A program made the translations under genes and the position numbers. A DNA stretch of 64,000 nucleotides from Sulfitobacter noctilucicola (GTDB lineage: Bacteria > Pseudomonadota > Alphaproteobacteria > Rhodobacterales > Rhodobacteraceae), in the NCBI RefSeq assembly GCF_000622385.1, contig NZ_JASD01000008.1, forward strand, positions 1,116,001 through 1,180,000, read 5' to 3'. Of the stretch, positions 1 to 64,000 are shown in pieces (the first letter of the stretch is position 1; the number at the start of each line of letters is the position of its first letter). Under the pieces are notes generated by a model. That model did not search any database, was not told where the DNA came from, and saw only the letters and a list, made by a program, of their open reading frames with translations.

Positions 1-270
1 AAAACCACGGCCACGCACGGCGAGGTCTGTGGCGTTGTTGGTGGACACGAGGGATCCGCGTTGGTCGATCAGCCGTTCCGTAACAGCGCGCACGCCGCCC
101 GCAGAATAGGTGCCGCCGCGCGATGCAATCACGATTGAATGAAAGTCAGTCTCGACCCGTTTGTATCCGAAAGTAGATGAGTTCGCGATATTGTCAGAGA
201 TAGAGGCAAGCCGCGTTGCGTTCGCCTGCAGGCCTGCCACCCCGGCATTGAGCGAAGAAGAAATAGTCAT
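1..270 (-). CDS. flgE: Flagellar hook protein FlgE, N-terminal part (cut by window edge)
   Basis: Subunit of the extracellular flagellar hook, exported by the flagellar type III apparatus. Only the first 90 codons are in the window; the gene runs off the left edge. The protein opens MTISSSLNAGVAGL, followed by LASISDNIANSSTFGYKR, the N-terminal rod/hook signature (SDNIAN, then S-T-x-GYKR) shared by FlgB/C/E/F/G. The MTISSSLNAG opening and the TDFHSIVI segment fit FlgE of alphaproteobacteria best. The start is the ATG ending at 270. It lies downstream of motB on the same strand after a 118-nt gap holding a CtrA-like site, so it probably has its own promoter. FlgF or FlgG are less likely alternatives. 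Confidence 0.88.
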   Translation of the reverse strand, partial: MTISSSLNAGVAGLQANATRLASISDNIANSSTFGYKRVETDFHSIVIASRGGTYSAGGVRAVTERLIDQRGSLVSTNNATDLAVRGRGF

Positions 271-330
271 AAGTAAGACACGCCTTTCTGATGTATCAAA
301 TCCGTCCGTTTAACGCATAGGCTGCCGCGC

Positions 331-346
331 TTAATGCCGCGCTAAC
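331..346 (-). promoter_or_regulatory. Candidate CtrA binding site upstream of flgE
   Basis: The motB-flgE gap contains TTAA, 7 nt, then CTAAC. This matches the CtrA consensus TTAA-N7-TTAAC with one mismatch. It lies about 60 nt upstream of the flgE start and overlaps a short direct repeat of GCCGCGCT (324-331 and 336-343). CtrA controls flagellar genes in many Rhodobacteraceae, so the placement makes sense, but a match this short can arise by chance. Confidence 0.35.
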
Positions 347-388
347 AGATAAAATGCCGTGTATTTGCATTCTGACATCTGGTCCGGG

Positions 389-1234
389 TCAGTCCCGCGA
401 TGTGTCCCGCAACAGGATAATTTCAACACGGTTGTTCCGCTTGGCCATTGTGTTCGATAGCACCGGTTCGCGGTCTGCGTGACCTGTCACTCTCATGACC
501 CGCTTTGCGGAAATCTCCGACTCTCCAAGCATCAACCGAATGCGTGTGGCCCGTCTTTCAGACATTTCCCATGCCGGGCTTTGCGCAATCACGATCGGAC
601 TGGCTGCCACATGCCCCCCAACAGCGATATCGTTCGAAACAGCCTTGGCTGTAGAGGAAATGACCGTAACCAGATCTTTCAGCAATTGCGTCGGTGTATC
701 GGTGCCTTCCTCAAACAGCGGAACCTGTTCTAGTTCGAAAAGCTCGATCACCAGACCTTCGTCGGTGATCCGTGTCACGATGTGACGCATCAGGTTTTCC
801 ATCACCTGAGTTTCACCACCACGTCCTACAAGAGCTTCTTCTATTGCACGCAGCTCATCCGTTTCGCGAGCAACAACAGTCGTTTCGGCACCGGTATCGC
901 CCCGGGCGTTCTGTTCTTGCGCAGTGCGCGTTTCAGTGCCTCCGGTGCCGTTTTGAGGCAACGTCATTTCGGAAAAGATGCTGTCGCCGCCAAAGGCACC
1001 GTCACCGCCCCCTGATATCCGGTTGATCGGAATCGTTGGCGTAAAGTAATCCGCAAGACCCTTGCGTTGTTGTTCAGTTGTTGCATTCAGCAGCCACATC
1101 AACATGAAAAAGGCCATCATCGCGGTTACGAAATCCGCGTATGCGACTTTCCAGGCACCGCCATGATGCCCTCCGCCGCCAACGACCTTTTTACGTTTGA
1201 TGATGACTGGCGCTGCGTTCGCTTGCGCACCCAT
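389..1234 (-). CDS. motB: Flagellar motor protein MotB
   Basis: Stator protein that anchors the MotA/MotB ion channel to peptidoglycan and powers flagellar rotation. The 281-aa product has a basic, Gly/His-rich cytoplasmic N-terminus (KRKKVVGGGGHHGGAW), then VAYADFVTAMMAFFMLMWLL near residues 30-50. That stretch is the single membrane helix, and its Asp is the proton-binding residue. A linker follows, then an OmpA/MotB peptidoglycan-binding domain (about 150-275) with VGGHV near 205, RATRIRLML and VTGHADREP. The start chosen is the ATG ending at 1234, preceded at 5 nt by AAAGGTGG; two GTG codons just upstream (1243, 1240) are possible. flgE follows on the same strand, placing both in a flagellar locus. 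No motA is visible in the window. Confidence 0.93.
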   Translation of the reverse strand: MGAQANAAPVIIKRKKVVGGGGHHGGAWKVAYADFVTAMMAFFMLMWLLNATTEQQRKGLADYFTPTIPINRISGGGDGAFGGDSIFSEMTLPQNGTGGTETRTAQEQNARGDTGAETTVVARETDELRAIEEALVGRGGETQVMENLMRHIVTRITDEGLVIELFELEQVPLFEEGTDTPTQLLKDLVTVISSTAKAVSNDIAVGGHVAASPIVIAQSPAWEMSERRATRIRLMLGESEISAKRVMRVTGHADREPVLSNTMAKRNNRVEIILLRDTSRD

Positions 1235-1379
1235 CTCCACCACCTTTATTCACCCAAGGACCTGCATAGGGGGATGGGGCTAAGGAGAGCTTAACAGCTA
1301 AAATCGCTGCTACTTTTGTGAAGCACTTGCACACTCCCTAGCTTTGGCGCTTGATGCTGATGAAGGACGGGACATTACC

Positions 1380-2624
1380 ATGTCAGCACAATCAATGGAC
1401 ACAGACAGCGGTTATGCTTGGTGCCGTTTGGGCATCACCATGCTGGTGGCGATTGTCGCCAATGCAGGCATGTGGGCTATCGTGGTCATCATGCCCGCAG
1501 TGCAGGCAGAATTCGGCGTCAGCCGCGCGGAGGCATCACTACCCTACACATTGAACATGATCGGGTTTGCGCTGGGCAACTTTGCAATAGGGCGCGCGCT
1601 TGACCGGTTCGGAGTGACAGTCTCGCTGATATTGGCGGCACTTGGAATACTGGCGGGCTTGGGGCTCGCCATTCTATCACAGTCTATTGCCGTGCTTTCG
1701 TTTGCCCAACTGATTATCGGCTTTGCTTCTGCCGTGGGCTTTGGTCCTTTGATCGCGGATATCTCTCATTGGTTTGTGCGGCGCAGAGGGATCGCAGTCG
1801 CCTTGGTGGCGAGCGGTAATTACCTGTCCGGCGCGATCTGGCCGATGGTCTTGGCTGGTGTGTTGGAAAACGACGGGTGGCGGGCGACGTATGGGCTGCT
1901 CGCCCTTGTAACGGCCCTCACAGTCACGCCCCTCGCGCTTCTTTTGCGCAGGCAGGTCAGCGTGCAGACAAGAAATCTGGCGCAGGCCGTTTCGGTACAG
2001 AACGCCAGCTCATCGGGGCTAAGTCACCGGACGCTCGCCTATGTTCTTGGCTTTGCAGGTATTGCGTGTTGCGTCGCGATGTCGATGCCGCAGGTACATA
2101 TCGTGGCACTCTGTGTCGATATGGGCTTTGGACCTGCCGTCGGAGCCGAGATGTTGTCGCTCATGCTACTGGGCGGGGTTGGTTCGCGCATATTGTCCGG
2201 TCTGTTGGCCGACCGCTTGGGCGGCGTGCGGACCCTTCTGATCGGGTCGACCCTCCAAGGCATCGCTTTGTTTTTATACCTGCCGGCGGGTGGCCTCGTG
2301 TCGCTTTACATCGTCAGTCTGGTTTTCGGTCTGTCCCAAGGCGGTATCGTGCCCAGCTATGCACTGATCGTGCGCGAGTACATGCCGGCTCGCGAAGCGG
2401 GGGCTCGCGTTGGATTTGTCCTGATGGCGACGATTATGGGAATGGCGCTGGGGGGCTGGGTGTCCGGTCAGATTTACGACTGGACGGGGTCTTATCAGTG
2501 GGCATTCATCAACGGGATCGTCTGGAACGGCTTCAACATTGCGATCATGGTTTGGCTGTTGCTGCGCAGCAGACCGCGTTCGCCGGGCCTTACGTCTTCT
2601 GGGCCCGCGCCTCGGCCAGCCTGA
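1380..2624 (+). CDS. Major facilitator superfamily transporter
   Basis: A 414-aa inner-membrane secondary transporter with about 12 hydrophobic segments spread along its length. The loop between helices 2 and 3 reads GRALDRFGV, an MFS signature, and the pattern repeats in the second half (SGLLADRLGGVRTL), as expected from the two-fold internal repeat. Its overall look resembles the monocarboxylate/oxalate-formate antiporter-like MFS group, but the substrate cannot be read from the sequence. The ATG at 1380 is chosen because AGGACGGGA precedes it; a TTG 36 nt upstream is unlikely. Divergent from motB. Its last 35 nt overlap the 3' end of trhO on the other strand. Confidence 0.85.
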   Translation: MSAQSMDTDSGYAWCRLGITMLVAIVANAGMWAIVVIMPAVQAEFGVSRAEASLPYTLNMIGFALGNFAIGRALDRFGVTVSLILAALGILAGLGLAILSQSIAVLSFAQLIIGFASAVGFGPLIADISHWFVRRRGIAVALVASGNYLSGAIWPMVLAGVLENDGWRATYGLLALVTALTVTPLALLLRRQVSVQTRNLAQAVSVQNASSSGLSHRTLAYVLGFAGIACCVAMSMPQVHIVALCVDMGFGPAVGAEMLSLMLLGGVGSRILSGLLADRLGGVRTLLIGSTLQGIALFLYLPAGGLVSLYIVSLVFGLSQGGIVPSYALIVREYMPAREAGARVGFVLMATIMGMALGGWVSGQIYDWTGSYQWAFINGIVWNGFNIAIMVWLLLRSRPRSPGLTSSGPAPRPA

Positions 2625-3483
2625 TCTGTTTCTGACGCTCACGGAACCGGTCTTTGTCCCAATCTGATGTCTGATCAATGCATTTGTGACAGCTTACGCC
2701 CTGCTCGTATTCGGGCCGCTCCATATCTGCGGGCAGAATAGGCTGGCGGCAACCGTGGCATAGTACATGGTCGCCTTCGCGCAGACCGTGTCCGACGCTC
2801 ACACGCGCATCAAAGACAAAACAGTTGCCTTCCCAGGTGCTCTCTTCTTGCGGGACTTCTTCAAGATATTTCAAAATGCCGCCCTTGAGGTGGAAAACAT
2901 CTTCAACCCCTTGCCCAAGCAGATAGTTGGTCGATTTTTCACAGCGGATGCCGCCGGTACAGAACATTGCGACCTTCTTGTTGTGAAACCGGTGCTTGTT
3001 CTGCTCCCACCATTCGGGAAATTCGCCAAAACTCTTGGTCTGTGGGTCAATCGCCCCCTCAAAGGTGCCAATCGCAACTTCGTAATCGTTGCGGGTATCA
3101 ATGACCGCCACGTCAGGGCTTTGGATCAGTGCATTCCAATCCTGTGGCGCAACGTAGTTTCCGACTTTGCTGGCCGGATCAACATCCGGCTGGCCCATGG
3201 TCACGATCTCGCGTTTGATGCGGACCTTCATACGGGGAAACGGCGGGGTTTCAGACGTCGCTTCTTTCCATTCCAGATCGGCACAGCCTGGCAGGCCGCG
3301 CAAATGTGCGATCACTGCATCAATACCGGCCCGCGGGCCAGAAATGGTGCCGTTAACGCCCTCGTTTGCAAGCAGCAGTGTGCCTTTGACATCCTGTGAC
3401 AGGCATAATTCCAACAGCGCAGGCTTGAGCGCTGCGGGATCGGCAAAGCGGGTGAAATGATAAAGCGCGGCGATTGTGTACAT
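2590..3483 (-). CDS. trhO: tRNA uridine-34 5-hydroxylase TrhO (rhodanese family, YceA)
   Basis: Cytoplasmic enzyme that hydroxylates C5 of U34 in certain tRNAs in an oxygen-dependent way, giving ho5U. The 297-aa protein has an N-terminal acylphosphatase-like domain (residues about 1-95, with LLLANEGVNGTISG). A rhodanese domain follows (about 120-220), with the active-site loop FCTGGIRCEKS, i.e. C-x2-G-x-R. The C-terminal tail carries a Cys cluster (CHGCRQPI, then VSCHKC), as is usual in this family. The ATG at 3483 fits the family's MYTIAALYHF opening; a TTG at 3504 would add 7 residues. Divergent from pncA. The 3' end overlaps the MFS gene by 35 nt. Confidence 0.93.
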   Translation of the reverse strand: MYTIAALYHFTRFADPAALKPALLELCLSQDVKGTLLLANEGVNGTISGPRAGIDAVIAHLRGLPGCADLEWKEATSETPPFPRMKVRIKREIVTMGQPDVDPASKVGNYVAPQDWNALIQSPDVAVIDTRNDYEVAIGTFEGAIDPQTKSFGEFPEWWEQNKHRFHNKKVAMFCTGGIRCEKSTNYLLGQGVEDVFHLKGGILKYLEEVPQEESTWEGNCFVFDARVSVGHGLREGDHVLCHGCRQPILPADMERPEYEQGVSCHKCIDQTSDWDKDRFRERQKQIRLAEARAQKT

Positions 3484-3570
3484 GGGCGGTGAAATAGGCC
3501 TCAAGGGGGCTATTTTGCAAGGGGGCGCTGGGTTAAAACCAAGCTTAACCTATTCTTGGAAGGAAATCTC

Positions 3571-4164
3571 ATGCACGCGCTTATTGTCATCGACGTTCAG
3601 AACGATTTTTGTCCGGGCGGCGCGCTGGCTGTGTCAGGAGGAGACGAGATCGTCGCTGGCATCAATACACTGATGTCGGAGTTCGAGGCTGTTATCCTCA
3701 CGCAAGACTGGCATCCCTCCGGACATTCCTCTTTTGCGTCTTCTCACACTGGTTGCCAGCCGATGGAACTGATCGAGATGCCTTACGGACCGCAGGTTCT
3801 GTGGCCCGACCACTGCATTCAAGGTAGCGACGGGGCGGCGTTTCATCCGGCACTGAATCAGGACCGTGCCGATTTGATCATTCGAAAGGGCTATAATCCG
3901 GCCATCGACAGCTATTCCGCATTCTTCGAAAACGACCATCAGACGCCAACAGGACTTGAAGGATATCTGCGGACGCGCGGTATTGACCGGGTGACCATGG
4001 TTGGCCTCGCACTGGATTTTTGCGTTCACTATTCGGCTGTTGATGCTGCAAAACTGGGGTTCGATGTCGTAGTGAAGCAGGATTTGTGTCGCGCAATTGA
4101 TGTGAATGGCTCACTCGCAGCCGCAAAGGATGCGATGAAAAGCGCGGGCGTTTCCTTCGGCTGA
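3571..4164 (+). CDS. pncA: Nicotinamidase / pyrazinamidase
   Basis: Deamidates nicotinamide to nicotinate, the first step of NAD salvage by the Preiss-Handler route. The 197-aa isochorismatase-fold hydrolase shows the catalytic triad in context: Asp in VIDVQNDF (residue 8), Lys in IRKGYNP (near 107) and Cys in ALDFCVHYSA (near 150). Metal-binding Asp and His residues sit in QDWHPSGHSSF. The ATG at 3571 is used because GGAAGGA precedes it by 6 nt. The partner pncB, which uses the nicotinate, lies 0.8 kb downstream on the same strand, separated by a reversed nuclease gene. Confidence 0.96.
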   Translation: MHALIVIDVQNDFCPGGALAVSGGDEIVAGINTLMSEFEAVILTQDWHPSGHSSFASSHTGCQPMELIEMPYGPQVLWPDHCIQGSDGAAFHPALNQDRADLIIRKGYNPAIDSYSAFFENDHQTPTGLEGYLRTRGIDRVTMVGLALDFCVHYSAVDAAKLGFDVVVKQDLCRAIDVNGSLAAAKDAMKSAGVSFG

Positions 4165-4174
4165 AGGCGGAACA

Positions 4175-4837
4175 TCAAAGACCCTCAAGGATAGGTTTGC
4201 CACGGACAAATAAACCTTTGATCAGCTTGATGCCTTTTGCCTGCTGCGCGCGATCCCCGAACCGGTCGTTCGATACAATCGGCAGGCCCTCTTCCTTGGC
4301 AAATTTGAGGATAAATGCGTCCGCTTCGGTTTGTGCCGGGCACACCATGACCCTGTCCCTTGTCAGACCAAGCGCCTTGGCAAATCCCTTTTCATTCAGG
4401 CTTTTGTCGCCAAGGTGATGCCGCGAGGACGCGTCCAGAAACACAATCGGAATCGTATTTCTGCTTAGAAAGAAATCCACGACCGACTTTAGCGTGTTCA
4501 GATCGGCTTCCCCGTCCCAATACATCACATTGGTCCCGTCGATCACCACTTCGCGCCCTTTGCCACCTGACTTGTTTCCCGGCTTTACCGCTTTGACACG
4601 GCGCTCTGGCAAAAAACTTACCGCGCCAAGTGCGAAAATCACGACGATCGCGAAGCCTGCCCAATGGAACGGGGTGATGACGTCCAGCGAGAACTGCTGC
4701 GCGAAAAAGATGGCCAGCACAGCCGTCAACGCGATTGTGACCCACAGATAAACTCTTAGACACCAGACAAAGCCGACGAAGGCCAATATCAGAACAATAG
4801 GTGTCAGAATGTCGGTTGGAGTCATGGGGCAATTCAT
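4175..4837 (-). CDS. Membrane-anchored NYN-domain ribonuclease-like protein (Zc3h12a type)
   Basis: A 220-aa protein with two or three N-terminal hydrophobic segments (about residues 8-85), then a cytosolic NYN/PIN-like nuclease domain. The acidic active-site motifs are visible in order: VVIDGTNVMYWDGEAD, IVFLDASSRHH, QTEADAFILKFA and IVSNDRFGD. This pattern matches the Zc3h12a-like NYN ribonuclease family, which cleaves RNA with metal ions held by clustered Asp residues. The RNA target is unknown. A second ATG at 4825 is an equally good start. It lies on the reverse strand between pncA and pncB, so it is not co-transcribed with them. Family assignment is good; activity is inferred. Confidence 0.75.
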   Translation of the reverse strand: MNCPMTPTDILTPIVLILAFVGFVWCLRVYLWVTIALTAVLAIFFAQQFSLDVITPFHWAGFAIVVIFALGAVSFLPERRVKAVKPGNKSGGKGREVVIDGTNVMYWDGEADLNTLKSVVDFFLSRNTIPIVFLDASSRHHLGDKSLNEKGFAKALGLTRDRVMVCPAQTEADAFILKFAKEEGLPIVSNDRFGDRAQQAKGIKLIKGLFVRGKPILEGL

Positions 4838-4942
4838 CCTCGATTAGTGCGGCATTCTGCTGATTTGAAGGAAGCTGCAAATCGCCCTTGCCCCTCCCGT
4901 GCCAGTTTTGCGAAAAAGGGCCCAATTACAAGGGAACACCTC

Positions 4943-6235
4943 ATGGTCGATATTGCCACCCGCGTCTGGAACCACAAGTGGAAGATCGACCCGATTGTAC
5001 GGTCGCTTATTGATACTGATTTTTATAAGCTTCTGATGTGTCAGTCTATTTTTCGCAACAAGCCGGACACCCAGGTCACATTCTCGCTGATTAACCGGTC
5101 CAAGCATGTGCCATTGGCAAAGCTGATCGATGAAGGCGAGTTGCGCGAGCAGCTCGATCACGTGCGCTCCCTTTCGCTGAGCCGCGGCGAAAGTACATGG
5201 CTGCGGGGCAACACATTCTACGGGAAGCGCCAGATGTTCCGGTCCGATTTTATGGAATGGTTCGAAGGTTTGCGGCTGCCTCCCTATCATCTTGAGCGCA
5301 AAGGCGATCAGTACGAGCTGACCTTTGAGGGGAAATGGCACGAGGTCATGCTTTGGGAAATTCCGGCGCTCGCCATCTTGATGGAATTGCGCGGTCGTTC
5401 CGTTCTGGACCAGATGGGCAAGTTCGAGCTTCAGGTACTTTATGCCCGCGCCATGACACGTGTCTGGGAAAAGATCGAAGCGATGCGTGGCATTCCTGAT
5501 CTGTCGATTGCCGACTTCGGTACACGGCGGCGCCATTCCTATCTTTGGCAGGACTGGTGCGTACAAGCCATGAGTGAAGGGTTGGGGCCTGCCTTTACCG
5601 GCACCTCAAACTGCAAGATCGCCATGAGCCGCGAAGTGGAGGCTATCGGCACCAACGCGCACGAACTCCCTATGGTCTATGCAGCACTCGCCGAAGATGA
5701 CGCCGCGCTTGCGCGTGCGCCCTATGACGTTTTGCAGGATTGGCATGACGAACATGAAGGCAATCTGCGGATCATTCTGCCGGATACCTACGGCACCAAA
5801 GGCTTTCTTGAAAACGCACCGGACTGGCTCGCTGGCTGGACAGGTATCCGCGTTGACAGCGGTGATCCCGCGACAGCTGCGCAGATTGCGATAGACTGGT
5901 GGAAGTCACGCGGCGAAGACCCGGCGCAGAAGCGCGTCATTTTCAGTGACGGTCTTGATGTGGACAAAATCAAGACCCTGCATGCCCAGTTTGCAGGCAA
6001 GGTGAACGTCTCTTTCGGTTGGGGCACACTGCTTACCAACGACTTCCGCAACCTTGTTCCCGATGACGCGCTCGCGCCGTTCTCGCTTGTGTGCAAAGCG
6101 GTTTCCGCGAACGGCGCACCTACCGTCAAACTGTCAGACAACCCGAACAAGGCGATGGGCCCCAAATCCGAAATCGACCGCTACAAGCGTGTTTTCGGCG
6201 TCGGCGCTCAGGTGGCGGAGGAAGTGGTGGTCTGA
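4943..6235 (+). CDS. pncB: Nicotinate phosphoribosyltransferase
   Basis: Couples nicotinate with PRPP, using ATP, to form nicotinate mononucleotide in NAD salvage. The 430-aa protein opens with the family hallmark LIDTDFYKLLMCQSIF. It carries FGTRRRHSYLWQDW, whose His is the phosphorylated residue, plus GTSNCKIA, VDSGDP and the C-terminal FGWGTLLTND PRPP-site segment. The ATG at 4943 is chosen because AAGGGA lies 8 nt upstream; the open frame extends further back without another good start. With pncA it forms a compact NAD salvage pair. The last 28 nt overlap the EamA transporter gene on the opposite strand. Confidence 0.96.
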   Translation: MVDIATRVWNHKWKIDPIVRSLIDTDFYKLLMCQSIFRNKPDTQVTFSLINRSKHVPLAKLIDEGELREQLDHVRSLSLSRGESTWLRGNTFYGKRQMFRSDFMEWFEGLRLPPYHLERKGDQYELTFEGKWHEVMLWEIPALAILMELRGRSVLDQMGKFELQVLYARAMTRVWEKIEAMRGIPDLSIADFGTRRRHSYLWQDWCVQAMSEGLGPAFTGTSNCKIAMSREVEAIGTNAHELPMVYAALAEDDAALARAPYDVLQDWHDEHEGNLRIILPDTYGTKGFLENAPDWLAGWTGIRVDSGDPATAAQIAIDWWKSRGEDPAQKRVIFSDGLDVDKIKTLHAQFAGKVNVSFGWGTLLTNDFRNLVPDDALAPFSLVCKAVSANGAPTVKLSDNPNKAMGPKSEIDRYKRVFGVGAQVAEEVVV

Positions 6236-7125
6236 GCCTGCCTCAGCTGCCGTTCCCTCCAAATGATGATCAAACCGCCGGCCACAATCAGCAGTGCGCC
6301 TGGGAAAAGTTCTGCCCAAGGAGCTTCGCCGTAAAACAGCCAGCCTAAAAAGAAGGCGATGGGAATACCGAAGTAGCTGAACGGGGCCAGATCGCTTTGG
6401 TCGGCTGTGCGGTAGGCCGTGATTAGCAGCAGGACAGCGGTCCCGCCAAAGGCACCCATGCCAGCGATCCAGATCAGATCGCTCGTTTTCTGTAGCGTGG
6501 TAAAGCCTCCCAAGAGCGGCACCAGCAAAAATGCCGCGACCGCCGCTACTGTTGAAGAATAAAGATTTATCAGCGCGGTCGGGACTGCATCGTCCATCAT
6601 TCGCGCCGTCACACCAACAAGCGCATAGCAAAAGGCGGCAAAAAGCGGGAGCAGCGCCGCATTAGAGAAAGTGTCGCGTCCCGGCCCGACGATAAGAATC
6701 ACTCCTATAAAACCGATAATCACTGCGCCCCATCGCATCAGGCCCACTTTCTCTCCCAGCAGGGGCACCGCGAGCGCGACCAGAAAAAGCGCATTGGCAT
6801 AGGTGATGGTCGAAGCCGTGGCGAAAGTCAGTAACCCCAGCGACATATAAAACGACAGTTGTGCACCCGTCAGGATCACGCCGCGCAACAGAGCCAGCCG
6901 CCATTGCCGCAACCGGAGAATCCGCCCCTTGTGATGCCATTCGGCGGAGCCCCAAAGAACCAACCCGGCGGGGATCAAACCGAAAATATTCCTGTAAGCA
7001 GAGAGTTCTGCGGCGCTATAGGCCACCGACAGTCGCTTGATAAGCAAACCCATAGCGTCGAACAGAACGATTGCGGTCAGCAAATAGAGGATCGCCAGAG
7101 AAGTCTTGCTAAGTGATCTGCGCAT
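6208..7125 (-). CDS. EamA/DMT-family transporter
   Basis: A 305-aa inner-membrane protein of the drug/metabolite transporter superfamily, with ten predicted helices arranged as two EamA repeats. The first repeat starts at LAILYLLTAIVLFDAMG and ends at VILIVGPG; the second ends at LLIVAGGLIIIWRERQ. The family exports or imports small metabolites, and the substrate cannot be assigned here. The ATG at 7125 is preferred to a TTG at 7155. The gene is transcribed away from the cobalamin riboswitch, so that 170-nt region must contain two divergent promoters. Its 3' end overlaps pncB. Confidence 0.85.
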   Translation of the reverse strand: MRRSLSKTSLAILYLLTAIVLFDAMGLLIKRLSVAYSAAELSAYRNIFGLIPAGLVLWGSAEWHHKGRILRLRQWRLALLRGVILTGAQLSFYMSLGLLTFATASTITYANALFLVALAVPLLGEKVGLMRWGAVIIGFIGVILIVGPGRDTFSNAALLPLFAAFCYALVGVTARMMDDAVPTALINLYSSTVAAVAAFLLVPLLGGFTTLQKTSDLIWIAGMGAFGGTAVLLLITAYRTADQSDLAPFSYFGIPIAFFLGWLFYGEAPWAELFPGALLIVAGGLIIIWRERQLRQAQTTTSSAT

Positions 7126-7299
7126 CGTCCGCCAATTCTGTTGGGATTCGCGCAATTCGCACGGTCTCTGCGGCCATACTTAGAGCACGCGAGCCGATTT
7201 GCGCCAGCCACTGTGCGTTTTGTGCTTCTTTAGCGTCGCAAATCAAACTTGCTAATGTTCGGGTAAAATGCGAAGCCTTAGAAGCTTGGTGTCCCGATG

Positions 7300-7504
7300 C
7301 ATGAACGGTGTTTATGCGGGACCTAACAGGGAATTCAGTCAAGGCGTCCGCGCCCCAAGCTGAAGCCGCCCCCGCGACTGTAAGCGGTGAGCCCGACCCG
7401 ATATGCCACTTGTCGCAAGATAGGGAAGGCGGGAAAAGGCCACGACCCGCGAGCCAGGAGACCTGCCAGGCAAACGGAACATAAAGGTCGTCGGGTGTGA
7501 CGGC
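7300..7504 (+). ncRNA. Cobalamin (adenosylcobalamin) riboswitch
   Basis: Leader of the cobalt uptake and cobalamin genes. It shows the conserved core in order: GCGGGACCTAACAGGGAA (7316-7333), AAGCTGAAGCCGCCCCCGC (7357-7375), CTGTAAGCGG (7378-7387), GCCACT (7405-7410), GGGAAGGCGGG (7423-7433), and the B12 box GCCAGGAGACCTGCC (7453-7467). Downstream, GTCGTC and GACGGC can pair as a 6-bp hairpin (7487-7504) that ends directly against the AAGGAG ribosome site of cbtB. This suggests control of translation initiation rather than, or besides, transcription. Ligand binding is expected to shut off cbtB and the downstream genes. Confidence 0.95.
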
Positions 7505-7517
7505 AAGGAGAGACGAT

Positions 7518-7682
7518 ATGACAACAGTTACACAGGCACAGAGCCGCATCCGCATCCTGCCCGCGTTCTTCGCGCTTGCACTGGGTTTCGGCGTGATTGC
7601 TCTGACCGGACATGTTCAGGCTGCTGCACTGCACGACGCGGCACATGACGTACGCCACGCAACAGGATTTCCCTGCCACTGA
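7518..7682 (+). CDS. cbtB: Cobalt transporter small subunit CbtB
   Basis: A 54-aa membrane peptide, the small partner of CbtA in a B12-regulated cobalt uptake system. One hydrophobic helix (about residues 12-33, FFALALGFGVIALTG) is followed by a His-rich C-terminal tail, HDAAHDVRHATGFPCH, typical of the family and likely to bind Co2+. The ATG at 7518 sits 7 nt after AAGGAG; an upstream GTG in the same frame is less likely. Directly controlled by the cobalamin riboswitch. An intrinsic terminator lies between it and cbtA. Transport of cobalt is inferred from regulation and neighbours known for the family. Confidence 0.93.
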   Translation: MTTVTQAQSRIRILPAFFALALGFGVIALTGHVQAAALHDAAHDVRHATGFPCH

Positions 7683-7784
7683 CGCAGGGGCCGGCGTGAC
7701 GGGCGGGTTGTTCTGATCCGGACCTTGATCACCTCGTTTTCTGGTCAGGCGATACCTGCCACCGATCCGCAAGAAAGCCGTCGC

Positions 7785-7817
7785 CGCAACCATTCCGGTT
7801 GCGCGCTTTTTGGTTTT
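7785..7817 (+). terminator. Intrinsic terminator between cbtB and cbtA
   Basis: A 7-bp perfect stem, CGCAACC (7785-7791) with GGTTGCG (7797-7803), and a 5-nt loop, followed by a T-rich run CTTTTTGGTTTTT. It lies 102 nt after cbtB and about 47 nt before cbtA, inside the cobalt operon. It should lower readthrough into cbtA and the cob genes, or require a separate downstream promoter. Confidence 0.75.
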
Positions 7818-7864
7818 TGACAGGTCGGATTGCGCGTGTAACCTCAATCTAAGGAGTTCATGGA

Positions 7865-8563
7865 ATGTACTCTCGTTTTCTTGTTTCCGCGCTCTTTGCA
7901 GGAGCGACCGCAGGCCTGATTGCAGGCATTCTTCAATTGATCTTTGTCCAACCCGTATTGTTGCACGCCGAACTCTACGAGAGCGGACAGCTTGTTCACT
8001 TCGGCGCAGAGGCTGTGACAGCTCATCCCGATTTGCCCGGTTTCGATGTGATGCGTGACGGGCTGAGCCTCATTTTCACCATGCTCACCTATACTGGTTA
8101 CGCTTTGATCATGATCGCCTTGATGGGCATTGCCGAAGACCGCGGTGCGGTTATTGACGGGCGCACCGGATTGATCTGGGGTGTTGCCGGCTTCGTCGTA
8201 TTTCACCTTGCACCGGGCGTATCACTTGCGCCCGAAGTACCAGGCGTGGCCGCCGCTGATGTTACAGCGCGTCAAATCTGGTGGTTCGCCACAGTGGGTG
8301 CCGCGGCAGTGGCTCTCTGGTTGGTGGCATTTGGCACCACGTGGATGGTGTGGGGGGTGGCGGCGGTCCTGCTCGCAGCACCGCATCTGATCGGCGCACC
8401 AGAGCCTGACGTTCTTGTCGGGCCGGTCCCTACCGAAATCGGGGCGCTTTTCGCGGCGCGAGCCTTTGGTGTGGGTCTGGCGGCATGGGTCCTGCTCGGC
8501 TCCTTCGCAGGCTATTTTTGGCAACGTGAAGGGGTGGCCGACACCTCGACCGCATCCGCTTAG
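7865..8563 (+). CDS. cbtA: Cobalt transporter subunit CbtA
   Basis: A 232-aa inner-membrane protein with five to six predicted helices, matching the CbtA family found with CbtB under cobalamin riboswitches. Visible features are an N-terminal helix FLVSALFAGATAGLIAGILQ, a periplasmic acidic/His stretch (LLHAELYESGQLVHFG) that could bind metal, GLIWGVAGFVVFHLAPG, and a C-terminal helix ending LLGSFAGYFW. CbtAB is thought to import Co2+ for corrin synthesis. The ATG at 7865 is set by AAGGAG 8 nt upstream; another ATG at 7860 is out of frame. A His-rich exported protein follows after 10 nt. Confidence 0.92.
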   Translation: MYSRFLVSALFAGATAGLIAGILQLIFVQPVLLHAELYESGQLVHFGAEAVTAHPDLPGFDVMRDGLSLIFTMLTYTGYALIMIALMGIAEDRGAVIDGRTGLIWGVAGFVVFHLAPGVSLAPEVPGVAAADVTARQIWWFATVGAAAVALWLVAFGTTWMVWGVAAVLLAAPHLIGAPEPDVLVGPVPTEIGALFAARAFGVGLAAWVLLGSFAGYFWQREGVADTSTASA

Positions 8564-8573
8564 GAGTATCCTG

Positions 8574-9080
8574 ATGAGCCGTAGTCTCGCATTGTTTGTC
8601 ATCGGGCTGACCTTCGGAGGCGGCATCGGTTTCGCGATTGCCGCCGCAAGCGGTGCCCAGTTCGAAGGGCATGATCATAACGATCCGGCACATCACGGTG
8701 CCACGGCGGACCACTCGATGATGGATCATTCCGCCCATGCGGCCCATGACATACCTATCGACGTGTCACCCGATGCGGCACCGGAGGTATCAATCACGGT
8801 GATGCCAGATCCGATGTCGGGTTATAATCTGCATGTGATGACCAGCAATTTTGCGTTTTCGCCCCAGAATGCCAGCCGCGATCATGTGGCGGGTGAAGGG
8901 CATGCGCATGTCTACATCGACGGCCAGAAGCTAGGCCGCCTTTACGGCGACTGGCTTCATATTGCTGCGCTGCCCAAGGGTGAGGTTGAGGTCAGTGTCA
9001 GCCTGAATGCAAATGACCACAGTCCTTTGGCTGTTGCCGGTGTTCCTATCGCGGCCAGCCAGACCGTGATTGTCGAGTGA
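8574..9080 (+). CDS. His-rich membrane-anchored or exported protein, probable metal binder
   Basis: A 168-aa protein I cannot name. An N-terminal signal or anchor helix (residues about 4-25, LALFVIGLTFGGGIGFAIAA) is followed by a His/Asp/Met-rich stretch (about 30-62: EGHDHNDPAHHG, DHSMMDHSAHAAHD) likely to bind divalent metal. The C-terminal beta-rich domain (about 75-168) contains GEGHAHVYIDGQKLGRLYGDW and ends in a strand-rich segment, suggesting a cupredoxin- or immunoglobulin-like fold. TAGGAG precedes the ATG. It sits between cbtA and a DUF1636 gene, so a role as periplasmic cobalt collector for CbtAB is a reasonable inference. Copper or nickel binding is possible instead. Confidence 0.8.
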   Translation: MSRSLALFVIGLTFGGGIGFAIAAASGAQFEGHDHNDPAHHGATADHSMMDHSAHAAHDIPIDVSPDAAPEVSITVMPDPMSGYNLHVMTSNFAFSPQNASRDHVAGEGHAHVYIDGQKLGRLYGDWLHIAALPKGEVEVSVSLNANDHSPLAVAGVPIAASQTVIVE

Positions 9081-9105
9081 ATACTATTTTGTTGAGGGTA
9101 TCCCA

Positions 9106-9480
9106 ATGACAGCGACGCTGTATGTCTGCACCACATGCCGCGCAGGCGAGATCATCGAAGAAGACATGCCGCGTCCCGGTGCGCTTTTGCACGATGCACT
9201 AACGCAGGCGGGTGCGCCCGAAGGCGTCGCTATCGTCGGAACAGAGTGCCTGTCGGCCTGCTCGCAAGGCGCAACCGTCGCTTTGGCCGAGCCGGGTAAA
9301 TGGACGTACGTCTATGGCCGGATGTCGGCGGAAAACGCAGATGACATCCTTGCTGGCGCCGCGGCTTATGCGGCAACCGCCGATGGTCTTGTGCCGTGGC
9401 GCGAACGGCCTGTAATCTTTCGCAAGCAAAGCCTTGCACGCATCCCCCCTTTGAACATGCCCTTGGAGGCTAAGACATGA
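9106..9480 (+). CDS. DUF1636 family protein, probable thioredoxin-like iron-sulfur or metal-binding protein
   Basis: A 124-aa cytoplasmic protein of the DUF1636 family. Cys residues are placed as C-x2-C near the N-terminus (VCTTCRAG) and C-x3-C later (TECLSACSQG), a spacing that recalls thioredoxin-like [2Fe-2S] ferredoxins. The family is frequently found in cobalamin clusters, but no reaction is established as far as I know. The start is the ATG at 9106; the upstream ribosome site is weak (GAGGG). The stop overlaps the cobW start by 4 nt (ATGA), so the two are translationally coupled. A shorter paralogue sits at 22095-22397, near the other end of the cluster. Confidence 0.85.
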   Translation: MTATLYVCTTCRAGEIIEEDMPRPGALLHDALTQAGAPEGVAIVGTECLSACSQGATVALAEPGKWTYVYGRMSAENADDILAGAAAYAATADGLVPWRERPVIFRKQSLARIPPLNMPLEAKT

Positions 9481-10511
9481 ACGATCTTTCCAAAATTCCG
9501 GTGACAGTCATCACTGGCTTTCTCGGCTCGGGGAAAACCACGTTGATCCGTCATTTGATGCAAAATGCGGGCGGTCGCCGTCTTGCTGTGCTGGTAAATG
9601 AATTCGGAACTGTCGGTGTCGATGGTGATATCCTCAAATCTTGTGCGATCCCCGATTGCCCCGAAGAAAACATTGTCGAGCTTGCAAATGGCTGCATCTG
9701 CTGCACCGTGGCCGACGACTTCATCCCGACAATCGAAGCGCTCATGGCCCTGCCAACTCGGCCAGATCATATTCTGATCGAAACATCCGGCCTTGCCTTG
9801 CCCAAGCCTCTGCTCAAAGCGTTCGATTGGCCTGCGATCCGTTCGAAAATCACAGTCGACGGGGTGATCGCCTTGGCCGATGCCGAAGCCGTCGCAGCAG
9901 GTCGTTTTGCAGCCGACGAACATGCAGTTGACGCACAGCGCAAAGCCGATGACAGCATCGACCATGAAACACCGCTTTCCGAAGTGTTTGAGGACCAGAT
10001 TTCATGCGCTGATATCATTCTGATGTCGAAAGCGGACCTCGCAGGTGAAAGCGGACTTTCATCCGCTCGCAAGGTGATTGAAGCCGAAAGCCCCCGTGCC
10101 ATCCCGATCCTGTCGATGAGTGAAGGGGTGATCGATCCCAATGTGGTGCTTGGCCTCAATGCCAAAGCCGAGGATGATCTGGCCGCCCGCCCGTCCCATC
10201 ATGACGGCCATGACGATCACGAGCATGATGATTTTGAAACAATCGTTGTTCCGATGCCAGAAATTGATGACGTTGACGCACTAGTTGCCGCTATCGAAAA
10301 ACTGGCCAACGAACAGCATATCCTGCGGGTCAAAGGCTACGTTGCCGTCAGCGGAAAACCGATGCGCCTTTTGGTTCAGGCGGTAGGGGCCCGCGTGCGT
10401 CAGCAATTTGACCGTCCTTGGGGGGCAGATGCCCGTCAGGGGCATCTCGTTGTGATTGCAGAACATGACCATATCGATACCGCTGCCATCCGCGCTGTGT
10501 TGGGTGCGTGA
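9477..10511 (+). CDS. cobW: CobW family GTPase, metal chaperone for cobalamin synthesis
   Basis: A G3E-family P-loop GTPase thought to deliver Co2+ during cobalamin synthesis. The 344-aa protein has Walker A GFLGSGKTT (residues about 14-22), the metal-site motif NGCICCTV (C-x-C-C) near 75, switch/Walker B ETSGLALP, and MSKADL in the NKxD position. A His/Asp-rich loop (HHDGHDDHEHDD, near residue 240) precedes the C-terminal CobW_C domain (KGYVAV, then DRPWGAD). Overlaps the DUF1636 gene by 4 nt and is 4 nt from cobN, consistent with handing cobalt to the chelatase. Confidence 0.95.
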   Translation: MNDLSKIPVTVITGFLGSGKTTLIRHLMQNAGGRRLAVLVNEFGTVGVDGDILKSCAIPDCPEENIVELANGCICCTVADDFIPTIEALMALPTRPDHILIETSGLALPKPLLKAFDWPAIRSKITVDGVIALADAEAVAAGRFAADEHAVDAQRKADDSIDHETPLSEVFEDQISCADIILMSKADLAGESGLSSARKVIEAESPRAIPILSMSEGVIDPNVVLGLNAKAEDDLAARPSHHDGHDDHEHDDFETIVVPMPEIDDVDALVAAIEKLANEQHILRVKGYVAVSGKPMRLLVQAVGARVRQQFDRPWGADARQGHLVVIAEHDHIDTAAIRAVLGA

Positions 10512-10515
10512 TTAA

Positions 10516-13500
10516 ATGCATGTCGTCTTCCGCGAAAGCCACGGGCTAGAAGATAGCGAAACACCATTTGATCCGGGCCAGACGCCTGCTGATCTGGTGG
10601 TGCTTTCCTTTTCTGACAGCGACCTGGGTGCCTTCGCGGCTGGCTGGCATCGGGGTGGCGGAGCCGAGGGCAAGTTGCCGACACTCAGGCTGTGCAACCT
10701 TACGGCTTTGCGGCATCCTGCTTCGGTCGACAACTATGTGGAGCAGACCCTGACGGGTGCCAAGGGTATTTTGATCCGGTTGATCGGTGGCGAAAACTAT
10801 TGGCCCTACGGCATCATGCAGGTTCAGGATTTCGCCCGCCGTAACGATATCGCCCTCGCAGTGCTGCCTGCGGATGGACGTGAAGATCCGGCTCTTGACC
10901 AACATTCGACTTTGCCGGTCTCGACCCTGCGCCGTCTGTCCCACTTGTGTGATGCGGGCGGCGCTGTTGCCGCGCAGGCGGCGCTGGCGCAGCTATCCCT
11001 TGCTGCAGGCTTCTACGCAGGACCGGTTACAGGAACCAAAACCGTGCCGACCTGCGGATATTACGATCCGGATCATGGCATCGTCACGAAGTGTCCCCGC
11101 AGCAAAATGGGGGATGCACCTTTCATCGTCGTGACCTTCTATCGCAGCTATCTGACAGCTGCTGACACAGCGCCTGTGGATGCGGTTATCCAAGCGTTGC
11201 GGTCACGTGGTTTTTCGGCTGTAGGGCTGTTTGTGCCATCGTTGAAAAACCCTGAAGGGCGCACGTTTTTGGACAAGGCCCTCAAAGATCACCCGCCTTG
11301 CGCAATTGTTAATGCTACCGCGTTTTCCGGCCGCGGGGCAGATGGTGGCTCTCCCCTTGATGCACCGGGCTGCCCTGTTTTTCAGGTCGCACTTTCCACT
11401 GCGCGGAAAAAGGAATGGGCCACATCAGAGCGTGGCTTGTCACCTGCCGATCTGGCCATGCATGTGGTCCTGCCAGAGGTCGACGGGCGCATATTTTCAG
11501 GTGTGGTCAGCTTTAAAGCACCGGAGAAGAAAGACCCCCACCTTGAGTTTTCACGCTTCTCGCATCGCGCAAATGCAGAGCGTATCGAAGCTGTTGTCGA
11601 CCGGATCGCAGGCTGGCACCACCTTGCGACAACGCAGTCTATAGACCGCAAGTTGGCGTTGGTTCTCTCGACCTATCCGGGGCGGGATGACCAGATTGCC
11701 CATGCGGTCGGTCTTGATGCGCTTGCCTCGACCGAGGACATGCTGATGACCCTGGCGAACGCGGGTTATGCCGTGACGCCACAGATCGGTTTCGGGAAAA
11801 GCCTGCCGCACACAACAATAGAATGGCCCCTTAGCGAATACACCAAAGCGCTGCACCAATTACCAAAGCAGCTGCGCGATGATCTGCAGACGGCTTGGGG
11901 TGATCCAGCGCTGGACCCGCTTGTTCACGATGCGGCATTCCAGTTTCCCGCCCAGCATTGCGGCAATGCGCTTGTCGCCCTGCAGCCAGAGCGTGGTGCA
12001 ATCGACCAGCGCGATAGCGATTACCATGATCTCGCCCGTGTGCCGCGCCATTCTTATGTGGCTTTCTATCTTTGGCTGCGCGCGCAGGGCATGCATGCGC
12101 TTGTCCATATTGGTGCGCACGGTACGCTCGAATGGTTGCCCGGTAAGTCTGTTGCGCTCTCGAATGACTGCTGGCCAGAAGCGCTGACGGCCCATCTGCC
12201 GGTGATTTATCCATTTATTGTCAATGATCCGGGCGAAGCGGCGCAAGCCAAACGCCGGATTGGTGCTGTGACGCTGGGCCACCTGCCGCCTCCGATGAAA
12301 GATAGCGCAACGCCTGATGGCTTGCTGCAGCTTGAGCGTCTGCTGGATGAATATTCCACCGCCGACGGGCTAGACCCCGCAAGACGCGACCGTTTGATCG
12401 GCACAATCAGGTCCGAAGCGCAGGCCGCCGGCGTCGAAGCTGATCTGGGGCTCAACGAAGACAGCTGTATGGCCGAGGCAGTCACGGCAATTGACCGCTT
12501 TGTCTGTGACATCAAGGAATCGCAATATGGCGACGGATTGCACACATTCGGCCTAGGCGATGGAGAGACGGACGGCCTTTTGAAGGCGCTGGACGGAAAA
12601 TTTGTCACCCCCGGTCCCTCCGGCTCTCCCTATCGGGGCCGTTCTGATGTGTTGCCCACCGGTCGAAACCTGTTTGCTGTTGATCCACGCTCGGTTCCGA
12701 CCCGTGCCGCCCATGCGCAGGGTGTTAAGCTTGCCGAAGAACTGATCCGCCGCCATTTGCAGGATGAGGGTGATTATCCCAAGGGACTGGTGGTCGATCT
12801 GTGGGGCAGTGCCACCATGCGCACAGCGGGAGAAGAGATCGCGATGGCCATGCATCTGGCAGGGCTTGCACCGAAATGGGACACAGGTTCAGAGCGCGTC
12901 AGCGGATTCGAGGTTCTGCCGCTGGCCCTGATCAATCGTCCACGCATTGATGTCACCTTGCGTATCTCCGGCTTGTTCCGCGATATCTTTCCTGGTCTGT
13001 CGCAGCTTTTCGAAGGGGGGGCCTTGGCCTTGGCCGAGCGGGAAGAAGCGCTGGACATGAACCCCTATAGAACCAAAACGCCACGTGTCTTTGGCCCCAA
13101 ACCGGGTCTTTACGGGATGAACATGGAAGCAGCGATGCTCGATTATTCAAAAGAGGGACGTGGTGCCGCAGGGGAGGCATGGCTCAAGGCTTCCGAATGG
13201 AGCTTGGACGCCAAAGGAGACGCGCACCAGAACCGTGCTGCGTTAGAGCAACGTCTGCAAACTACTGATGCCTTTGCCCATATTCAGGACCTTACCGAGA
13301 GCGATGTTTTGTTGGCTTCCGATTACGCAAGCCACGAGGGCGGCTTTGCTGCGGCAATGGCGCATCTGGGGGCGGCAAAGCCCAACATGTACCACGTTGA
13401 TACGACCAAAGTCGGGACACCGCGTGCGCGTACCATGGCCGAAGAAATCGCGCGTGTGGTGCGGGCCCGTGCCGCCAATCCCGAATGGGCCAGCGGCATG

Positions 13501-13770
13501 ATGCGTCATGCCTTTCGTGGTGCGGCCGAGATTGCAGCGACCCTCGACAATCTCGCGGCTTTCGCGCATTTGACACGCGAGGTGCCGGCCCACCTTTTTG
13601 ACCTATACTATGACGCAACCCTAGGCCGGGATGATCTGGTGGAGTTTATGGACCGCGAAAACCCTGCAGCGCTGCAAGCGATGCGCGACCGTTTTGCCGC
13701 GCTGCGTGACGCAGGTCTTTGGGTAACGCGGCGCAATTCAATCAGTGCAACCATGGATGCAGCCGAATGA
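10516..13770 (+). CDS. cobN: Cobaltochelatase subunit CobN
   Basis: Large catalytic subunit of the ATP-dependent aerobic cobaltochelatase, which inserts Co2+ into hydrogenobyrinate a,c-diamide together with CobS and CobT. The 1084-aa protein is homologous to the BchH/ChlH magnesium chelatase subunit. Family segments visible include HIGAHGTLEWLPGK near residue 535, PYRGRSDVLPTGRNLFAVDPR near 710, VVDLWGSATMRT near 760 and LRISGLFRDIFPGL near 820. It is shorter than the Pseudomonas denitrificans type (about 1275 aa), but no domain is obviously broken. It starts 4 nt after cobW, and its stop overlaps the cobG start. CobS and CobT are absent from this window and must be encoded elsewhere. Confidence 0.96.
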   Translation: MHVVFRESHGLEDSETPFDPGQTPADLVVLSFSDSDLGAFAAGWHRGGGAEGKLPTLRLCNLTALRHPASVDNYVEQTLTGAKGILIRLIGGENYWPYGIMQVQDFARRNDIALAVLPADGREDPALDQHSTLPVSTLRRLSHLCDAGGAVAAQAALAQLSLAAGFYAGPVTGTKTVPTCGYYDPDHGIVTKCPRSKMGDAPFIVVTFYRSYLTAADTAPVDAVIQALRSRGFSAVGLFVPSLKNPEGRTFLDKALKDHPPCAIVNATAFSGRGADGGSPLDAPGCPVFQVALSTARKKEWATSERGLSPADLAMHVVLPEVDGRIFSGVVSFKAPEKKDPHLEFSRFSHRANAERIEAVVDRIAGWHHLATTQSIDRKLALVLSTYPGRDDQIAHAVGLDALASTEDMLMTLANAGYAVTPQIGFGKSLPHTTIEWPLSEYTKALHQLPKQLRDDLQTAWGDPALDPLVHDAAFQFPAQHCGNALVALQPERGAIDQRDSDYHDLARVPRHSYVAFYLWLRAQGMHALVHIGAHGTLEWLPGKSVALSNDCWPEALTAHLPVIYPFIVNDPGEAAQAKRRIGAVTLGHLPPPMKDSATPDGLLQLERLLDEYSTADGLDPARRDRLIGTIRSEAQAAGVEADLGLNEDSCMAEAVTAIDRFVCDIKESQYGDGLHTFGLGDGETDGLLKALDGKFVTPGPSGSPYRGRSDVLPTGRNLFAVDPRSVPTRAAHAQGVKLAEELIRRHLQDEGDYPKGLVVDLWGSATMRTAGEEIAMAMHLAGLAPKWDTGSERVSGFEVLPLALINRPRIDVTLRISGLFRDIFPGLSQLFEGGALALAEREEALDMNPYRTKTPRVFGPKPGLYGMNMEAAMLDYSKEGRGAAGEAWLKASEWSLDAKGDAHQNRAALEQRLQTTDAFAHIQDLTESDVLLASDYASHEGGFAAAMAHLGAAKPNMYHVDTTKVGTPRARTMAEEIARVVRARAANPEWASGMMRHAFRGAAEIAATLDNLAAFAHLTREVPAHLFDLYYDATLGRDDLVEFMDRENPAALQAMRDRFAALRDAGLWVTRRNSISATMDAAE

Positions 13771-14894
13771 CCACGCCCGAGATCAAGGGGTTTTGCCCCG
13801 GTGCGCTGCGTCCCATGCAGTCGGGGGACGGCATCGTGGTGCGCATCAGACCGTTCAACGGTCGTTTGCGCCGCGCCCAGGCTGATGGGATCGCGACGCT
13901 TGCCGCCGCACATGGCAACGGCATGATCGACCTGTCGAGCCGTGGTAACATCCAGATCAGGGGTGTTACCGAAGAAAGCTACGCTGGCCTGATTGAAGGC
14001 TTGCGGCGCATGTCGCTGCTTGATGCCACACCTGAGATTGAAAGCCGCCGCAATATTCTGGTGACGCCTTTCTGGCAAACAGGTGACGAGACAGAAGCGC
14101 TTGCCGCTGCGTTGACAGACGAAATGGTTGCCGAAGGCGCGCCGCAGGTGCCGCACAAGTTCGGCTTTGCGGTTGACACTGGCAAACTACCAGTCTTGCA
14201 AACGGCCTCCGCTGATATCCGGCTGGAACGTGATGCAGGCGGCGGGTTGATCCTTGTGCCGGATGGCAGCACCTCTGGCAAACCCGTCACGTCCGAAACT
14301 GTGATCGCTCAAGCGCTTGATCTTGCCAAATGGTTTCTCAAAAACCGCGACAGCTATAGTCGTATGAACCAGGTAATCGCAGATGGTGCGACCTTACCGC
14401 CCGGATACTTCGTGCCACGTCAGGCTCAGACGTATGTCCCTGCGCCGGGCTACACCCCGCTTGGTGCGATCGTCGGGCTGGCATTTGGCCAACTGCCCGT
14501 AGAAACCCTTGCAGGCCTTGCCAAACAAGGCGGGTTGCGCATGACCCCGTGGCGCATGATCCTTGTGGAAAGCGCAAGAAACCTGCCGGATGTCGATGGC
14601 GTAATTACTGACCCCGCCGATCCGTTGTTGCGGGTCGTCGCCTGCACCGGTGCGCCTGCGTGTTCTCAGGGTCTGGCCGAAACCCGCAGCGTAGCGTCAG
14701 AAATTGCCCCTCATCTGGGTGTGGATCAAATGCTGCATGTGTCTGGCTGCGCAAAAGGATGCGCGCATCCCAAGCCCGCACCTCTGACAGTGACCGCCAC
14801 TGCGCATGGGTATGATCTGATCCGAAATGGCCGTGCCAGCGATCCTGCTGATCAAACCGGTCTCACCCTTCAAGACATTATCAAGGCGCTTTGA
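13767..14894 (+). CDS. cobG: Precorrin-3B synthase CobG
   Basis: Oxygen-dependent iron-sulfur enzyme that converts precorrin-3A to precorrin-3B, the step that marks the aerobic pathway. The 375-aa protein belongs to the nitrite/sulfite reductase family. It has an N-terminal ferredoxin-like half-domain (SRGNIQIRGV) and a C-terminal [4Fe-4S] signature, CTGAPAC (C-x5-C) then CAKGCAHP (C-x3-C). The ATG at 13767 overlaps the cobN stop (ATGA); the open frame extends 48 nt further back inside cobN and is not used. It abuts cobH with no gap. Its presence tells that the organism makes cobalamin using O2. Confidence 0.95.
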   Translation: MTTPEIKGFCPGALRPMQSGDGIVVRIRPFNGRLRRAQADGIATLAAAHGNGMIDLSSRGNIQIRGVTEESYAGLIEGLRRMSLLDATPEIESRRNILVTPFWQTGDETEALAAALTDEMVAEGAPQVPHKFGFAVDTGKLPVLQTASADIRLERDAGGGLILVPDGSTSGKPVTSETVIAQALDLAKWFLKNRDSYSRMNQVIADGATLPPGYFVPRQAQTYVPAPGYTPLGAIVGLAFGQLPVETLAGLAKQGGLRMTPWRMILVESARNLPDVDGVITDPADPLLRVVACTGAPACSQGLAETRSVASEIAPHLGVDQMLHVSGCAKGCAHPKPAPLTVTATAHGYDLIRNGRASDPADQTGLTLQDIIKAL

Positions 14895-15524
14895 ATGCCC
14901 CACAGTTACATCACCGATGGCGCCGAGATTTATCGCCAGTCCTTTGCCACGATCCGTGCTGAGGCGGCCCTTGGTCGTTTTACGCCCGAAGAAGAGATCG
15001 TTGCCGTTCGTATGATCCATGCGGCTGGCATGGTAGGGTTAGAAGAGTTCATTCATTTCTCGCCCGATATGGCGATCAAGGCCCGTGCAGCGCTGGAAGA
15101 CGGCGCGCCGATTCTCTGCGACGCCTACATGGTCAGCGAGGGGATCACGCGCAAACGCCTGCCGCGAGAGAACGAGGTTATCTGCACATTGCGCGACCCC
15201 CGCGTGCCGGACATGGCCAAGGAAATGGCGAATACGCGTTCCGCCGCGGCGCTTGAATTGTGGCGTCCGCATCTGGCCGGTGCAGTGGTCGCTATCGGTA
15301 ACGCACCCACGGCCTTGTTTCATTTGATAAACATGCTTGAAGATGGTGACTGCCCGCGTCCCGCAGCGATCATCGGCTGTCCCGTGGGTTTCATCGGTGC
15401 GGCTGAATCGAAGGATGCATTGATGGCCGATCTTCCTGTCCCGTCGATGATTGTGAAAGGGCGTCTTGGCGGCTCGGCCATCACGGTTGCTGCCATCAAC
15501 GCGCTGGCCAGCAGGGTAGAATAA
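14895..15524 (+). CDS. cobH: Precorrin-8X methylmutase CobH
   Basis: Moves the C11 methyl group of precorrin-8X to C12, giving hydrogenobyrinate. The 209-aa protein matches the usual size of CobH/CbiC. Signature parts are SYITDGAEIYRQSF at the N-terminus, VRMIHAAGM with the catalytic His near residue 43, PILCDAYMV, and GCPVGFIGAAESK near the C-terminus. It starts on the base after the cobG stop and ends 2 nt before cobI, within the tight cob operon. Confidence 0.97.
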   Translation: MPHSYITDGAEIYRQSFATIRAEAALGRFTPEEEIVAVRMIHAAGMVGLEEFIHFSPDMAIKARAALEDGAPILCDAYMVSEGITRKRLPRENEVICTLRDPRVPDMAKEMANTRSAAALELWRPHLAGAVVAIGNAPTALFHLINMLEDGDCPRPAAIIGCPVGFIGAAESKDALMADLPVPSMIVKGRLGGSAITVAAINALASRVE

Positions 15525-15526
15525 CC

Positions 15527-16258
15527 ATGGGCAAAATCATCTGCGCAGGCCTTGGCCCCGGCGATCCCGACCTGATGAGCGTGAAGTCCGACCGCATCAT
15601 TCGCGGTGCGAAACACCTCGCGTTTTTCCGCAAGAAGGGCCGCGCCGGTCAGGCACGCACAATTGTAAAAGACATGTTGCGCGAAGACGTAATCGAATAC
15701 CCGATGGAATATCCCGTCACAACCGAACTGCGCTTTGACAGCGAAGAATACCGACAGCTGATGGTCGATTTCTATGCTGACTGGGCAGACAAGCTCGAAA
15801 CACTGGCGCGGGATCATGATGTCGTGGTGCTCTGTGAAGGCGATCCGTTCTTCTATGGCTCTTTCATGCACCTGCATACCCGTTTGCAGGGTCGCGCAGA
15901 GGTTGAAGTGTTGCCCGCGATCCCCGGTATGGTCGGTTGCTGGAATGCGCTGGATACACCCTACACATGGGGCGACGATGTAATGACCGTGCTGATGGGG
16001 ACATTGCCCGAAGCCGATCTGGTGCATCACATGAAAGCAGCAGATGCATTGGTAGTGATGAAGACGGGCCGCAATTTGCCTACAGTCAAACGGGCACTGT
16101 CAGCCGCAGGGCGGCTTGAGGATGCTTGGCTGGTGGAAAAAGGCACGATGCCCGGCCAGCGTGTTGCGAAACTTGCCGACATTGATGAAAACGACTGCCC
16201 CTATTTCGCGATTGTTTTGGTGCATGGTCAGGGGCGCCGCCCCGAGGCACCGGAATGA
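15527..16258 (+). CDS. cobI: Precorrin-2 C20-methyltransferase CobI
   Basis: SAM-dependent methyltransferase that methylates precorrin-2 at C20 to give precorrin-3A. The 243-aa protein has the tetrapyrrole methylase fold: N-terminal GLGPGDPDLMSVKS, CEGDPFFYGSFM in the middle (the family's GDP-x-FYGS motif), LPAIPGM and VVMKTGRN. The product of CobA feeds this enzyme, and CobG acts next. The 3' end overlaps cobJ by 4 nt (ATGA). Confidence 0.95.
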   Translation: MGKIICAGLGPGDPDLMSVKSDRIIRGAKHLAFFRKKGRAGQARTIVKDMLREDVIEYPMEYPVTTELRFDSEEYRQLMVDFYADWADKLETLARDHDVVVLCEGDPFFYGSFMHLHTRLQGRAEVEVLPAIPGMVGCWNALDTPYTWGDDVMTVLMGTLPEADLVHHMKAADALVVMKTGRNLPTVKRALSAAGRLEDAWLVEKGTMPGQRVAKLADIDENDCPYFAIVLVHGQGRRPEAPE

Positions 16259-16989
16259 CAGGCTGGGTCGCCATTGCGGGTCTGGGGCCGGGGAATGATG
16301 CTCTGGTCACACCCGAAGTGACAAACGCCGTGGCACAGGCGACCGATATTATCGGCTATATTCCCTATGTTGCCCGCATCGCTCCGCGTGAGGGGCTGAC
16401 CCTTCATGCAACCGACAACCGTGTCGAGCTGGATCGCGCGTTACACGCGTTGGAGCTTGCCTCGCAAGGTGCGCGGGTTGTCGTTGTCTCCTCGGGCGAT
16501 CCGGGAGTCTTTGCCATGGCCTCGGCCGTATTTGAGGCTGTAGAGGCGCATCCCGAGCATACTGATTGCGACATCCGCGTGTTGCCCGGCATTACCGCCA
16601 TGCTCGCCGCAGCGGCTGCGGCAGGTGCCCCTCTGGGGCATGATTTCTGCGCTATCAATCTTAGCGATAATCTGAAACCGTGGGACGTGATCGAGCACCG
16701 TTTGCGGATGGCCGCGCGGGGCGACTTTGCCATGGCGTTCTATAATCCCCGCTCCAAATCGCGCCCTCACGGGTTTGAAAAAACGCTCGATGTGCTGCGG
16801 GAAGAGTGCGAGCCGGAGCGCCTGATCACCTTCGCCCGCGCCGTGAGCAAAGCGGATCAAACGCTAAATACCGTCACCTTGGCCGAGGCCACGCCCGAAA
16901 TGGCGGATATGCAGACGGTCGTCATCCTGGGCAACAGCGCAACAAAACGCATCGGGCGGTACGTCTATACGCCTCGCTCCGCCTCGTGA
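16255..16989 (+). CDS. cobJ: Precorrin-3B C17-methyltransferase CobJ
   Basis: Methylates C17 of precorrin-3B and contracts the ring to give precorrin-4. The 244-aa tetrapyrrole methylase has AGLGPGNDALVTPE at the N-terminus, VVSSGDPGVFAMA (SAM loop) near residue 80, LPGITAMLAAAA, GHDFCAINLSD and FYNPRSKSRP, all CobJ/CbiH hallmarks. It overlaps cobI by 4 nt upstream. Its last 25 nt overlap the 3' end of cobK, which is on the opposite strand. Confidence 0.96.
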   Translation: MTGWVAIAGLGPGNDALVTPEVTNAVAQATDIIGYIPYVARIAPREGLTLHATDNRVELDRALHALELASQGARVVVVSSGDPGVFAMASAVFEAVEAHPEHTDCDIRVLPGITAMLAAAAAAGAPLGHDFCAINLSDNLKPWDVIEHRLRMAARGDFAMAFYNPRSKSRPHGFEKTLDVLREECEPERLITFARAVSKADQTLNTVTLAEATPEMADMQTVVILGNSATKRIGRYVYTPRSAS

Positions 16990-17708
16990 CCAAGCCAACT
17001 CATCACGTCACGAATACTGGCCAGACTTCTGCCCGGTACATCGGGTCTATTTGCCATGATGACAGGCAAACCCAGAGCACGTGCAGCCTCCAACTTGGCC
17101 TGTGCACCAGTTCCACCACTGTTTTTCGCGACGACATGCGTGATGCCGTGCGCCTTCAGCAATTCCGTGTCCCCCTGTTGATCGAAAGGTCCGCGCGCAA
17201 CGACGATGGTTTTATCGGGCAGCGCGATAGGCGCGGCAGGGTGATCGACCAGACGCAAAAGATAATGATGCTGCGGTTTGGAAGCGAAGAGACCAATCTG
17301 CTGTTTCCCGATCGCCAGAAAAACCTGCGTGGGCATATCTGGCAGCAGGGCGGGTATGTCTTCGACCGCTGTGGCCATCGTCCAGTTGTCAGCGATACCG
17401 GCCACCCAAGCGGGGCGCTCAAAACGGATGAGTGGCAGATTGACAGACTGACAAGCGGCAAAGGCATTGCGGGTCATTCCGGCGGCGAAGGGATGTGTGG
17501 CGTCGATTACATGGGTGATCCGCTCTGTGATCAAAAACCGGACCAGCCCATCGATGCCGCCAAAACCGCCGATCCGGGTCGGCAATGGCTGGGCGACCGG
17601 CGTGTTGGTGCGCCCCGCATAGGAAAACACCGCATCTATGCCTGCGGCGGCAATAGTGTCAGCCAGCCTGCTTGCCTCGGTCGTGCCGCCCAACAAAAGG
17701 ATGCGCAT
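16965..17708 (-). CDS. cobK: Precorrin-6A reductase CobK
   Basis: NADPH-dependent reductase converting precorrin-6A to precorrin-6B. The 247-aa protein begins MRILLLGGTTEASRLADT, the family's nucleotide-binding opening. It also contains VIDATHPFAAGMTRNA, FLAIGKQQ and KNSGGTGAQAKLEAAR near the C-terminus. It is the only cob gene on the reverse strand, embedded between cobJ and cobL. Its start codon is separated from the cobL start codon by one base, and its ribosome site (AAGGA, 9 nt from the ATG) lies inside the first codons of cobL. The promoter must therefore lie within cobL. The forward operon transcript is fully antisense to it. Confidence 0.96.
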   Translation of the reverse strand: MRILLLGGTTEASRLADTIAAAGIDAVFSYAGRTNTPVAQPLPTRIGGFGGIDGLVRFLITERITHVIDATHPFAAGMTRNAFAACQSVNLPLIRFERPAWVAGIADNWTMATAVEDIPALLPDMPTQVFLAIGKQQIGLFASKPQHHYLLRLVDHPAAPIALPDKTIVVARGPFDQQGDTELLKAHGITHVVAKNSGGTGAQAKLEAARALGLPVIMANRPDVPGRSLASIRDVMSWLGHEAERGV

Positions 17709-17709
17709 A

Positions 17710-18891
17710 ATGAGTGATCCTTGGCTGACAATTGTCGGGATGCCGGACGATAGCGCGGCAAACCTGCCGCCCGCAAGTCGTGATGCTATCGACCACGCCG
17801 AGGTGATCATCGGAGGACCGCGTCATCTGGACCTTGTAGGAGCAGGGGCGCGTGGCGTGGCGTGGCCAGTGCCCTTTTCTGTTGATCCGGTGCTCGCAGC
17901 AAAGGGGCAGCGCGTGGTGATGCTGGCCTCTGGTGATCCGTTCTGGTTCGGGGCGGGCGGCAGTATCGCTGCACATCTTGATCCGAGCGAATGGCGGGTT
18001 ATGCCATCGCCTTCAACTTTTTCACTGGTCTCGGCCCAATTGGGCTGGCGTCTTGAGGACGTCAGCTGTCATGGCTTGCACGCAGCGCCCTTTGCACGTT
18101 TGCGGTCTGTGTTGTCACCCGAAGGCCGTATGATCTGTCTGCTGCGTGACGCTGATGCTCCCGGGGCGCTTGCTGAATGGCTGGTTACCCAAGGTGCTGC
18201 TGATACCACGCTTTGGCTGTGTGAACGGATGGGTGGTCCGAATCAACGGGTGCGCAGTTGCCGCGCTGGCAGTTTTGATCTGGCCGATATAGAAGCGCCC
18301 GTTGCCGCCGCGATCTTGCTGCCACCTGATGTTGGATTATCCGCGGCTTCCGGCCTGCCGGACGATGCCTTCATACATGACGGACAGATCACCAAGAAAC
18401 CCGTTCGTGCGCTGACACTCTCTGCTCTTGGACCGCGCAAAGGAGAACACCTTTGGGATATCGGCGCGGGGTCGGGCTCCATCTCGATTGAATGGTGCCT
18501 CAAGGGCGGGACGGCCACCGCGTTTGAAGTCAAGCCGGAGCGGGTTCAGAATATTCAGGCAAATATTGATGCCTTCGGGCTGTCGCATGTGATGCATGTG
18601 GTCGAAGGACCTTCGCTTCAAACAATAGCGGACGGCCGCGCACCTGATGCCGTCTTTATTGGCGGTGGCGGTTCTGCGGCTTTGTTTGAAAAGCTTTTTG
18701 GCCTTCTGCCTTCCGGTACGCGACTGGTTGCAAACGGCGTCACGCTTGAGACTGAAACACTGCTTGCCCGACTGCATTCCGAAAAGGGGGGTGAGCTGTT
18801 GCGGATTGAACTCGCATCGGCACTCCCCTTGGGCAGCATGCGAGGCTGGCAACCAGCGCGTCCCGTTGTGCAGTGGAGCGTGATCCTGTGA
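17710..18891 (+). CDS. cobL: Precorrin-6Y C5,15-methyltransferase (decarboxylating) CobL
   Basis: Bifunctional enzyme that methylates C5 and C15 of precorrin-6B and decarboxylates its C12 acetate. The 393-aa fusion has an N-terminal CbiE-type tetrapyrrole methylase (residues about 1-200: VIIGGPRHL, LASGDPFWFGAGG, MPSPSTFSLVSAQLGW). A C-terminal CbiT-type domain follows (about 210-393), with the SAM motif LWDIGAGSGSISIEW near 255. The ATG at 17710 is preceded by AAAAGG at 9 nt; the frame also has an ATG 9 nt upstream. The stop overlaps cobE by 4 nt (GTGA). Confidence 0.95.
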   Translation: MSDPWLTIVGMPDDSAANLPPASRDAIDHAEVIIGGPRHLDLVGAGARGVAWPVPFSVDPVLAAKGQRVVMLASGDPFWFGAGGSIAAHLDPSEWRVMPSPSTFSLVSAQLGWRLEDVSCHGLHAAPFARLRSVLSPEGRMICLLRDADAPGALAEWLVTQGAADTTLWLCERMGGPNQRVRSCRAGSFDLADIEAPVAAAILLPPDVGLSAASGLPDDAFIHDGQITKKPVRALTLSALGPRKGEHLWDIGAGSGSISIEWCLKGGTATAFEVKPERVQNIQANIDAFGLSHVMHVVEGPSLQTIADGRAPDAVFIGGGGSAALFEKLFGLLPSGTRLVANGVTLETETLLARLHSEKGGELLRIELASALPLGSMRGWQPARPVVQWSVIL

Positions 18892-19256
18892 GGGTGATGG
18901 GCGTCGGATTCCGCGCAGCTGCCGATCTGGCAAGCCTGCAAGATGCAATGCGTCGAGCGCTGGAAAGTGCCGGAGGCGGATCGGTAGATGCGCTGGTGAC
19001 AGAAGCGGCCAAGTCGCGCGAAAAAGTGTTCCGCGAACTGGCTCAGCTCTTGGGGCTGGCCGGCCTCGGCGTGACACAGGCCGATCTGGCGCAGATGATA
19101 ACGCCAACACAATCAGAGCGTATTCAAGATAAGTTTGGAACCGGTTCACTGGCCGAAGCTGCCGCATTGGTGGCGGCTGGTCCCGATGCGCGTTTGGTTG
19201 CGCCGCGTGTCGTATCGGGTGATGGTAAAGCGACAGCGGCCATTGCGATCAGCTAA
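18888..19256 (+). CDS. cobE: Cobalamin biosynthesis protein CobE (CbiG C-terminal family)
   Basis: A small 122-aa protein corresponding to the C-terminal domain of CbiG, known as CobE in aerobic producers. It is required for or linked to corrin synthesis in some bacteria, but its reaction is not settled. The family's GVGFRAAA opening and the closing segment (GPDARLVAPRVVSGDGKATAAIA) are visible. The start is either the GTG at 18888, overlapping the cobL stop as GTGA, or the ATG at 18897. It sits 12 nt before cobM. Confidence 0.88.
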   Translation: MRVMGVGFRAAADLASLQDAMRRALESAGGGSVDALVTEAAKSREKVFRELAQLLGLAGLGVTQADLAQMITPTQSERIQDKFGTGSLAEAAALVAAGPDARLVAPRVVSGDGKATAAIAIS

Positions 19257-19268
19257 AGGAAACCTCTC

Positions 19269-20054
19269 ATGACCGTTCATTTTATTGGCGCAGGACCCGG
19301 CGCGCCTGACCTGATTACCCTTCGCGGGCGTGACCTGATCGCGGCCTGTCCTGTGTGCCTCTACGCCGGATCGCTGGTACCCGAGGCGCTGCTGGAGCAC
19401 TGCCCGAAAGATGCGAAAATCGTGAATACGGCACGCATGTCACTGGATGAGATCATGGCAGAGATTGGCAGCGCCCATGCGGCAGGCCACGATGTTGCAC
19501 GACTGCACTCCGGTGATTTGTCGGTCTGGTCCGCGATGGGCGAACAGCTGCGCCGCTTGCGTGCGCTGGACATCCCTTACGATGTCACGCCCGGTGTGCC
19601 GTCCTTTGCTGCTGCTGCTGCCGCGCTCAATACCGAACTGACCCTGCCCGGCATCGCGCAATCGGTTGTCCTGACGCGCACTTCCGGTCGCGCCACGGCC
19701 ATGCCCGAAGGCGAAACCCTTGAAAATTTCGCGAAAACCGGCGCGACCCTCGCGATCCATCTGTCTGTGCATATCCTCGAAAAAGTCGTGAGTGATCTGA
19801 CACCCCATTATGGTGTCGACTGTCCAGTAGCTGTGGTGTGGCGCGCCAGCTGGCCGGATCAGCGCGTTGTCAAAGCAACGTTGGAAACCCTGCAAACGGC
19901 GATCGGAGCAGAGATGGAGCGCACGGCACTTATTCTGGTAGGCCGCGCGATCGGGGCAGAAGATTTTGGCGAAAGCAGGCTATATGCAGGCGATTATGAT
20001 CGCCGTTTTCGCCCCGTTGGCACCGCCCCAAGATTTCCGGAGACAGCAGAATGA
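19269..20054 (+). CDS. cobM: Precorrin-4 C11-methyltransferase CobM
   Basis: Methylates C11 of precorrin-4 to precorrin-5. The 261-aa tetrapyrrole methylase begins [18 protein letters not shown]. It carries [28 protein letters not shown] (the CobM/CbiF form of the SAM loop), [27 protein letters not shown] and [14 protein letters not shown], all typical of this subfamily. The ATG is preceded by AAAGGAAA. The stop overlaps cobB by 4 nt. Confidence 0.97.
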
Positions 20055-21376
20055 TCCCCCCCGGCCTCATGATTTCTGCGCCAGCTTCGGGCACGGGCAA
20101 GACCACGCTGATGTTGGGTCTTTTGGCCGCGTTTCGCGCAAAGGGGGTATCGGTGCAACCGTTCAAAAGCGGGCCTGATTATATCGACCCCGCCTTTCAT
20201 ACCGCGGCCACAGGGCGGGCATCTTTCAACCTCGACAGCTGGTCAATGGATCGTGCGCGGATCGACGGTTTGGTCGGAAATGCCGACGGAGCTTCTCTCA
20301 TTCTTGCCGAAGGGTCGATGGGACTGTTTGATGGCGTGGCAATCCCCGGTGCCTGCGGAAATGGGGCAAGCGCTGATATCGCGGTGCATATGGGCTGGCC
20401 TGTGGTGCTTGTTCTGGACGTGTCAGGTGCCGCGCAATCAGTCGCCGCCACTGCGTTGGGCTTCAAGTTGATGCGTCCTGATCTGAAACTTGCAGGTGTT
20501 GTCCTGAACCGTGTGGCTTCTCCACGTCACGATGCGCTGGTCCGCGTGGGCATGGAGCAGGCAGGCGTGACCGTACTGGGGTCCTTGCCACGCCGTAAAG
20601 AAGTCGAATTGCCCGAACGGCATCTTGGGCTCGTGCAAGCGGGGGAGCAGGAAAACCTGCCGCAGATTCTAGCTGATGCTGCAGCTTTTGTAAGTGAACA
20701 TGTCGATCTGCAAGCTTTGCAAAAGGCCGCCGCTGGCACGCTGGAGACCGCGCCAGAGCCAACAAAGGTCGTACCACCCGGCGGGCGCATTGCTTTGGCT
20801 CAGGATGATGCTTTTGCCTTCGTTTATCCACATCTGATTGCGGGCTGGCGAGCGGCGGGTGCAACCGTTCTGCCATTTTCGCCGTTGGCGGACGAGGTGC
20901 CGGATCCGAGCGCGGATGTGTGTTGGTTGCCCGGAGGATATCCAGAACTGCACGCAGGCAAACTCGCGGCAGCGTCCAATTTTCGCAGCGGTATCCAAAG
21001 TTTTGCTCAAACCAAACCGGTGCATGGCGAATGCGGTGGTTACATGGCGATGGGTGCCGGATTGGTCGACAAGGACGGCACATCGCACCAGATGGCTGGG
21101 CTTCTAGGGCTTGAGACGTCGTTCGAGAAACGCAAATTCCATCTTGGATACCGCAAAGCCACGCTGAATGCCGCTATTCCCGGACACAGCGCAGGCACGC
21201 GACTGCGCGGGCATGAATTTCACTATGCCACAATACTGAAAGAACCCGATGCACCGCTTGCGCTGATATCCGACAGCAATGATATCGAAGTGGCAGAAAC
21301 CGGATCGACAAAAGCGTTCGAAAGTGGCGGCCGTGCAACTGGCACATTCTTTCACATGATAGCCGAGGATGTATGA
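20051..21376 (+). CDS. cobB: Hydrogenobyrinate / cobyrinate a,c-diamide synthase CobB
   Basis: Glutamine- and ATP-dependent amidation of the a and c side chains of hydrogenobyrinate. The 441-aa protein has an N-terminal P-loop domain ([16 protein letters not shown], near residues 10-25), [13 protein letters not shown] and [11 protein letters not shown]-terminal class I-like amidotransferase domain follows (about 250-440), with [10 protein letters not shown] and [11 protein letters not shown], whose Cys is the nucleophile. This makes the substrate that CobN acts on. Overlaps cobM and cobA by 4 nt each. Confidence 0.95.
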
Positions 21377-22098
21377 GCGGCTTTGTTTCTTTTGTATCTT
21401 CCGGCCCCGGTGATCCCGAACTGTTGACGGTTAAAGCAGTGGACCGTCTGCAAAAGGCGGACGTAGTATTGTTTGATGACCTGAGCGCCGGACCAATACT
21501 GGAGCACGCTTCCAAAGATGCTGACCTTATCGGTGTGGGCAAACGTGCGGGTCGTGCTTCGCCCAAACAACATCACGTATCACAGGTCTTGGTTGATCAT
21601 GCCAAGACTGGGCTGCGTGTCGTACGGCTCAAATCCGGCGACAGCGGGATGTTCGGGCGACTGGAAGAAGAAATTACCGCTCTTTCGCAGAACGGTATCG
21701 CGTTCGAGATCATTCCCGGCGTGACGTCAGCCTCTGCCGCCGCAGCCACGGCGGGTATTCCGCTGACCCGTCGCCTGACCGCCCGTCGCGTGCAGTTTAT
21801 CACCGGTGCTGATGTGACTGGCGACCTGCCAGAAGATGTGAACATGGCAGCTCTCGCTGATCCGATGGCGACCACGGTCGTATATATGGGCAAACGGACC
21901 TTCGCAGGACTGGCCGCGCGCCTGATCGAGTATGGATTACCCGGCGACACCCCTGCGATGCTGGCCGAGGCAGTGTCAACGCCTGCCGAAAAGGTGACGC
22001 GTCACACCATCGAAACCCTCGCCGCGCACCTGGAAGCGACTACCAGCACCACGCCGGCGCTCATTTTCTACGGACCTCTGGCGGAGCCTTCGACATGA
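21373..22098 (+). CDS. cobA: Uroporphyrinogen-III C-methyltransferase CobA
   Basis: Methylates uroporphyrinogen III at C2 and C7 to precorrin-2, the entry step from the shared tetrapyrrole pathway. The 241-aa SUMT shows SSGPGDPELLTVKA at the N-terminus, DVVLFDDLSAGPIL, VVRLKSGDSGMFGR (SAM loop), IIPGVTSASAAAATAGIPLTRR and VVYMGKR. There is no CysG-type dehydrogenase domain, so it is dedicated to methylation. It overlaps cobB upstream and the second DUF1636 gene downstream by 4 nt each. Confidence 0.95.
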   Translation: MSGFVSFVSSGPGDPELLTVKAVDRLQKADVVLFDDLSAGPILEHASKDADLIGVGKRAGRASPKQHHVSQVLVDHAKTGLRVVRLKSGDSGMFGRLEEEITALSQNGIAFEIIPGVTSASAAAATAGIPLTRRLTARRVQFITGADVTGDLPEDVNMAALADPMATTVVYMGKRTFAGLAARLIEYGLPGDTPAMLAEAVSTPAEKVTRHTIETLAAHLEATTSTTPALIFYGPLAEPST

Positions 22099-22397
22099 AG
22101 GTTTCAGTCTGCGGAACCTGTATCACCGACACATCACTGGACACAGCCCTACGGGAAGCGTTGGCCGGAATAGACGTTGAAACGGTCGAGTGTATGTCTG
22201 GCTGTACCCGCCCGCAGACAGTCGCATTTCGGGAGGAAGGCAAGGTGGCCTACTTGTTCGGCGACCTGAGTGATGCGGATGTTCCAGAGCTATGTCAGTT
22301 CGCCGATCTTTACGCTGCTTCTTCTGACGGGACCTTTGCGGACGCCCGCGTTCTGGGAACATTGCGCACCAAAGCCATCGCACGGATACCGGGGTAA
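22095..22397 (+). CDS. DUF1636 family protein, short paralogue
   Basis: A 100-aa protein of the same family as the product of 9106-9480. It begins MKVSVCGTCITDTSLDTAL, with C-x2-C, and has VECMSGCTRPQTVAF with C-x3-C, the same Cys pattern suggestive of a thioredoxin-like [2Fe-2S] or metal site. It lacks about 24 residues at the C-terminus compared with the longer copy. It overlaps cobA by 4 nt and lies 2 nt from cobF, so it is translated as part of the pathway. An electron carrier or metal-handling role is inference only. Confidence 0.82.
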   Translation: MKVSVCGTCITDTSLDTALREALAGIDVETVECMSGCTRPQTVAFREEGKVAYLFGDLSDADVPELCQFADLYAASSDGTFADARVLGTLRTKAIARIPG

Positions 22398-22399
22398 TC

Positions 22400-23143
22400 A
22401 TGCATCTGACACTGATCGGTATCGGCACGGGCAATCCTGAGCACCTCACCCTGCAAGCGATACGCGCCATGAATACACAGGACCTGATCCTGATCCCGCG
22501 CAAGGGCGAGGGGAAAGCCGATCTGGCAGACCTGCGTCGCGCCATCTGTGACGAGATGCTGACCAACCCCACAACCCAGATTGCCGAGTTCGATCTGCCG
22601 GTCCGGGATGAGGCGACGCAAGAATACCGTCAGCGGGTCGAGGACTGGCATGATGCCATCGCGGCAGTTTGGCAGCAGACGATAGACGCGAGCGGCAAAG
22701 GCAAACGTGTTGCTTTGCTTGTTTGGGGTGATCCGTCGCTTTACGACAGCACGCTGCGTATCGCTTCACGGCTTGATCCCGCGCCAACGCTCGAAGTGAT
22801 CCCGGGCATCACATCCCTGCAGGCGTTGACGGCGGCACATGCGATCCCGATCAATGATATCGGCGCGCCTTTTGTCGTCACCACCGGCAGGCGTTTGTGC
22901 GAGGAGGGCTGGCCGGAGGGCATCGATACTATCGCCGTTATGCTGGATGGAAACTGTGCGTTCCAAACACTACCGCTTGATGGATTCCACATATGGTGGG
23001 GCGCTTATGTCGGCATGAGAGAACAGATTATCTGCGCGGGCCCCCTGTCAGAGATGAGTTTGGAAATTATCGAAACGCGTGCGAAGGCACGTGCGGACCA
23101 CGGCTGGATCATGGACATCTATGTTCTGCGGAAACTGCCGTAG
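22400..23143 (+). CDS. cobF: Precorrin-6A synthase (deacetylating) CobF
   Basis: Methylates C1 of precorrin-5 and releases acetate to give precorrin-6A, a step specific to the aerobic route. The 247-aa tetrapyrrole methylase has LIGIGTGNPEHLTLQAIRAM at the start, LILIPRKGEGKADLADLRR, LLVWGDPSLYDSTLRIASRL (SAM loop), IPGITSLQALTAAHAIPIN and FHIWWGAYVG, as expected for CobF. It is the last gene of the forward cob run. It faces arfB with a 26-nt gap that contains no clear terminator. Confidence 0.95.
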   Translation: MHLTLIGIGTGNPEHLTLQAIRAMNTQDLILIPRKGEGKADLADLRRAICDEMLTNPTTQIAEFDLPVRDEATQEYRQRVEDWHDAIAAVWQQTIDASGKGKRVALLVWGDPSLYDSTLRIASRLDPAPTLEVIPGITSLQALTAAHAIPINDIGAPFVVTTGRRLCEEGWPEGIDTIAVMLDGNCAFQTLPLDGFHIWWGAYVGMREQIICAGPLSEMSLEIIETRAKARADHGWIMDIYVLRKLP

Positions 23144-23169
23144 ACCGCATCCGGCGTAGGGTGGACCAT

Positions 23170-23598
23170 TCAGGTATCCGGATCGACCTTGCCGCGCATC
23201 GCCTTAACCTCACCGCGTACCTTTTTCGCCTTCAGCCGCCGTTTCTTTGACCCGAGGGTAGGGCGTGTTGCGATGCGCCTTTTGGGCGGGGTTAGTGCTT
23301 TTGTTATCAGTTCGGCCAGGCGCGTGCGGGCAATATCACGGTTGCGGGCCTGACTGCGGGTTTCGTCACATTGGATGACCAACGCCCCTTCGTTCGTCCA
23401 GCGCCGTCCAGCCAACCGGCGCAAGCGGGTCTTGACCGGTCCAGGCAACGAGGGCGAGCTTGCCGCTTCAAAACGCAACTCGACTGCTGACGATACCTTG
23501 TTTACGTTCTGACCGCCCGGTCCCGAGGCGCGCACAAACTGCTCCGTGAGTTCCCAGTCCTGAATGCTGATTGTGTCATTGATCCTGAGCATGTCCAT
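23170..23598 (-). CDS. arfB: Alternative ribosome-rescue peptidyl-tRNA hydrolase ArfB (YaeJ)
   Basis: Rescues ribosomes stalled at the end of truncated mRNA by hydrolysing peptidyl-tRNA. The 142-aa protein has the class I release-factor core with the catalytic GGQ motif (RASGPGGQNVNKVSS, near residue 28). It ends in a long basic tail (RRLKAKKVRGEVKAMRGK) that probes the empty mRNA channel, as in ArfB. It lacks codon-recognition domains, which rules out RF1 and RF2. The start is ATG 23598 or, matching the usual MLRI opening, ATG 23592. Convergent with cobF and divergent from the SpoIIAA-like gene. Confidence 0.93.
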   Translation of the reverse strand: MDMLRINDTISIQDWELTEQFVRASGPGGQNVNKVSSAVELRFEAASSPSLPGPVKTRLRRLAGRRWTNEGALVIQCDETRSQARNRDIARTRLAELITKALTPPKRRIATRPTLGSKKRRLKAKKVRGEVKAMRGKVDPDT

Positions 23599-23668
23599 AA
23601 CATCGCATTGGAACCGACAGGTGTGAAGAGGGGTTCAACCGATGAGACAGATAAAGAAAGGCTCCGAA

Positions 23669-24055
23669 ATGCTGACCCTTCCCTCCATCCTGCAAATCGC
23701 GACATCACGCGAGGATTTGCACGCCTTCCGGATCACCGCCGAGGTCTCCCGCGAGGATATGACTGCCATGGCAGAGTACATGAACACGGTCTTTGACCGG
23801 CCCGGAAAAGTAGACATGCTGATGATCTTTGATCGCTACGAAGGTGCTGAAACCGGTGCTTCGCTGAGTTGGGAGGCGCTTAAGTCGCGGTTCAAGTCTA
23901 TCAGTAACGTCAATCGCTACGTGGTCGTCGGAGCGCCGCAAAGGGCCCAAAATTTGATCGAAGTGATGGACAACCTTTTACCCGTAAAAGCAGAAACTTT
24001 TGACGAAGAACTGGCCGCGTGGCGGTCACTGAATGCCGAAGCGACGGGTGCCTAA
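23669..24055 (+). CDS. SpoIIAA-like (STAS-related) protein
   Basis: A 128-aa cytoplasmic protein matching the SpoIIAA-like family (PF11964 type), a STAS-like fold. Alternating strands and helices are visible: LHAFRITAEVSREDMTAMAEYMN, then VDMLMIFDRYEGAETG, SLSWEALKSRF and NRYVVVGAPQRAQN. The conserved pattern of a strand ending in D-R-Y-E-G, followed by a W-containing helix, is typical. Some relatives bind lipids or nucleotides, but no function is established here. The ATG at 23669 follows AAAGG; the frame is open 27 nt further back. A strong hairpin begins 11 nt after the stop. Confidence 0.75.
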   Translation: MLTLPSILQIATSREDLHAFRITAEVSREDMTAMAEYMNTVFDRPGKVDMLMIFDRYEGAETGASLSWEALKSRFKSISNVNRYVVVGAPQRAQNLIEVMDNLLPVKAETFDEELAAWRSLNAEATGA

Positions 24056-24065
24056 GATTCGAAAA

Positions 24066-24091
24066 GGGCCGCCCCGGTAACGGAGCGGCCC
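24066..24091. terminator. Strong hairpin, probable bidirectional terminator
   Basis: GGGCCGC (24066-24072) pairs with GCGGCCC (24085-24091), extended by CCG/CGG inside and closed by a GTAA loop. On the minus strand the stem is followed by TTTT (24065-24062), so it fits an intrinsic terminator best for reverse-strand transcription coming from the candidate microprotein unit. It may also end the SpoIIAA-like transcript, 11 nt upstream on the plus strand. Confidence 0.6.
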
Positions 24092-24119
24092 AATCGAATG
24101 GTTTACGGAGGTGTGCCGG

Positions 24120-24220
24120 TTAGACCGACGTCCACTTCAGGTTATCAACTGCCAAGGGCTGCCCTAGCAGGATACCTCCAAAGCTGTTCCGACACCTCGC
24201 TCCAATACCTTTCTTGACAC
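24120..24220 (-). pseudogene. Candidate microprotein gene with a 1-nt frameshift
   Basis: A GTG start (24220-24218) lies 7 nt after GGAGG inside a 15-nt stretch (24221-24235) fully complementary to the 16S rRNA 3' tail. As written, the frame gives MSRKVLERGVGTALEVSC and stops at 24164. The adjacent frame then reads GGILLGQPLAVDNLKWTSV and stops at 24120-24122. Adding one G in TTGGAGG near 24179 would join them into a coherent 33-aa protein. A terminator-like hairpin follows 29 nt later. So this is either a decayed small gene, a sequencing error, a programmed frameshift, or an 18-aa leader peptide. Function unknown. Confidence 0.4.
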
Positions 24221-24235
24221 TGGATCACCTCCTTT
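24221..24235 (-). promoter_or_regulatory. Exceptionally complete Shine-Dalgarno sequence
   Basis: The minus strand reads AAAGGAGGTGATCCA, pairing without a gap to the last 15 nt of a typical alphaproteobacterial 16S rRNA. It ends directly at a GTG codon, giving 7-nt spacing from GGAGG. No other gene in the window has more than about 8 such bases. This implies strong translation, or ribosome trapping, of whatever small frame follows. Confidence 0.7.
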
Positions 24236-24346
24236 ACATTTGTTGAACTCAATCTGAGGGTTGCACAGATTTCTGAACAGTCAAAGCGTTTTTTACCCCT
24301 CAGGCAAAAACGTCGCAGGCGATGATGTGAAAAGTTGCAGTCCGTC

Positions 24347-24967
24347 TTAAGCTGTGCGCAGCAGGCGCGCGGTGAGCAGGCGAAACGGGATCAGCGCGAT
24401 TAATGCAATCGACAGCTTTACCGCCCAATCCGCCACAGCCAGGGAAACCCAAAGAGGGGCGACGGGACCGGAGCCCAGCAAGGGCAGCGCCTCTGACGCC
24501 CAGGACACATCAGTGGCTGCGTGAATAAAGCTTAACGCGCCGGAGAACGCGATGGAGAAGAACAGGATCGTATCCAGCGTGGAGCCAACCAACGTGCTGA
24601 CCAAAGGTGCACGCCACCATGCACCCGACCGCAAGGCTGCGAAGACGGACACATCAATCAGTTGTGCCACCAGAAACGCGACGCCAGAGCCGATCGCGAT
24701 GCGCACCGTGACCAGCGGGCCGAACTCGCCCATAATCTGCGTCCCGATCAACGAGCAAATCAGACCGACCACAAAGCCGACCAACACAACCCGCCGTGCG
24801 GCTGCAGTGCCATAGACGCGGTTCATTACATCCGTGACCAGAAAGGCCAGCGGATAGGTAAACGCGCCGTAGGTGAGCCAGTTGCCGTAGAGAAACTGTA
24901 CAAGGATATTGGACGCCACAACGATAGTGGCCATGGCTAGGATGCCGGGGAGGGTAGTGCGTGTCAT
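24347..24967 (-). CDS. yhhQ: Queuosine precursor transporter YhhQ (VUT family)
   Basis: Inner-membrane transporter that takes up queuosine precursors such as preQ0 and preQ1 for tRNA modification. The 206-aa protein has about six helices. It contains the family's signature LVQFLYGNWLTYGAFTYPLAFLVTDVMNRVYG near the N-terminus (QF, then the T-x-P-LAFLVTD-x-NR-x-YG pattern). FVVGLICSLIG and STLVGSTLDTILFFSIAF follow, the latter with the conserved polar D-T pair. The leader of about 90 nt upstream shows small hairpins but no preQ1 riboswitch I can recognise. The 3' end faces the candidate microprotein unit across about 110 nt. Confidence 0.92.
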   Translation of the reverse strand: MTRTTLPGILAMATIVVASNILVQFLYGNWLTYGAFTYPLAFLVTDVMNRVYGTAAARRVVLVGFVVGLICSLIGTQIMGEFGPLVTVRIAIGSGVAFLVAQLIDVSVFAALRSGAWWRAPLVSTLVGSTLDTILFFSIAFSGALSFIHAATDVSWASEALPLLGSGPVAPLWVSLAVADWAVKLSIALIALIPFRLLTARLLRTA

Positions 24968-25057
24968 ATAAAAAACCGTTTTATCAAGGGTGCGGCGACT
25001 TGGCCTGCGCTCATCGCAGACTGGGGCGCTTTAGGCCCTCTGCGCGGGCGGCGCAAG

Positions 25058-25954
25058 TCACCTTGTTACGGCAAATTCGATAATTTGGGTTGTTTGCAAC
25101 CTAAAAAAGTTATCATCCGACAGCAGAATAAGGCGGGTCATCCCGTTGCTATCTGTCCAGAGGGTCAGCCCTTCAAGATTGTCAAAGGCTGCCGGAAAGC
25201 TCGTGATCAAGGTTTCTTCCTGAAGCGTCTCGGCATCGAAATCAAACCGTCTGATCTGGGTGCGAAATCCTAATGGGCTGACTGTACGCTCCAGCAAATA
25301 GAGCCGACCCTTTTCATCAAAATCTGCACCGACCGGCTGGAAGGGCCTTGAGGCCGGTATCCGGTGCGCAATCGTCCAGGCGCTATCCCGCAGGACATAG
25401 ACCGCAATCCCATCAGGGTGCTCAACGCCTCCTTCTGCCAAAGTATAAAGCGTGCCATCAGGATGCGCGGCCAAAGGTTCTAACCCGCGATTTAGCGCAA
25501 AACCCGCAAAGTCCGGATGCTTTTCGATATCGGACAGGCGTGCCGTATCAAGATCAACCTTTGCCACACGGTGATTGTGCTCCAGCGATATGAACGCCGT
25601 GCCATCGGCCAATACCGCTAACCCTTCGCTATCCCGATCCGTCCGCTTGAGCGCCGTTCCATCTGCTTGGCTGAGTGTCATATTTGACACCGCTTTGACC
25701 GCGTCGATTAGACCGCCTGTGCGCGTGATTTTTGCCCTCACCAAAGTACCGCGATCAGAAAGCAGTGTCAGGCTCAGTCCGTCAGACGACACTTCAATAC
25801 CGGAAAAGCCGCCGAACCAGTCAGCCTGCTCAACCCAAGTCGTTTTGGACAATAGCTGCACAGATGGCTCTGCCACTGCAAAGTGAGCGGGACAGAAAAG
25901 CCATAGCGTCAGGCCGAAAAGAACGTGCTTCAGTTTTCCAACACCGATTTGCAC
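25058..25954 (-). CDS. Exported esterase-like phytase-family protein
   Basis: A 298-aa secreted or periplasmic protein of the 'esterase-like activity of phytase' family (PF13449 type). A signal peptide (about 1-28, VLFGLTLWLFCPAHFAVAEP) is followed by a beta-propeller-like domain with repeated strand motifs: GGFSGIEVSSDG, DRDSEGLAVLADGTAFISLEHNHR, LEPLAAHPDGTLYTLAEGG, PVGADFDEKGRLYLLER and DNLEGLTLW. Acidic residues in these loops could hold metal. Substrate unknown. The gene begins 25 nt inside the end of mepA and is third in a reverse-strand run behind the UMF1 transporter and mepA. Confidence 0.8.
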   Translation of the reverse strand: MQIGVGKLKHVLFGLTLWLFCPAHFAVAEPSVQLLSKTTWVEQADWFGGFSGIEVSSDGLSLTLLSDRGTLVRAKITRTGGLIDAVKAVSNMTLSQADGTALKRTDRDSEGLAVLADGTAFISLEHNHRVAKVDLDTARLSDIEKHPDFAGFALNRGLEPLAAHPDGTLYTLAEGGVEHPDGIAVYVLRDSAWTIAHRIPASRPFQPVGADFDEKGRLYLLERTVSPLGFRTQIRRFDFDAETLQEETLITSFPAAFDNLEGLTLWTDSNGMTRLILLSDDNFFRLQTTQIIEFAVTR

Positions 25955-26859
25955 TGAGCCGGTAGATCAGCCAGTACCAGTTCACGACGTGGCTTTGCAG
26001 GTTTTGTGCTTTTCTTCGGAGGGGGCGGATTCAGGATATTTGCCTGCCACTGGCGGGCATCTGCACAGCCGTCACCGGCCGGTGGTGGTGTCTGGTTCAC
26101 ACAACCCTTAGCGCCCTTTGGGCAGTTCAGACGCACATGGAAGTGATAGTGGTGGCCGTACCAAGGCCGAATTTTCCGCAGGTAGCTGCGATCGCCTTTT
26201 TCATCCGCACACATCTGTACCTTGGCACCGGGAAACACAAAGATGCGGGCAGTGCGCGGGTCTTTCGCTGCCGCCTTGATGATCTCGTGGTGTGCGCGTG
26301 TCCAGCTTTTGTTCACGTATGCACCGCTGGCCCGGCGCATCGAGATGGAGGAAATATTCTCGCGCTGTTTGCGCGTCAGAGCCAGTGACTTCGGCGGCAA
26401 CATCCAGATATCGGCATCCAGCCCTACCTGATGACTACGGTGACCGGTCAACATCGGGCCGCCCCGTGGCTGGCTCAAATCACCTACATAAAGCCCTTCC
26501 CAACCGGGTTGCTTCGCTGCAAAGGCCGAAAGCTTTTTGACCATATCGACAACATCGGGATGCCCCCAGTTGCGGTTGCGCGACAGGCGCATTGCCTGCC
26601 ATGTCGGTCCGGTCTCTGGCAGTTGCACTGCACCAGCCATACAACCTTTGGCGTAGCTGCCGAAAGCGGCAGACGATTGCGACGAGGCAAAGGATTTCGC
26701 GCCAAACAGCTTTTTCGCCTGTACGTTGCTCAGTGCGCCACCGGAAGATCCGATCGTCGGAAGGACCTGACGTTCGCCACTGATGTCACGCGACCCGCCA
26801 CCGCAAGAAGCGAGACCGATTGCCAGAACAGCGCAGGTGAAAAAACGGCTCAAGATCAT
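25930..26859 (-). CDS. mepA: Penicillin-insensitive murein endopeptidase MepA
   Basis: Periplasmic LAS-family metallopeptidase that cuts D-Ala-mDAP cross-links in peptidoglycan. The 309-aa protein has a lipoprotein-type signal with LASCGGGS (the Cys at about residue 19 is a likely lipobox). Zinc-ligand motifs are HRSHQVGLDADIW (His and Asp) and HYHFHVRL near residue 240 (H-x-H). Extra Cys pairs near the C-terminus resemble E. coli MepA. The true start is the ATG at 26859, overlapping the stop of the upstream transporter by 4 nt. The frame runs upstream inside that gene, but the sequence there is not MepA-like. Confidence 0.95.
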   Translation of the reverse strand: MILSRFFTCAVLAIGLASCGGGSRDISGERQVLPTIGSSGGALSNVQAKKLFGAKSFASSQSSAAFGSYAKGCMAGAVQLPETGPTWQAMRLSRNRNWGHPDVVDMVKKLSAFAAKQPGWEGLYVGDLSQPRGGPMLTGHRSHQVGLDADIWMLPPKSLALTRKQRENISSISMRRASGAYVNKSWTRAHHEIIKAAAKDPRTARIFVFPGAKVQMCADEKGDRSYLRKIRPWYGHHYHFHVRLNCPKGAKGCVNQTPPPAGDGCADARQWQANILNPPPPKKSTKPAKPRRELVLADLPAQCKSVLEN

Positions 26860-28229
26860 TTTGCAAAATCTCCGTTTGGTTTGACCCATGCTAACAGGAT
26901 CAGACCAATGATGAACAGACCTACCACGGGCGAAATTCCAAGTCTCTGGCTGCCGGTCAGGTCGCTTGTAACCGCGATCAGTGCAGGAGCAAGAAAGGAT
27001 GTGGCCTTGCCCGACAGCGCATACAGACCAAAGGCTTCGGTCATGCGTTCGGGATTGCCCTGCCGCGTCAACATGTTGCGCGATGAGGCCTGTAATGCGC
27101 CACCTGCCGCACCGATCAATGCACCGGCGATATAGAAAGCGATATCTGGCACCGCAGACCCTTCGGGCACAGCAAGCCCCATGACGGAGGTCGGTGTGAG
27201 TGATATGATAAGGATGGCAGTTAGAATAAGCGTCACGCAACAGAACACGATCACCGGCATCGGGCCGATGCGTCTGTCGACCCGCCCGCCGATCCAGCAA
27301 AATACTGCGCCCGAGATTGCCGCGAGGATCCCGAATATCCCAATGTCACGGATCGACCACTCCAGCACGCCCAAAGCATAGATACCGCCAAAGGTATACA
27401 TACCGTTTAGCGCGTCGCGATAGAACATAGACGACCCCAGATAGGCCATCAAGGAAGGATGGCGCGGCAGATTGCGCAGCGTACCGCCCAAGTCGCGGAG
27501 TGCCTGTCCCAGCTTGACGCCTGAGCCGGGCACGTTGCTGTCATCGCGGGTATAAAGGAAAAAAGGGATCATAAAGACGGCGAACCAGATTGCGGTCATC
27601 GGCCCGACAATGCGGGTGTCCGCCTTGGTTGAAGGATCCAGACCGAAGAGCGGTGCTACGCCTGCCATCGTCTTGCCGTTCTCCCCCGCCTGAAACAGTA
27701 GCAGCATCACGACAAGCGCCAGTACACCACCCACATACCCGAATGCCCAGCCAGACCCTGAAATGCGCCCGCGCTCAGCCGGGTCAGCATGCAGCTCCGG
27801 TAGATAAGAATTTGTAAAGATCGTGGCGAATTCCATTCCGATCAGGCCAATCCCGAAAAAGAACAGCGCCCAGAGGATCGAGAAGCCCTGCGGGGCAGTC
27901 CACCACAACGCAGCCGCGCCGACGAAATACAGCGCGGAGAATAACCATATCCAAGGCATGCGCTTGCCGGATGAGTCCGCGACGGCCCCCAAAACGGGCG
28001 CAAGGAGCGCGATGCAGATACCCGCAACCGTCAGCCCATACCCCCAGTAGGCTTGCGCCTGCGCTTTGGCGGCATCCAGTGCCATGCCGCCATCGACCAG
28101 AGCTGCGGTTGCAGTTTGCGCGAAATACGGCCCGAAAATGAACGTGAGCAGCAGGGTATTGTACGGTTGGCTTGCCCAGTCGAAAAAGTACCAGCCCCAG
28201 ATACGTTTGCGCGCTGAAATATCTGCCAT
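26856..28229 (-). CDS. UMF1-family MFS transporter (Atg22-like)
   Basis: A 457-aa inner-membrane protein with about 12 helices, belonging to the UMF1/Atg22-like branch of the major facilitators. The signature opening is IWGWYFFDWASQPYNTLLLTFIFGPYF (W-x-YFDWA-x-QP-[YF]), and PVLGAVADSSGKRMPWIW is the loop 2-3 motif. A cytoplasmic loop near 215-250 (TRDDSNVPGSGVK) and ALQASSRNMLTRQ follow. Relatives include vacuolar amino-acid exporters, but the substrate here is unknown. First gene of a three-gene run with mepA (4-nt overlap) and the phytase-type esterase. Confidence 0.88.
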   Translation of the reverse strand: MADISARKRIWGWYFFDWASQPYNTLLLTFIFGPYFAQTATAALVDGGMALDAAKAQAQAYWGYGLTVAGICIALLAPVLGAVADSSGKRMPWIWLFSALYFVGAAALWWTAPQGFSILWALFFFGIGLIGMEFATIFTNSYLPELHADPAERGRISGSGWAFGYVGGVLALVVMLLLFQAGENGKTMAGVAPLFGLDPSTKADTRIVGPMTAIWFAVFMIPFFLYTRDDSNVPGSGVKLGQALRDLGGTLRNLPRHPSLMAYLGSSMFYRDALNGMYTFGGIYALGVLEWSIRDIGIFGILAAISGAVFCWIGGRVDRRIGPMPVIVFCCVTLILTAILIISLTPTSVMGLAVPEGSAVPDIAFYIAGALIGAAGGALQASSRNMLTRQGNPERMTEAFGLYALSGKATSFLAPALIAVTSDLTGSQRLGISPVVGLFIIGLILLAWVKPNGDFAK

Positions 28230-28426
28230 CTTACCGTTCTCCCTGACGTTGGATCAGGTAGAGCAGTCAGACCGCAGCCGCGCAAGTGAAGACTAGCGCA
28301 TGCATAATGCTAAGGGCGGGCCACCTTTCGCAAACCTAACCGACATGAAGCCTCCAAATCGCTTGCTTCCACCTATCGAGCGGATAAGATCGACAGCCCG
28401 AGAGTTACAAGAGAGACCAGCCTTCC

Positions 28427-28753
28427 GTGATCAGAGTTTTGTATTTCAGCACCGCACAGTCCGATATTAGCATGGCGGATGTGGACAACATCGTAGCCCT
28501 TTCCGCAAAGAAAAACGGCGAACGCAACATCACGGGCGCGCTCGCCTATAATGGCCGAAATTTCTGCCAGTTGCTGGAAGGTGAGCATGCCGTCGTCAAG
28601 GATCTGCTTAATACAATCGAAGAAGACGCGCGGCATACCGGCTTCAAGGTAATCGACAGCAAAGAGATTACGGACCGTCACTTCCCCGACTGGTCCATGA
28701 TGCGGGTGGACGGGTTGGACTTTTCGACAGTCATCAACGCGATGAACGCTTAA
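28427..28753 (+). CDS. Stand-alone BLUF-domain blue-light photoreceptor
   Basis: A 108-aa protein consisting almost entirely of one BLUF domain, which senses blue light through bound FAD. Key residues are visible: the Tyr in VLYFSTAQ, the Asn in NITGALAYN and the Gln in FCQLLEGEH. These three form the flavin hydrogen-bond network that switches on illumination. EEDARHTGFKVI and RHFPDWSMM (with the conserved Trp) follow. There is no output domain, so it must act through a partner protein, as PixD or short AppA-type proteins do. The start is GTG 28427. Divergent from the UMF1 transporter; no obvious partner gene is adjacent. Confidence 0.93.
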   Translation: MIRVLYFSTAQSDISMADVDNIVALSAKKNGERNITGALAYNGRNFCQLLEGEHAVVKDLLNTIEEDARHTGFKVIDSKEITDRHFPDWSMMRVDGLDFSTVINAMNA

Positions 28754-28828
28754 GGTTAGACGTACCCGCACTCTTGCGCAAAGACATGCGCGGGCTTAAC
28801 TGTGCGAAAGCGGAACGAAAGGCCCAAG

Positions 28829-29116
28829 ATGACTTCTATCTTCCAGATTTTGATGCTGTTGTTGAACATCGTCTATTTCATCGTGATCGCACATGTCATC
28901 ATGTCGTGGTTGATCAATTTTCAGGTGTTGAACCTGCGCCAGCCTTTGGTCGCGCAAATCTGGGACGGGCTGAACCGTCTGCTTGAGCCGATATACAGCC
29001 GTGTCCGTCGCATCCTGCCTCCGATGGGCGGGCTTGATCTTGCTCCCCTTGTGGTCTTGATCGGCGTTGCTGTCGCGCGGATTGTCTTGGTCAATAACGC
29101 GGCAGCATTTTACTAA
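28829..29116 (+). CDS. YggT family membrane protein
   Basis: A 95-aa protein with two hydrophobic helices (about residues 4-30 and 70-92) separated by an amphipathic loop. It carries the family pattern HVIMSWLINF, then LEPIYSRVRRILPPMGGLDLAPLVVLI, typical of YggT proteins. Relatives have been linked to osmotic tolerance and, in cyanobacteria and plastids, to cytochrome or division functions; the role here is unknown. The ATG at 28829 follows AAAGG at 6 nt. It lies between the BLUF gene and recQ with gaps of about 75 and 130 nt. Confidence 0.88.
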   Translation: MTSIFQILMLLLNIVYFIVIAHVIMSWLINFQVLNLRQPLVAQIWDGLNRLLEPIYSRVRRILPPMGGLDLAPLVVLIGVAVARIVLVNNAAAFY

Positions 29117-29246
29117 TCTAAAGAGATGCTCAGGTATCGGTAAAAGGGTGAAACCATCGCGGTGACGTCCCAGTTGGGCCTTGTCCATCGGTTGCTTGTG
29201 TGGGATTCTGCTTAAAAAGAGCAGATAACTTTAACAGGGTTCCCCG

Positions 29247-31292
29247 ATGACTGGCGCTGCCACGCTTCTTCGTGACGTTTTTGGTTTTGATGGCTTTCGT
29301 CCGGGCCAGCAAGAGATCGTCGAGGCGGTGACCGAAGGCGAGAACGTGCTTGCAATCATGCCGACGGGGGGTGGTAAATCCCTTTGCTTCCAGCTGCCCG
29401 CATTGATGCGCGATGGCGTGACCGTGGTTATATCTCCTCTGATTGCGCTGATGCGTGATCAGGTGCGATCCCTGCAAGAAGCAGGCGTTGGCGCGGGCGC
29501 GCTCACTTCCGGTAATACCGAAGAAGAAACTGACGCGGTTTGGCGTGGGTTGGAGGATGGTACGCTCAAGCTGCTTTACATGGCACCAGAGCGTTTGGCA
29601 GCAGGGTCGGTTACCGGCATGCTCAAACGTGTCGGTGTTAATATGATCGCGGTGGACGAGGCGCATTGCGTAAGCCAGTGGGGTCACGACTTCCGGCCGG
29701 ATTACCTGCGGATCGGAGAGTTGCGCCGCCATCTGGATGTTCCGCTGGCCGCTTTCACCGCAACGGCAGACACGGAAACCCGTGCGGAAATCGTTCAAAA
29801 GCTGTTCGATGGGGTGGCTCCAACGGCCTTTCTGGGTGGGTTTGACCGACCCAACATCCACCTTGCCTTTGCGGCCAAGAACAAACCGCGTGACCAGATT
29901 CTGAGTTTTGCTGCAGCCCGAAAAGGCCAGTCGGGCATTATCTATTGTGGCACCCGCGCCAAGACAGAAAGCATCGCGCGCGCGCTGGGCGAGGCGGGGC
30001 AGAAGGCGATCCACTATCATGGCGGCATGGAGGCCGAGGACCGCCGCATCGCGGAACGCCGCTTTCAGCAAGAAGACGGTCTGATCGTCTGCGCGACGGT
30101 TGCGTTTGGTATGGGAGTCGATAAACCCGATATCCGTTGGGTGGCCCACGCCGACCTGCCCAAAAGCATCGAAGCTTATTATCAGGAAATTGGCCGTGCG
30201 GGCCGCGATGGCGCTCCGGCGGAGACGCTGACGCTTTTCGGGCCGGACGATATTCGTCTGCGCCGCACACAGATTGATGAAGGGCTGGCCCCGCCCGAGC
30301 GCCGAGTGGCCGATCACGCGCGATTGAACGCATTGCTCGGACTGGCAGAAGCGTTGGAATGTCGTCGCAAAACGCTGCTGTCCTACTTTGACGAGACGGA
30401 TGTCAGTTGCGGGCGTTGCGATCTGTGTGACACGCCCGCCGATGTCTTTGATGGCACGACTGCGGTACGCAAAGCCCTGTCCGCCATCCTGCGCACCGAA
30501 GAATGGTTCGGTTCAGGGCACCTTATTGATATTTTGCTGGGGATCGAGACTGACAAGGTCAAGGCACGTGGCCATGCCAGCTTGCCCACCTTTGGCGTTG
30601 GTGGCGAATATGACCGTCGTCAATGGCAGGCAGTGTTCCGGCAAATGATGGGTCATGACTTGATCCGACCCGATCCTGAGCGCCACGGTGCCTTGCGGAT
30701 GACAGATGCTGCCCTGCCGATCCTGCGCGACGAGGCCAAGATCAATTTGCGGCGCGACTCCATCAAGGCGGCGGGGGCAAGTCGCAGACCTGCCGTCAAA
30801 GCCATGGTCAGCGAAGAGGATGCGCCCCTGCTTTCTGCGCTCAAGGCCAAGCGGCGCGGTCTTGCCGAAGCAGCCAAAGTCCCAGCCTATATTATCTTTA
30901 CCGACCGCACCTTGATTGAAATGGCCGAAACCCGTCCCGGTGATCTGGATGAGATGGCGCGGATCGGAGGCGTCGGGGCGAAAAAGCTGGATACCTACGG
31001 ATTGGCATTCCTAGAAGTGATCAACGGGGAGGCGCGCGCGATGCACCCGTCGCGACGCAAGTTGGCGGGACGGGATGCGGGTAACCTTTACGATCAGTTG
31101 CTTCAGGTACAGGCCGATCTTGCGCGGGGTGCAGAAGGTACACAAAAACCGTTAAGCTGTTCGGCCTCACTGCTGGCCAAAGTGGCCCAACTGCGCGATC
31201 CTGATGAGGTCGCGATTGAACGGCTTTTGGGGGAACGGCGTGCCGACAGGTTCGGCTCTGCTTTTCTTGATGTGTTGCGCGATGCCGGTTGA
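29247..31292 (+). CDS. recQ: ATP-dependent DNA helicase RecQ
   Basis: 3'-5' DNA helicase used in recombination repair and replication-fork processing. The 681-aa protein shows the full bacterial RecQ set. Motif 0 and Walker A are FGFDGFRPGQQEI and MPTGGGKSLCFQLP (about residue 40). DEAH and the aromatic loop are VDEAHCVSQWGHDFRPDY, and motif VI is YQEIGRAGRDG near 310. The zinc site follows (CRRKTLL, then CGRCDLC, near 370-400), then a winged helix, and a C-terminal HRDC domain (TLIEMAETRPGDLDEM, near 550). The length is a little above that of E. coli RecQ. Only a weak ribosome site (AGGG) precedes the ATG. Confidence 0.97.
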   Translation: MTGAATLLRDVFGFDGFRPGQQEIVEAVTEGENVLAIMPTGGGKSLCFQLPALMRDGVTVVISPLIALMRDQVRSLQEAGVGAGALTSGNTEEETDAVWRGLEDGTLKLLYMAPERLAAGSVTGMLKRVGVNMIAVDEAHCVSQWGHDFRPDYLRIGELRRHLDVPLAAFTATADTETRAEIVQKLFDGVAPTAFLGGFDRPNIHLAFAAKNKPRDQILSFAAARKGQSGIIYCGTRAKTESIARALGEAGQKAIHYHGGMEAEDRRIAERRFQQEDGLIVCATVAFGMGVDKPDIRWVAHADLPKSIEAYYQEIGRAGRDGAPAETLTLFGPDDIRLRRTQIDEGLAPPERRVADHARLNALLGLAEALECRRKTLLSYFDETDVSCGRCDLCDTPADVFDGTTAVRKALSAILRTEEWFGSGHLIDILLGIETDKVKARGHASLPTFGVGGEYDRRQWQAVFRQMMGHDLIRPDPERHGALRMTDAALPILRDEAKINLRRDSIKAAGASRRPAVKAMVSEEDAPLLSALKAKRRGLAEAAKVPAYIIFTDRTLIEMAETRPGDLDEMARIGGVGAKKLDTYGLAFLEVINGEARAMHPSRRKLAGRDAGNLYDQLLQVQADLARGAEGTQKPLSCSASLLAKVAQLRDPDEVAIERLLGERRADRFGSAFLDVLRDAG

Positions 31293-31329
31293 TCGACCAA
31301 CTGCACTTGCGATGATCGCGTCCAGGGCT

Positions 31330-31344
31330 ATTTCAAACTGAAAT
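31330..31344. promoter_or_regulatory. Palindrome upstream of yaaA
   Basis: ATTTCA-AAC-TGAAAT is a perfect 6-bp inverted repeat centred 25 nt before the yaaA start. It could be an operator or a small hairpin covering the leader of this peroxide-stress gene. Six-base arms also arise by chance, so the call is weak. Confidence 0.25.
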
Positions 31345-31361
31345 CAAAGAAGGAACCCCTG

Positions 31362-32141
31362 ATGCTGGTCGTAATTTCGCCTGCCAAAAAGCTTGATTGG
31401 TCTCCCAAAGATACGCCGGTGACGCAGCCTGATTTTCAGGATGATGCCATTCGCTTGGCCAAGACGGCCCGAAACCTGACGCTGGGCGATCTCAAAGATC
31501 TGATGGGGCTAAGTGATGATCTTGCGCGCCTGAACCGGGACCGCTTTCAGGCATTTGAGGCATCACCGGAATCCACTATTACCAGACCTGCAGCCTTGGC
31601 CTTTGCGGGCGACACCTATCAAGGTTTGGAAGCCGCTAGTCTGGACGACGACGAAATGGCTTGGGCACAGGACCACCTGCGCATTCTTTCGGGCCTCTAC
31701 GGCGTGCTGCGTCCCTTGGATGCGATCCAGCCGTACCGTCTTGAAATGGGCAGCAAGCTGAAGACCCGCCGCGGTAAAACGCTTTATGAATACTGGCGTG
31801 ATGATCTATCCAAGGCACTAAATGCGCAGGCGGAGCAGACCGGAAGCGATACGTTGATAAACTGCGCCAGTCAGGAGTATTTCGGAGCAGTTGCGCCGAA
31901 GGCGCTAAAACTCAACGTCGTGACCCCGCAGTTTATGGAAGACAAACACGACGGCAAGGGCCCGAAAATTGTCAGTTTCTTTGCCAAGAAAGCACGCGGT
32001 GCCATGGCCCGCTATATTGTACAAAACCGCTTAAACGATCCGGATGACATCCGCGAATTCAACGTTGGCGGCTACACGTGGAATGCCGAACTCTCAACGC
32101 CGCAAAAACCTGTATTTCTGCGCGACTATCCATCTCCCTGA
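31362..32141 (+). CDS. yaaA: Peroxide stress protein YaaA (UPF0246/DUF328)
   Basis: DNA-binding protein of the YaaA family that limits intracellular iron and oxidative damage under peroxide stress in E. coli. The 259-aa product has the family opening VVISPAKKLDWSP and continues with FAGDTYQGLEA and ILSGLYGVLRPLDAIQPYRLEMG, a hallmark stretch. INCASQEYFGAV and the C-terminal SFFAKKARGAMARYIVQN follow. AAGGAA precedes the ATG. A short palindrome lies upstream. The 3' end overlaps the convergent sensor-kinase gene by 16 nt. Confidence 0.94.
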   Translation: MLVVISPAKKLDWSPKDTPVTQPDFQDDAIRLAKTARNLTLGDLKDLMGLSDDLARLNRDRFQAFEASPESTITRPAALAFAGDTYQGLEAASLDDDEMAWAQDHLRILSGLYGVLRPLDAIQPYRLEMGSKLKTRRGKTLYEYWRDDLSKALNAQAEQTGSDTLINCASQEYFGAVAPKALKLNVVTPQFMEDKHDGKGPKIVSFFAKKARGAMARYIVQNRLNDPDDIREFNVGGYTWNAELSTPQKPVFLRDYPSP

Positions 32142-34291
32142 GGGAGGGCGAGAGGGGCCATTTCATCGGGATCAAACGCCTTTTCGATCTGGTCAAAGAT
32201 CAACTGCTTGCGCAGCGGTTTCGTCAGGTAGTGGTCAAGGCCCGATGCCAGAATATCGGTGTCGTCGCCTTCCATCGCATGGGCCGTTAAAGCAACGATT
32301 GGCGTGTGCCGATCCCCCTCGCTCCGGCGAATTGCAAGCGTGGCATCCTTTCCGTCCATCTTTGGCATTGAGATATCCATAAAGACAAGGTCAGGGTGAA
32401 GCGCCTGAAACAGGGCAACGGCTTCCTCGCCGTTATTGGCAAAGGTCAAATTAACGTTCAACGACTTTATCATCTTTCGAAACACCAGCTGGTTTGTCTT
32501 ATTGTCCTCAGCAGCCAGAATACGCATCCGGCGTCCGTTTTCAGGTTGTGAAAGGGGCGCATCGGACCTTTCAGGTGGAACGGCGAATTCAATCTCGCTG
32601 AGCAATGCCATCAAGTCCTGTCGGGCGGGCAGGTCATGCAATACGCCCTTTACCATATCCCAATGGTGATACAGCGCTGTCTCCGGCGTTAGGCTTAGAA
32701 TGATAACCGGAACATCAACGCCTTGCGCATCCAATTGGGTCAGCGTATCGCGGGCTTCATTTTCCTGCACCAGCAACAGATCAACCTGACCTGCAAGCAG
32801 TGCCAGTGCCTCTGTCGCGGTATCGCAGAGCGTGACGCGACTGCCCAATTGAGTGATCTGCCGTTCTATAACACTGCGATTGATATTTGGCGGGGCGACG
32901 ACCACTGTGTGACGCAAGGCTGGGGGGCGCGACCATACTGGCGGATTGGAGTTATCCGTCAGAGCCATATCCAACCTGAAGCCGAAACAAGAACCGGCAC
33001 CATCCTCTGACGTGACCCAGATTTGCCCGCCCATGAGTTCGACAAGACGTTGCGATATCGCAAGCCCCAGTCCTGTCCCGTCAAACTGGCGGTTGCGTTC
33101 ATTTTCCACTTGGTTGAATTCACCAAAGATGTGATCGACCATGTCAGCAGGAATGCCGATGCCGGTATCCTCTATGCTGACGTGCAGGCGCAAACGCTGA
33201 TTCTGCGTGTCGGTCACACCGGTAACCCGCACCAACACATGGCCCTTGGTGGTGAATTTTACTGCGTTCCCGATCAGATTGGTCATCACCTGTCGCAAGC
33301 GGCCGGCATCCCCGATCATCTGGGTGGGCAAGAACATGTCGTAGTCCATCAACAACGACAGCCCCTTGTTGTGGGCATTGGACTGGAGCAGCATCAAGAC
33401 CTCCAGGATGGCCCGTTCCAGATCGAAAGGCGCATTGTGCAGCTCAAGCTTGTTCGCTTCGATCTTGGAATAGTCCAGCACGTCATTGATGATGACCAAA
33501 AGCGCCTCACCTGAATTCTTGATCGTTTGCACGAACAGGTGCTGTTCATCGTCCAGCGCGCTGTCCTGAAGCAATTCTGCCATGCCGATCACGCCATTCA
33601 TGGGTGTTCTGATCTCATGGGACATATTCGCAAGGAAAGCGGATTTGGCTCTGTTCGCGCCCTCCGCGATGGCACGTGCTTCCTTGAGATCCTTCTCGTA
33701 TTTGACCGTTTCAGTGATATCCAGACCAAGCGAGACCATGTCCCCCTCCGGCCCGCGCTGGTCGATCAATTTAATATAGCCCCTGTTCCACAGCTGGATG
33801 GTTATCGGCTCCGGCATCTCCTGCTGTATCCGTTCCGCCATCATGTTCCGCCATTCTGCGGGTCCCATGTCACCGGTATTCACAATCCCTTCATCGGTGA
33901 GCATTTGCAGGATCGTCACATAATTCACGCCCGGACCAATCACTTCGAGGCCATCGAAAATGCGCATGTAGGCGCGGTTTGCCATGATCATTTCGTTGTC
34001 AGCGTTGAAGAAGGCGAACCCGTCATTGATTGTCTCAATCGAATGCCACAGGCGGCGCTCTGCAATTGCGATCTTCTGGTTCGCGGCGCTCAAATCGGAT
34101 TTCACGCGCAGGTTTTCGCCGCGAATCGTCTCCACCTGCGCGCGCGTTTCGACGATTTCTTCGCTCAACTGCTGCGCACGTGTCCCCAGTTTCCGGTTGG
34201 CCGCAAAAAGTTCGGCCTGTTTCAGCTCAAGCAAACGCTCCGCCGCAAGCCGGTTGCGCCGTTCCTCAGTGAGTTTGCTGGCAAGGCTCAT
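32126..34291 (-). CDS. Hybrid sensor histidine kinase (coiled coil, PAS, HisKA, HATPase, degenerate REC, REC)
   Basis: A 721-aa soluble kinase with no membrane segments. An N-terminal coiled coil (about 1-80, rich in E, R and L) leads into a PAS domain (about 82-195, DGFAFFNADNEMIMAN). HisKA follows, with phospho-His 225 in MSHEIRTPMNGVIGM, then HATPase (about 330-440: GNAVKFT, DTGIGI, GTGLGLAI). A receiver-like domain (about 455-570) has Gln instead of the phospho-Asp (LLLVQENEAR). The C-terminal receiver (589-721) is intact, with Asp 639 in LVFMDISMPKMDG and the Lys in TKPL. There is no Hpt domain, so a separate phosphotransfer protein is expected. The signal is unknown, but a cytoplasmic cue is implied. 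Its 3' end overlaps yaaA by 16 nt. Confidence 0.93.
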   Translation of the reverse strand: MSLASKLTEERRNRLAAERLLELKQAELFAANRKLGTRAQQLSEEIVETRAQVETIRGENLRVKSDLSAANQKIAIAERRLWHSIETINDGFAFFNADNEMIMANRAYMRIFDGLEVIGPGVNYVTILQMLTDEGIVNTGDMGPAEWRNMMAERIQQEMPEPITIQLWNRGYIKLIDQRGPEGDMVSLGLDITETVKYEKDLKEARAIAEGANRAKSAFLANMSHEIRTPMNGVIGMAELLQDSALDDEQHLFVQTIKNSGEALLVIINDVLDYSKIEANKLELHNAPFDLERAILEVLMLLQSNAHNKGLSLLMDYDMFLPTQMIGDAGRLRQVMTNLIGNAVKFTTKGHVLVRVTGVTDTQNQRLRLHVSIEDTGIGIPADMVDHIFGEFNQVENERNRQFDGTGLGLAISQRLVELMGGQIWVTSEDGAGSCFGFRLDMALTDNSNPPVWSRPPALRHTVVVAPPNINRSVIERQITQLGSRVTLCDTATEALALLAGQVDLLLVQENEARDTLTQLDAQGVDVPVIILSLTPETALYHHWDMVKGVLHDLPARQDLMALLSEIEFAVPPERSDAPLSQPENGRRMRILAAEDNKTNQLVFRKMIKSLNVNLTFANNGEEAVALFQALHPDLVFMDISMPKMDGKDATLAIRRSEGDRHTPIVALTAHAMEGDDTDILASGLDHYLTKPLRKQLIFDQIEKAFDPDEMAPLALPQGDG

Positions 34292-34443
34292 CCGCCGCTC
34301 CGTCAGGATGGTGTTCTGGCGCGACCCTGAATGAACAGCGTGAATATTGGCTTAAGGAACCTGCGGGTGCGTATCCTGAAGCAAAGCCTTGCCGCATGGC
34401 AGGGCACATGGCAGGCTAATCCCATTCAAAAAGGAGATTTCGG

Positions 34444-37400
34444 ATGCGTGGTTATTTTTGCCGCTGGCGCACAGTCTTTTTGGCGTGCATTTCGGTTTTA
34501 TCCATATGTGGACTGGCGTCGGCAGAGAACGCCGTTCCTGATCATCGCTATCTCTTTTCACGGGATGTCGATTTTTATGGTGCGGATCTGACCAACCTTT
34601 TTGATACGGATCAGGCATCCTGCGTTCGCGCATGCTCTGCGCAGACCGATTGTGTTGCTTTTACGTTCAATACACGCAGCAAGGCATGCTTCCCGAAATC
34701 AGCTATCACGGAGCGTTCCTCTTACGAGGGAGCCATATCGGCCACCAAAATCGCAACGTCCTCCGAGGTATTGGACGCCGAGCCGGACCGGATAGCAGAG
34801 CTTGCATTTCTACCTGCCGAAGACTTTGCCCAAGCCCGCCGTTTTGTCGCGACCAATTCGCAGCGGTACTCGTTTTCAGATGACCTTATCGATGATCTGA
34901 TTGCCGCGATGCGGTCGGCCGGGCAATCGGGTGATACCAATGACGCTATGCGCTGGGCCGGTAAGGCTGTTGCACTGTCGGACCGTGCTGACCTGTGGAC
35001 CGCGTATGCGCGTTTTGCACTGATCCGTGCGGCCGAGGGGAACAATGCGGAGCGTACGCGCATACGCGCCGAAGCGTTGTCTGCGGCAACAAATGCCTAT
35101 CTGCGGGCGGACCGCGACGGTGTCCGCATAGATGCCCTTCGCCTACTGGCATCCGCGCTCCAACTCAACAATCGGGGCCGCGATATGATCCCGGCGTTGC
35201 GGCTTGCTTTGACCATAGATCAGCGGGTGGACGTACAAGCGAGCCTTGACGATGCTATTGGTAAATACGGATTTCGCATCACCGGACACCGCGTTGACAA
35301 CAACGCGGCAGAACCCCGCATCTGCGCCGAATTCTCTGAACCGCTTATTCAGACCGGCGCTGATTATGAGCCGTTCATACGGACCCAAGCACGTGGGCTC
35401 GTTGTGCAGCCCGACGAAAGCCAGCTTTGTATTGACGGGGTAGAACATGGTGCCCGCTACACCATCACCTTCCGTGCGGGCCTGCCCGGCATCAGCGGCG
35501 AAGTGCTGCACAAGGATGTGGACCTGTCTATTTATGTGCGCGACCGCGCCCCGTTTGTGCGTTTTGCCGGACGGTCTTATGTGCTGCCGCGTGGCGCAGA
35601 AACGGCGCTTCCGATTGAGACCATCAACATTGACACGCTTGATCTGAGCCTGCGTCGCGTGAGCGACCGCAACCTCGTGCGGGCCATCCGCGAAAGCTAC
35701 TTCGGGCGGCCACTGAGTGCTTATGAGGATGACCGGTTTTCCAGTGATATGGCGCAGGAATTCTGGAAAGGTCAGGCAACCGTCCAGAATACGCTCAACG
35801 TGGAAATGACAACGCGGTTGCCGCTGGCAGATGCGTTGTCGGGCGAACCCGCTGGTATCTATGTGTTGAGCGCAAGCGTTCCGGGGCAGGACCGGTACGA
35901 AACACCTGCCGCGATGCAGTGGTTCATCCTGTCCGATCTGGGACTGAGCACCTTGTCGGGTGTTGACGGTATGACGGTGGCAGCACGCAGTCTTGCAACA
36001 ACGTCACCGCGCGCAGGTATCAAGGTCAGCCTGATCAGCCGAGCCAATGCCGTCTTGGGTACCGCAACAACAGATGAAAGCGGGTTCGCGCAGTTTCCAG
36101 CTGGCCTGTCGCGTGGGGACGGTGCGGCCCAGTCCGCGCTGCTGATGGCACAGGATGGAAATAGCGACATTGCCTTCCTGCCGCTTACAGACCCTGCATT
36201 CGATCTGTCTGACAGGGGGGTGGAGGGGCACCCACCCGCACCTGCAATTGATACATTTCTCACCACCGACCGAGGGGCGTATCGTGTGGGCGAAACCATC
36301 TATGCCACTGCGCTCACCCGTTCCGCCAAGGCCGAAGGGCTGATCGAGTTGCCGGTGACGGCTATCCTGTCACGACCCGATGGTGTCGAATACAGCCGCC
36401 AGCTAAGCGCTGGTTCGCAAGCGGGCGGCCATGTGTTCGCAGTGCCTTTGGGACATGATATCCCGCGCGGTGCATGGCGGCTTGATATCAAATCGGACCT
36501 GAATGCGGCACCGCTGGCCAGCCAGACCGTTCTGGTCGAGGATTTCTTGCCTGAACGCATCGATTTCGACGCCACCTTGCCGGATGCACCGCTTAGGTTC
36601 GGGCAAAGCTCGGATTTGGCTGTCGATGTTCGCTATCTTTTCGGCGCACCGGGGGCAGGACTGTCCGTTGACGGAGAGTTGCGCCTGCGCTCGACCCGTC
36701 GTGTTGACGGTTGGGACGGCTTCCGGTTCGGTCGCCACGACACAGCGTTTCGTACGCTCACACGCGGCATAGATGCGGCAGTGACGGACGGCAAAGGCCG
36801 CGCCGCCCTTTCGCTTCCGCTGTCGCCCCTTGATGAAGCCCCCGATACCCCTATTGAAGCGGTCAGCATCCTGCGCGTTGCCGAAGGGTCTGGCCGACCG
36901 GTGGAGCGCCGGATCACCGCACCTGTCGCCACAGATGCCGCCCTGATCGGCATCAAGCCACTGTTCGATGATGTGCTGCTGGAAGGGGCAGAAGCTGCCT
37001 TTGAGGTGGTTGCTGTCGGACCGGACCGAACAACCACCCCGATGCCGCTGCGATGGACAGTGAACAAGGTCGAGACGAGGTATCAGTGGTATGAGCTTTA
37101 TGGCAACTGGGAGTGGGAGCCGGTTACGCGCCGGATTCGTGTCGCTACAGGTGAACTGAATTACGATGACACGCCGCTGCGCGTTACGGCACCGACCGAA
37201 TGGGGTGCCTACGAACTTGTGGTCGAACGGATCGGCAGCCCCTATGCGGCGTCTTCGGTCGCCTTCAATTCCGGATGGTACGGTGGTGACGGGGCAACCG
37301 ATACCCCCGACCGGCTTGAGATGTCGTTGAACGCCGACACCTTTGCGACCGGTGATACGGCCACCTTGCGCCTAATGGCTGAAGGTGACGGGGTCGCATT

Positions 37401-39891
37401 GATATCCGTCCTGTCCAACCGCGTGATAGAGCGCCGGACAGTGCCGGTTGCCGCTGGTGAGAATACGCTGGATCTAGACGTGACAGAGGATTGGGGGACC
37501 GGTGCGTACATTACGGCGTCCGTTCTGCGGGGTATGGATGTGGCCGATGCACAAAACCCGTCACGCCAACTGGGCCTTGTTCATGCAAAGGTTTTGCCAG
37601 GGGCGAAAGAGCTGTCGGTCAGCATCGAAGCGCCAGATGTCATCGACGGGCAGGTGGGCACTTTGAACGCATCTGTTTTGGTGGATGGCATCACGGAGGG
37701 ACAAACAGGCTATGTCACGCTGGCTGCGGTTGATGTGGGCATCTTGAACCTCACGGGATTTCAGGCACCTGATGTCACAGATCATTACTTTGGCCAGCGC
37801 CGGTTGGGTGTCGAAATCCGCGACATTTACGGTCGATTGATTGACGGGATGAATGGCGCGATGGGAAGCGTGCGCTCGGGCGGCGATGCGGCGGCGGCAG
37901 TACAAGTTCAATCAGCGCCTCCGACAGAAAAGTTGATGGCCCATTTCAGCGGTCCTATTCCTGTGGGGCCGGATGGCCGCGCCGAGGTCGAAATTCCCAA
38001 ACCGGCTTTTAACGGCACAATCAAACTGATGGCGATTGCATGGACCGCGACATCGGTAGGGGATACATCGCGTGATGTCGTGGCCCAGGACCCCGTAGTC
38101 GTCACTGCGTCACTGCCACGGTTTTTGGCACCCGGTGACAACAGCCGCCTGCTGCTGGAACTTGTCGATGCGCAAAACGCCGGAGGGGACGCAAAGCTTG
38201 AGCTATATGCGGACGCTGGGCTCGCGATGGGGGACTATCCGTTCTCAGTCTCGCTGGAGGGCGAGAAAAAGCTGAGGCTGGAAATACCATTGGCTGCGCG
38301 AGAGATTGGCGATCATCAGATCACGGTCGTTCTGACCACGTCCGACGGCACAGAATTGCGCAAGGAACTAACGGTGCCGGTGCGCGATAACGATCCCCAA
38401 GTCGCCACAACACGTCAATTCAAACTCGGTGCGGGCGAAACGTTTACCTTTGACGGCAATGTCTTTGCGGGTCTTCGGCTTGGCACCTCTACGGCCACGC
38501 TCACTGCTGGTCCGTTGGCACGTTTTGATGTACCCGGGTTGCTGATGCAACTGGACCGTTACCCGTATGGCTGCACCGAACAGGTGACATCGGGGGCCAT
38601 GCCATTGCTCTACCTCAGTGCCACCGCTCAGGCGGCTGGACTTGGTGCATCTGCTGATATCCGGTCGCGCATCGATCAGGCAATATCGCGGGTGCTGGCG
38701 CGGCAATCGAGTAACGGATCATTTGGGATGTGGCAGGCACAGTCCGGCGAGTTCTGGCTTGACGCTTATGTGGCCGACTTCCTGTCACGTGCCCGCGACG
38801 TAGGCTATGACGTGCCCGATCTGGCGTTCAGCCTTGCCATGGATAATCTGCGCAACCGGATCAGCTACGCCCCTGATTTCGACAAAGGCGGCGAAGATAT
38901 CGCTTATGCGCTGCTGGTTCTCGCGCAGGAGGGGGCCGCGAACATGGGCGATCTGCGTTACTATGCGGACACCAAAGCAGAGGCTTTCGGTACACCCATG
39001 GCACTGGCGCAACTGGGTGCCGCGCTCGCAGCTTATGGCGATCAAATCCGTGCTGATGAGCTGTTCCGCCGCTCTGCATCGCTGCTGAAAACCCCGTTAA
39101 ACACCGACGGCTGGCGGACAGATTTCGGTAGCCCTCTCCGCGACAGGGCTGCTGTGCTGAAATTGGCGGTGGAAGCAGGCAGCGAGGCGATAAACCGCCC
39201 CGATCTAATCAGTGCCTTGCATGGCACTTCGCGCAGCCTGTCGACGCAAGAGGCCGCGCAGGTCCTTCTTGCTGCGCACGCCTTGTCCTCGTCAGATAAC
39301 AAATCGACTCTGCAGGTGGATGGAAAGCCAGCAGAAGGACCTATCGTCAAACGTCTGGATGATACAAGCGGCGCGTTCTCAGACATTCGGAATACCGGAA
39401 GCACCCCGGTTGATGTGACGATGACAACCTATGGCGTCCCCGAAGTGGCCCCTGATGCCAACGGTTATGGCTACAAGATCACGCGCAGTGTCTACACGAT
39501 GGACGGCGCAGCGGTCAGCGGATCAGCTGTTGCCGGTGACCGGCACGTCATCGTGATCGAGGTCACGCCATTTGAAGCTATCGGTGCACGGCTGATTATC
39601 GAAGATCCTCTGGCTGCAGGATATGAAATCGATAACCCCAACCTGCTGCGCAGCGGAGATATTGCAGCACTTGATTGGCTGGTAACGGCTGATGCCGAAA
39701 TGACGGAATTCCGCGCTGACCGCTTTATCGCAGCGGTGAACCACCGTAATGCGGAGCCGTTTCGTTTGGCCTATGTTGTCCGGGCTGTCACGCCCGGCAT
39801 CTACCACAAGCCTGCCGCGACGGTCGCCGACATGTATCGCCCTGAATATCGTGCCAATACGGCAGCAAGTCAGGTCAGGATCACGCCCTAA
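34444..39891 (+). CDS. Bacterial alpha-2-macroglobulin with N-terminal PAN domain
   Basis: A very large (1815 aa) exported protease-trapping protein of the YfhM type. A signal peptide (about 1-27, ending ASA) lacks a clear lipobox, unlike E. coli YfhM. A PAN/Apple-like Cys module follows (about 55-95: SCVRACSAQTDC, then ACFPKS), then the A2M domains (MG repeats, bait region, A2M core). The thioester motif is GCTEQ, with Cys 1377, in a YPYGCTEQ context. An alpha-helical TED-like domain comes next (NGSFGMW), then a C-terminal beta domain. AAGGAG stands 7 nt before the ATG. It overlaps pbpC by one base, the known A2M-PbpC pairing that guards and repairs a breached cell wall. Confidence 0.94.
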   Translation: MRGYFCRWRTVFLACISVLSICGLASAENAVPDHRYLFSRDVDFYGADLTNLFDTDQASCVRACSAQTDCVAFTFNTRSKACFPKSAITERSSYEGAISATKIATSSEVLDAEPDRIAELAFLPAEDFAQARRFVATNSQRYSFSDDLIDDLIAAMRSAGQSGDTNDAMRWAGKAVALSDRADLWTAYARFALIRAAEGNNAERTRIRAEALSAATNAYLRADRDGVRIDALRLLASALQLNNRGRDMIPALRLALTIDQRVDVQASLDDAIGKYGFRITGHRVDNNAAEPRICAEFSEPLIQTGADYEPFIRTQARGLVVQPDESQLCIDGVEHGARYTITFRAGLPGISGEVLHKDVDLSIYVRDRAPFVRFAGRSYVLPRGAETALPIETINIDTLDLSLRRVSDRNLVRAIRESYFGRPLSAYEDDRFSSDMAQEFWKGQATVQNTLNVEMTTRLPLADALSGEPAGIYVLSASVPGQDRYETPAAMQWFILSDLGLSTLSGVDGMTVAARSLATTSPRAGIKVSLISRANAVLGTATTDESGFAQFPAGLSRGDGAAQSALLMAQDGNSDIAFLPLTDPAFDLSDRGVEGHPPAPAIDTFLTTDRGAYRVGETIYATALTRSAKAEGLIELPVTAILSRPDGVEYSRQLSAGSQAGGHVFAVPLGHDIPRGAWRLDIKSDLNAAPLASQTVLVEDFLPERIDFDATLPDAPLRFGQSSDLAVDVRYLFGAPGAGLSVDGELRLRSTRRVDGWDGFRFGRHDTAFRTLTRGIDAAVTDGKGRAALSLPLSPLDEAPDTPIEAVSILRVAEGSGRPVERRITAPVATDAALIGIKPLFDDVLLEGAEAAFEVVAVGPDRTTTPMPLRWTVNKVETRYQWYELYGNWEWEPVTRRIRVATGELNYDDTPLRVTAPTEWGAYELVVERIGSPYAASSVAFNSGWYGGDGATDTPDRLEMSLNADTFATGDTATLRLMAEGDGVALISVLSNRVIERRTVPVAAGENTLDLDVTEDWGTGAYITASVLRGMDVADAQNPSRQLGLVHAKVLPGAKELSVSIEAPDVIDGQVGTLNASVLVDGITEGQTGYVTLAAVDVGILNLTGFQAPDVTDHYFGQRRLGVEIRDIYGRLIDGMNGAMGSVRSGGDAAAAVQVQSAPPTEKLMAHFSGPIPVGPDGRAEVEIPKPAFNGTIKLMAIAWTATSVGDTSRDVVAQDPVVVTASLPRFLAPGDNSRLLLELVDAQNAGGDAKLELYADAGLAMGDYPFSVSLEGEKKLRLEIPLAAREIGDHQITVVLTTSDGTELRKELTVPVRDNDPQVATTRQFKLGAGETFTFDGNVFAGLRLGTSTATLTAGPLARFDVPGLLMQLDRYPYGCTEQVTSGAMPLLYLSATAQAAGLGASADIRSRIDQAISRVLARQSSNGSFGMWQAQSGEFWLDAYVADFLSRARDVGYDVPDLAFSLAMDNLRNRISYAPDFDKGGEDIAYALLVLAQEGAANMGDLRYYADTKAEAFGTPMALAQLGAALAAYGDQIRADELFRRSASLLKTPLNTDGWRTDFGSPLRDRAAVLKLAVEAGSEAINRPDLISALHGTSRSLSTQEAAQVLLAAHALSSSDNKSTLQVDGKPAEGPIVKRLDDTSGAFSDIRNTGSTPVDVTMTTYGVPEVAPDANGYGYKITRSVYTMDGAAVSGSAVAGDRHVIVIEVTPFEAIGARLIIEDPLAAGYEIDNPNLLRSGDIAALDWLVTADAEMTEFRADRFIAAVNHRNAEPFRLAYVVRAVTPGIYHKPAATVADMYRPEYRANTAASQVRITP

Positions 39892-41918
39892 TGCGCCGCT
39901 TAGCGCCCTTTATCCTTGTGACCTTGCTCTGGTCCGGCGCGGCCCTGCGCGACAGGGTGGATCAATGGATCGATCACACGGTTCTGCCGCCGATGTACGC
40001 CGATACCTCGGTCGAGGTGCGTGACAGGGACGGTGATTTGTTGCGCATCTTTGCGGTTGAGGGCGGGCGGGTGAGACTGGCAGTTGAGCCGGAATTGGTG
40101 GACCCCGAATTTGTGTCGATGCTGATCGCCTACGAGGACAAACGGTTCTACGCTCACAACGGTGTCGACTTGCGGGCGGCAATACGTGCCGCGATTCAGG
40201 CTCTTATGGCCGGTGAAATTGTCTCGGGCGGTTCGACCCTGACCATGCAGGTGGCCCGCCTGCTTGAGAATTCCGGCACAGGGCGCTGGACCGGAAAGCT
40301 GCGGCAGGTGCGGTTGGCGCTTGCGCTTGAGCGGCGGTTGACGAAATCGGATATCTTGAAGCTGTACCTTCTCCACGCGCCCTATGGCGGTCCTGTTGAA
40401 GGTGTCCGCGCCGGTGCACTGGCGTGGTTCGGAAAAGAGCCGTCGCGGCTGAACAAGGCTGAGGCCGCCTTGTTGGTTGCTTTGCCCCAATCGCCAGAAA
40501 CCCGCCGTCCCGACAGGCATCCGGATGCAGCACGCAAAGCGCGTGATCGTGTTCTGGCGCGGGTCGGGTCGCCTGCTCCGATATATCACGCGGCGCTCCC
40601 AAGGCGGATGCGTCCGTTTGTACGGCTTGCGCCACATCTTACCGACCTTGTTCGCAACAGCGATCCGCTGACGCGGTACCACGACCTGACGCTTGATGCA
40701 GGCCTGCAGCGACAGGTCGAAGACATTGCTACCCGCGCCATGTCGAGACAGACGAGAGGCGTCTCGGTGAGCATCGTCGTCGCAGAGCATCAAACCGGCA
40801 CCGTGCTGGCGTCAGTCGGGTCCGGTTCCTACTCAGCGCACAACGGGGCGCTCGGCTTTGTGGACATGACCCGCGCCAAAAGATCACCCGGTTCGACGCT
40901 CAAGCCCTTCATCTACGGGCTGGCCTTCGACCAGGGGTTGGTACATCCGGAAAGCCTGATTGATGATATTCCGACCTCCTTTGGCCGCTATGCCCCGCAA
41001 AATTTTGACGGTGTTTTCAGAGGGGCTGTAACGGTGCGCGAAGCTTTGCAGCTGTCGCTCAATATCCCTCCACTGCTCTTGTTAGATGAACTGGGGCCGA
41101 CCCGTCTGATGGCCCTCATGCGCAAGGGCGGTGCACAGCCTGCCTTGCCAGGAGGTGCCGCCGGGCTGGCCATCGGCTTGGGGGGAATCGGCATTTCGCT
41201 GAATGATCTGGTACAGCTTTACGGCGGACTGGCCCAAGGTGGGCAGGTGTTTGAACTTCGCCACAATATGAAATCAGGCATAAGTACACCGCGCCGGATC
41301 ATGACGCGCAAGGCTGCTTGGCAGGTCTCGCATATTCTGGCGGGCATGCCTGCGCCCGCAGGATATGCTACCCCGTCGCAAAAGGATATCGGGTACAAGA
41401 CAGGGACATCGTACGGTCACAGGGATGCATGGGCGATCGGGTTCGATGGTAAGCATGTCGTAGGAGTATGGCTGGGCCGTCCCGACGGAACACCCGTTCC
41501 GGGAGCCTTCGGTGGAGAAATGGCCGCGCCATTGATGTTCGAGGCTTTTGCCCGTCTGGGCTCTCGCCCCGTTGCCCTTCCGCCGCCGCCTGCCGAAACA
41601 CTTTTGCTGAGCACAAACCAGCTGCCGGTCCCGCTTCAGCGCTTCCGCAGCCGCACCGCTGCTTTTGATAAAGCACCCGACAGCCCGCATGTCCGGTTCC
41701 CGCCGGATCAAGCAATACTGAAACTTGGCGATGAAGGCGTACCACTGAAAATTGCATCCGGTACCTTGCCCTTGAGTGTGATCGTAGACGGGGTGCCGGT
41801 TCTTACCGGTTTACGACACCGCGAAACTCTTTTGCCGCTGACGGAGCAGGGCTTTTCCCGCATTTCAGTCGTGGATGCACAGGGTCGTTCCGCCAGCGTC
41901 GGTATTGAGTTGCGGTAG
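39891..41918 (+). CDS. pbpC: Penicillin-binding protein 1C
   Basis: Bifunctional peptidoglycan polymerase of 675 aa. An N-terminal membrane anchor (about 4-20) is followed by a glycosyltransferase family 51 domain, with catalytic Glu in IAYEDKRFYAHNGVD and GGSTLTMQVARLL. The transpeptidase domain has the nucleophile Ser in SPGSTLKPFIYG, LSLNIPP and KTGTSYGHRDAWAIG (KTG). A C-terminal penicillin-binding-like beta domain (BiPBP_C, about 585-675) is typical of PBP1C. The start shares one base with the stop of the alpha-2-macroglobulin gene (TAATG), so the two are co-translated. PBP1C is thought to repair wall damage while the macroglobulin traps invading proteases. Confidence 0.95.
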   Translation: MRRLAPFILVTLLWSGAALRDRVDQWIDHTVLPPMYADTSVEVRDRDGDLLRIFAVEGGRVRLAVEPELVDPEFVSMLIAYEDKRFYAHNGVDLRAAIRAAIQALMAGEIVSGGSTLTMQVARLLENSGTGRWTGKLRQVRLALALERRLTKSDILKLYLLHAPYGGPVEGVRAGALAWFGKEPSRLNKAEAALLVALPQSPETRRPDRHPDAARKARDRVLARVGSPAPIYHAALPRRMRPFVRLAPHLTDLVRNSDPLTRYHDLTLDAGLQRQVEDIATRAMSRQTRGVSVSIVVAEHQTGTVLASVGSGSYSAHNGALGFVDMTRAKRSPGSTLKPFIYGLAFDQGLVHPESLIDDIPTSFGRYAPQNFDGVFRGAVTVREALQLSLNIPPLLLLDELGPTRLMALMRKGGAQPALPGGAAGLAIGLGGIGISLNDLVQLYGGLAQGGQVFELRHNMKSGISTPRRIMTRKAAWQVSHILAGMPAPAGYATPSQKDIGYKTGTSYGHRDAWAIGFDGKHVVGVWLGRPDGTPVPGAFGGEMAAPLMFEAFARLGSRPVALPPPPAETLLLSTNQLPVPLQRFRSRTAAFDKAPDSPHVRFPPDQAILKLGDEGVPLKIASGTLPLSVIVDGVPVLTGLRHRETLLPLTEQGFSRISVVDAQGRSASVGIELR

Positions 41919-41984
41919 CGGCAAACCGCCGCCTGCGGTTATCTGCAATCTTGTTGCGACAGATCAGGTGATATAAGTGATAGA

Positions 41985-42638
41985 ATGATGAAACGCCTCG
42001 CTATCGCCCTCTTTTTATTGGCCATTGCGCAGCCATTGGCGGCGCATCCGCATATCTTTGTCGATACCGGTCTCGATCTGCGCTTTGATCAGGAAGGACG
42101 CCTGACAGAGGTCAAGATCACCTGGGCCTACGATGAATTCTACTCGCTGTTGATCATGGAAGACCGCGAGCTTGATCCGGACTTTGACGGCATCCTCACA
42201 TCGGAAGAAAAAGCGAACCTGACAGGGTTCGATATGCAATGGACGCCCGGGTTCAACGGTGATCTGGTCGTGATGCAGGGTGACCGCATGCTTGCGCTTT
42301 CGGGTCCGCAAGAGGCCACAGCGATTTACGAGGACGCACGGATCACGACGACCCACGTCCGCCAGATTGACCCTGAGCAGGTGGTTGGCGAAAGGATCGA
42401 AATCCGCCCCTATGATCCGACCTACTATACCGCCTATGACATCACGCTGCCGGTTCGCATTGAAGGGGCCGACATTTGCGGACAGCGGATAGAGGTGCCG
42501 GATTTGGACGCTAATATGATGATGGTGCGTGAACAGCTTAACGCGCTGGACGCAGACGCAAGTATTGATGAACTGAACATGCCGGATATCGGTATTCTTC
42601 TGGCAAGCACTGTCGTCGTAACATGCGATATTTCCTGA
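41985..42638 (+). CDS. DUF1007 family periplasmic protein
   Basis: A 217-aa exported protein of the DUF1007 family, usually found next to NicO/RcnA-type metal transporters. A signal peptide (about 1-20, LAIALFLLAIAQPLAA) is followed at once by HPHIFVDTGLDLRF; the His pair just after cleavage is a family hallmark and a likely metal ligand. WAYDEFYSLLIMEDRELDPDFDG, ERIEIRPYDPTYYTAYDI and Cys pairs (ADICGQ and VVTCD) follow. Translation starts at 41985 or one codon later; the ribosome site is poor. It overlaps the transporter gene by 16 nt, so it is probably its periplasmic partner. Confidence 0.88.
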   Translation: MMKRLAIALFLLAIAQPLAAHPHIFVDTGLDLRFDQEGRLTEVKITWAYDEFYSLLIMEDRELDPDFDGILTSEEKANLTGFDMQWTPGFNGDLVVMQGDRMLALSGPQEATAIYEDARITTTHVRQIDPEQVVGERIEIRPYDPTYYTAYDITLPVRIEGADICGQRIEVPDLDANMMMVREQLNALDADASIDELNMPDIGILLASTVVVTCDIS

Positions 42639-43549
42639 GTTTTGCCGCGCTCTGCGTTCTTGCGCTGCTGGGGTGGTTCTGGCTTGCGGGCGGTTTCGAC
42701 CGTCTGGGGTTCTGGGCCGCAGGACAACAGCGGGATTTCCAGAATGCTATCGCGGGTGCCTTGCGGCAGGCCCGCGCGGGTGAAGTCGGTGCGGTAACGG
42801 CATTGCTGACGGCCTGCTTTGCATACGGACTGGCCCATGCAGCAGGGCCGGGGCACGGCAAGGTTTTGATCGGGGGTTACGGCATCGCGCGTCAGGTGCC
42901 GATGGTGCGCCTGTCCCTTATCGCTTTGGCGGCGTCGCTGGGCCAGGCAGTTATGGCTGTCGCACTGGTCTATGCCGGTGTGCTGGTCCTCAACCTTGGA
43001 CGCAAAACGATGGTCCAATGGACCGAAGCGGTAATGGCGCCTGTAAGCTACGGTGCCATCGCGATCATCGGGCTTTGGCTCATGTGGCGTGGCCTGCGCA
43101 GTCTGATGAGGCAGCAGAGCACCGCATCGGAAGTGCACGATCACGATCATCACGGGCACGATCATCAAGGACACGGGGATGTTTGCAGCAGTTGTGGGCA
43201 CAAGCACGGCCCCACTTTGGACGAGGTGGATCAAGTCTCGACCTTGCGTGAAGCGCTCGTTCTTATCGCAGGCATCGCGATCCGGCCCTGTACCGGCGCG
43301 CTGTTCGTGCTGATCATCACATGGCAGATGGGCATTGGCGAACTGGGCATCGCGGGTGCGTTTGCGATGGCATTCGGCACGGCCTTGGTCACCGTTATGG
43401 TTGGCCTTGCGGCGGGTTCGCTAAGGGGTGGCATGCTCGCAGGGCTTGGCGGCTCGCTCCATCTCGCACGGGCTGTTGCCATGGTTGAGGTTCTTGCCGG
43501 GCTTGTCGTCGTAATCCTTGCGGGTGGTCTTTTGCTGCGGGCGATCTAA
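42623..43549 (+). CDS. NicO-family nickel/cobalt/zinc transporter
   Basis: A 308-aa inner-membrane protein with about six or seven helices of the NicO/RcnA family. The signature helix reads ACFAYGLAHAAGPGHGKVL (H-A-x-x-PGHGK). GIAIRPCTGALFVLI is the second metal-handling helix. Between them lies a cytosolic His/Cys-rich loop (about residues 170-195, HDHDHHGHDHQGHG, then CSSCGHKHG) that can bind several metal ions. Whether it imports or exports, and which metal it moves, cannot be read. With DUF1007 the pair could form a second cobalt route beside CbtAB, or a Zn or Ni system. No riboswitch is visible upstream. Confidence 0.9.
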   Translation: MRYFLSFAALCVLALLGWFWLAGGFDRLGFWAAGQQRDFQNAIAGALRQARAGEVGAVTALLTACFAYGLAHAAGPGHGKVLIGGYGIARQVPMVRLSLIALAASLGQAVMAVALVYAGVLVLNLGRKTMVQWTEAVMAPVSYGAIAIIGLWLMWRGLRSLMRQQSTASEVHDHDHHGHDHQGHGDVCSSCGHKHGPTLDEVDQVSTLREALVLIAGIAIRPCTGALFVLIITWQMGIGELGIAGAFAMAFGTALVTVMVGLAAGSLRGGMLAGLGGSLHLARAVAMVEVLAGLVVVILAGGLLLRAI

Positions 43550-43761
43550 CGCCACTCGCTATGCGGGGTGGCAGGTCCGGCCATCAAGCGCGATGGCAGA
43601 GGGTGACGCCATCTTGTTCCCTGATCTGTTCCACGATAAGCCGCAGTCTTAGGCGTATTCAACTGGTGGGGCCTTTGTCTTTGCGGACACTATTCTACAA
43701 ATACAGACGCAGAAGCCCCTTCAATCACAGCGTACCATGTCGGCCGCATTTTAATGATTTG

Positions 43762-44505
43762 ATGTCGCGACCTTTGCCCGATCTGCGGTATGCGATTTTC
43801 TTCACTCCAAGAAGCGGGTCTTCGTATCTGAGCGATCTGATCGGGGGCACAGGAACGATGGGAGACGCCGTCGAAGTGTTCAATCCAGTCTTGGCACATT
43901 CGATTGCACGGGCAATGGGGGCGTCATCTCTCGACGAATATGTTGGCAAAATTCTGCGGGCACGAAATACCAAGGGCGTCTTCGGGGCAGAGCTGACGTG
44001 GCCACACTTGCTGAGCATTTTCAAAACGGAGCGCCGGTTCCTGCAGTATGTCGAGCCGTCGAAATTCATCTGGCTCAGACGGCAGGACATCGTCGCACAA
44101 GCAGTGTCAGTGATGGCAATGGTGCAGTCGGGCGTCGCGCATGCCAAGAGCGCAACCAAAGACGATATCCAGCGCTCAAGAGATACGCTTGTCTATGATC
44201 AGAGGCATATCAGGCGCATCGTCTCCATGCTTGCATGGTCCGAGCGCAATATCGAAAGCTTCTTTCAAGCGCATCAAGTTGAGCCCCTGCGCATGACCTA
44301 TGAGCAGATGATGGCGACACCAACGCATGAAATTGTGCAGTCCATCGCTGACCACCTTGGGGTAAAGATTGATCTCGGCGACGCCCCCGAGAGCGGACAT
44401 AAAAAGCTTTCCGGTTCTAGGAATAGTGATTTTGCCGACCGTTTCCGCACGGAAAATGCGTCGTTTGTCCGTAAGGTAGAGCAAAGGCGCGTCGCAGGTT
44501 CCTGA
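43762..44505 (+). CDS. Stf0-type sulfotransferase
   Basis: A 247-aa PAPS-dependent sulfotransferase-like protein of the Stf0/NodH group. The 5'-phosphosulfate loop is FTPRSGSSYLSDLI (residues about 13-26), followed by GDAVEVFNP, GVFGAELTWPHL and FIWLRRQDIVAQAVSVM with RRQD in the 3'-phosphate position. MTYEQMMATP and HKKLSGSRNSDFADRF follow. Members sulfate sugars, glycolipids or lipopolysaccharide; the acceptor is unknown. The ATG at 43762 is chosen from homology-like content; no ribosome site precedes it. The 212 nt upstream hold no gene, only a small palindrome near 43582-43599. Isolated between unrelated operons. Confidence 0.85.
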   Translation: MSRPLPDLRYAIFFTPRSGSSYLSDLIGGTGTMGDAVEVFNPVLAHSIARAMGASSLDEYVGKILRARNTKGVFGAELTWPHLLSIFKTERRFLQYVEPSKFIWLRRQDIVAQAVSVMAMVQSGVAHAKSATKDDIQRSRDTLVYDQRHIRRIVSMLAWSERNIESFFQAHQVEPLRMTYEQMMATPTHEIVQSIADHLGVKIDLGDAPESGHKKLSGSRNSDFADRFRTENASFVRKVEQRRVAGS

Positions 44506-44522
44506 CGGGTTAGTGAGGCACT

Positions 44523-46565
44523 CTACCTCCGCCCCTCGCGAAGCCATGCGGCAGTGATCAGTCCCGCCGACAGGAACAGCACGAGCCATCCCGGTAGGAT
44601 CGGGGTCTGACGGATGTCGCGTGTCTCGTAGGCACCACGCGGCGTAAGGCCAACCCAGCCGCGCCCCGCCGCAGGGCGTCCGGCCCGCACGTTGCGCAAG
44701 CGTGGCAAGCCATCCTCCAGCCGGACCACACCACCGCGCAACGCATCGACAGCAGGGGCTAGGGCGTCAGCACTCGCAATTGTCTCGACAAATTCGCGGG
44801 GTGCGGCCGGGCCAAGACCGATAACTGCCGTCTGATCTTCGTTTTCTAATCGGTACAGCCCTATTTCGGGTCCTTGATAGGTTCCTTCGAATTGCCCTGC
44901 GGAAGTCTCGCCCATTTCCACTTCCGAGGTGGTTCCGTCCGGTGCCGTCACGGCCACTGGAGGAACGTTGCCCTCCAGCGTGCGACGAATGATCCGCATC
45001 GTCTGGCCTTCGGCAGTTGCGGTCAAAGCTTCTTCTTCCAGCTCGGGCTCTTTCATCATCCAGTGCGCCAAACGCCGCAAGAGCTCCAACTGCGGACCAC
45101 CACCTTCGTAGCCACGGCTCCAGAGCCATGCATGATCGGAGGCAAGTAGCGCCACGCGTCCTTCTTCCACGCGGTCAAGGATCAGCAGCGGACGTCCGTC
45201 AATGCCCTCCATAACCACATTGCCGTTGGTCTCTGTCACATCAATCTGCCGCAACCAACGCCCCCAATCACCATTATCTGGCAGATCGGTGGTGACAGGA
45301 TGGCGGTCGCCAAGGTCGGTGACCAATGGACGGAATGGTTCTTCGAGTACACGTGCCGTCGGCGTGGCGGGCAGAATTGTGCTGAGCGGAGAACGGTAAA
45401 GACTGTCGGCGCTGGCATAGTCAGGCCCGGCGGCGACCAGTACCGCACCACCTTGACGCACGTAATTTGCCACGTTGTCTAGATAAAGCGCTGGCAGGAT
45501 GCCGCGCCTTTGGTAACGGTCAAAGATGATGAGATCGAAATCATCGATCTTTTCCATGAATAATTCGCGGGTCGGAAATGCAATCAGCGATAATTCGGTC
45601 ACCGGCACGCCATCCTGTTTTTCCGGCGGACGCAGGATTGTGAAATGAACCAGATCAACAGAGCTGTCCGACTTAAGAAGGTTGCGCCATGTGCGTCCAC
45701 CCGGATGCGGCTCTCCGCTGACCAGCAGCACCCGCAGGCGGTCCCGGACACCGTTCATCTGTATCAGGGCGCTGTTATTGCGATCTGTCAGTTCGCCTTC
45801 TGCTTCCGGAAGGGAGAACCGGATCACATTGCGCCCGCCGTGTGGCAGGGTGATCGGCAGCTCAAGGTCCTGACCAATAGGGATGCGGAAGGTTTGCGCC
45901 GGCTCCCCGTCGATAGAAATATCCAGCGGGGCAAGGGTTTCGCCCGCAGGTGCCGCGCCAAGGTCGTCGATTCGCAAGGTCAGGGTCACCGGCTCTCCGA
46001 TGATTGCAAATGCGGGCGCGTTTCGCACCGTCAGCCTGCGGTCCCAGTCCGCTTCGGTGCCAGTCATCAGAAGGTGCATCGGTGCAGGCAGGTCAATTGG
46101 CAGATCAGCATCATGCACACGCCCGTCGCTAAGCGCGAGAATTCCGGCGACACGCGCGCGCGGCTCTTCTGCCAAAGCCTCGGTAATCGCGGCCATCACT
46201 TCGGTACCAGCATCACCCGCGCCGTCGGGAACGGTCACGCGGCGCAGTTCGGTGTTGGGGCGGGCCATGATCTGTGCGGCCAAAGCGTTGGCGGCATTCT
46301 CGGTTTGCGCTGCCCGGTTTCCCAACCGGCCACTGGCGCTTTCGTCCTCCACCAGCAAAACGATATCGCTCAGCGGCGCGCGGTCCTCCTGCTGATAGGA
46401 CGGGTTGGCAAGCGCCCCCAGAACAACAGCGGCGGCAAGCCCGCGCAGGGGCCAGCCATTCAGCCCGCGCAGAATGGCGAGGATCAACGCGATCAAGGCG
46501 ATGATCGCCACGACGATCAACAGCGAAACCGGTATCAGCGGATCATATACAATTGTCGCAGTCAT
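44523..46565 (-). CDS. Large membrane protein with glutamine-amidotransferase-like domain (MoxR/DUF58 operon)
   Basis: A 680-aa protein with two N-terminal helices (about 12-55), a VWA/Ig-like periplasmic region and a class I glutamine-amidotransferase-like domain. The latter spans about 265-480 (LRVLLVSGEPHPGGRTWRNLL, IIFDRYQRRGILPALYLDNVANYVRQGGAVLVAAGPDY) and has no obvious catalytic Cys. A C-terminal helix (about 652-672, LPGWLVLFLSAGLITAAWL) ends the protein. The DIVLLVEDESAS stretch resembles a degenerate MIDAS start. It is the last gene of the run moxR-DUF58-DUF4159-this, overlapping the DUF4159 gene by 4 nt. Such operons are linked to metal insertion, stress or envelope functions; the role here is unknown. 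Confidence 0.78.
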   Translation of the reverse strand: MTATIVYDPLIPVSLLIVVAIIALIALILAILRGLNGWPLRGLAAAVVLGALANPSYQQEDRAPLSDIVLLVEDESASGRLGNRAAQTENAANALAAQIMARPNTELRRVTVPDGAGDAGTEVMAAITEALAEEPRARVAGILALSDGRVHDADLPIDLPAPMHLLMTGTEADWDRRLTVRNAPAFAIIGEPVTLTLRIDDLGAAPAGETLAPLDISIDGEPAQTFRIPIGQDLELPITLPHGGRNVIRFSLPEAEGELTDRNNSALIQMNGVRDRLRVLLVSGEPHPGGRTWRNLLKSDSSVDLVHFTILRPPEKQDGVPVTELSLIAFPTRELFMEKIDDFDLIIFDRYQRRGILPALYLDNVANYVRQGGAVLVAAGPDYASADSLYRSPLSTILPATPTARVLEEPFRPLVTDLGDRHPVTTDLPDNGDWGRWLRQIDVTETNGNVVMEGIDGRPLLILDRVEEGRVALLASDHAWLWSRGYEGGGPQLELLRRLAHWMMKEPELEEEALTATAEGQTMRIIRRTLEGNVPPVAVTAPDGTTSEVEMGETSAGQFEGTYQGPEIGLYRLENEDQTAVIGLGPAAPREFVETIASADALAPAVDALRGGVVRLEDGLPRLRNVRAGRPAAGRGWVGLTPRGAYETRDIRQTPILPGWLVLFLSAGLITAAWLREGRR

Positions 46566-49336
46566 TGGCCCAACCTATCCAACAGCGCAGGAACGTGTAC
46601 CTGATCCGATTTGTAGTTGCCTGTCAGCACATGCATGATCAGGTTGACCCCAAACCGGCTGGCAAGTTCGCGCTGCCGGTCGCCGGAATAGCCGCGCCCG
46701 ATAGGAACCATCGGCGCACCGTCACTGCGCACGGCCCATGCAGCGGCCCAGTCGTTCCCCCCGATCACAACAGGCGTGACGCCGTCATTCAGGTTCCGAA
46801 AGGGCATGCCTTCGATTTGTTCGGCGTTGGGCGGTGCCGCTTCAACCCAGACATCGCGGCTGTTGTGACGACCGGGGAAGTCCTGCAACAGATAAAAGGT
46901 GCGGGTCAGAACATGGTCGCCTGGCAGTGGCTCAAGCGGAGGAATAGCGAGTGCGGCAGCGAGATCTTGCAGTTTGCGACCATTGGGGCTTGCCGCGCCA
47001 AAGCTGGCGATATCCGCGTCACGGGTATCAAACAGGATCAACCCGCCTGAACGAAGGTAGTCATTTAGCTTGATATAGGCCTCGGCAGACGGGCGGGGCT
47101 GATCCGGCGTGACCGGCCAGTACAGGAACGGAAAGAACGCCAGTTCGTCCCGTTCCAGATCAACCGCAGTGGCGGGTGCAGGCTCGATCGACGTGCGGAA
47201 AAACAAGGTATCAGACAGGCCCTGCAAACCGGCGGCGGCAATTTCGTCCACCCTTGGGTTACCGGTAATGATGTGAGCAAGCGAGACTTCCGACGTGGCC
47301 GCGAGAGCGAATTCATCAGCCTCTGACTGTGCGTCTGCGGGCAGGCCGAAACCGACGAGGGGCAAAGCGATCAAAAACGCAGCGGCGGTCGCATTGCTTC
47401 GACGTAGCAATCTGCCGGACAGGGCGAGGGACGCCACAACATCGGCAAGCAGCAGGAGGATTGAAAGGCTGAGCAACCATCCTGCCACGGGTTGTTCAGG
47501 CGCAACAGCAATGCCGCGCACGGGTACATCCAGCGGCCAGCTGGCAGGCGTAAGGGCATCATTAGCACCAAAGGCATTGCGCGCCAGACGACGCTCTGCG
47601 TTGCCATAAATGCCCGGTTGCAATGCAATGCCTGCGGGTTCCGACACCAGTGCGGCACCGTCAACACCGGGCAGGTTGCCCGCGTCAGACAAGACCCCGT
47701 AACCGTCCATGACGCGCAGCGGCGTCCATGTGGTGCCTTCCAGATCCCCCGCATCCGGCGAGGCGGCGGCGGACGAGACTGCAAGGCGTTCCAGCATCTG
47801 CACAAACAGGCCCGAAAGCGGCAAGGTGGACCATTCCGCAGTGGCAGTCACGTGAAAGAGCACAATCTGCCCTTGGCCTACGACCTTGCGGGTCACCAGT
47901 GGCGTGCCGTCACTCAATGCGGCAATCACGCGGTTTGCAAGGGTAGGATCGGGTTGGGCCACGACCTGCGCTGTTACCACAACATCATCAGGGATACTCA
48001 GACCAAAGAAAGGCGAGGTGTCTTTGAAAGTGTCGAGCGATTTGGGTTCTCCCCAGCTCATTGCGCCACCAACACTGCGTCCACCGGCGCGCAGGCGCAC
48101 AGGCATCAGCGGATCTTCGTCGAACCGGCTGATATCACTTGCTGCAACACGCGGTCCTGCAAAGCGGACCAGCATGCCGCCCTGATCGATCCACTCGAGC
48201 AACGGGGCAGCTTCGGCTTCTGACAGCGTAGCGACATCCGCCAGAACAATCACATCTGGGTTTGCAGGCAGCACGTCCGTAATGGAGCCGTCGATCAGAT
48301 CGGCGGTCGGCTCAAGCGCCTGTTCGATATAATGAAGCGGCGACAAAAGCTGCAAGCCCTCTTGAGCGTTGTCACTTCCGATCAGCGCGACCTCTCTTCG
48401 GCGCAATGCATCATCCACAAGCGCAATCGCACCTGCCGAACGCTGTCCGGCAATTGCAAAGCCTGTGATCCGCGCACGCAATTCCGAAGGTAGAGAAAGT
48501 TCGGCGGTGGCAACGGTATCGCTGGCCTCAAAACTGGCATTTGCTGTGGCGAGGATCCGCGCGTTTCCTGCCGGATCACGCCCTTCTGCCTGTATCACAA
48601 CCTCACGCGGCAAACCTGCCGCCGCGCGGGATACCATCAGATTAATCACGTTGTTTTCGTAGACCGCAGGCGCAATGGCGAGAACGTTTGCCGCAGTCTG
48701 GTAAACCTCAACTGAACCGCGGGCCTGCAACGCTTCGAGCACGCGGTCACGCCCCTCGTAGTCCAGCGCATCACTGAACCAGAGCGTGTCGAAATCTCCC
48801 AGGCCCTCGATGGCTTCTATCGTCTTTGCCACATCTGCGGGCGACGGTTGCCAGGGGGACGGGCTGAAGCCGGCAAGGCGCGTGCGCCAGACATCCGCTG
48901 ACTGAAACACCGGCGCTTCGGGCCGAGTGAGCGCGATGAAACCGACAGTCCGCTCGGCGCGAGCCGCACGGGTCAGCTGCGCTTCTATCGCTCGGGTTTG
49001 CTCTGGCCAGTGGGTGGCACCGGCCCAACTGCCATCCAACACGATCAGCAACGGACCATCGCCTTGGGCCTGATCGGCCTGCGGGTTCAGCACCGGACCG
49101 GCCAGCCCCAGAATGATCGCGGCCACGGCCAGCATACGCAGCAGCAAAAGCCACCAAGGTGTCCTGTCTGACACGGTTTCATCGTCTGACAGACCCAACA
49201 GAAGTGCGACACCGGGAAAGCGGCGGCGGATCGGGGCAGGCGGGACCGCCCGCAGGATCAGCCAAAGGATCGGCAAGACCAGCAAAGCAACCAGCAGCCA
49301 AGGGGCAGTAAAACCGATGCCACCCAGAACCATCAT
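46562..49336 (-). CDS. DUF4159 protein with BatA-type N-terminus
   Basis: A 924-aa membrane protein. The N-terminal double-helix module (PF07584/BatA type: GIGFTAPWLLVALLVLPIL at about 5-25, and a second helix near 63-82) is followed by a VWA-like region (LLIVLDGSW). A middle GATase-like stretch (about 330-410) and two helices near 630-680 come next. The C-terminal DUF4159 domain (about 705-915: HIITGNPRVDEIAAAGLQGLS, FFPFLYWPV, LNDYLRSGGLILFDTRDAD) includes the G-G-x-x-L-F-D-T-R/D pattern typical of that family. It overlaps both neighbours by 4 nt. Probably builds a membrane complex with the other Bat-like proteins and is acted on by MoxR. Confidence 0.85.
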   Translation of the reverse strand: MMVLGGIGFTAPWLLVALLVLPILWLILRAVPPAPIRRRFPGVALLLGLSDDETVSDRTPWWLLLLRMLAVAAIILGLAGPVLNPQADQAQGDGPLLIVLDGSWAGATHWPEQTRAIEAQLTRAARAERTVGFIALTRPEAPVFQSADVWRTRLAGFSPSPWQPSPADVAKTIEAIEGLGDFDTLWFSDALDYEGRDRVLEALQARGSVEVYQTAANVLAIAPAVYENNVINLMVSRAAAGLPREVVIQAEGRDPAGNARILATANASFEASDTVATAELSLPSELRARITGFAIAGQRSAGAIALVDDALRRREVALIGSDNAQEGLQLLSPLHYIEQALEPTADLIDGSITDVLPANPDVIVLADVATLSEAEAAPLLEWIDQGGMLVRFAGPRVAASDISRFDEDPLMPVRLRAGGRSVGGAMSWGEPKSLDTFKDTSPFFGLSIPDDVVVTAQVVAQPDPTLANRVIAALSDGTPLVTRKVVGQGQIVLFHVTATAEWSTLPLSGLFVQMLERLAVSSAAASPDAGDLEGTTWTPLRVMDGYGVLSDAGNLPGVDGAALVSEPAGIALQPGIYGNAERRLARNAFGANDALTPASWPLDVPVRGIAVAPEQPVAGWLLSLSILLLLADVVASLALSGRLLRRSNATAAAFLIALPLVGFGLPADAQSEADEFALAATSEVSLAHIITGNPRVDEIAAAGLQGLSDTLFFRTSIEPAPATAVDLERDELAFFPFLYWPVTPDQPRPSAEAYIKLNDYLRSGGLILFDTRDADIASFGAASPNGRKLQDLAAALAIPPLEPLPGDHVLTRTFYLLQDFPGRHNSRDVWVEAAPPNAEQIEGMPFRNLNDGVTPVVIGGNDWAAAWAVRSDGAPMVPIGRGYSGDRQRELASRFGVNLIMHVLTGNYKSDQVHVPALLDRLGQ

Positions 49337-50217
49337 GCGGCTACCCCTGACCGCGCATCAAGCGCGCCATAAAGCCACAACAAAGCAGACTGCGGCGAAG
49401 CATCTGTGTGGTGCAGGCCGTATTGCCAACCGGTTAACGCACAAAGCCGCTGTAGCTCGGCTTTGCGCGCAGCGAGCCGCTCCAGATAGCGCGCCTTGAG
49501 ATCATTGGCCTTGAGGGTTTCATGGCGCAACGTACCGCCTACGCTTTCAAAAATCGTACGACCGGTGAAAGGGAATGCTTCTTCGGACGGGTCGAGCACA
49601 TGATAGAGAACGCCGCGCACCCCACGGTCCGCAGCTTTGGTCAGCGCAGTCTGCACGCCGTCCAGATCCCCCATGAAGTCAGAGATAAAAACAGCGCGGG
49701 CATTGGGGATCATCGCGCGATGTTCCGGCGGGGGGTAGTCTGTGTCATCATCGCGGCAGAACAGCTCTGCCAGCCGCATGATCTGCGGGTTGCCGCGCCG
49801 CGGGGGCAAAAGAGTACCTGTCAGTCCTACACGCTCACCACCGCGCAAAAGCAAAATTGCAAGCGCCAGACCCAAAAGCCGTGCGCGGTCCGCCTTTTCA
49901 GGCAAACCCTTGGCAGAGGCAAACCGCATGGACGCGCCCTGATCAACCCAAAGCATGATGGATTGCGCAATTTGCCATTCGCGTTCACGCACGAATTCCT
50001 GATCGCCCCGCGCAGACCGGCGGTGGTCAATCATTCTGCGACTGTCACCCATCTGCGCTGGCCGGTATTGCCAGAAATCATCGCCCATTCCCGCACGCCT
50101 GCGTCCATGCGCGCCCAGCAGGACAGCACCGGCAAGGTGCTCTGCCCGGGCAAGCAAAGCAGGCAGTCGCGATGCCTGTTCTTCTGCATCCGCGCGAAGG
50201 GAGGTGGGTACGATCAC
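49333..50217 (-). CDS. DUF58 domain protein
   Basis: A 294-aa protein of the DUF58 family, a VWA-related domain that accompanies MoxR ATPases. Visible parts are LARAEHLAGAVLLGAHGRRRAGMGDDFWQYRPAQMGDSRRMIDHRRSA in outline (the R-x-G-x-G-x-[DE]F-x2-YR-x2-GD-x-R-x-IDWR motif, here with H for W). IMLWVDQGASMRF corresponds to the usual W-D-x-S-x-S-M MIDAS-like segment, and AVFISDFMG follows. The start is the GTG at 50217, overlapping the moxR stop (GTGA). The upstream part of the open frame lies inside moxR and is not coding. Possible Mg2+-dependent partner of MoxR. Confidence 0.88.
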   Translation of the reverse strand: MIVPTSLRADAEEQASRLPALLARAEHLAGAVLLGAHGRRRAGMGDDFWQYRPAQMGDSRRMIDHRRSARGDQEFVREREWQIAQSIMLWVDQGASMRFASAKGLPEKADRARLLGLALAILLLRGGERVGLTGTLLPPRRGNPQIMRLAELFCRDDDTDYPPPEHRAMIPNARAVFISDFMGDLDGVQTALTKAADRGVRGVLYHVLDPSEEAFPFTGRTIFESVGGTLRHETLKANDLKARYLERLAARKAELQRLCALTGWQYGLHHTDASPQSALLWLYGALDARSGVAA

Positions 50218-51221
50218 GCGGCAGCCTTTGATTTGGTCAGATTGCTTGCGGTTTCGTCGATCAGCGCATGAAGACTGTCGCCGCGTGCACGTGCGGCAAA
50301 ATTCAGCGCCATGCGGTGGGTCAGGACGGGGCGCGCCATATCGATGACATCCTCGGCCGAAGGCGCAAGGCGACCTTGCAACAGCGCACGTGCCCGTACC
50401 GCCAGCATCAGCGCCTGAGAGGCACGCGGGCCGGGCCCCCAAGCAACCGTATCGCGGACCTGCTGGCTCGCGCCCTCTTCATCCGGGCGGAAGGCCCGCA
50501 CCAGATCGAGGATCATCTCGACCACTGAATCGCCTACCGGCATACGGCGCAGCAGACGCTGCGCATCAAGCAGTTCTTGCGTCGTGAAAACCTGTGTCGA
50601 TGCGGCGTCTTCATCGCCTGTGGTTGCCAACAAGATATCACGTTCCGTCGCGCGGTCAGGATAGGCCACGTCAATCTGCACAAGAAAGCGGTCCAACTGC
50701 GCTTCCGGTAATGGATAGGTGCCTTCTTGCTCAATCGGGTTCTGGGTCGCCAATACGTGAAAGGGAATGCCCAATGTGCGGTCCTGCCCTGCGACAGTCA
50801 CGGTCTTTTCCTGCATCGCCTGCAAAAGCGCGGATTGCGTGCGGGGGCTGGCGCGGTTGATTTCGTCGGCCATCAGCAACTGGCAAAAGATCGGCCCTTC
50901 GACAAAGCGGAACGCGCGGCTGCCATCTTCGGCTGTGTCCAGCACTTCGGACCCCAGAATATCTGCGGGCATCAGGTCTGGTGTAAATTGTACGCGGTTG
51001 CCATCCAGCCCCATCACGGTGCTGAGCGTTTCGACCAGGCGGGTTTTGCCCAGACCGGGCAGACCGATCAAAAGCCCATGACCGCCACACAAAAGCGCGG
51101 TTAACGTAAGCTCGACCACACGCTCCTGACCGATAAATCTCTTGGTGATCGAGCTCTTGGCTTGGGCGAGCTTTTCGCCAAGACTTTCGATCTGGGCCAC
51201 CATGTCTTCGGCTTGGGTCAT
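50214..51221 (-). CDS. MoxR family AAA+ ATPase
   Basis: A 335-aa cytosolic AAA+ ATPase thought to act as a chaperone for VWA-containing partners. Walker A is GLPGLGKTRLVE (about residue 55) and Walker B with the MoxR insert is LLMADEINRASPRTQSALLQAMQE. Sensor 1 is ATQNPIEQEGTYPLPEAQLDRF, and a C-terminal lid carries GPRASQALMLAVRARALLQGR. It heads the four-gene run with DUF58, DUF4159 and the 680-aa membrane protein. It is divergent from the DUF1285 gene across 57 nt. Confidence 0.95.
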   Translation of the reverse strand: MTQAEDMVAQIESLGEKLAQAKSSITKRFIGQERVVELTLTALLCGGHGLLIGLPGLGKTRLVETLSTVMGLDGNRVQFTPDLMPADILGSEVLDTAEDGSRAFRFVEGPIFCQLLMADEINRASPRTQSALLQAMQEKTVTVAGQDRTLGIPFHVLATQNPIEQEGTYPLPEAQLDRFLVQIDVAYPDRATERDILLATTGDEDAASTQVFTTQELLDAQRLLRRMPVGDSVVEMILDLVRAFRPDEEGASQQVRDTVAWGPGPRASQALMLAVRARALLQGRLAPSAEDVIDMARPVLTHRMALNFAARARGDSLHALIDETASNLTKSKAAA

Positions 51222-51278
51222 GACAAATGCTTCCTTGGAGTTATATGCATCAGTGTAAACCTATCTCTTTAACTGGAA

Positions 51279-51875
51279 ATGGCAAAAGCAATGAGCGGAC
51301 AAAAAACCGTTACCCCGACAGCCAACGCACTGGCAGAAGCTGCACGTGCCGCAAAAACACGCGGATTACCGCCGTTAGAGAAATGGAATCCTCCGTTCTG
51401 TGGCGATCTCGACATGCAGATCAAGCGGGACGGGACCTGGTTTTATGAAGGCACGCCGATTGGTCGGCCCGAACTGGTGAAGCTGTTCTCAACGATTCTA
51501 TGGCGGGAGGATGACAAATACTTCCTTGTGACGCCGGTGGAAAAAGTCGGTATCACCGTCGAGGACGCACCGTTTATCGCCGTCGATTTCGAGGCGACAA
51601 ATGCCGGCAGCGATCAGATTTTGCGATTTGAGACCAACGTGGGCGATTACGCTACGGCCGGGCCGGACAACCCGATCAGGGTGGTGCGCGACCCAAAAAC
51701 GGGAGAGCCGTCACCCTATGTTCTGATCCGTCGCAATCTTGAGGCGTTGATAGACCGAAAGAGCTTTTACCGGCTCGTGGAATTGGGTGTGCACCATGAG
51801 GGATGGTTTGGCCTGTGGTCAGGCAGCGCATTCTTTGGCATCATCCCCTCGGATGAGTTACCAAAAGATGCCTGA
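51279..51875 (+). CDS. DUF1285 family protein
   Basis: A 198-aa cytoplasmic protein of the DUF1285 family. Characteristic parts are PPLEKWNPPFCGDLDMQIKRDGTWFYEGTPIGRPELVKLF, given here in outline (WxPxxCGxxDMxIxxDGxWxxxGxPIxRxxLVxLF). LRREDD-type ILWREDDKYFLVTPVEKVGI and VRRNLEALIDRKSFYRLVELG follow. Structures of relatives show a beta-rich fold, but no function is known. The start is ATG 51279 or 51291 (MSGQKTV); neither has a strong ribosome site. Its stop overlaps the isomerase-like gene by one base (TGATG). Confidence 0.88.
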   Translation: MAKAMSGQKTVTPTANALAEAARAAKTRGLPPLEKWNPPFCGDLDMQIKRDGTWFYEGTPIGRPELVKLFSTILWREDDKYFLVTPVEKVGITVEDAPFIAVDFEATNAGSDQILRFETNVGDYATAGPDNPIRVVRDPKTGEPSPYVLIRRNLEALIDRKSFYRLVELGVHHEGWFGLWSGSAFFGIIPSDELPKDA

Positions 51876-52633
51876 TGCCATTAAAATTTGCCGCAAACCT
51901 GACCCTGCTCTGGCCTGAGCTGCCTTATCTCGACCGATTTGAGGCAGCCGCTGACGCGGGATTCGCGGCGGTCGAGATTTTATTCCCCTATGACGTTGCA
52001 GCCAAAGAGACACTTGGTGCGCTGCGGTCGAACGGGTTGGAGATGGTTTTGATCAACGCACCGCCACCGAACTACACCGGCGGCGCACGCGGTTTTGCAG
52101 CCGAACCCGACAAAGTCGATCGGTTCAGATACGATATGAAGCGCGTGTTTCGCTATGCCGAGGCTTTGGGTGCTTCCTTTATCCATGTCATGACGGGTGA
52201 CGGAGAAGGGGCGGCGTGCAAAGAAACTCTGATCGAAAACATAAAATGGGCGGCTGATGCGGCCCCAAAATGCGTGACCCTGACGCTTGAGCCGCTCAAT
52301 CCAGTCACGATGCCGGGGTATTTCCTGAATGATTATGATTTGACGGCTGAGATTCTAGGTGCCGTGGGGGCACCAAATGTGGCGCTGCAATACGACAGCT
52401 ATCATGCGCAAATGATCCACGGCGATGCGCTGGCAGTGTTTGACAAACACTTTGATCTGATCCGCCATATCCAGATCGGTGATATACCAGACAGGGGTGC
52501 GCCCGGCACAGGGGATGTCGATTTCGCGGAATTGTTCGAAAAGATTGAGCGGTCGAATTACACTGGTTGGATCAGCGCGGAATACCACCCGCAAGGGCCG
52601 ACCGAAACCTCACTGGACTGGATGAAACGATGA
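51875..52633 (+). CDS. Hydroxypyruvate isomerase-like TIM-barrel protein
   Basis: A 252-aa sugar-phosphate isomerase-type TIM barrel (AP endonuclease family 2 fold) closest in look to hydroxypyruvate isomerase (Hyi/OtnI), which interconverts hydroxypyruvate and tartronate semialdehyde. Typical segments are FAANLTLLWPELPYLDRFEAAADAGFAAVEILFPY in outline, VLINAPPPNYTGGARGFAA and LTLEPLNPVTMPGYFLND, the last with a metal-binding Glu. Also present are LQYDSYHAQMIHGD (Asp and His) and HIQIGDIPDRGAPGTGDVDF, with a final Glu in WISAEYHP. It starts inside the DUF1285 stop and overlaps DUF2798 by 4 nt. The exact substrate is uncertain. Confidence 0.87.
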   Translation: MPLKFAANLTLLWPELPYLDRFEAAADAGFAAVEILFPYDVAAKETLGALRSNGLEMVLINAPPPNYTGGARGFAAEPDKVDRFRYDMKRVFRYAEALGASFIHVMTGDGEGAACKETLIENIKWAADAAPKCVTLTLEPLNPVTMPGYFLNDYDLTAEILGAVGAPNVALQYDSYHAQMIHGDALAVFDKHFDLIRHIQIGDIPDRGAPGTGDVDFAELFEKIERSNYTGWISAEYHPQGPTETSLDWMKR

Positions 52634-52857
52634 TCCCGCCACGCTATGCGCCGATTGTTTTCGGATTTATCCTGTCAGGCCTGATGTCATTTCTGGTGTC
52701 AGGCATTTCGACCATCCGCGCGGTTGGATTGGGCGATGGGCTGTTTACGCTATGGCTGGGGAACTGGTCGGCCAGCTGGATGATTGCTTTTCCAGCGGTC
52801 CTGATCGTGGCCCCTTTAACCCGCAAGCTGGTATCAAAACTGGTACGTGCGCCTTAA
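52630..52857 (+). CDS. DUF2798 family small membrane protein
   Basis: A 75-aa protein with two hydrophobic helices (about residues 7-28 and 43-62). It matches the DUF2798 family pattern: PRYAPIVFGFILSGLMSFLVSGI, then WLGNWSASWMIAFPAVLIVAPLTRKLV. The second half, with W-x2-SW-x2-AFP-x3-[IV]-x-P-x2-R, is the hallmark. Function unknown. Its ATG overlaps the upstream stop (ATGA), so it is translated with the isomerase-like gene. The 3' end overlaps the convergent GST gene by 4 nt. Confidence 0.87.
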   Translation: MIPPRYAPIVFGFILSGLMSFLVSGISTIRAVGLGDGLFTLWLGNWSASWMIAFPAVLIVAPLTRKLVSKLVRAP

Positions 52858-53471
52858 GGAAACATCAGCGGGGCATCATCGGGATGCCATTGCGCAAATT
52901 TCGGCATGATACGGTTAAAACGATCTGACGCCAGAAACCCATCCAGCCATGTGTGCAGGACGATCCAATCCTGCGCGTCAAACCAGTCTTTGTCGATAAA
53001 GGCGAACTGACGCACAAAGGGCAGGATGGCATAATCAACGAGGGTAGGCTTGCCAAAGATATATCCGTGGATTTGTGCGTTCAGGTCCATCAGGAATGTG
53101 CTGGCCATTCTGCGATGCTCTTCTGGGTCTTCATCGGGGTATCTTGTTGCGTATTTCGTCCGGTCCAATGCGGATTTGAACGGACCATCGAACCGCGCGA
53201 TCAGGTCATGACCCAGTTGCGGCATATCAAGCCATCCTTCGGGATCGTTCTGTTGCAAGGCCCAGTGCATGATGTCGATGCTCTCATCAATCACTGTTGT
53301 CCCATCAATCAGGCAAGGCACAGTGCCGCTTGGCGATGCCTCAAGAAACGCCTGAGGCTTGTCGCGCAGCACAACTTCGCGCAGCGCAACCTGAACACCG
53401 GAAACATCTAGCGCAAGGCGCGCGCGCATCGCGTAAGGGCAGCGGCGAAAGGAATAGAGGACCGGTGTCAT
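52854..53471 (-). CDS. Glutathione S-transferase family protein
   Basis: A 205-aa cytosolic GST-like protein. The N-terminal thioredoxin-fold domain starts VLYSFRRCPYAMRARLAL. Its C-P-Y-A motif suggests a Cys-based enzyme (glutaredoxin-like or omega/beta type) rather than a Tyr/Ser GST. SPSGTVPCLIDGTTVIDESIDIM is the glutathione-binding cis-Pro and E-S pair, and a helical C-terminal domain follows. Likely glutathione-dependent thiol transfer or reduction; the substrate is unknown. Converges on DUF2798 with a 4-nt overlap. Confidence 0.88.
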   Translation of the reverse strand: MTPVLYSFRRCPYAMRARLALDVSGVQVALREVVLRDKPQAFLEASPSGTVPCLIDGTTVIDESIDIMHWALQQNDPEGWLDMPQLGHDLIARFDGPFKSALDRTKYATRYPDEDPEEHRRMASTFLMDLNAQIHGYIFGKPTLVDYAILPFVRQFAFIDKDWFDAQDWIVLHTWLDGFLASDRFNRIMPKFAQWHPDDAPLMFP

Positions 53472-53547
53472 AGCCTATGACATGCATCAAGCCAGCGATA
53501 AGTCCAATGACTGCCCACCGCTGCCTGCACCGTGACGCATGACACCC

Positions 53548-56340
53548 CTAGTGTGCCTCTGCCCAGTTTGCTCCGGTTCCGGCGTCAACCGTCAGCTTTA
53601 CATCCAGTTTGACGACAGGATCGTTGGCGTTTTCCATCACTTCGCGGGCGGCTGCGATCAGTTTGTCTTCGCTGCCCTTCTCAACTTCGAACAGCAGTTC
53701 GTCATGCACTTGCAGCAGCATGGTCGCGGGCAGATCGGCAATGGCATCGGGCATGCGGATCATCGCGCGGCGGATCACATCAGCGGCAGTACCTTGGATC
53801 GGGGCGTTGATTGCGGCGCGCGCGGCAAATCCGGCGCGTGGACCCTTTGATGCAATCTCTGGCGTGTGTATTTTGCGACCAAAGAGCGTTTGCACATAAC
53901 CGTGTTCTTTGGCGAATTTCTTGGTGTCGTCCATATATGTTCGAATGCCGGGGAAGCGTTCGAAATAGCGGTCGATGAACCCCTGAGCTTCGGCCCGCGG
54001 AATGCGCAGGTTACGTGCAAGCCCAAAGCCGGAGATACCATAAATCACGCCAAAGTTGATGGCTTTCGCACGGCGGCGGATGTCGGATGTCATCTCGTCC
54101 ATGGGTACGTCAAACATCTCGGAGGCGGTCATGGCGTGAATGTCATCACCCCGCGCAAAGGCCTCCTTGAGCGCGGGAATATCCGCGATATGCGCAAGGA
54201 TGCGCAGTTCGATCTGGGAATAATCGAGCGCGACAAGCGTCTTACCTTCCTCCGCGACAAAGGCTTCGCGGATGCGACGGCCTTCTTCGGAACGGATCGG
54301 GATGTTTTGCAGGTTCGGATCGGTCGAGGCGAGCCGCCCCGTGGATGCCCCCGCAATAGAATAAGACGTATGCACGCGGCCCGTATCAGGGTTGATATGG
54401 TCCTGCAATGCATCGGTGTAGGTCGACTTGAGCTTGCTCAGCTGGCGCCAGTCCAACACCCGCGCAGGCAATTCATGCTCGGTGGCCAGATCCTCAAGAA
54501 CATCCGCGCCAGTGGCATATTTGCCGGTCTTGCCCTTCTTGCCGCCCTCAAGCCCCATTTCATCAAACAGGATTTCACCGACCTGTGCGGGAGAGCCTAC
54601 GTTGAATTTACGACCCGCCAGACCGTAAAGCTCGTCTTCCAGTCCCGCCATCTTTTGGGCAAACGCATTGGACATCCGGCTTAGTGTATCGCGGTCCACC
54701 TTGACCCCTGACCGCTCCATCGCGGCCAAAACAGGCACCAGTGGCCGCTCAAGCGTTTCGTACACCTTCGTCACCTGAACGGTGTGTAGCTGCGGTTTCA
54801 GATATTGCCAAAGCCGCAACGTGATGTCCGCATCCTCGGCCGCATATTTGACAGCATCAGCAAGCGGGACCTTGTCGAAGGTGATCGCGGACTTGCCGGA
54901 ACCTAGCAGCGGTTTGATCGGAATGGGGGTGTGATTGAGATATCGTTCCGACAGCGCATCCATCCCGTGATTGTGCAGGCCTGCGTGCTGGGCATAAGAC
55001 ATCAGCATAGTATCGTCGAAAGGGGCCACAGTGATGCCGATCTGTGCGAAAATCTTGGCATCGAATTTCATGTTCTGACCGATCTTGAGGATCGCAGGGT
55101 CCTCCAGCATCGGCGTCAGGATTTTCAGCGCTTCTTCGAGCGGCATCTGACCTTCGGCCAGTTCATCGCCACCAAACAAGTCATCGCCGCGGTTCGCCTT
55201 GTGGATCAACGGGATATAGCATGCCTTACCGGGTGCGGTTGCCAGCGAGATGCCAACCAAATCAGCAGTCATTTCGTCCAGGCCGGTCGTCTCCGTATCG
55301 ACGGCGACATAGCCGACCTCGTAAATCGCATTGATCCACTTTTGCAGGGCAGCGGTGTCGCCTACATGTTCGTATTGCTCCGCATCGAAAGGCACATCCG
55401 CCATCTTCGGCGCATCCGGCAGGGGCGGTGCATCCGCAATTACCGGCGCTTCGGCATCCAGCGCATCCGCGATCCGCTTGGTCAGGGTGCGGAACTCCAT
55501 CTTGGCAAGGAATGTCAGTAGTTTTTCAGGATCAGGTTCGCGCACTTCGAGGTCATCAAGCGTGAAGTCCAGCGGCGTGTTCTCATCCAGCAGCACGAGC
55601 TTGCGCGACAGGCGGATTTGCTCTGCGTGATCAATCAGGGTCTGGCGCCGCTTGGGTTGCTTGATCTCTTCGGCACGTTCCAGCAACGCTTCAAGATCAC
55701 CGTACTCATTGATCAAAAGCGCGGCTGTTTTGATGCCGATGCCTGGTGCACCCGGCACGTTATCAACGGAATCACCTGCGAGAGCTTGCACATCGACAAC
55801 GCTTTCTGGATAGACGCCGAATTTTGCGTGAACCCCTTCGCGGTCGATCCTTGTATTTTTCATCGCGTCGAACATTTCAACGCCATCACCGACAAGCTGC
55901 ATCAGGTCCTTGTCCGAACTGATGATCGTGCAACGCCCGCCGGCAGCACGGGCCTGTACGGCGAGTGTCGCGATAATGTCGTCGGCTTCAAAACCTTCCT
56001 TTTCTTCACAGGCAATGTTGAATGCAATCGTGGCTTCGCGGGTCAGCGGAATCTGCGGGCGCAAATCTTCCGGCATCGCCTCGCGGTTTGCCTTGTACTG
56101 ATCATACATCTCGTTGCGGAAGGTATGGCTGCCTTTGTCAAAGATGACCGCCACGTGTGTTGGCGCATCATCACCTGTATTCGCCTCTACATACCGTTGC
56201 AGCATGTTGCAAAAACCTGACACGGCCCCGATGGGCAATCCGTCTGATTTGCGCGTCAAAGGTGGCAAGGCGTGATACGCCCGAAAGATAAACGCCGAAC
56301 CGTCGATCAGATGCAGATGGTGACCTTTGCCGAATGTCAT
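53548..56340 (-). CDS. polA: DNA polymerase I
   Basis: DNA repair and Okazaki-fragment polymerase of 930 aa with all three domains. The 5'-3' exonuclease (about 1-300) shows LIDGSAFIFRAYHALPPL and GIKTAALLI. The 3'-5' exonuclease (about 325-520) keeps the active residues, with DTETTGLDEM. The polymerase domain (about 540-930) has ASTGRLASTDPNLQNIPIR, VALDYSQIELRILAHI (motif A), RRAKAINFGVIYG (motif B) and QVHDELLFEV (motif C). The start is the ATG at 56340 with GGGGAG 7 nt upstream. Intact proofreading distinguishes it from Taq-like enzymes. Confidence 0.97.
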   Translation of the reverse strand: MTFGKGHHLHLIDGSAFIFRAYHALPPLTRKSDGLPIGAVSGFCNMLQRYVEANTGDDAPTHVAVIFDKGSHTFRNEMYDQYKANREAMPEDLRPQIPLTREATIAFNIACEEKEGFEADDIIATLAVQARAAGGRCTIISSDKDLMQLVGDGVEMFDAMKNTRIDREGVHAKFGVYPESVVDVQALAGDSVDNVPGAPGIGIKTAALLINEYGDLEALLERAEEIKQPKRRQTLIDHAEQIRLSRKLVLLDENTPLDFTLDDLEVREPDPEKLLTFLAKMEFRTLTKRIADALDAEAPVIADAPPLPDAPKMADVPFDAEQYEHVGDTAALQKWINAIYEVGYVAVDTETTGLDEMTADLVGISLATAPGKACYIPLIHKANRGDDLFGGDELAEGQMPLEEALKILTPMLEDPAILKIGQNMKFDAKIFAQIGITVAPFDDTMLMSYAQHAGLHNHGMDALSERYLNHTPIPIKPLLGSGKSAITFDKVPLADAVKYAAEDADITLRLWQYLKPQLHTVQVTKVYETLERPLVPVLAAMERSGVKVDRDTLSRMSNAFAQKMAGLEDELYGLAGRKFNVGSPAQVGEILFDEMGLEGGKKGKTGKYATGADVLEDLATEHELPARVLDWRQLSKLKSTYTDALQDHINPDTGRVHTSYSIAGASTGRLASTDPNLQNIPIRSEEGRRIREAFVAEEGKTLVALDYSQIELRILAHIADIPALKEAFARGDDIHAMTASEMFDVPMDEMTSDIRRRAKAINFGVIYGISGFGLARNLRIPRAEAQGFIDRYFERFPGIRTYMDDTKKFAKEHGYVQTLFGRKIHTPEIASKGPRAGFAARAAINAPIQGTAADVIRRAMIRMPDAIADLPATMLLQVHDELLFEVEKGSEDKLIAAAREVMENANDPVVKLDVKLTVDAGTGANWAEAH

Positions 56341-56472
56341 GCGATATCTCCCCTGAGGCATGCCCCCTAATGCCACGAAGCATCCCGCGCTGCCAGCAAG
56401 GTTTATGCCGTGTTCAGGGCTTTATCATTGAACTAGTCGTCGCCAGTTTGCCCTTTGCGAGCGAGAGGCGTT

Positions 56473-56652
56473 TTAGACTTTGCCTTCAAAGTCGGCGTGC
56501 ACATATTTGCAGTCACAGTAGCCGCATTCGACAAACCCGGTGTCTTTGGGGATTTGAAGCCAGACGCGCGGATGCCCTAACGCACCTTCGCCACCGTCAC
56601 ACGCGATGCGGTAGGTGTTCACGATCCGGGTCTCTGGCGCAGGTTGGCTCAT
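56473..56652 (-). CDS. Small zinc-finger protein (zf-CHCC, NDUFS6-like)
   Basis: A 59-aa protein of the CHCC zinc-finger family related to the mitochondrial complex I subunit NDUFS6. Ligands are visible in order: [13 protein letters not shown] (Cys and His), then [12 protein letters not shown] with Cys pairs. The pattern C-x8-H-P-x-V-[WY]-L-x-I followed by C-x-YC is the family hallmark. In alphaproteobacteria such proteins may be accessory to NADH dehydrogenase, but that is inference. The open frame extends far upstream; the ATG at 56652 fits the family length. Confidence 0.87.
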
Positions 56653-56722
56653 GGGGGGTGTCCTTGGCTGAGGCGTTGTCCTGACGCCGTTATGCCGAAA
56701 GGGTCCCCCCCCGGCAAGGGGG

Positions 56723-57187
56723 CTAGCCGCGGTCGATGCGCAGTTGATAGCAGTTGTTTCGTGCGGACCGCACATGGAGATATGAAACATCGCCATCATC
56801 CAGTACGGTTTTGGCATAGGCGGGCAAAGCTGCCGCAGCGACCACCTTGCCTGTGCCATAGACGATCCTGTCGCGGTAACAGTATCCTTTCACCAGATAG
56901 TCCGGCGAGCTTTGCATAATTTCTGGCAGGACATCTCCACTACCATTCTGGCAGGCATCGGCGCATAGGAAAATAGGGCCGGTTTCGGCGTAGGGGTGAA
57001 GATCTTCAAAAGGTCGATAGGCAAGGATAAGCATCGCATCTCCCTTTGGTATGTCCTTCAAGCAATGGCGGCAGGGGTTTCCGTCACCGTCTGAAATCGC
57101 GCGTTCCGGCGCATTGTCATACGCATCATTACCTCCCTCTTGTTGCAGGGATCGAACGATGTGTGTCGGAAGGGCTGTATACTGCAT
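56723..57187 (-). CDS. DUF1203 family protein
   Basis: A 154-aa cytoplasmic protein of the DUF1203 family. It carries [24 protein letters not shown] in outline (CRHCL, then G-[DE]-x-[ML]-L-x-[AS]-[YH]-x-PF), followed by [26 protein letters not shown] and [22 protein letters not shown]. The paired Cys residues hint at metal binding, but no function is known. AAAGGAGA precedes the ATG at 7 nt. Divergent from gpmI across about 150 nt, which holds both promoters. Confidence 0.9.
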
Positions 57188-57338
57188 GATATGTCTCCTT
57201 TGATGCGATTGGTCTGGCGGACCGACGCGCCCCGAACAATCCGTTTCCTGCGCATATGCAACCTTGTTCAGGAAAGTGGTTCACGGCGCAGTCGCAAAAG
57301 GGTAAAAGAGCGCAAAACAAGGGCCGGAGCAGGACCAT

Positions 57339-58856
57339 ATGACAATCCCGAAACCCGTTGTGTTATGTATTTTGGATGGCTGGGGCCTGAGCGAGACGCG
57401 CGAAGGCAACGCGCCTGTACTTGCGGACACGCCGAATATGGACAGGATCATGACCACCTGTCCCAACGCCACGTTGATCACTCATGGCCCGGACGTGGGG
57501 CTGCCCAGCGGTCAAATGGGCAATTCAGAGGTCGGACACACCAACATCGGCGCGGGCCGTGTGGTTGCGATGGACCTTGGCCAGATCGACCTCGCGATTG
57601 AAGATGGCAGTTTCGCAACGAATCCGCCGCTGGTGCAGTTTATCGAAAAGCTGCGCGCATCGGGCGGTACCGCACATCTGATGGGTGTTGTGTCAGACGG
57701 GGGCGTACACGGACACCTCAACCACATGATCGCAGCGGCAAAGGCGATTGACGATGCGGATGTTCCGGTCGTCATCCATGCAATCACCGATGGCCGGGAT
57801 GTGGCCCCGCGCTCGGCGCTTGGCTATCTCGAAATGCTAAACGCATCCTTGTCTGACCGCGTGCGTGTCGTCACTTTATCCGGCCGCTATTACGCGCTGG
57901 ATCGCGACAACAGATGGGATCGGGTTGAAAAAGCGGTTGCCGCTGTGTTGCATGGCAAGGGTCTCGGCTCAGAAAACGCACTGCAAGCAGTAGAAGATGC
58001 CTATGGCCGGGATGAGGACGACGAGTTCATCCTGCCAACTGTGTTGGACGATTATAAAGGTGCCAATGACGGAGACGGGTTGTTCTGCCTTAATTTTCGT
58101 GCCGACCGTGCACGCGAAATTATGGCGGCCCTTGGTGCGCTCGAATTTGATGCATATCCAGTCGGGGCGCGGCCTGAATGGTCTGCGTTGATGGGGATGG
58201 CGCAATATTCACAAGCCCATGCCGCCTACATGACGACGATGTATCACAAGCCCGAATTGCCGAACACTTTGGGTGATTGGGTTGCGAAAAAGGGCCTGCG
58301 ACAGTTCCGGTTGGCCGAGACCGAGAAATATCCACACGTCACCTTCTTTTTGAACGGAGGGGAGGAAAGCGCGTTCGACGGTGAGGATCGCCAGATGCCG
58401 AAATCTCCTGACGTGGCTACCTATGACTTGCAGCCGGAAATGTCCTCTGGAGAGGTAACAGACCAGTTCGTGCACGCCATCGAAGAGGGGTATGACCTGA
58501 TTGTCGTCAATTATGCCAACCCCGATATGGTCGGACATACCGGTGATCTGGCTGCTGCTATGGCGGCTTGCACGGCGGTTGATGCCGGCCTTGGTCGCGT
58601 GTTGACCGCGCTTGAAAAGGCGGGCGGCGCGATGATCGTCACGGCGGATCACGGCAACTGCGAAGTTATGATTGATTCCGAAACAGGTGGTCCGCACACA
58701 GCGCATACGCTTAACCCGGTGCCGGTGGCGCTGGTGGGAGGGCCCGATGGCGCTGCGTTGCGCAATGGCCGGCTGGCTGATCTTGCACCGACCTTGCTGG
58801 CTTTGATGGGGCTTGAACAACCTGCAGAGATGACAGGAAAGTCGCTCCTTTCATGA
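57339..58856 (+). CDS. gpmI: 2,3-bisphosphoglycerate-independent phosphoglycerate mutase
   Basis: Glycolytic and gluconeogenic enzyme interconverting 3- and 2-phosphoglycerate with two Mn2+ ions. The 505-aa alkaline-phosphatase-fold protein has CILDGWGL with the first metal Asp, and LPSGQMGNSEVGHTNIGAGR with the phospho-Ser 63. MGVVSDGGVHGHLNHM, HAITDGRDVAP and FRADRAREI follow. NYANPDMVGHTG and ITADHGNCE are the C-terminal metal ligands. It heads an operon with the EnvC-like gene, which it overlaps by 4 nt, and ctpA. Confidence 0.97.
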   Translation: MTIPKPVVLCILDGWGLSETREGNAPVLADTPNMDRIMTTCPNATLITHGPDVGLPSGQMGNSEVGHTNIGAGRVVAMDLGQIDLAIEDGSFATNPPLVQFIEKLRASGGTAHLMGVVSDGGVHGHLNHMIAAAKAIDDADVPVVIHAITDGRDVAPRSALGYLEMLNASLSDRVRVVTLSGRYYALDRDNRWDRVEKAVAAVLHGKGLGSENALQAVEDAYGRDEDDEFILPTVLDDYKGANDGDGLFCLNFRADRAREIMAALGALEFDAYPVGARPEWSALMGMAQYSQAHAAYMTTMYHKPELPNTLGDWVAKKGLRQFRLAETEKYPHVTFFLNGGEESAFDGEDRQMPKSPDVATYDLQPEMSSGEVTDQFVHAIEEGYDLIVVNYANPDMVGHTGDLAAAMAACTAVDAGLGRVLTALEKAGGAMIVTADHGNCEVMIDSETGGPHTAHTLNPVPVALVGGPDGAALRNGRLADLAPTLLALMGLEQPAEMTGKSLLS

Positions 58857-59995
58857 GATTAGCCGTCGCTTTGTCTTTGATGGTTTGGGCTGCGGCAGCG
58901 CATGGGCAGTCGACGGCCGCGACACAGGCGCGTGCCGCCGCGGGTGCCTTGGAAGAGGCATCCCGTATGCTGGACGAGGCTGACGGTGCACGTGATCGCG
59001 TGCGCGCGCTGACCCAGACCATTCAGGCATTCGAGACGGGCTTGGGTGCAATGCGCTCGGGCTTGCGGGCAGCAGCAATAAACGAGGCGCAGCTTACCAA
59101 GAAACTACAATCGCGCGAAGAGGAAGTCGCGCAGCTGCTTGGCGTTCTGCAAAGCATGGGGGACGAGCCGTCACCGGTCATGCTGTTGCATCCTGACGGG
59201 CCGACAGGGAACGCACGGGCAGGGATGCTGTTGGCTGAACTCACACCTGCCCTGAACCGTCGCGCTGATACGTTGCGCAGCGATCTGGAAAATGTACAGA
59301 TGTTGCGGGGTCTACAGGTTGATGCGGCAGAGCGACTTCAAGCAGGGCTGACGCAGGTGCAGGCCGCGCGGACCGAGCTTAATCAGGCCATGGCGAACCG
59401 AACGGACTTGCCGACGCGCTTTACCGAAGATCCGGTGCGCACAGGTATCCTGATTGCCTCGACCGAAACGCTGGACGGATTTGCCAGCGGACTGTCCGAG
59501 ATTGTCACGGATGAAACTGAACCGGCACCTGTATCGCTTGAAGGGCAGATCGGAGCGCTGTCGCTGCCTGCGCAGGGTTTGATTTTGCGCCGCGCCGGAG
59601 AGGCGGATGCCGCTGGCGTCAAACGGCCCGGTATCATCCTTGCGACGCGCCCCGGTGCTATCGTCACCACACCGACTGCTGCGACGATCCGCTATACCGG
59701 TCCGCTGCTGGATTTCGGTAATGTCGTTATCCTTGAACCGCAAGCACAGACGTTGTTTGTATTTGCAGGCCTGGATGTGGTTTACGGCAAGGCAGGACAG
59801 GTAATTGCAGGGGGCACCCCGGTTGGGCTGATGGGCGGTATTTCGCAACAAACCGCCGACCAATCCGGTGGCCTATTGTCACCCCTTCGTGAAGGGGCTG
59901 GCACAGATCGCTCAGAAACGCTCTATATAGAGGTAAGACAGAATAATACCCCGCAGAACCCGGCAGAGTGGTTTCGCACGGATGAGGATGGATAA
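58853..59995 (+). CDS. EnvC-like murein hydrolase activator with degenerate LytM domain
   Basis: A 380-aa exported protein: a signal peptide (about 1-19, LAVALSLMVWAAAAHGQ), a long coiled coil (about 20-200) and a C-terminal M23/LytM-like domain (about 258-375). That last domain keeps the family fold signals (GNVVILEP, VYGKAGQVIAGGTPVGLMG, ETLYIEVRQN). The zinc-ligand His residues are missing, though: the usual H-x-H strand reads LFVFAGLDV. It therefore should activate amidases at the septum, as EnvC does, rather than cut peptidoglycan itself. Joined to gpmI by a 4-nt overlap and followed by ctpA after 4 nt. Confidence 0.9.
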   Translation: MRLAVALSLMVWAAAAHGQSTAATQARAAAGALEEASRMLDEADGARDRVRALTQTIQAFETGLGAMRSGLRAAAINEAQLTKKLQSREEEVAQLLGVLQSMGDEPSPVMLLHPDGPTGNARAGMLLAELTPALNRRADTLRSDLENVQMLRGLQVDAAERLQAGLTQVQAARTELNQAMANRTDLPTRFTEDPVRTGILIASTETLDGFASGLSEIVTDETEPAPVSLEGQIGALSLPAQGLILRRAGEADAAGVKRPGIILATRPGAIVTTPTAATIRYTGPLLDFGNVVILEPQAQTLFVFAGLDVVYGKAGQVIAGGTPVGLMGGISQQTADQSGGLLSPLREGAGTDRSETLYIEVRQNNTPQNPAEWFRTDEDG

Positions 59996-59999
59996 GACA

Positions 60000-61334
60000 A
60001 TGAAGAAGTTTATCATGGCTGCCGCCGGCGGCACATTTCTGGGCGTTGTCGCCACGACCCAGATCGCAGCACCACTGCTTGCACAAGAAAGCGCCAAGAC
60101 GGAGAACGTGTACGAACAACTTGACCTGTTCGGCGACATCTTTGAGCGGATCCGCGCGCAGTACGTGGAAGAAACAGACAGCAGTGAGCTGATCGAAGCG
60201 GCGATCAACGGTATGCTGACCTCGCTTGATCCGCATTCGAGCTATCTGTCGCCCAAAGACGCGGCGAAAATGCGTGAACAGACACGCGGCGAATTTGGCG
60301 GTCTTGGCATCGAGGTCACGCAAGAAGAGGGATTTGTCAAAGTCGTCTCTCCGATTGATGGCACGCCCGCAGATGAGGCTGGTATTGAGGCAGGCGACTT
60401 CATCACGCATGTAGATGGCGAAAGCCTGCTTGGTCTGGTGCTTGACGATGCAGTTGAATTGATGCGCGGGCCGGTCGGCTCCGAGATCGTGATCACGATC
60501 GTGCGCGAAGGCGAGCAGGAACCCTTTGACGTGTCCATCGTACGTGACACGATCCAGCTGACCGCTGTTCGGGCGCGCACCGTAGGCCAGACAGCAGTTT
60601 TGCGCCTGACCACATTCAACGAACAGACCTACCCGAAGATGAAGGAAGGTCTGGAAGAGCAAATTGAAGCAGCGGGTGGCATTGATAACATAAACGGCAT
60701 CGTGCTCGACATGCGCAACAACCCCGGTGGTTTGCTCAATCAGGCGATTGCTGTCTCTGATGCCTTCCTTGAGAAGGGCGAAATTGTCAGCACGCGTGGT
60801 CGCGAACTTGCAGATGGTGATCGCGTAAATGCAACACCCGGTGATCTGTCTCAGGGCAAACCAATCGTTGTGCTGATCAACGGCGGCTCTGCTTCTGCTT
60901 CGGAAATCGTTGCTGGTGCCCTTCAGGACCACCGCCGTGCGATTGTGATCGGGACCAAAAGCTTTGGTAAAGGTTCTGTTCAAACCGTGATGCCATTGCG
61001 CGGATCCGGTGCCATGCGTCTGACCACGGCGCGGTACTATACGCCATCGGGACGCTCCATTCAGGCGTTGGGCGTATCGCCCGATATCATCGTGGCGCAG
61101 CCGCCCGTTACGCAAGAGACGGATGAAGAGGAAACAGCGGCACGTCCATTGCGGTCAGAAGCCGACCTGCGCGGCAGTCTGAACAACGACAGCCTGACTG
61201 AAGATCAGGTCGATCAGATCATGCAGGACCGTGCCAAGGCCGAAGAGGCGGCAGAGTTGCGCGAAGAGGATTACCAGCTGGCCTATGCCATCGACATCCT
61301 CAAAGGGCTCTCTGCGCTGGGCGAGCAGGACTGA
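60000..61334 (+). CDS. ctpA: C-terminal processing peptidase CtpA (S41)
   Basis: Periplasmic serine protease that trims C-termini or degrades envelope proteins, including wall hydrolases in some bacteria. The 444-aa protein has a signal peptide (FIMAAAGGTFLGVVATTQIAAPLLA) and an N-terminal helical part with LTSLDPHSSYL. A PDZ domain follows (about 85-170, GLGIEVTQEEGFVKVVSPIDG), then the S41 core with LDMRNNPGGLL. The catalytic Ser lies in NGGSASASEIVAGAL and the catalytic Lys in GTKSFGKGSVQ. The start is ATG 60000 or 59982, which would overlap the EnvC-like gene. Its neighbour suggests control of septal peptidoglycan hydrolysis. Confidence 0.95.
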   Translation: MKKFIMAAAGGTFLGVVATTQIAAPLLAQESAKTENVYEQLDLFGDIFERIRAQYVEETDSSELIEAAINGMLTSLDPHSSYLSPKDAAKMREQTRGEFGGLGIEVTQEEGFVKVVSPIDGTPADEAGIEAGDFITHVDGESLLGLVLDDAVELMRGPVGSEIVITIVREGEQEPFDVSIVRDTIQLTAVRARTVGQTAVLRLTTFNEQTYPKMKEGLEEQIEAAGGIDNINGIVLDMRNNPGGLLNQAIAVSDAFLEKGEIVSTRGRELADGDRVNATPGDLSQGKPIVVLINGGSASASEIVAGALQDHRRAIVIGTKSFGKGSVQTVMPLRGSGAMRLTTARYYTPSGRSIQALGVSPDIIVAQPPVTQETDEEETAARPLRSEADLRGSLNNDSLTEDQVDQIMQDRAKAEEAAELREEDYQLAYAIDILKGLSALGEQD

Positions 61335-61387
61335 CAATAGATGGGTCGCCCTGATCGGGTGGCCCGTCGTCTACTAACTTGGCGGGA

Positions 61388-61759
61388 TCAAGTCGTCTCG
61401 ACGCAGTGTCGACGGAACGCGCTTTTGAGCATATCCAGTTCGGCCCGCAGTAAATCCACTTCCGCACGCAGATCATCCGTAAGTTCATCGGCCGCAATCA
61501 ACGTGACATGTCCGATCTTTGTATCGGTTTCGACGTCGCGGATGATCAATGTTTGAATGCCATCCGCAATTGCCTGTGGCGGAATCGGGATGGACAGCGT
61601 CCAATGGTCAGCGCTTTGATTGTGGGTCAACAGAATGTCCGAAATCACAGCGTTCTCATGCGTGACTTCGACTCGTGGCGCATCCTCACCCATGCCGGTG
61701 ATGATCCCCTGCCACATGCCTTCTTTCATTTTGGTTTTGGTCAGTTGCAACGCGGACAT
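61388..61759 (-). CDS. Conserved hypothetical protein with C-terminal coiled coil
   Basis: A 123-aa soluble protein I cannot assign to a named family. The first two-thirds look beta-rich (GMWQGIITGMGEDAPRVEV, WTLSIPIPPQAIADGIQTLIIRD, IGHVTLIAADEL). The end is a short coiled coil (DDLRAEVDLLRAELDMLKSAF) closing with a single Cys. It lies 18 nt downstream of the DUF6478-like gene on the same strand, so the two are probably one operon. Converges on ctpA with a gap of about 53 nt. Function unknown. Confidence 0.7.
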   Translation of the reverse strand: MSALQLTKTKMKEGMWQGIITGMGEDAPRVEVTHENAVISDILLTHNQSADHWTLSIPIPPQAIADGIQTLIIRDVETDTKIGHVTLIAADELTDDLRAEVDLLRAELDMLKSAFRRHCVETT

Positions 61760-61777
61760 ACCGGCTCCGTTCAGTGA

Positions 61778-62551
61778 TTAAAGCTGCGCACGCGGGCGCC
61801 GCGAGAAGGTGAGGTCGCGCAGCACCACTTGGTTCATCTGTGGCCCTTCGAAGATCAGGTCGATCCAAGCCCGCTCGACCCGTTTCTCGTTCAGGTTCGA
61901 ATAAGCGAGGTCAAACTCGACGCGGTGGTTTTCCTCGTTCAGGGGAAGCTCACGCACAATCTGTTCGGTATTCGGCCCGTGCTTGATGTTGAGACGCGCG
62001 AATATTTCGAGCGGTTTTTCCAGCTCTACGATGGCATCCATCCTCAGCAAATGCGTCCGTTTCAGCCCCTTTATGCCGTCTTCGGGCAGATCAATCACCA
62101 ATGACAAGAACGATCCGTCAAATTGGAAAACATCCAAACGTAAACCATATGGGGCCAGATCTGCCTCGCGCAGGTTACGCAGTTGGCGCAGGGTCAGTTC
62201 GGAAAACGCACAATCATGAAACAGGGTAACCTCGTTGCCCAGCATCGACTTGGTTTCGACCGCTGACAGGCCCGGTGTCGCAAGCGGACCACGCCACAGT
62301 TCCGGCCTCCATGACCAGTCAGCATTGTGTGGCTTTGGAAAGCTGGTGGAGCCGATCATCGGCAGTGCGAGCCGTTCGTCCGCTGTATGGATCAGCTTGT
62401 CGAGATGCATTTTGAGCGCACGCGCGCGGTTGCGCTGTCGGCGCAGTACCGGCAGTTCCGTCTTGGATGCACGTTGTGCTGCTTTGGCCCATCGCTGGAT
62501 ATTCCGAGAGAATACGCTTCCATCGAAAAGGCCAAGGTTAATTCTGGACAT
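61778..62551 (-). CDS. DUF6478-like conserved Rhodobacteraceae protein
   Basis: A 257-aa soluble protein matching, as far as I recognise it, the DUF6478 group of Rhodobacteraceae hypotheticals. A basic helical N-terminus (FSRNIQRWAKAAQRASKTEL, RQRNRARALKMHLDKLIHTADERLALP, in outline) is followed by a conserved Trp-rich stretch, ADWSWRPELWRGPL. A beta-rich half comes after (EVTLFHDC, LFQFDGSFLSLVIDLP-type strands, HRVEFDLAYSNLNEKRVERAWIDLIFEGP), recalling carbohydrate-binding or C2-like folds. Function unknown. Transcribed with the 123-aa gene downstream. Confidence 0.72.
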   Translation of the reverse strand: MSRINLGLFDGSVFSRNIQRWAKAAQRASKTELPVLRRQRNRARALKMHLDKLIHTADERLALPMIGSTSFPKPHNADWSWRPELWRGPLATPGLSAVETKSMLGNEVTLFHDCAFSELTLRQLRNLREADLAPYGLRLDVFQFDGSFLSLVIDLPEDGIKGLKRTHLLRMDAIVELEKPLEIFARLNIKHGPNTEQIVRELPLNEENHRVEFDLAYSNLNEKRVERAWIDLIFEGPQMNQVVLRDLTFSRRPRAQL

Positions 62552-62689
62552 GACCGCACGCGCCCTGATGTTTTACCGGTTCCGGCTGTTGTATCGCCGG
62601 GATTGGTTTCATTCAAATAAATTGGCAACAATCCAAAGGATTAATCCAGCGATGTTGCTATCGGCGAAACAATCCTCTGGTCAGGCGTC

Positions 62690-63262
62690 TCAAAATCCGG
62701 CTGTGGTTCCTGCGATAATCTCCAAAAGCAGGGCGCGGCCGCTGGATCCGGTTGCCCGTGCGCCTTCCGGAGCGAAAAGCGCGATGCCCATCACCTGATC
62801 GTTGACCTTTACGATTCCACGCCAATGCACAGCGCTAAGGCCGTCTGCAGGTGTCGTGCCGGTCGCACGGAACGTGACATGACCGTCCTGTATTCTGGTG
62901 TCTGAAACGCCGGTAAGGGACAACGCCTCAGCCGTCTGGACGGCAGTCGGCAATGTCTCCAGCGCCTTGGAAAAACTGACGGAGATCAGCCCACGGGGAG
63001 CATCGGAGGCCGCAGAAGGCGCACCAAGCGCATCGCACCGCGCCATCAGTGCAAAGTTTTGCTTCAGGCTGCTTTTATCGATGCAAAAGCCGCTTGGCGG
63101 GCGCAGCATGACAGAACCGAATGCCATGCGTGCCTGTGACAATGCAACTTTACCACTGTCTTGTGATGACGGGAGCAAGGCTCCAAGGTCGCCACCCTCG
63201 CAGCCGGCCAGCAGACCGACTGCAAGGGTGGCACCTGCTGCCTTAGAGCTCCATGTAATCAT
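62690..63262 (-). CDS. Putative lipoprotein
   Basis: A 190-aa exported protein with a lipoprotein signal: the hydrophobic stretch [17 protein letters not shown] gives a lipobox LAGC at about residue 21. The mature part holds [15 protein letters not shown] and [11 protein letters not shown], with Cys residues that may form a disulfide. A Ser/Ala-rich region and a beta-rich C-terminal half ([32 protein letters not shown]) follow. No family name is recognised. It starts 20 nt inside the end of ilvD, so it is probably expressed by readthrough from it. Confidence 0.7.
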
Positions 63263-64000
63263 GGGTTTCCGCCTTGCCGCCGGGATGTGTCACGGCACCC
63301 AGATAGGTTGGTCCGACAAGCTGGGCGTATTTCCACAGCGCGCCAGAGGCATAGTCGGTCGGGCGCGGGCCTTTCCAATTGGCTTTGCGTGCAGCGAGCT
63401 CTTCGTCGGTCAGATCAACGCTGATCGATCCGGTGATGGCGTTGAGCGTAATCATGTCGCCGTTTTCGAGCAGCCCGATGGGGCCGCCCATCGCGGCTTC
63501 GGGGCCCACGTGACCTACGCAGAAACCGCGTGTTGCACCAGAGAAACGGCCATCGGTAATCAGAGCGACTTTTTTGCCCATGCCCTGACCCGACAGGGCT
63601 GCCGTGGTCGCCAGCATCTCGCGCATACCCGGTCCGCCACGCGGCCCTTCGTTGCGGATAACAAAGACGTCGCCTTCGGAATAGGTGCGGTTTTGTACCG
63701 CCTCAAAGGCGTCCTGCTCACATTCAAAGATCAGCGCAGGGCCGGTAAAGACAATGTCTTCTTCTGCCATGCCCGCGATTTTCACGATGGCTCCCTCTGG
63801 GGCAAGGTTGCCTTTTAGACCAACAACGCCGCCGGTCTTGCTGATCGGGTTGTCGATGGTGTGAATGACCTTGCCATCCGCTTCGCGGGTGATCTTGTCC
63901 AGTTCTTCACCCAGCGAGTAACCCGATGCAGTCATACAATCGGTGTGCACCAGACCTGCTTTGCGAAGCTCATTCAGCACGACAGGCACGCCGCCCGCAT
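63243..64000 (-). CDS. ilvD: Dihydroxy-acid dehydratase IlvD, C-terminal part (cut by window edge)
   Basis: Iron-sulfur enzyme of branched-chain amino-acid synthesis that dehydrates 2,3-dihydroxy-acids to 2-keto acids. Only about the last 250 residues are present; the gene runs off the right edge. Visible family parts are [86 protein letters not shown] (FSG with the catalytic Ser, and HVxPEA), and GAVTHPGG at the end. Edd (6-phosphogluconate dehydratase) is a related alternative, but the motif wording fits IlvD. The downstream lipoprotein overlaps by 20 nt. Confidence 0.94.

Follow-up and report, generated by a model that had tools for sequence, protein, structure and literature searches.

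CC2171 is reportedly one of the Caulobacter sRNAs of Landt et al. 2008. In the excerpted literature, its Rfam family RF01867 stands as a table entry without an open reading frame (ORF). In the same genus, Shine–Dalgarno (SD) sites are given as absent at 75.4% of genes (PMC4117421), and the excerpted text of Schrader et al. 2014 describes ncRNA regions as not translated, except for two earlier predicted ncRNAs that are translated. In Hadjeras et al. 2023, 33% of the 54 translated sORFs that lack an annotation fall on annotated sRNAs, and the excerpt on Sinorhizobium meliloti gives the peptide SEP1 (23 aa, pI 4.18) the top translation efficiency among non-annotated sORFs (PMC10117765). For UpsM of Rhodobacter sphaeroides, about one read-through in 100 is described (PMC5089854, in excerpt). 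Among the literature matches listed, supplements aside, the excerpted texts hold no description of the ORF presented below or of an arfB leader.

Here we describe a locus on the minus strand of a 64,000-nt stretch of Sulfitobacter noctilucicola DNA (G000:C8:1116001-1180000; hereafter the window). We read it as belonging to an RNA gene spread across the Alphaproteobacteria, with RF01867 as the curated core and this locus in the Rhodobacteraceae branch. Its product would be a structured transcript of ~190 nt, serving as a small mRNA and probably also as a regulatory RNA gated by translation. Taken whole, this explanation seems to us about evenly poised between right and wrong.

The RNA gene and its distribution

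The gene (~190 nt) lies at 24286-24062 on the minus strand, and BLAST recovers it in 35 of the 36 genomes of the genus, counting its own. In the remaining 34, matches begin at query positions 44-98, so that some omit the promoter region, which is still conserved in an alignment of 30 genus loci. There the upstream block (24250-24286) opens with CTTTGAC (24286-24280), continues with CTGTGCAAC and is a probable promoter. Among 385 class genomes 32 contain an exact 20-nt pattern, as do 66 of 149 in the family, and the reversed pattern is in none; together with the BLAST block, this places the unit far beyond chance. In many relatives of the Rhodobacteraceae branch (group B; e.g. L069, L078, L082 and L092), a −35-like TTTGACA is followed by ACACAAAATCTGTG or a near-match, a CACA-n5-TGTG inverted motif that is perhaps a regulator site.

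Comparison of relatives shows that an upstream block, an SD core, a start codon, an ORF of fixed length (of other lengths in other families), a fold and a terminator hairpin are conserved. The 5' leader GAGTTCAACAAATGT (24236-24250), seen in alignments of relatives, is of a kind (CAACAA-type) that is frequent among relatives throughout the class. It is followed by the extended SD (24220-24235), and the minus-strand sequence here, AAAGGAGGTGATCCAG, is the reverse complement of CTGGATCACCTCCTTT, present in both 16S loci returned by a search of the organism's own genome. This complement to the 16S tail takes in the first base of the GTG start and, at 16 nt, is one longer than the 15-nt perfect match reported in the first-pass annotation. 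The start at 24220 opens the 18-codon ORF MSRKVLERGVGTALEVSC (24164-24220), which ends at TAG 24166-24164, as that annotation had it. The GGGCAGCCC hairpin (24156-24164) overlaps the stop codon and belongs to helix 5 of the covariation test; we read its loop as CARY type, and a similar motif sits inside the ORF in many relatives from other families. Next comes the segment UCUAACCG (24117-24124), of which UCUAA is predicted to be unpaired and CCG is part of helix 3; it is invariant in 30 of 30 genus sequences and less so in a wider set. The internal anti-SD CACCUCC (24107-24113) has GGAGGUG, within the SD, as its predicted pairing partner.

The terminator (24062-24091) consists of the hairpin GGGCCGCTCC...GGGGCGGCCC at 24091-24066 followed by TTTT, both noted at first pass, and corresponds to helix 7 of the covariation test. 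Within 24040-24400, no sigma-70 promoter and no terminator came up in a consensus scan; the hairpin is followed by 4 T only, against the tool's minimum of 5. The claim of a real minus-strand unit is borne out by the near-unique SD, an ORF that evolution appears to treat as translated and the terminator hairpin.

Window positions 24245-24065 match RF01867 (Caulobacter 'sRNA' CC2171) over positions 1-159 of the 159-position model with 43.1 bits (E 4.7e-8), below the gathering cut-off of 75 bits. The match is unique at E<=0.001 in the 4.09-Mb genome. By sequence comparison, the locus is a divergent relative of RF01867. The sole Rfam gathering match in the window is a cobalamin riboswitch at 7270-7484 on the plus strand (117.2 bits).

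The family filed as a Caulobacter sRNA is far wider than the Rfam cut-off admits: of 385 class genomes, 13 are above the cut-off vs 85 at E<=0.001. Of 14 named genomes used as controls, Caulobacter vibrioides alone has a match, and 6 of 20 loci pass as RF01867 at Rfam's own threshold. A covariance model built here from 64 sequences of the Rhodobacteraceae branch (R1) has matches in 137 of the 149 family genomes (at a single place in 135) and in 73 of the 385 class genomes, matches that lean to the 64 sequences from which it was built; 62 class genomes are common to R1 and RF01867, 11 are found by R1 only and 23 by RF01867 only. Each model recognizes loci of the other, and the two overlap in place (e.g. 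G354:C47 and G047:C1). The RNA gene is usually single-copy.

In named genomes the exact pattern occurs in at least 118 stretches; among the matches listed, 108 are Alphaproteobacteria by their titles, 5 are titled 'Proteobacteria' or 'Pseudomonadota' only and 5 are Gammaproteobacteria or kin. Three contigs titled Gammaproteobacteria (L145, L164 and L173) carry alpha-type RNA copies and are possibly misnamed bins. Two others (L119 and L154, titled SAR92 cluster and Cellvibrionales) carry AAAGGAGGTGATCCAGTGTCTA, after which CACTGG can pair with CCAGTG and a GGGAGCC...GGCTCCC-TTTT hairpin comes next, a short gammaproteobacterial look-alike. In five further loci (L035, L112, L143, L155 and L199, three of them Azospirillum), a similar leader and SD open ORFs of 55-59 codons instead of a tiny ORF, with an N-terminus that we read as signal-peptide-like.

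Fold and neighbouring genes

The consensus of an alignment of relatives (A2) has 40 pairs, 23 of them with two-sided changes: 9 in the terminator (helix 7, 9 of its 10 pairs), 12 in helices 4-6 and 2 in helix 3. Paired cells reach 93.6% vs 87.2% in shuffled alignments and double changes 206 vs 68, counts that related sequences can inflate; none of 500 shuffles reaches any of five covariation measures, and sliding the pairing partner reduces all five. Helices 1 and 2, which involve the SD and the start codon, have no two-sided changes in this alignment, partly because their bases hardly vary, and this counts against our preferred explanation. In helix 1 (SD:anti-SD), 97.3% of cells are paired, with one-sided changes only.

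In the predicted fold of the window RNA, which has a minimum free energy of -75.7 kcal/mol (z -3.26), GGAGGUG and CACCUCC form a helix and a hairpin contains the start codon. Relatives were compared in two sets: 64 sequences chosen by the exact SD/start pattern plus a peptide regular expression (one having been dropped for want of a terminator match and one as a duplicate), and 60 of the 71 family matches without the exact pattern, the other 11, mostly weak, being left out. Predicted pairing of the SD to the <=60 nt before the terminator exceeds that of mononucleotide shuffles in both, at 19.4 vs 12.5 in the 64-sequence set (55/64 in their own top 5%) and 17.8 vs 12.6 in the 60-sequence set (33/60). 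A closing helix between the ORF start and the bases before the terminator was assessed by a swap test, terminators having been located by script in 152 of 176 sequences. Own sequences surpass swapped ones in groups A (15.92 vs 15.0), C (13.07 vs 11.73) and 'other' (14.05 vs 10.92), and group D is at the edge (14.38 vs 13.83). In the Rhodobacterales group the helix failed the test (11.74 own vs 12.03 swapped).

Upstream of the RNA lies a gene for a Vut_1/YhhQ-type transporter (24347-24967, minus strand; PF02592, E 2.4e-27), and the next gene on the same strand is arfB-like, with an RF-1 domain (23170-23598, minus strand; PF00472, E 8.9e-24); a SpoIIAA-like gene (23642-24055, plus strand; PF11964) stands between the RNA and arfB. 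The gene yhhQ is directly upstream on the same strand at 64 of 70 group-B loci and at 30 of 30 top family loci (two of them from genomes already in the 70), and arfB is downstream on the same strand at 62/70 and 27/30, respectively; the misses are partly missing sequence because some loci are short. SpoIIAA-like homology is present at 5 of the 70. With arfB starts extrapolated from homology, the gap between terminator and arfB is ~10-140 nt in 46 of 54 loci and 345-950 nt in 8, and at the four closest loci 17-21 nt, read by eye, separate the hairpin from the arfB ATG. In the window the gap is ~460 nt and includes the opposed SpoIIAA-like gene.

A rival reading is a 5'-leader sRNA of arfB like UpsM, also from Rhodobacteraceae and, in the excerpted text, acting in this way (PMC5089854): the RNA promoter would drive arfB, most transcripts would terminate and constitute the sRNA, a few would read through, and translation of the leader ORF would tune the outcome. 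We consider such a leader possible, if rather doubtful. The short gaps and the frequency of arfB downstream speak for it, but the long gaps, the opposed gene in the window and the near-absence of arfB elsewhere (any arfB match at 2 of 106 loci of other groups, where yhhQ is found at 0 of 106) speak against it, and leaderless arfB transcripts may also arise from a promoter of their own. Nor is there an antiterminator signal: the terminator's 5' arm pairs upstream with a probability of 0.603 vs 0.645 in mononucleotide shuffles (n=62), and a transcription attenuator with an antiterminator was rejected on this ground. A general leader of one gene was likewise rejected, downstream strands being divided 83 vs 79 among loci with a downstream ORF, under crude ORF calling.

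Outside the branch the neighbours are mixed (20 proteins at 16 loci; one RF3, one RNase R-type, otherwise unrelated families or none), and since they share no common function, arfB cannot be the general target. The word 'leader' in the first-pass annotation is apt in a sense that the sequence alone could not reveal, since in Rhodobacteraceae the RNA mostly lies directly before arfB; in the window a gene intervenes. That the RNA is intact in the window despite this gene argues for a function of its own.

The 18-codon frame and its Shine–Dalgarno

In the 64-sequence set, the frame is closed directly after codon 18 in 63 sequences (42 TAG, 12 TAA and 9 TGA); elsewhere within the first 40 codon columns, in whichever frame, no column has more than 19 stops. 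Because the set was pattern-selected, its start codon and codons 2, 6, 7, 10 and 11 are partly conditioned, and the stop is not. The only sequence to lose the codon-19 stop (L004:1498-1690, plus strand) also has an altered anti-SD (ACACCTTCGG), with arfB ~640 nt off. In the 60-sequence set, the ORF has 18 codons in 53 cases, 20 in three and 12, 17, 23 and 24 in one each. Counted from the first G of GGAGG, the start codon is 12 nt downstream in 52 sequences, 11 nt in 4 and 10 nt in 4, and the fixed stop is kept although the SD-start spacing shifts by 1-2 nt. Further away, among 40 RF01867-found loci (a chosen part of the 85 genomes; 38 outside the family and 2 within), a start codon is present in all, in 39 by script and in L219 by eye, one base earlier; these ORFs have 18 to 35 codons, plus one of 55, and that of L219 likewise has 18.

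Silent changes predominate at Ser2, Leu6, Arg8 and Gly11 in the 64-sequence set; at codons 4 and 5 the encoded amino acid differs among relatives, which counts against our preferred explanation. In the 60-sequence set, the synonymous fraction of one-step codon pairs is 0.29 in frame vs 0.19 and 0.23 in the other frames over codons 2-12; over codons 13-18 it shows no silent-change excess (0.25 in frame vs 0.28 and 0.26). Hence, judged from these alignments, ORF length is conserved more than ORF sequence, and codons 13-18 lack conservation at the protein level, unlike the RNA fold, which is conserved. The frame itself looks genuine, with translation and its length, but not the peptide end, apparently under selection. 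A conserved ORF within a conserved structured RNA, one mark of a dual-function sRNA, is present here, although translation is here something that we infer from conservation.

A small mRNA that exists for the sake of its 18-aa peptide would account for the fixed ORF and for the modest silent-change excess at codons 2-12. We nevertheless think it distinctly unlikely, as the excess stops short of codons 13-18, the peptides of other families look unrelated and the conserved codons fall together with predicted helices.

The complement to the 16S tail would also suit an abundant RNA that acts as a decoy, parking 30S subunits by its full anti-SD match. Its 13-mer AAAGGAGGTGATC has three occurrences in the 4.09-Mb genome, i.e. 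the one here and two antisense to the 16S tails. An antisense 16S fragment was ruled out, because the locus shares only the tail complement and the remainder is a conserved gene. Across relatives the SD core is conserved and its 3' half is variable: in the 60-sequence set, GGAGGTGATCC is intact in 10, 32 carry a single G-U change within it and 18 have a shorter complement. The ribosome titration suggested at first pass may occur, yet 53 of these 60 keep the 18-codon ORF. The interruption or loss of the extended part in 50 of 60 also counts against our own preferred explanation. For a decoy, which would have no need of a fixed stop codon and whose SD is predicted to be sequestered, it makes the case very improbable.

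The first-pass annotation had noted that the neighbouring frame continues to its own stop, and the −1 frame GGILLGQPLAVDNLKWTSV is indeed there. It had further proposed that one added G restores a 33-aa protein, or that a programmed −1 frameshift produces it. Neither fits the relatives, which stop at the same codon 19 with TAG, TAA or TGA. Followed from the suggested slippage point, their −1 frame reaches the claimed end in no more than 9 of the 30 genus sequences, or 12 of the full 64, and meets a stop immediately in two; the indels in the alignment of relatives come after the zero-frame stop. The 'GQPL' of the −1 frame arises from a conserved RNA motif, GGCAGCCC, and many relatives of other families have a similar motif that the zero frame translates, close to the ORF end, as EQPL or EQPS. 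This suggests that the stop has shifted its position relative to a conserved hairpin. A frameshift or sequencing error was thus ruled out by the conserved zero-frame stop and the unconserved −1 frame, and a 33-aa product is hardly credible, despite the 19-codon open −1 frame in the organism's own genome and its equal length in those 12 of the 64 sequences.

Working model and comparison with known systems

We propose that (i) in the resting RNA the internal anti-SD CACCUCC would hold the SD, with the start codon in a hairpin; (ii) the unusually long complement would let a 30S subunit open this fold; (iii) the ribosome would then travel a fixed distance and halt at the codon-19 hairpin; and (iv) in doing so it would melt the helices formed by the ORF and set free the 3' half of the RNA, including the anti-SD. 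The output would lie at the RNA level and report on translation, the peptide itself being of little weight. Translation, switching, this RNA-level output and read-through into arfB are steps that we infer. The explanation draws support from the RF01867 and R1 matches, the fixed stop, the start codons of the RF01867-found loci, the silent changes, the covariation, the SD:anti-SD pairing and the gene order yhhQ, RNA, arfB. Further points against it are the swap test in Rhodobacterales, the lack of an antiterminator signal, the lost stop of L004, the mixed neighbours outside the family and the description of Caulobacter ncRNA regions as not translated. Some read-through is likely because the RNA is usually the segment before arfB in Rhodobacteraceae, and arfB would then be partly transcribed in this way where the gap is small.

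A bolder version would make the RNA a class-wide riboregulator that gauges ribosome availability: the mimic of the 16S tail would hold the SD, displacing it would require a free 30S subunit with long complementarity, one round of translation over the fixed ORF would free the anti-SD onto other mRNAs, and rescue by arfB would be the wired output in Rhodobacteraceae. We judge this unlikely. The family matters because the conserved tiny ORF that it carries offers a simple, testable case of translation controlling RNA in Alphaproteobacteria, with a link to ribosome rescue, through arfB, in one family, Rhodobacteraceae.

Among the closest described RNAs, RF01867 CC2171 aligns over its full length, shares the CAACAA-SD-RUGUC start and places its terminator at the same end. 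It differs in body and peptide, and is listed in the excerpted source as an sRNA, with no ORF mentioned there. UpsM resembles the window RNA in being made by termination before a downstream gene and in having a leader sORF, but according to the excerpted text it precedes mraZ and its sORF spans the terminator (PMC5089854), whereas the ORF described here ends well before the terminator and the RNA precedes arfB in most family genomes examined, though not directly in the window. In rnTrpL/peTrpL of Sinorhizobium meliloti, an attenuator-type RNA with a 14-aa ORF is called dual-function (PMC10117765, PMC7298713, both in excerpt); rnTrpL is a leaderless tryptophan attenuator, whereas the window RNA has an extended SD and no conserved codon run was seen in it. 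SEP1 is, like some members of the family, a short acidic peptide, two Devosia members having 23 aa and pI 4.05, and the likeness is a lead only. Lastly, the extended SD of Staphylococcus aureus also pairs to near the start codon; as excerpted, it occurs in many mRNAs (PMC13009471), whereas the one here has almost no counterpart in its genome and belongs to a single RNA.
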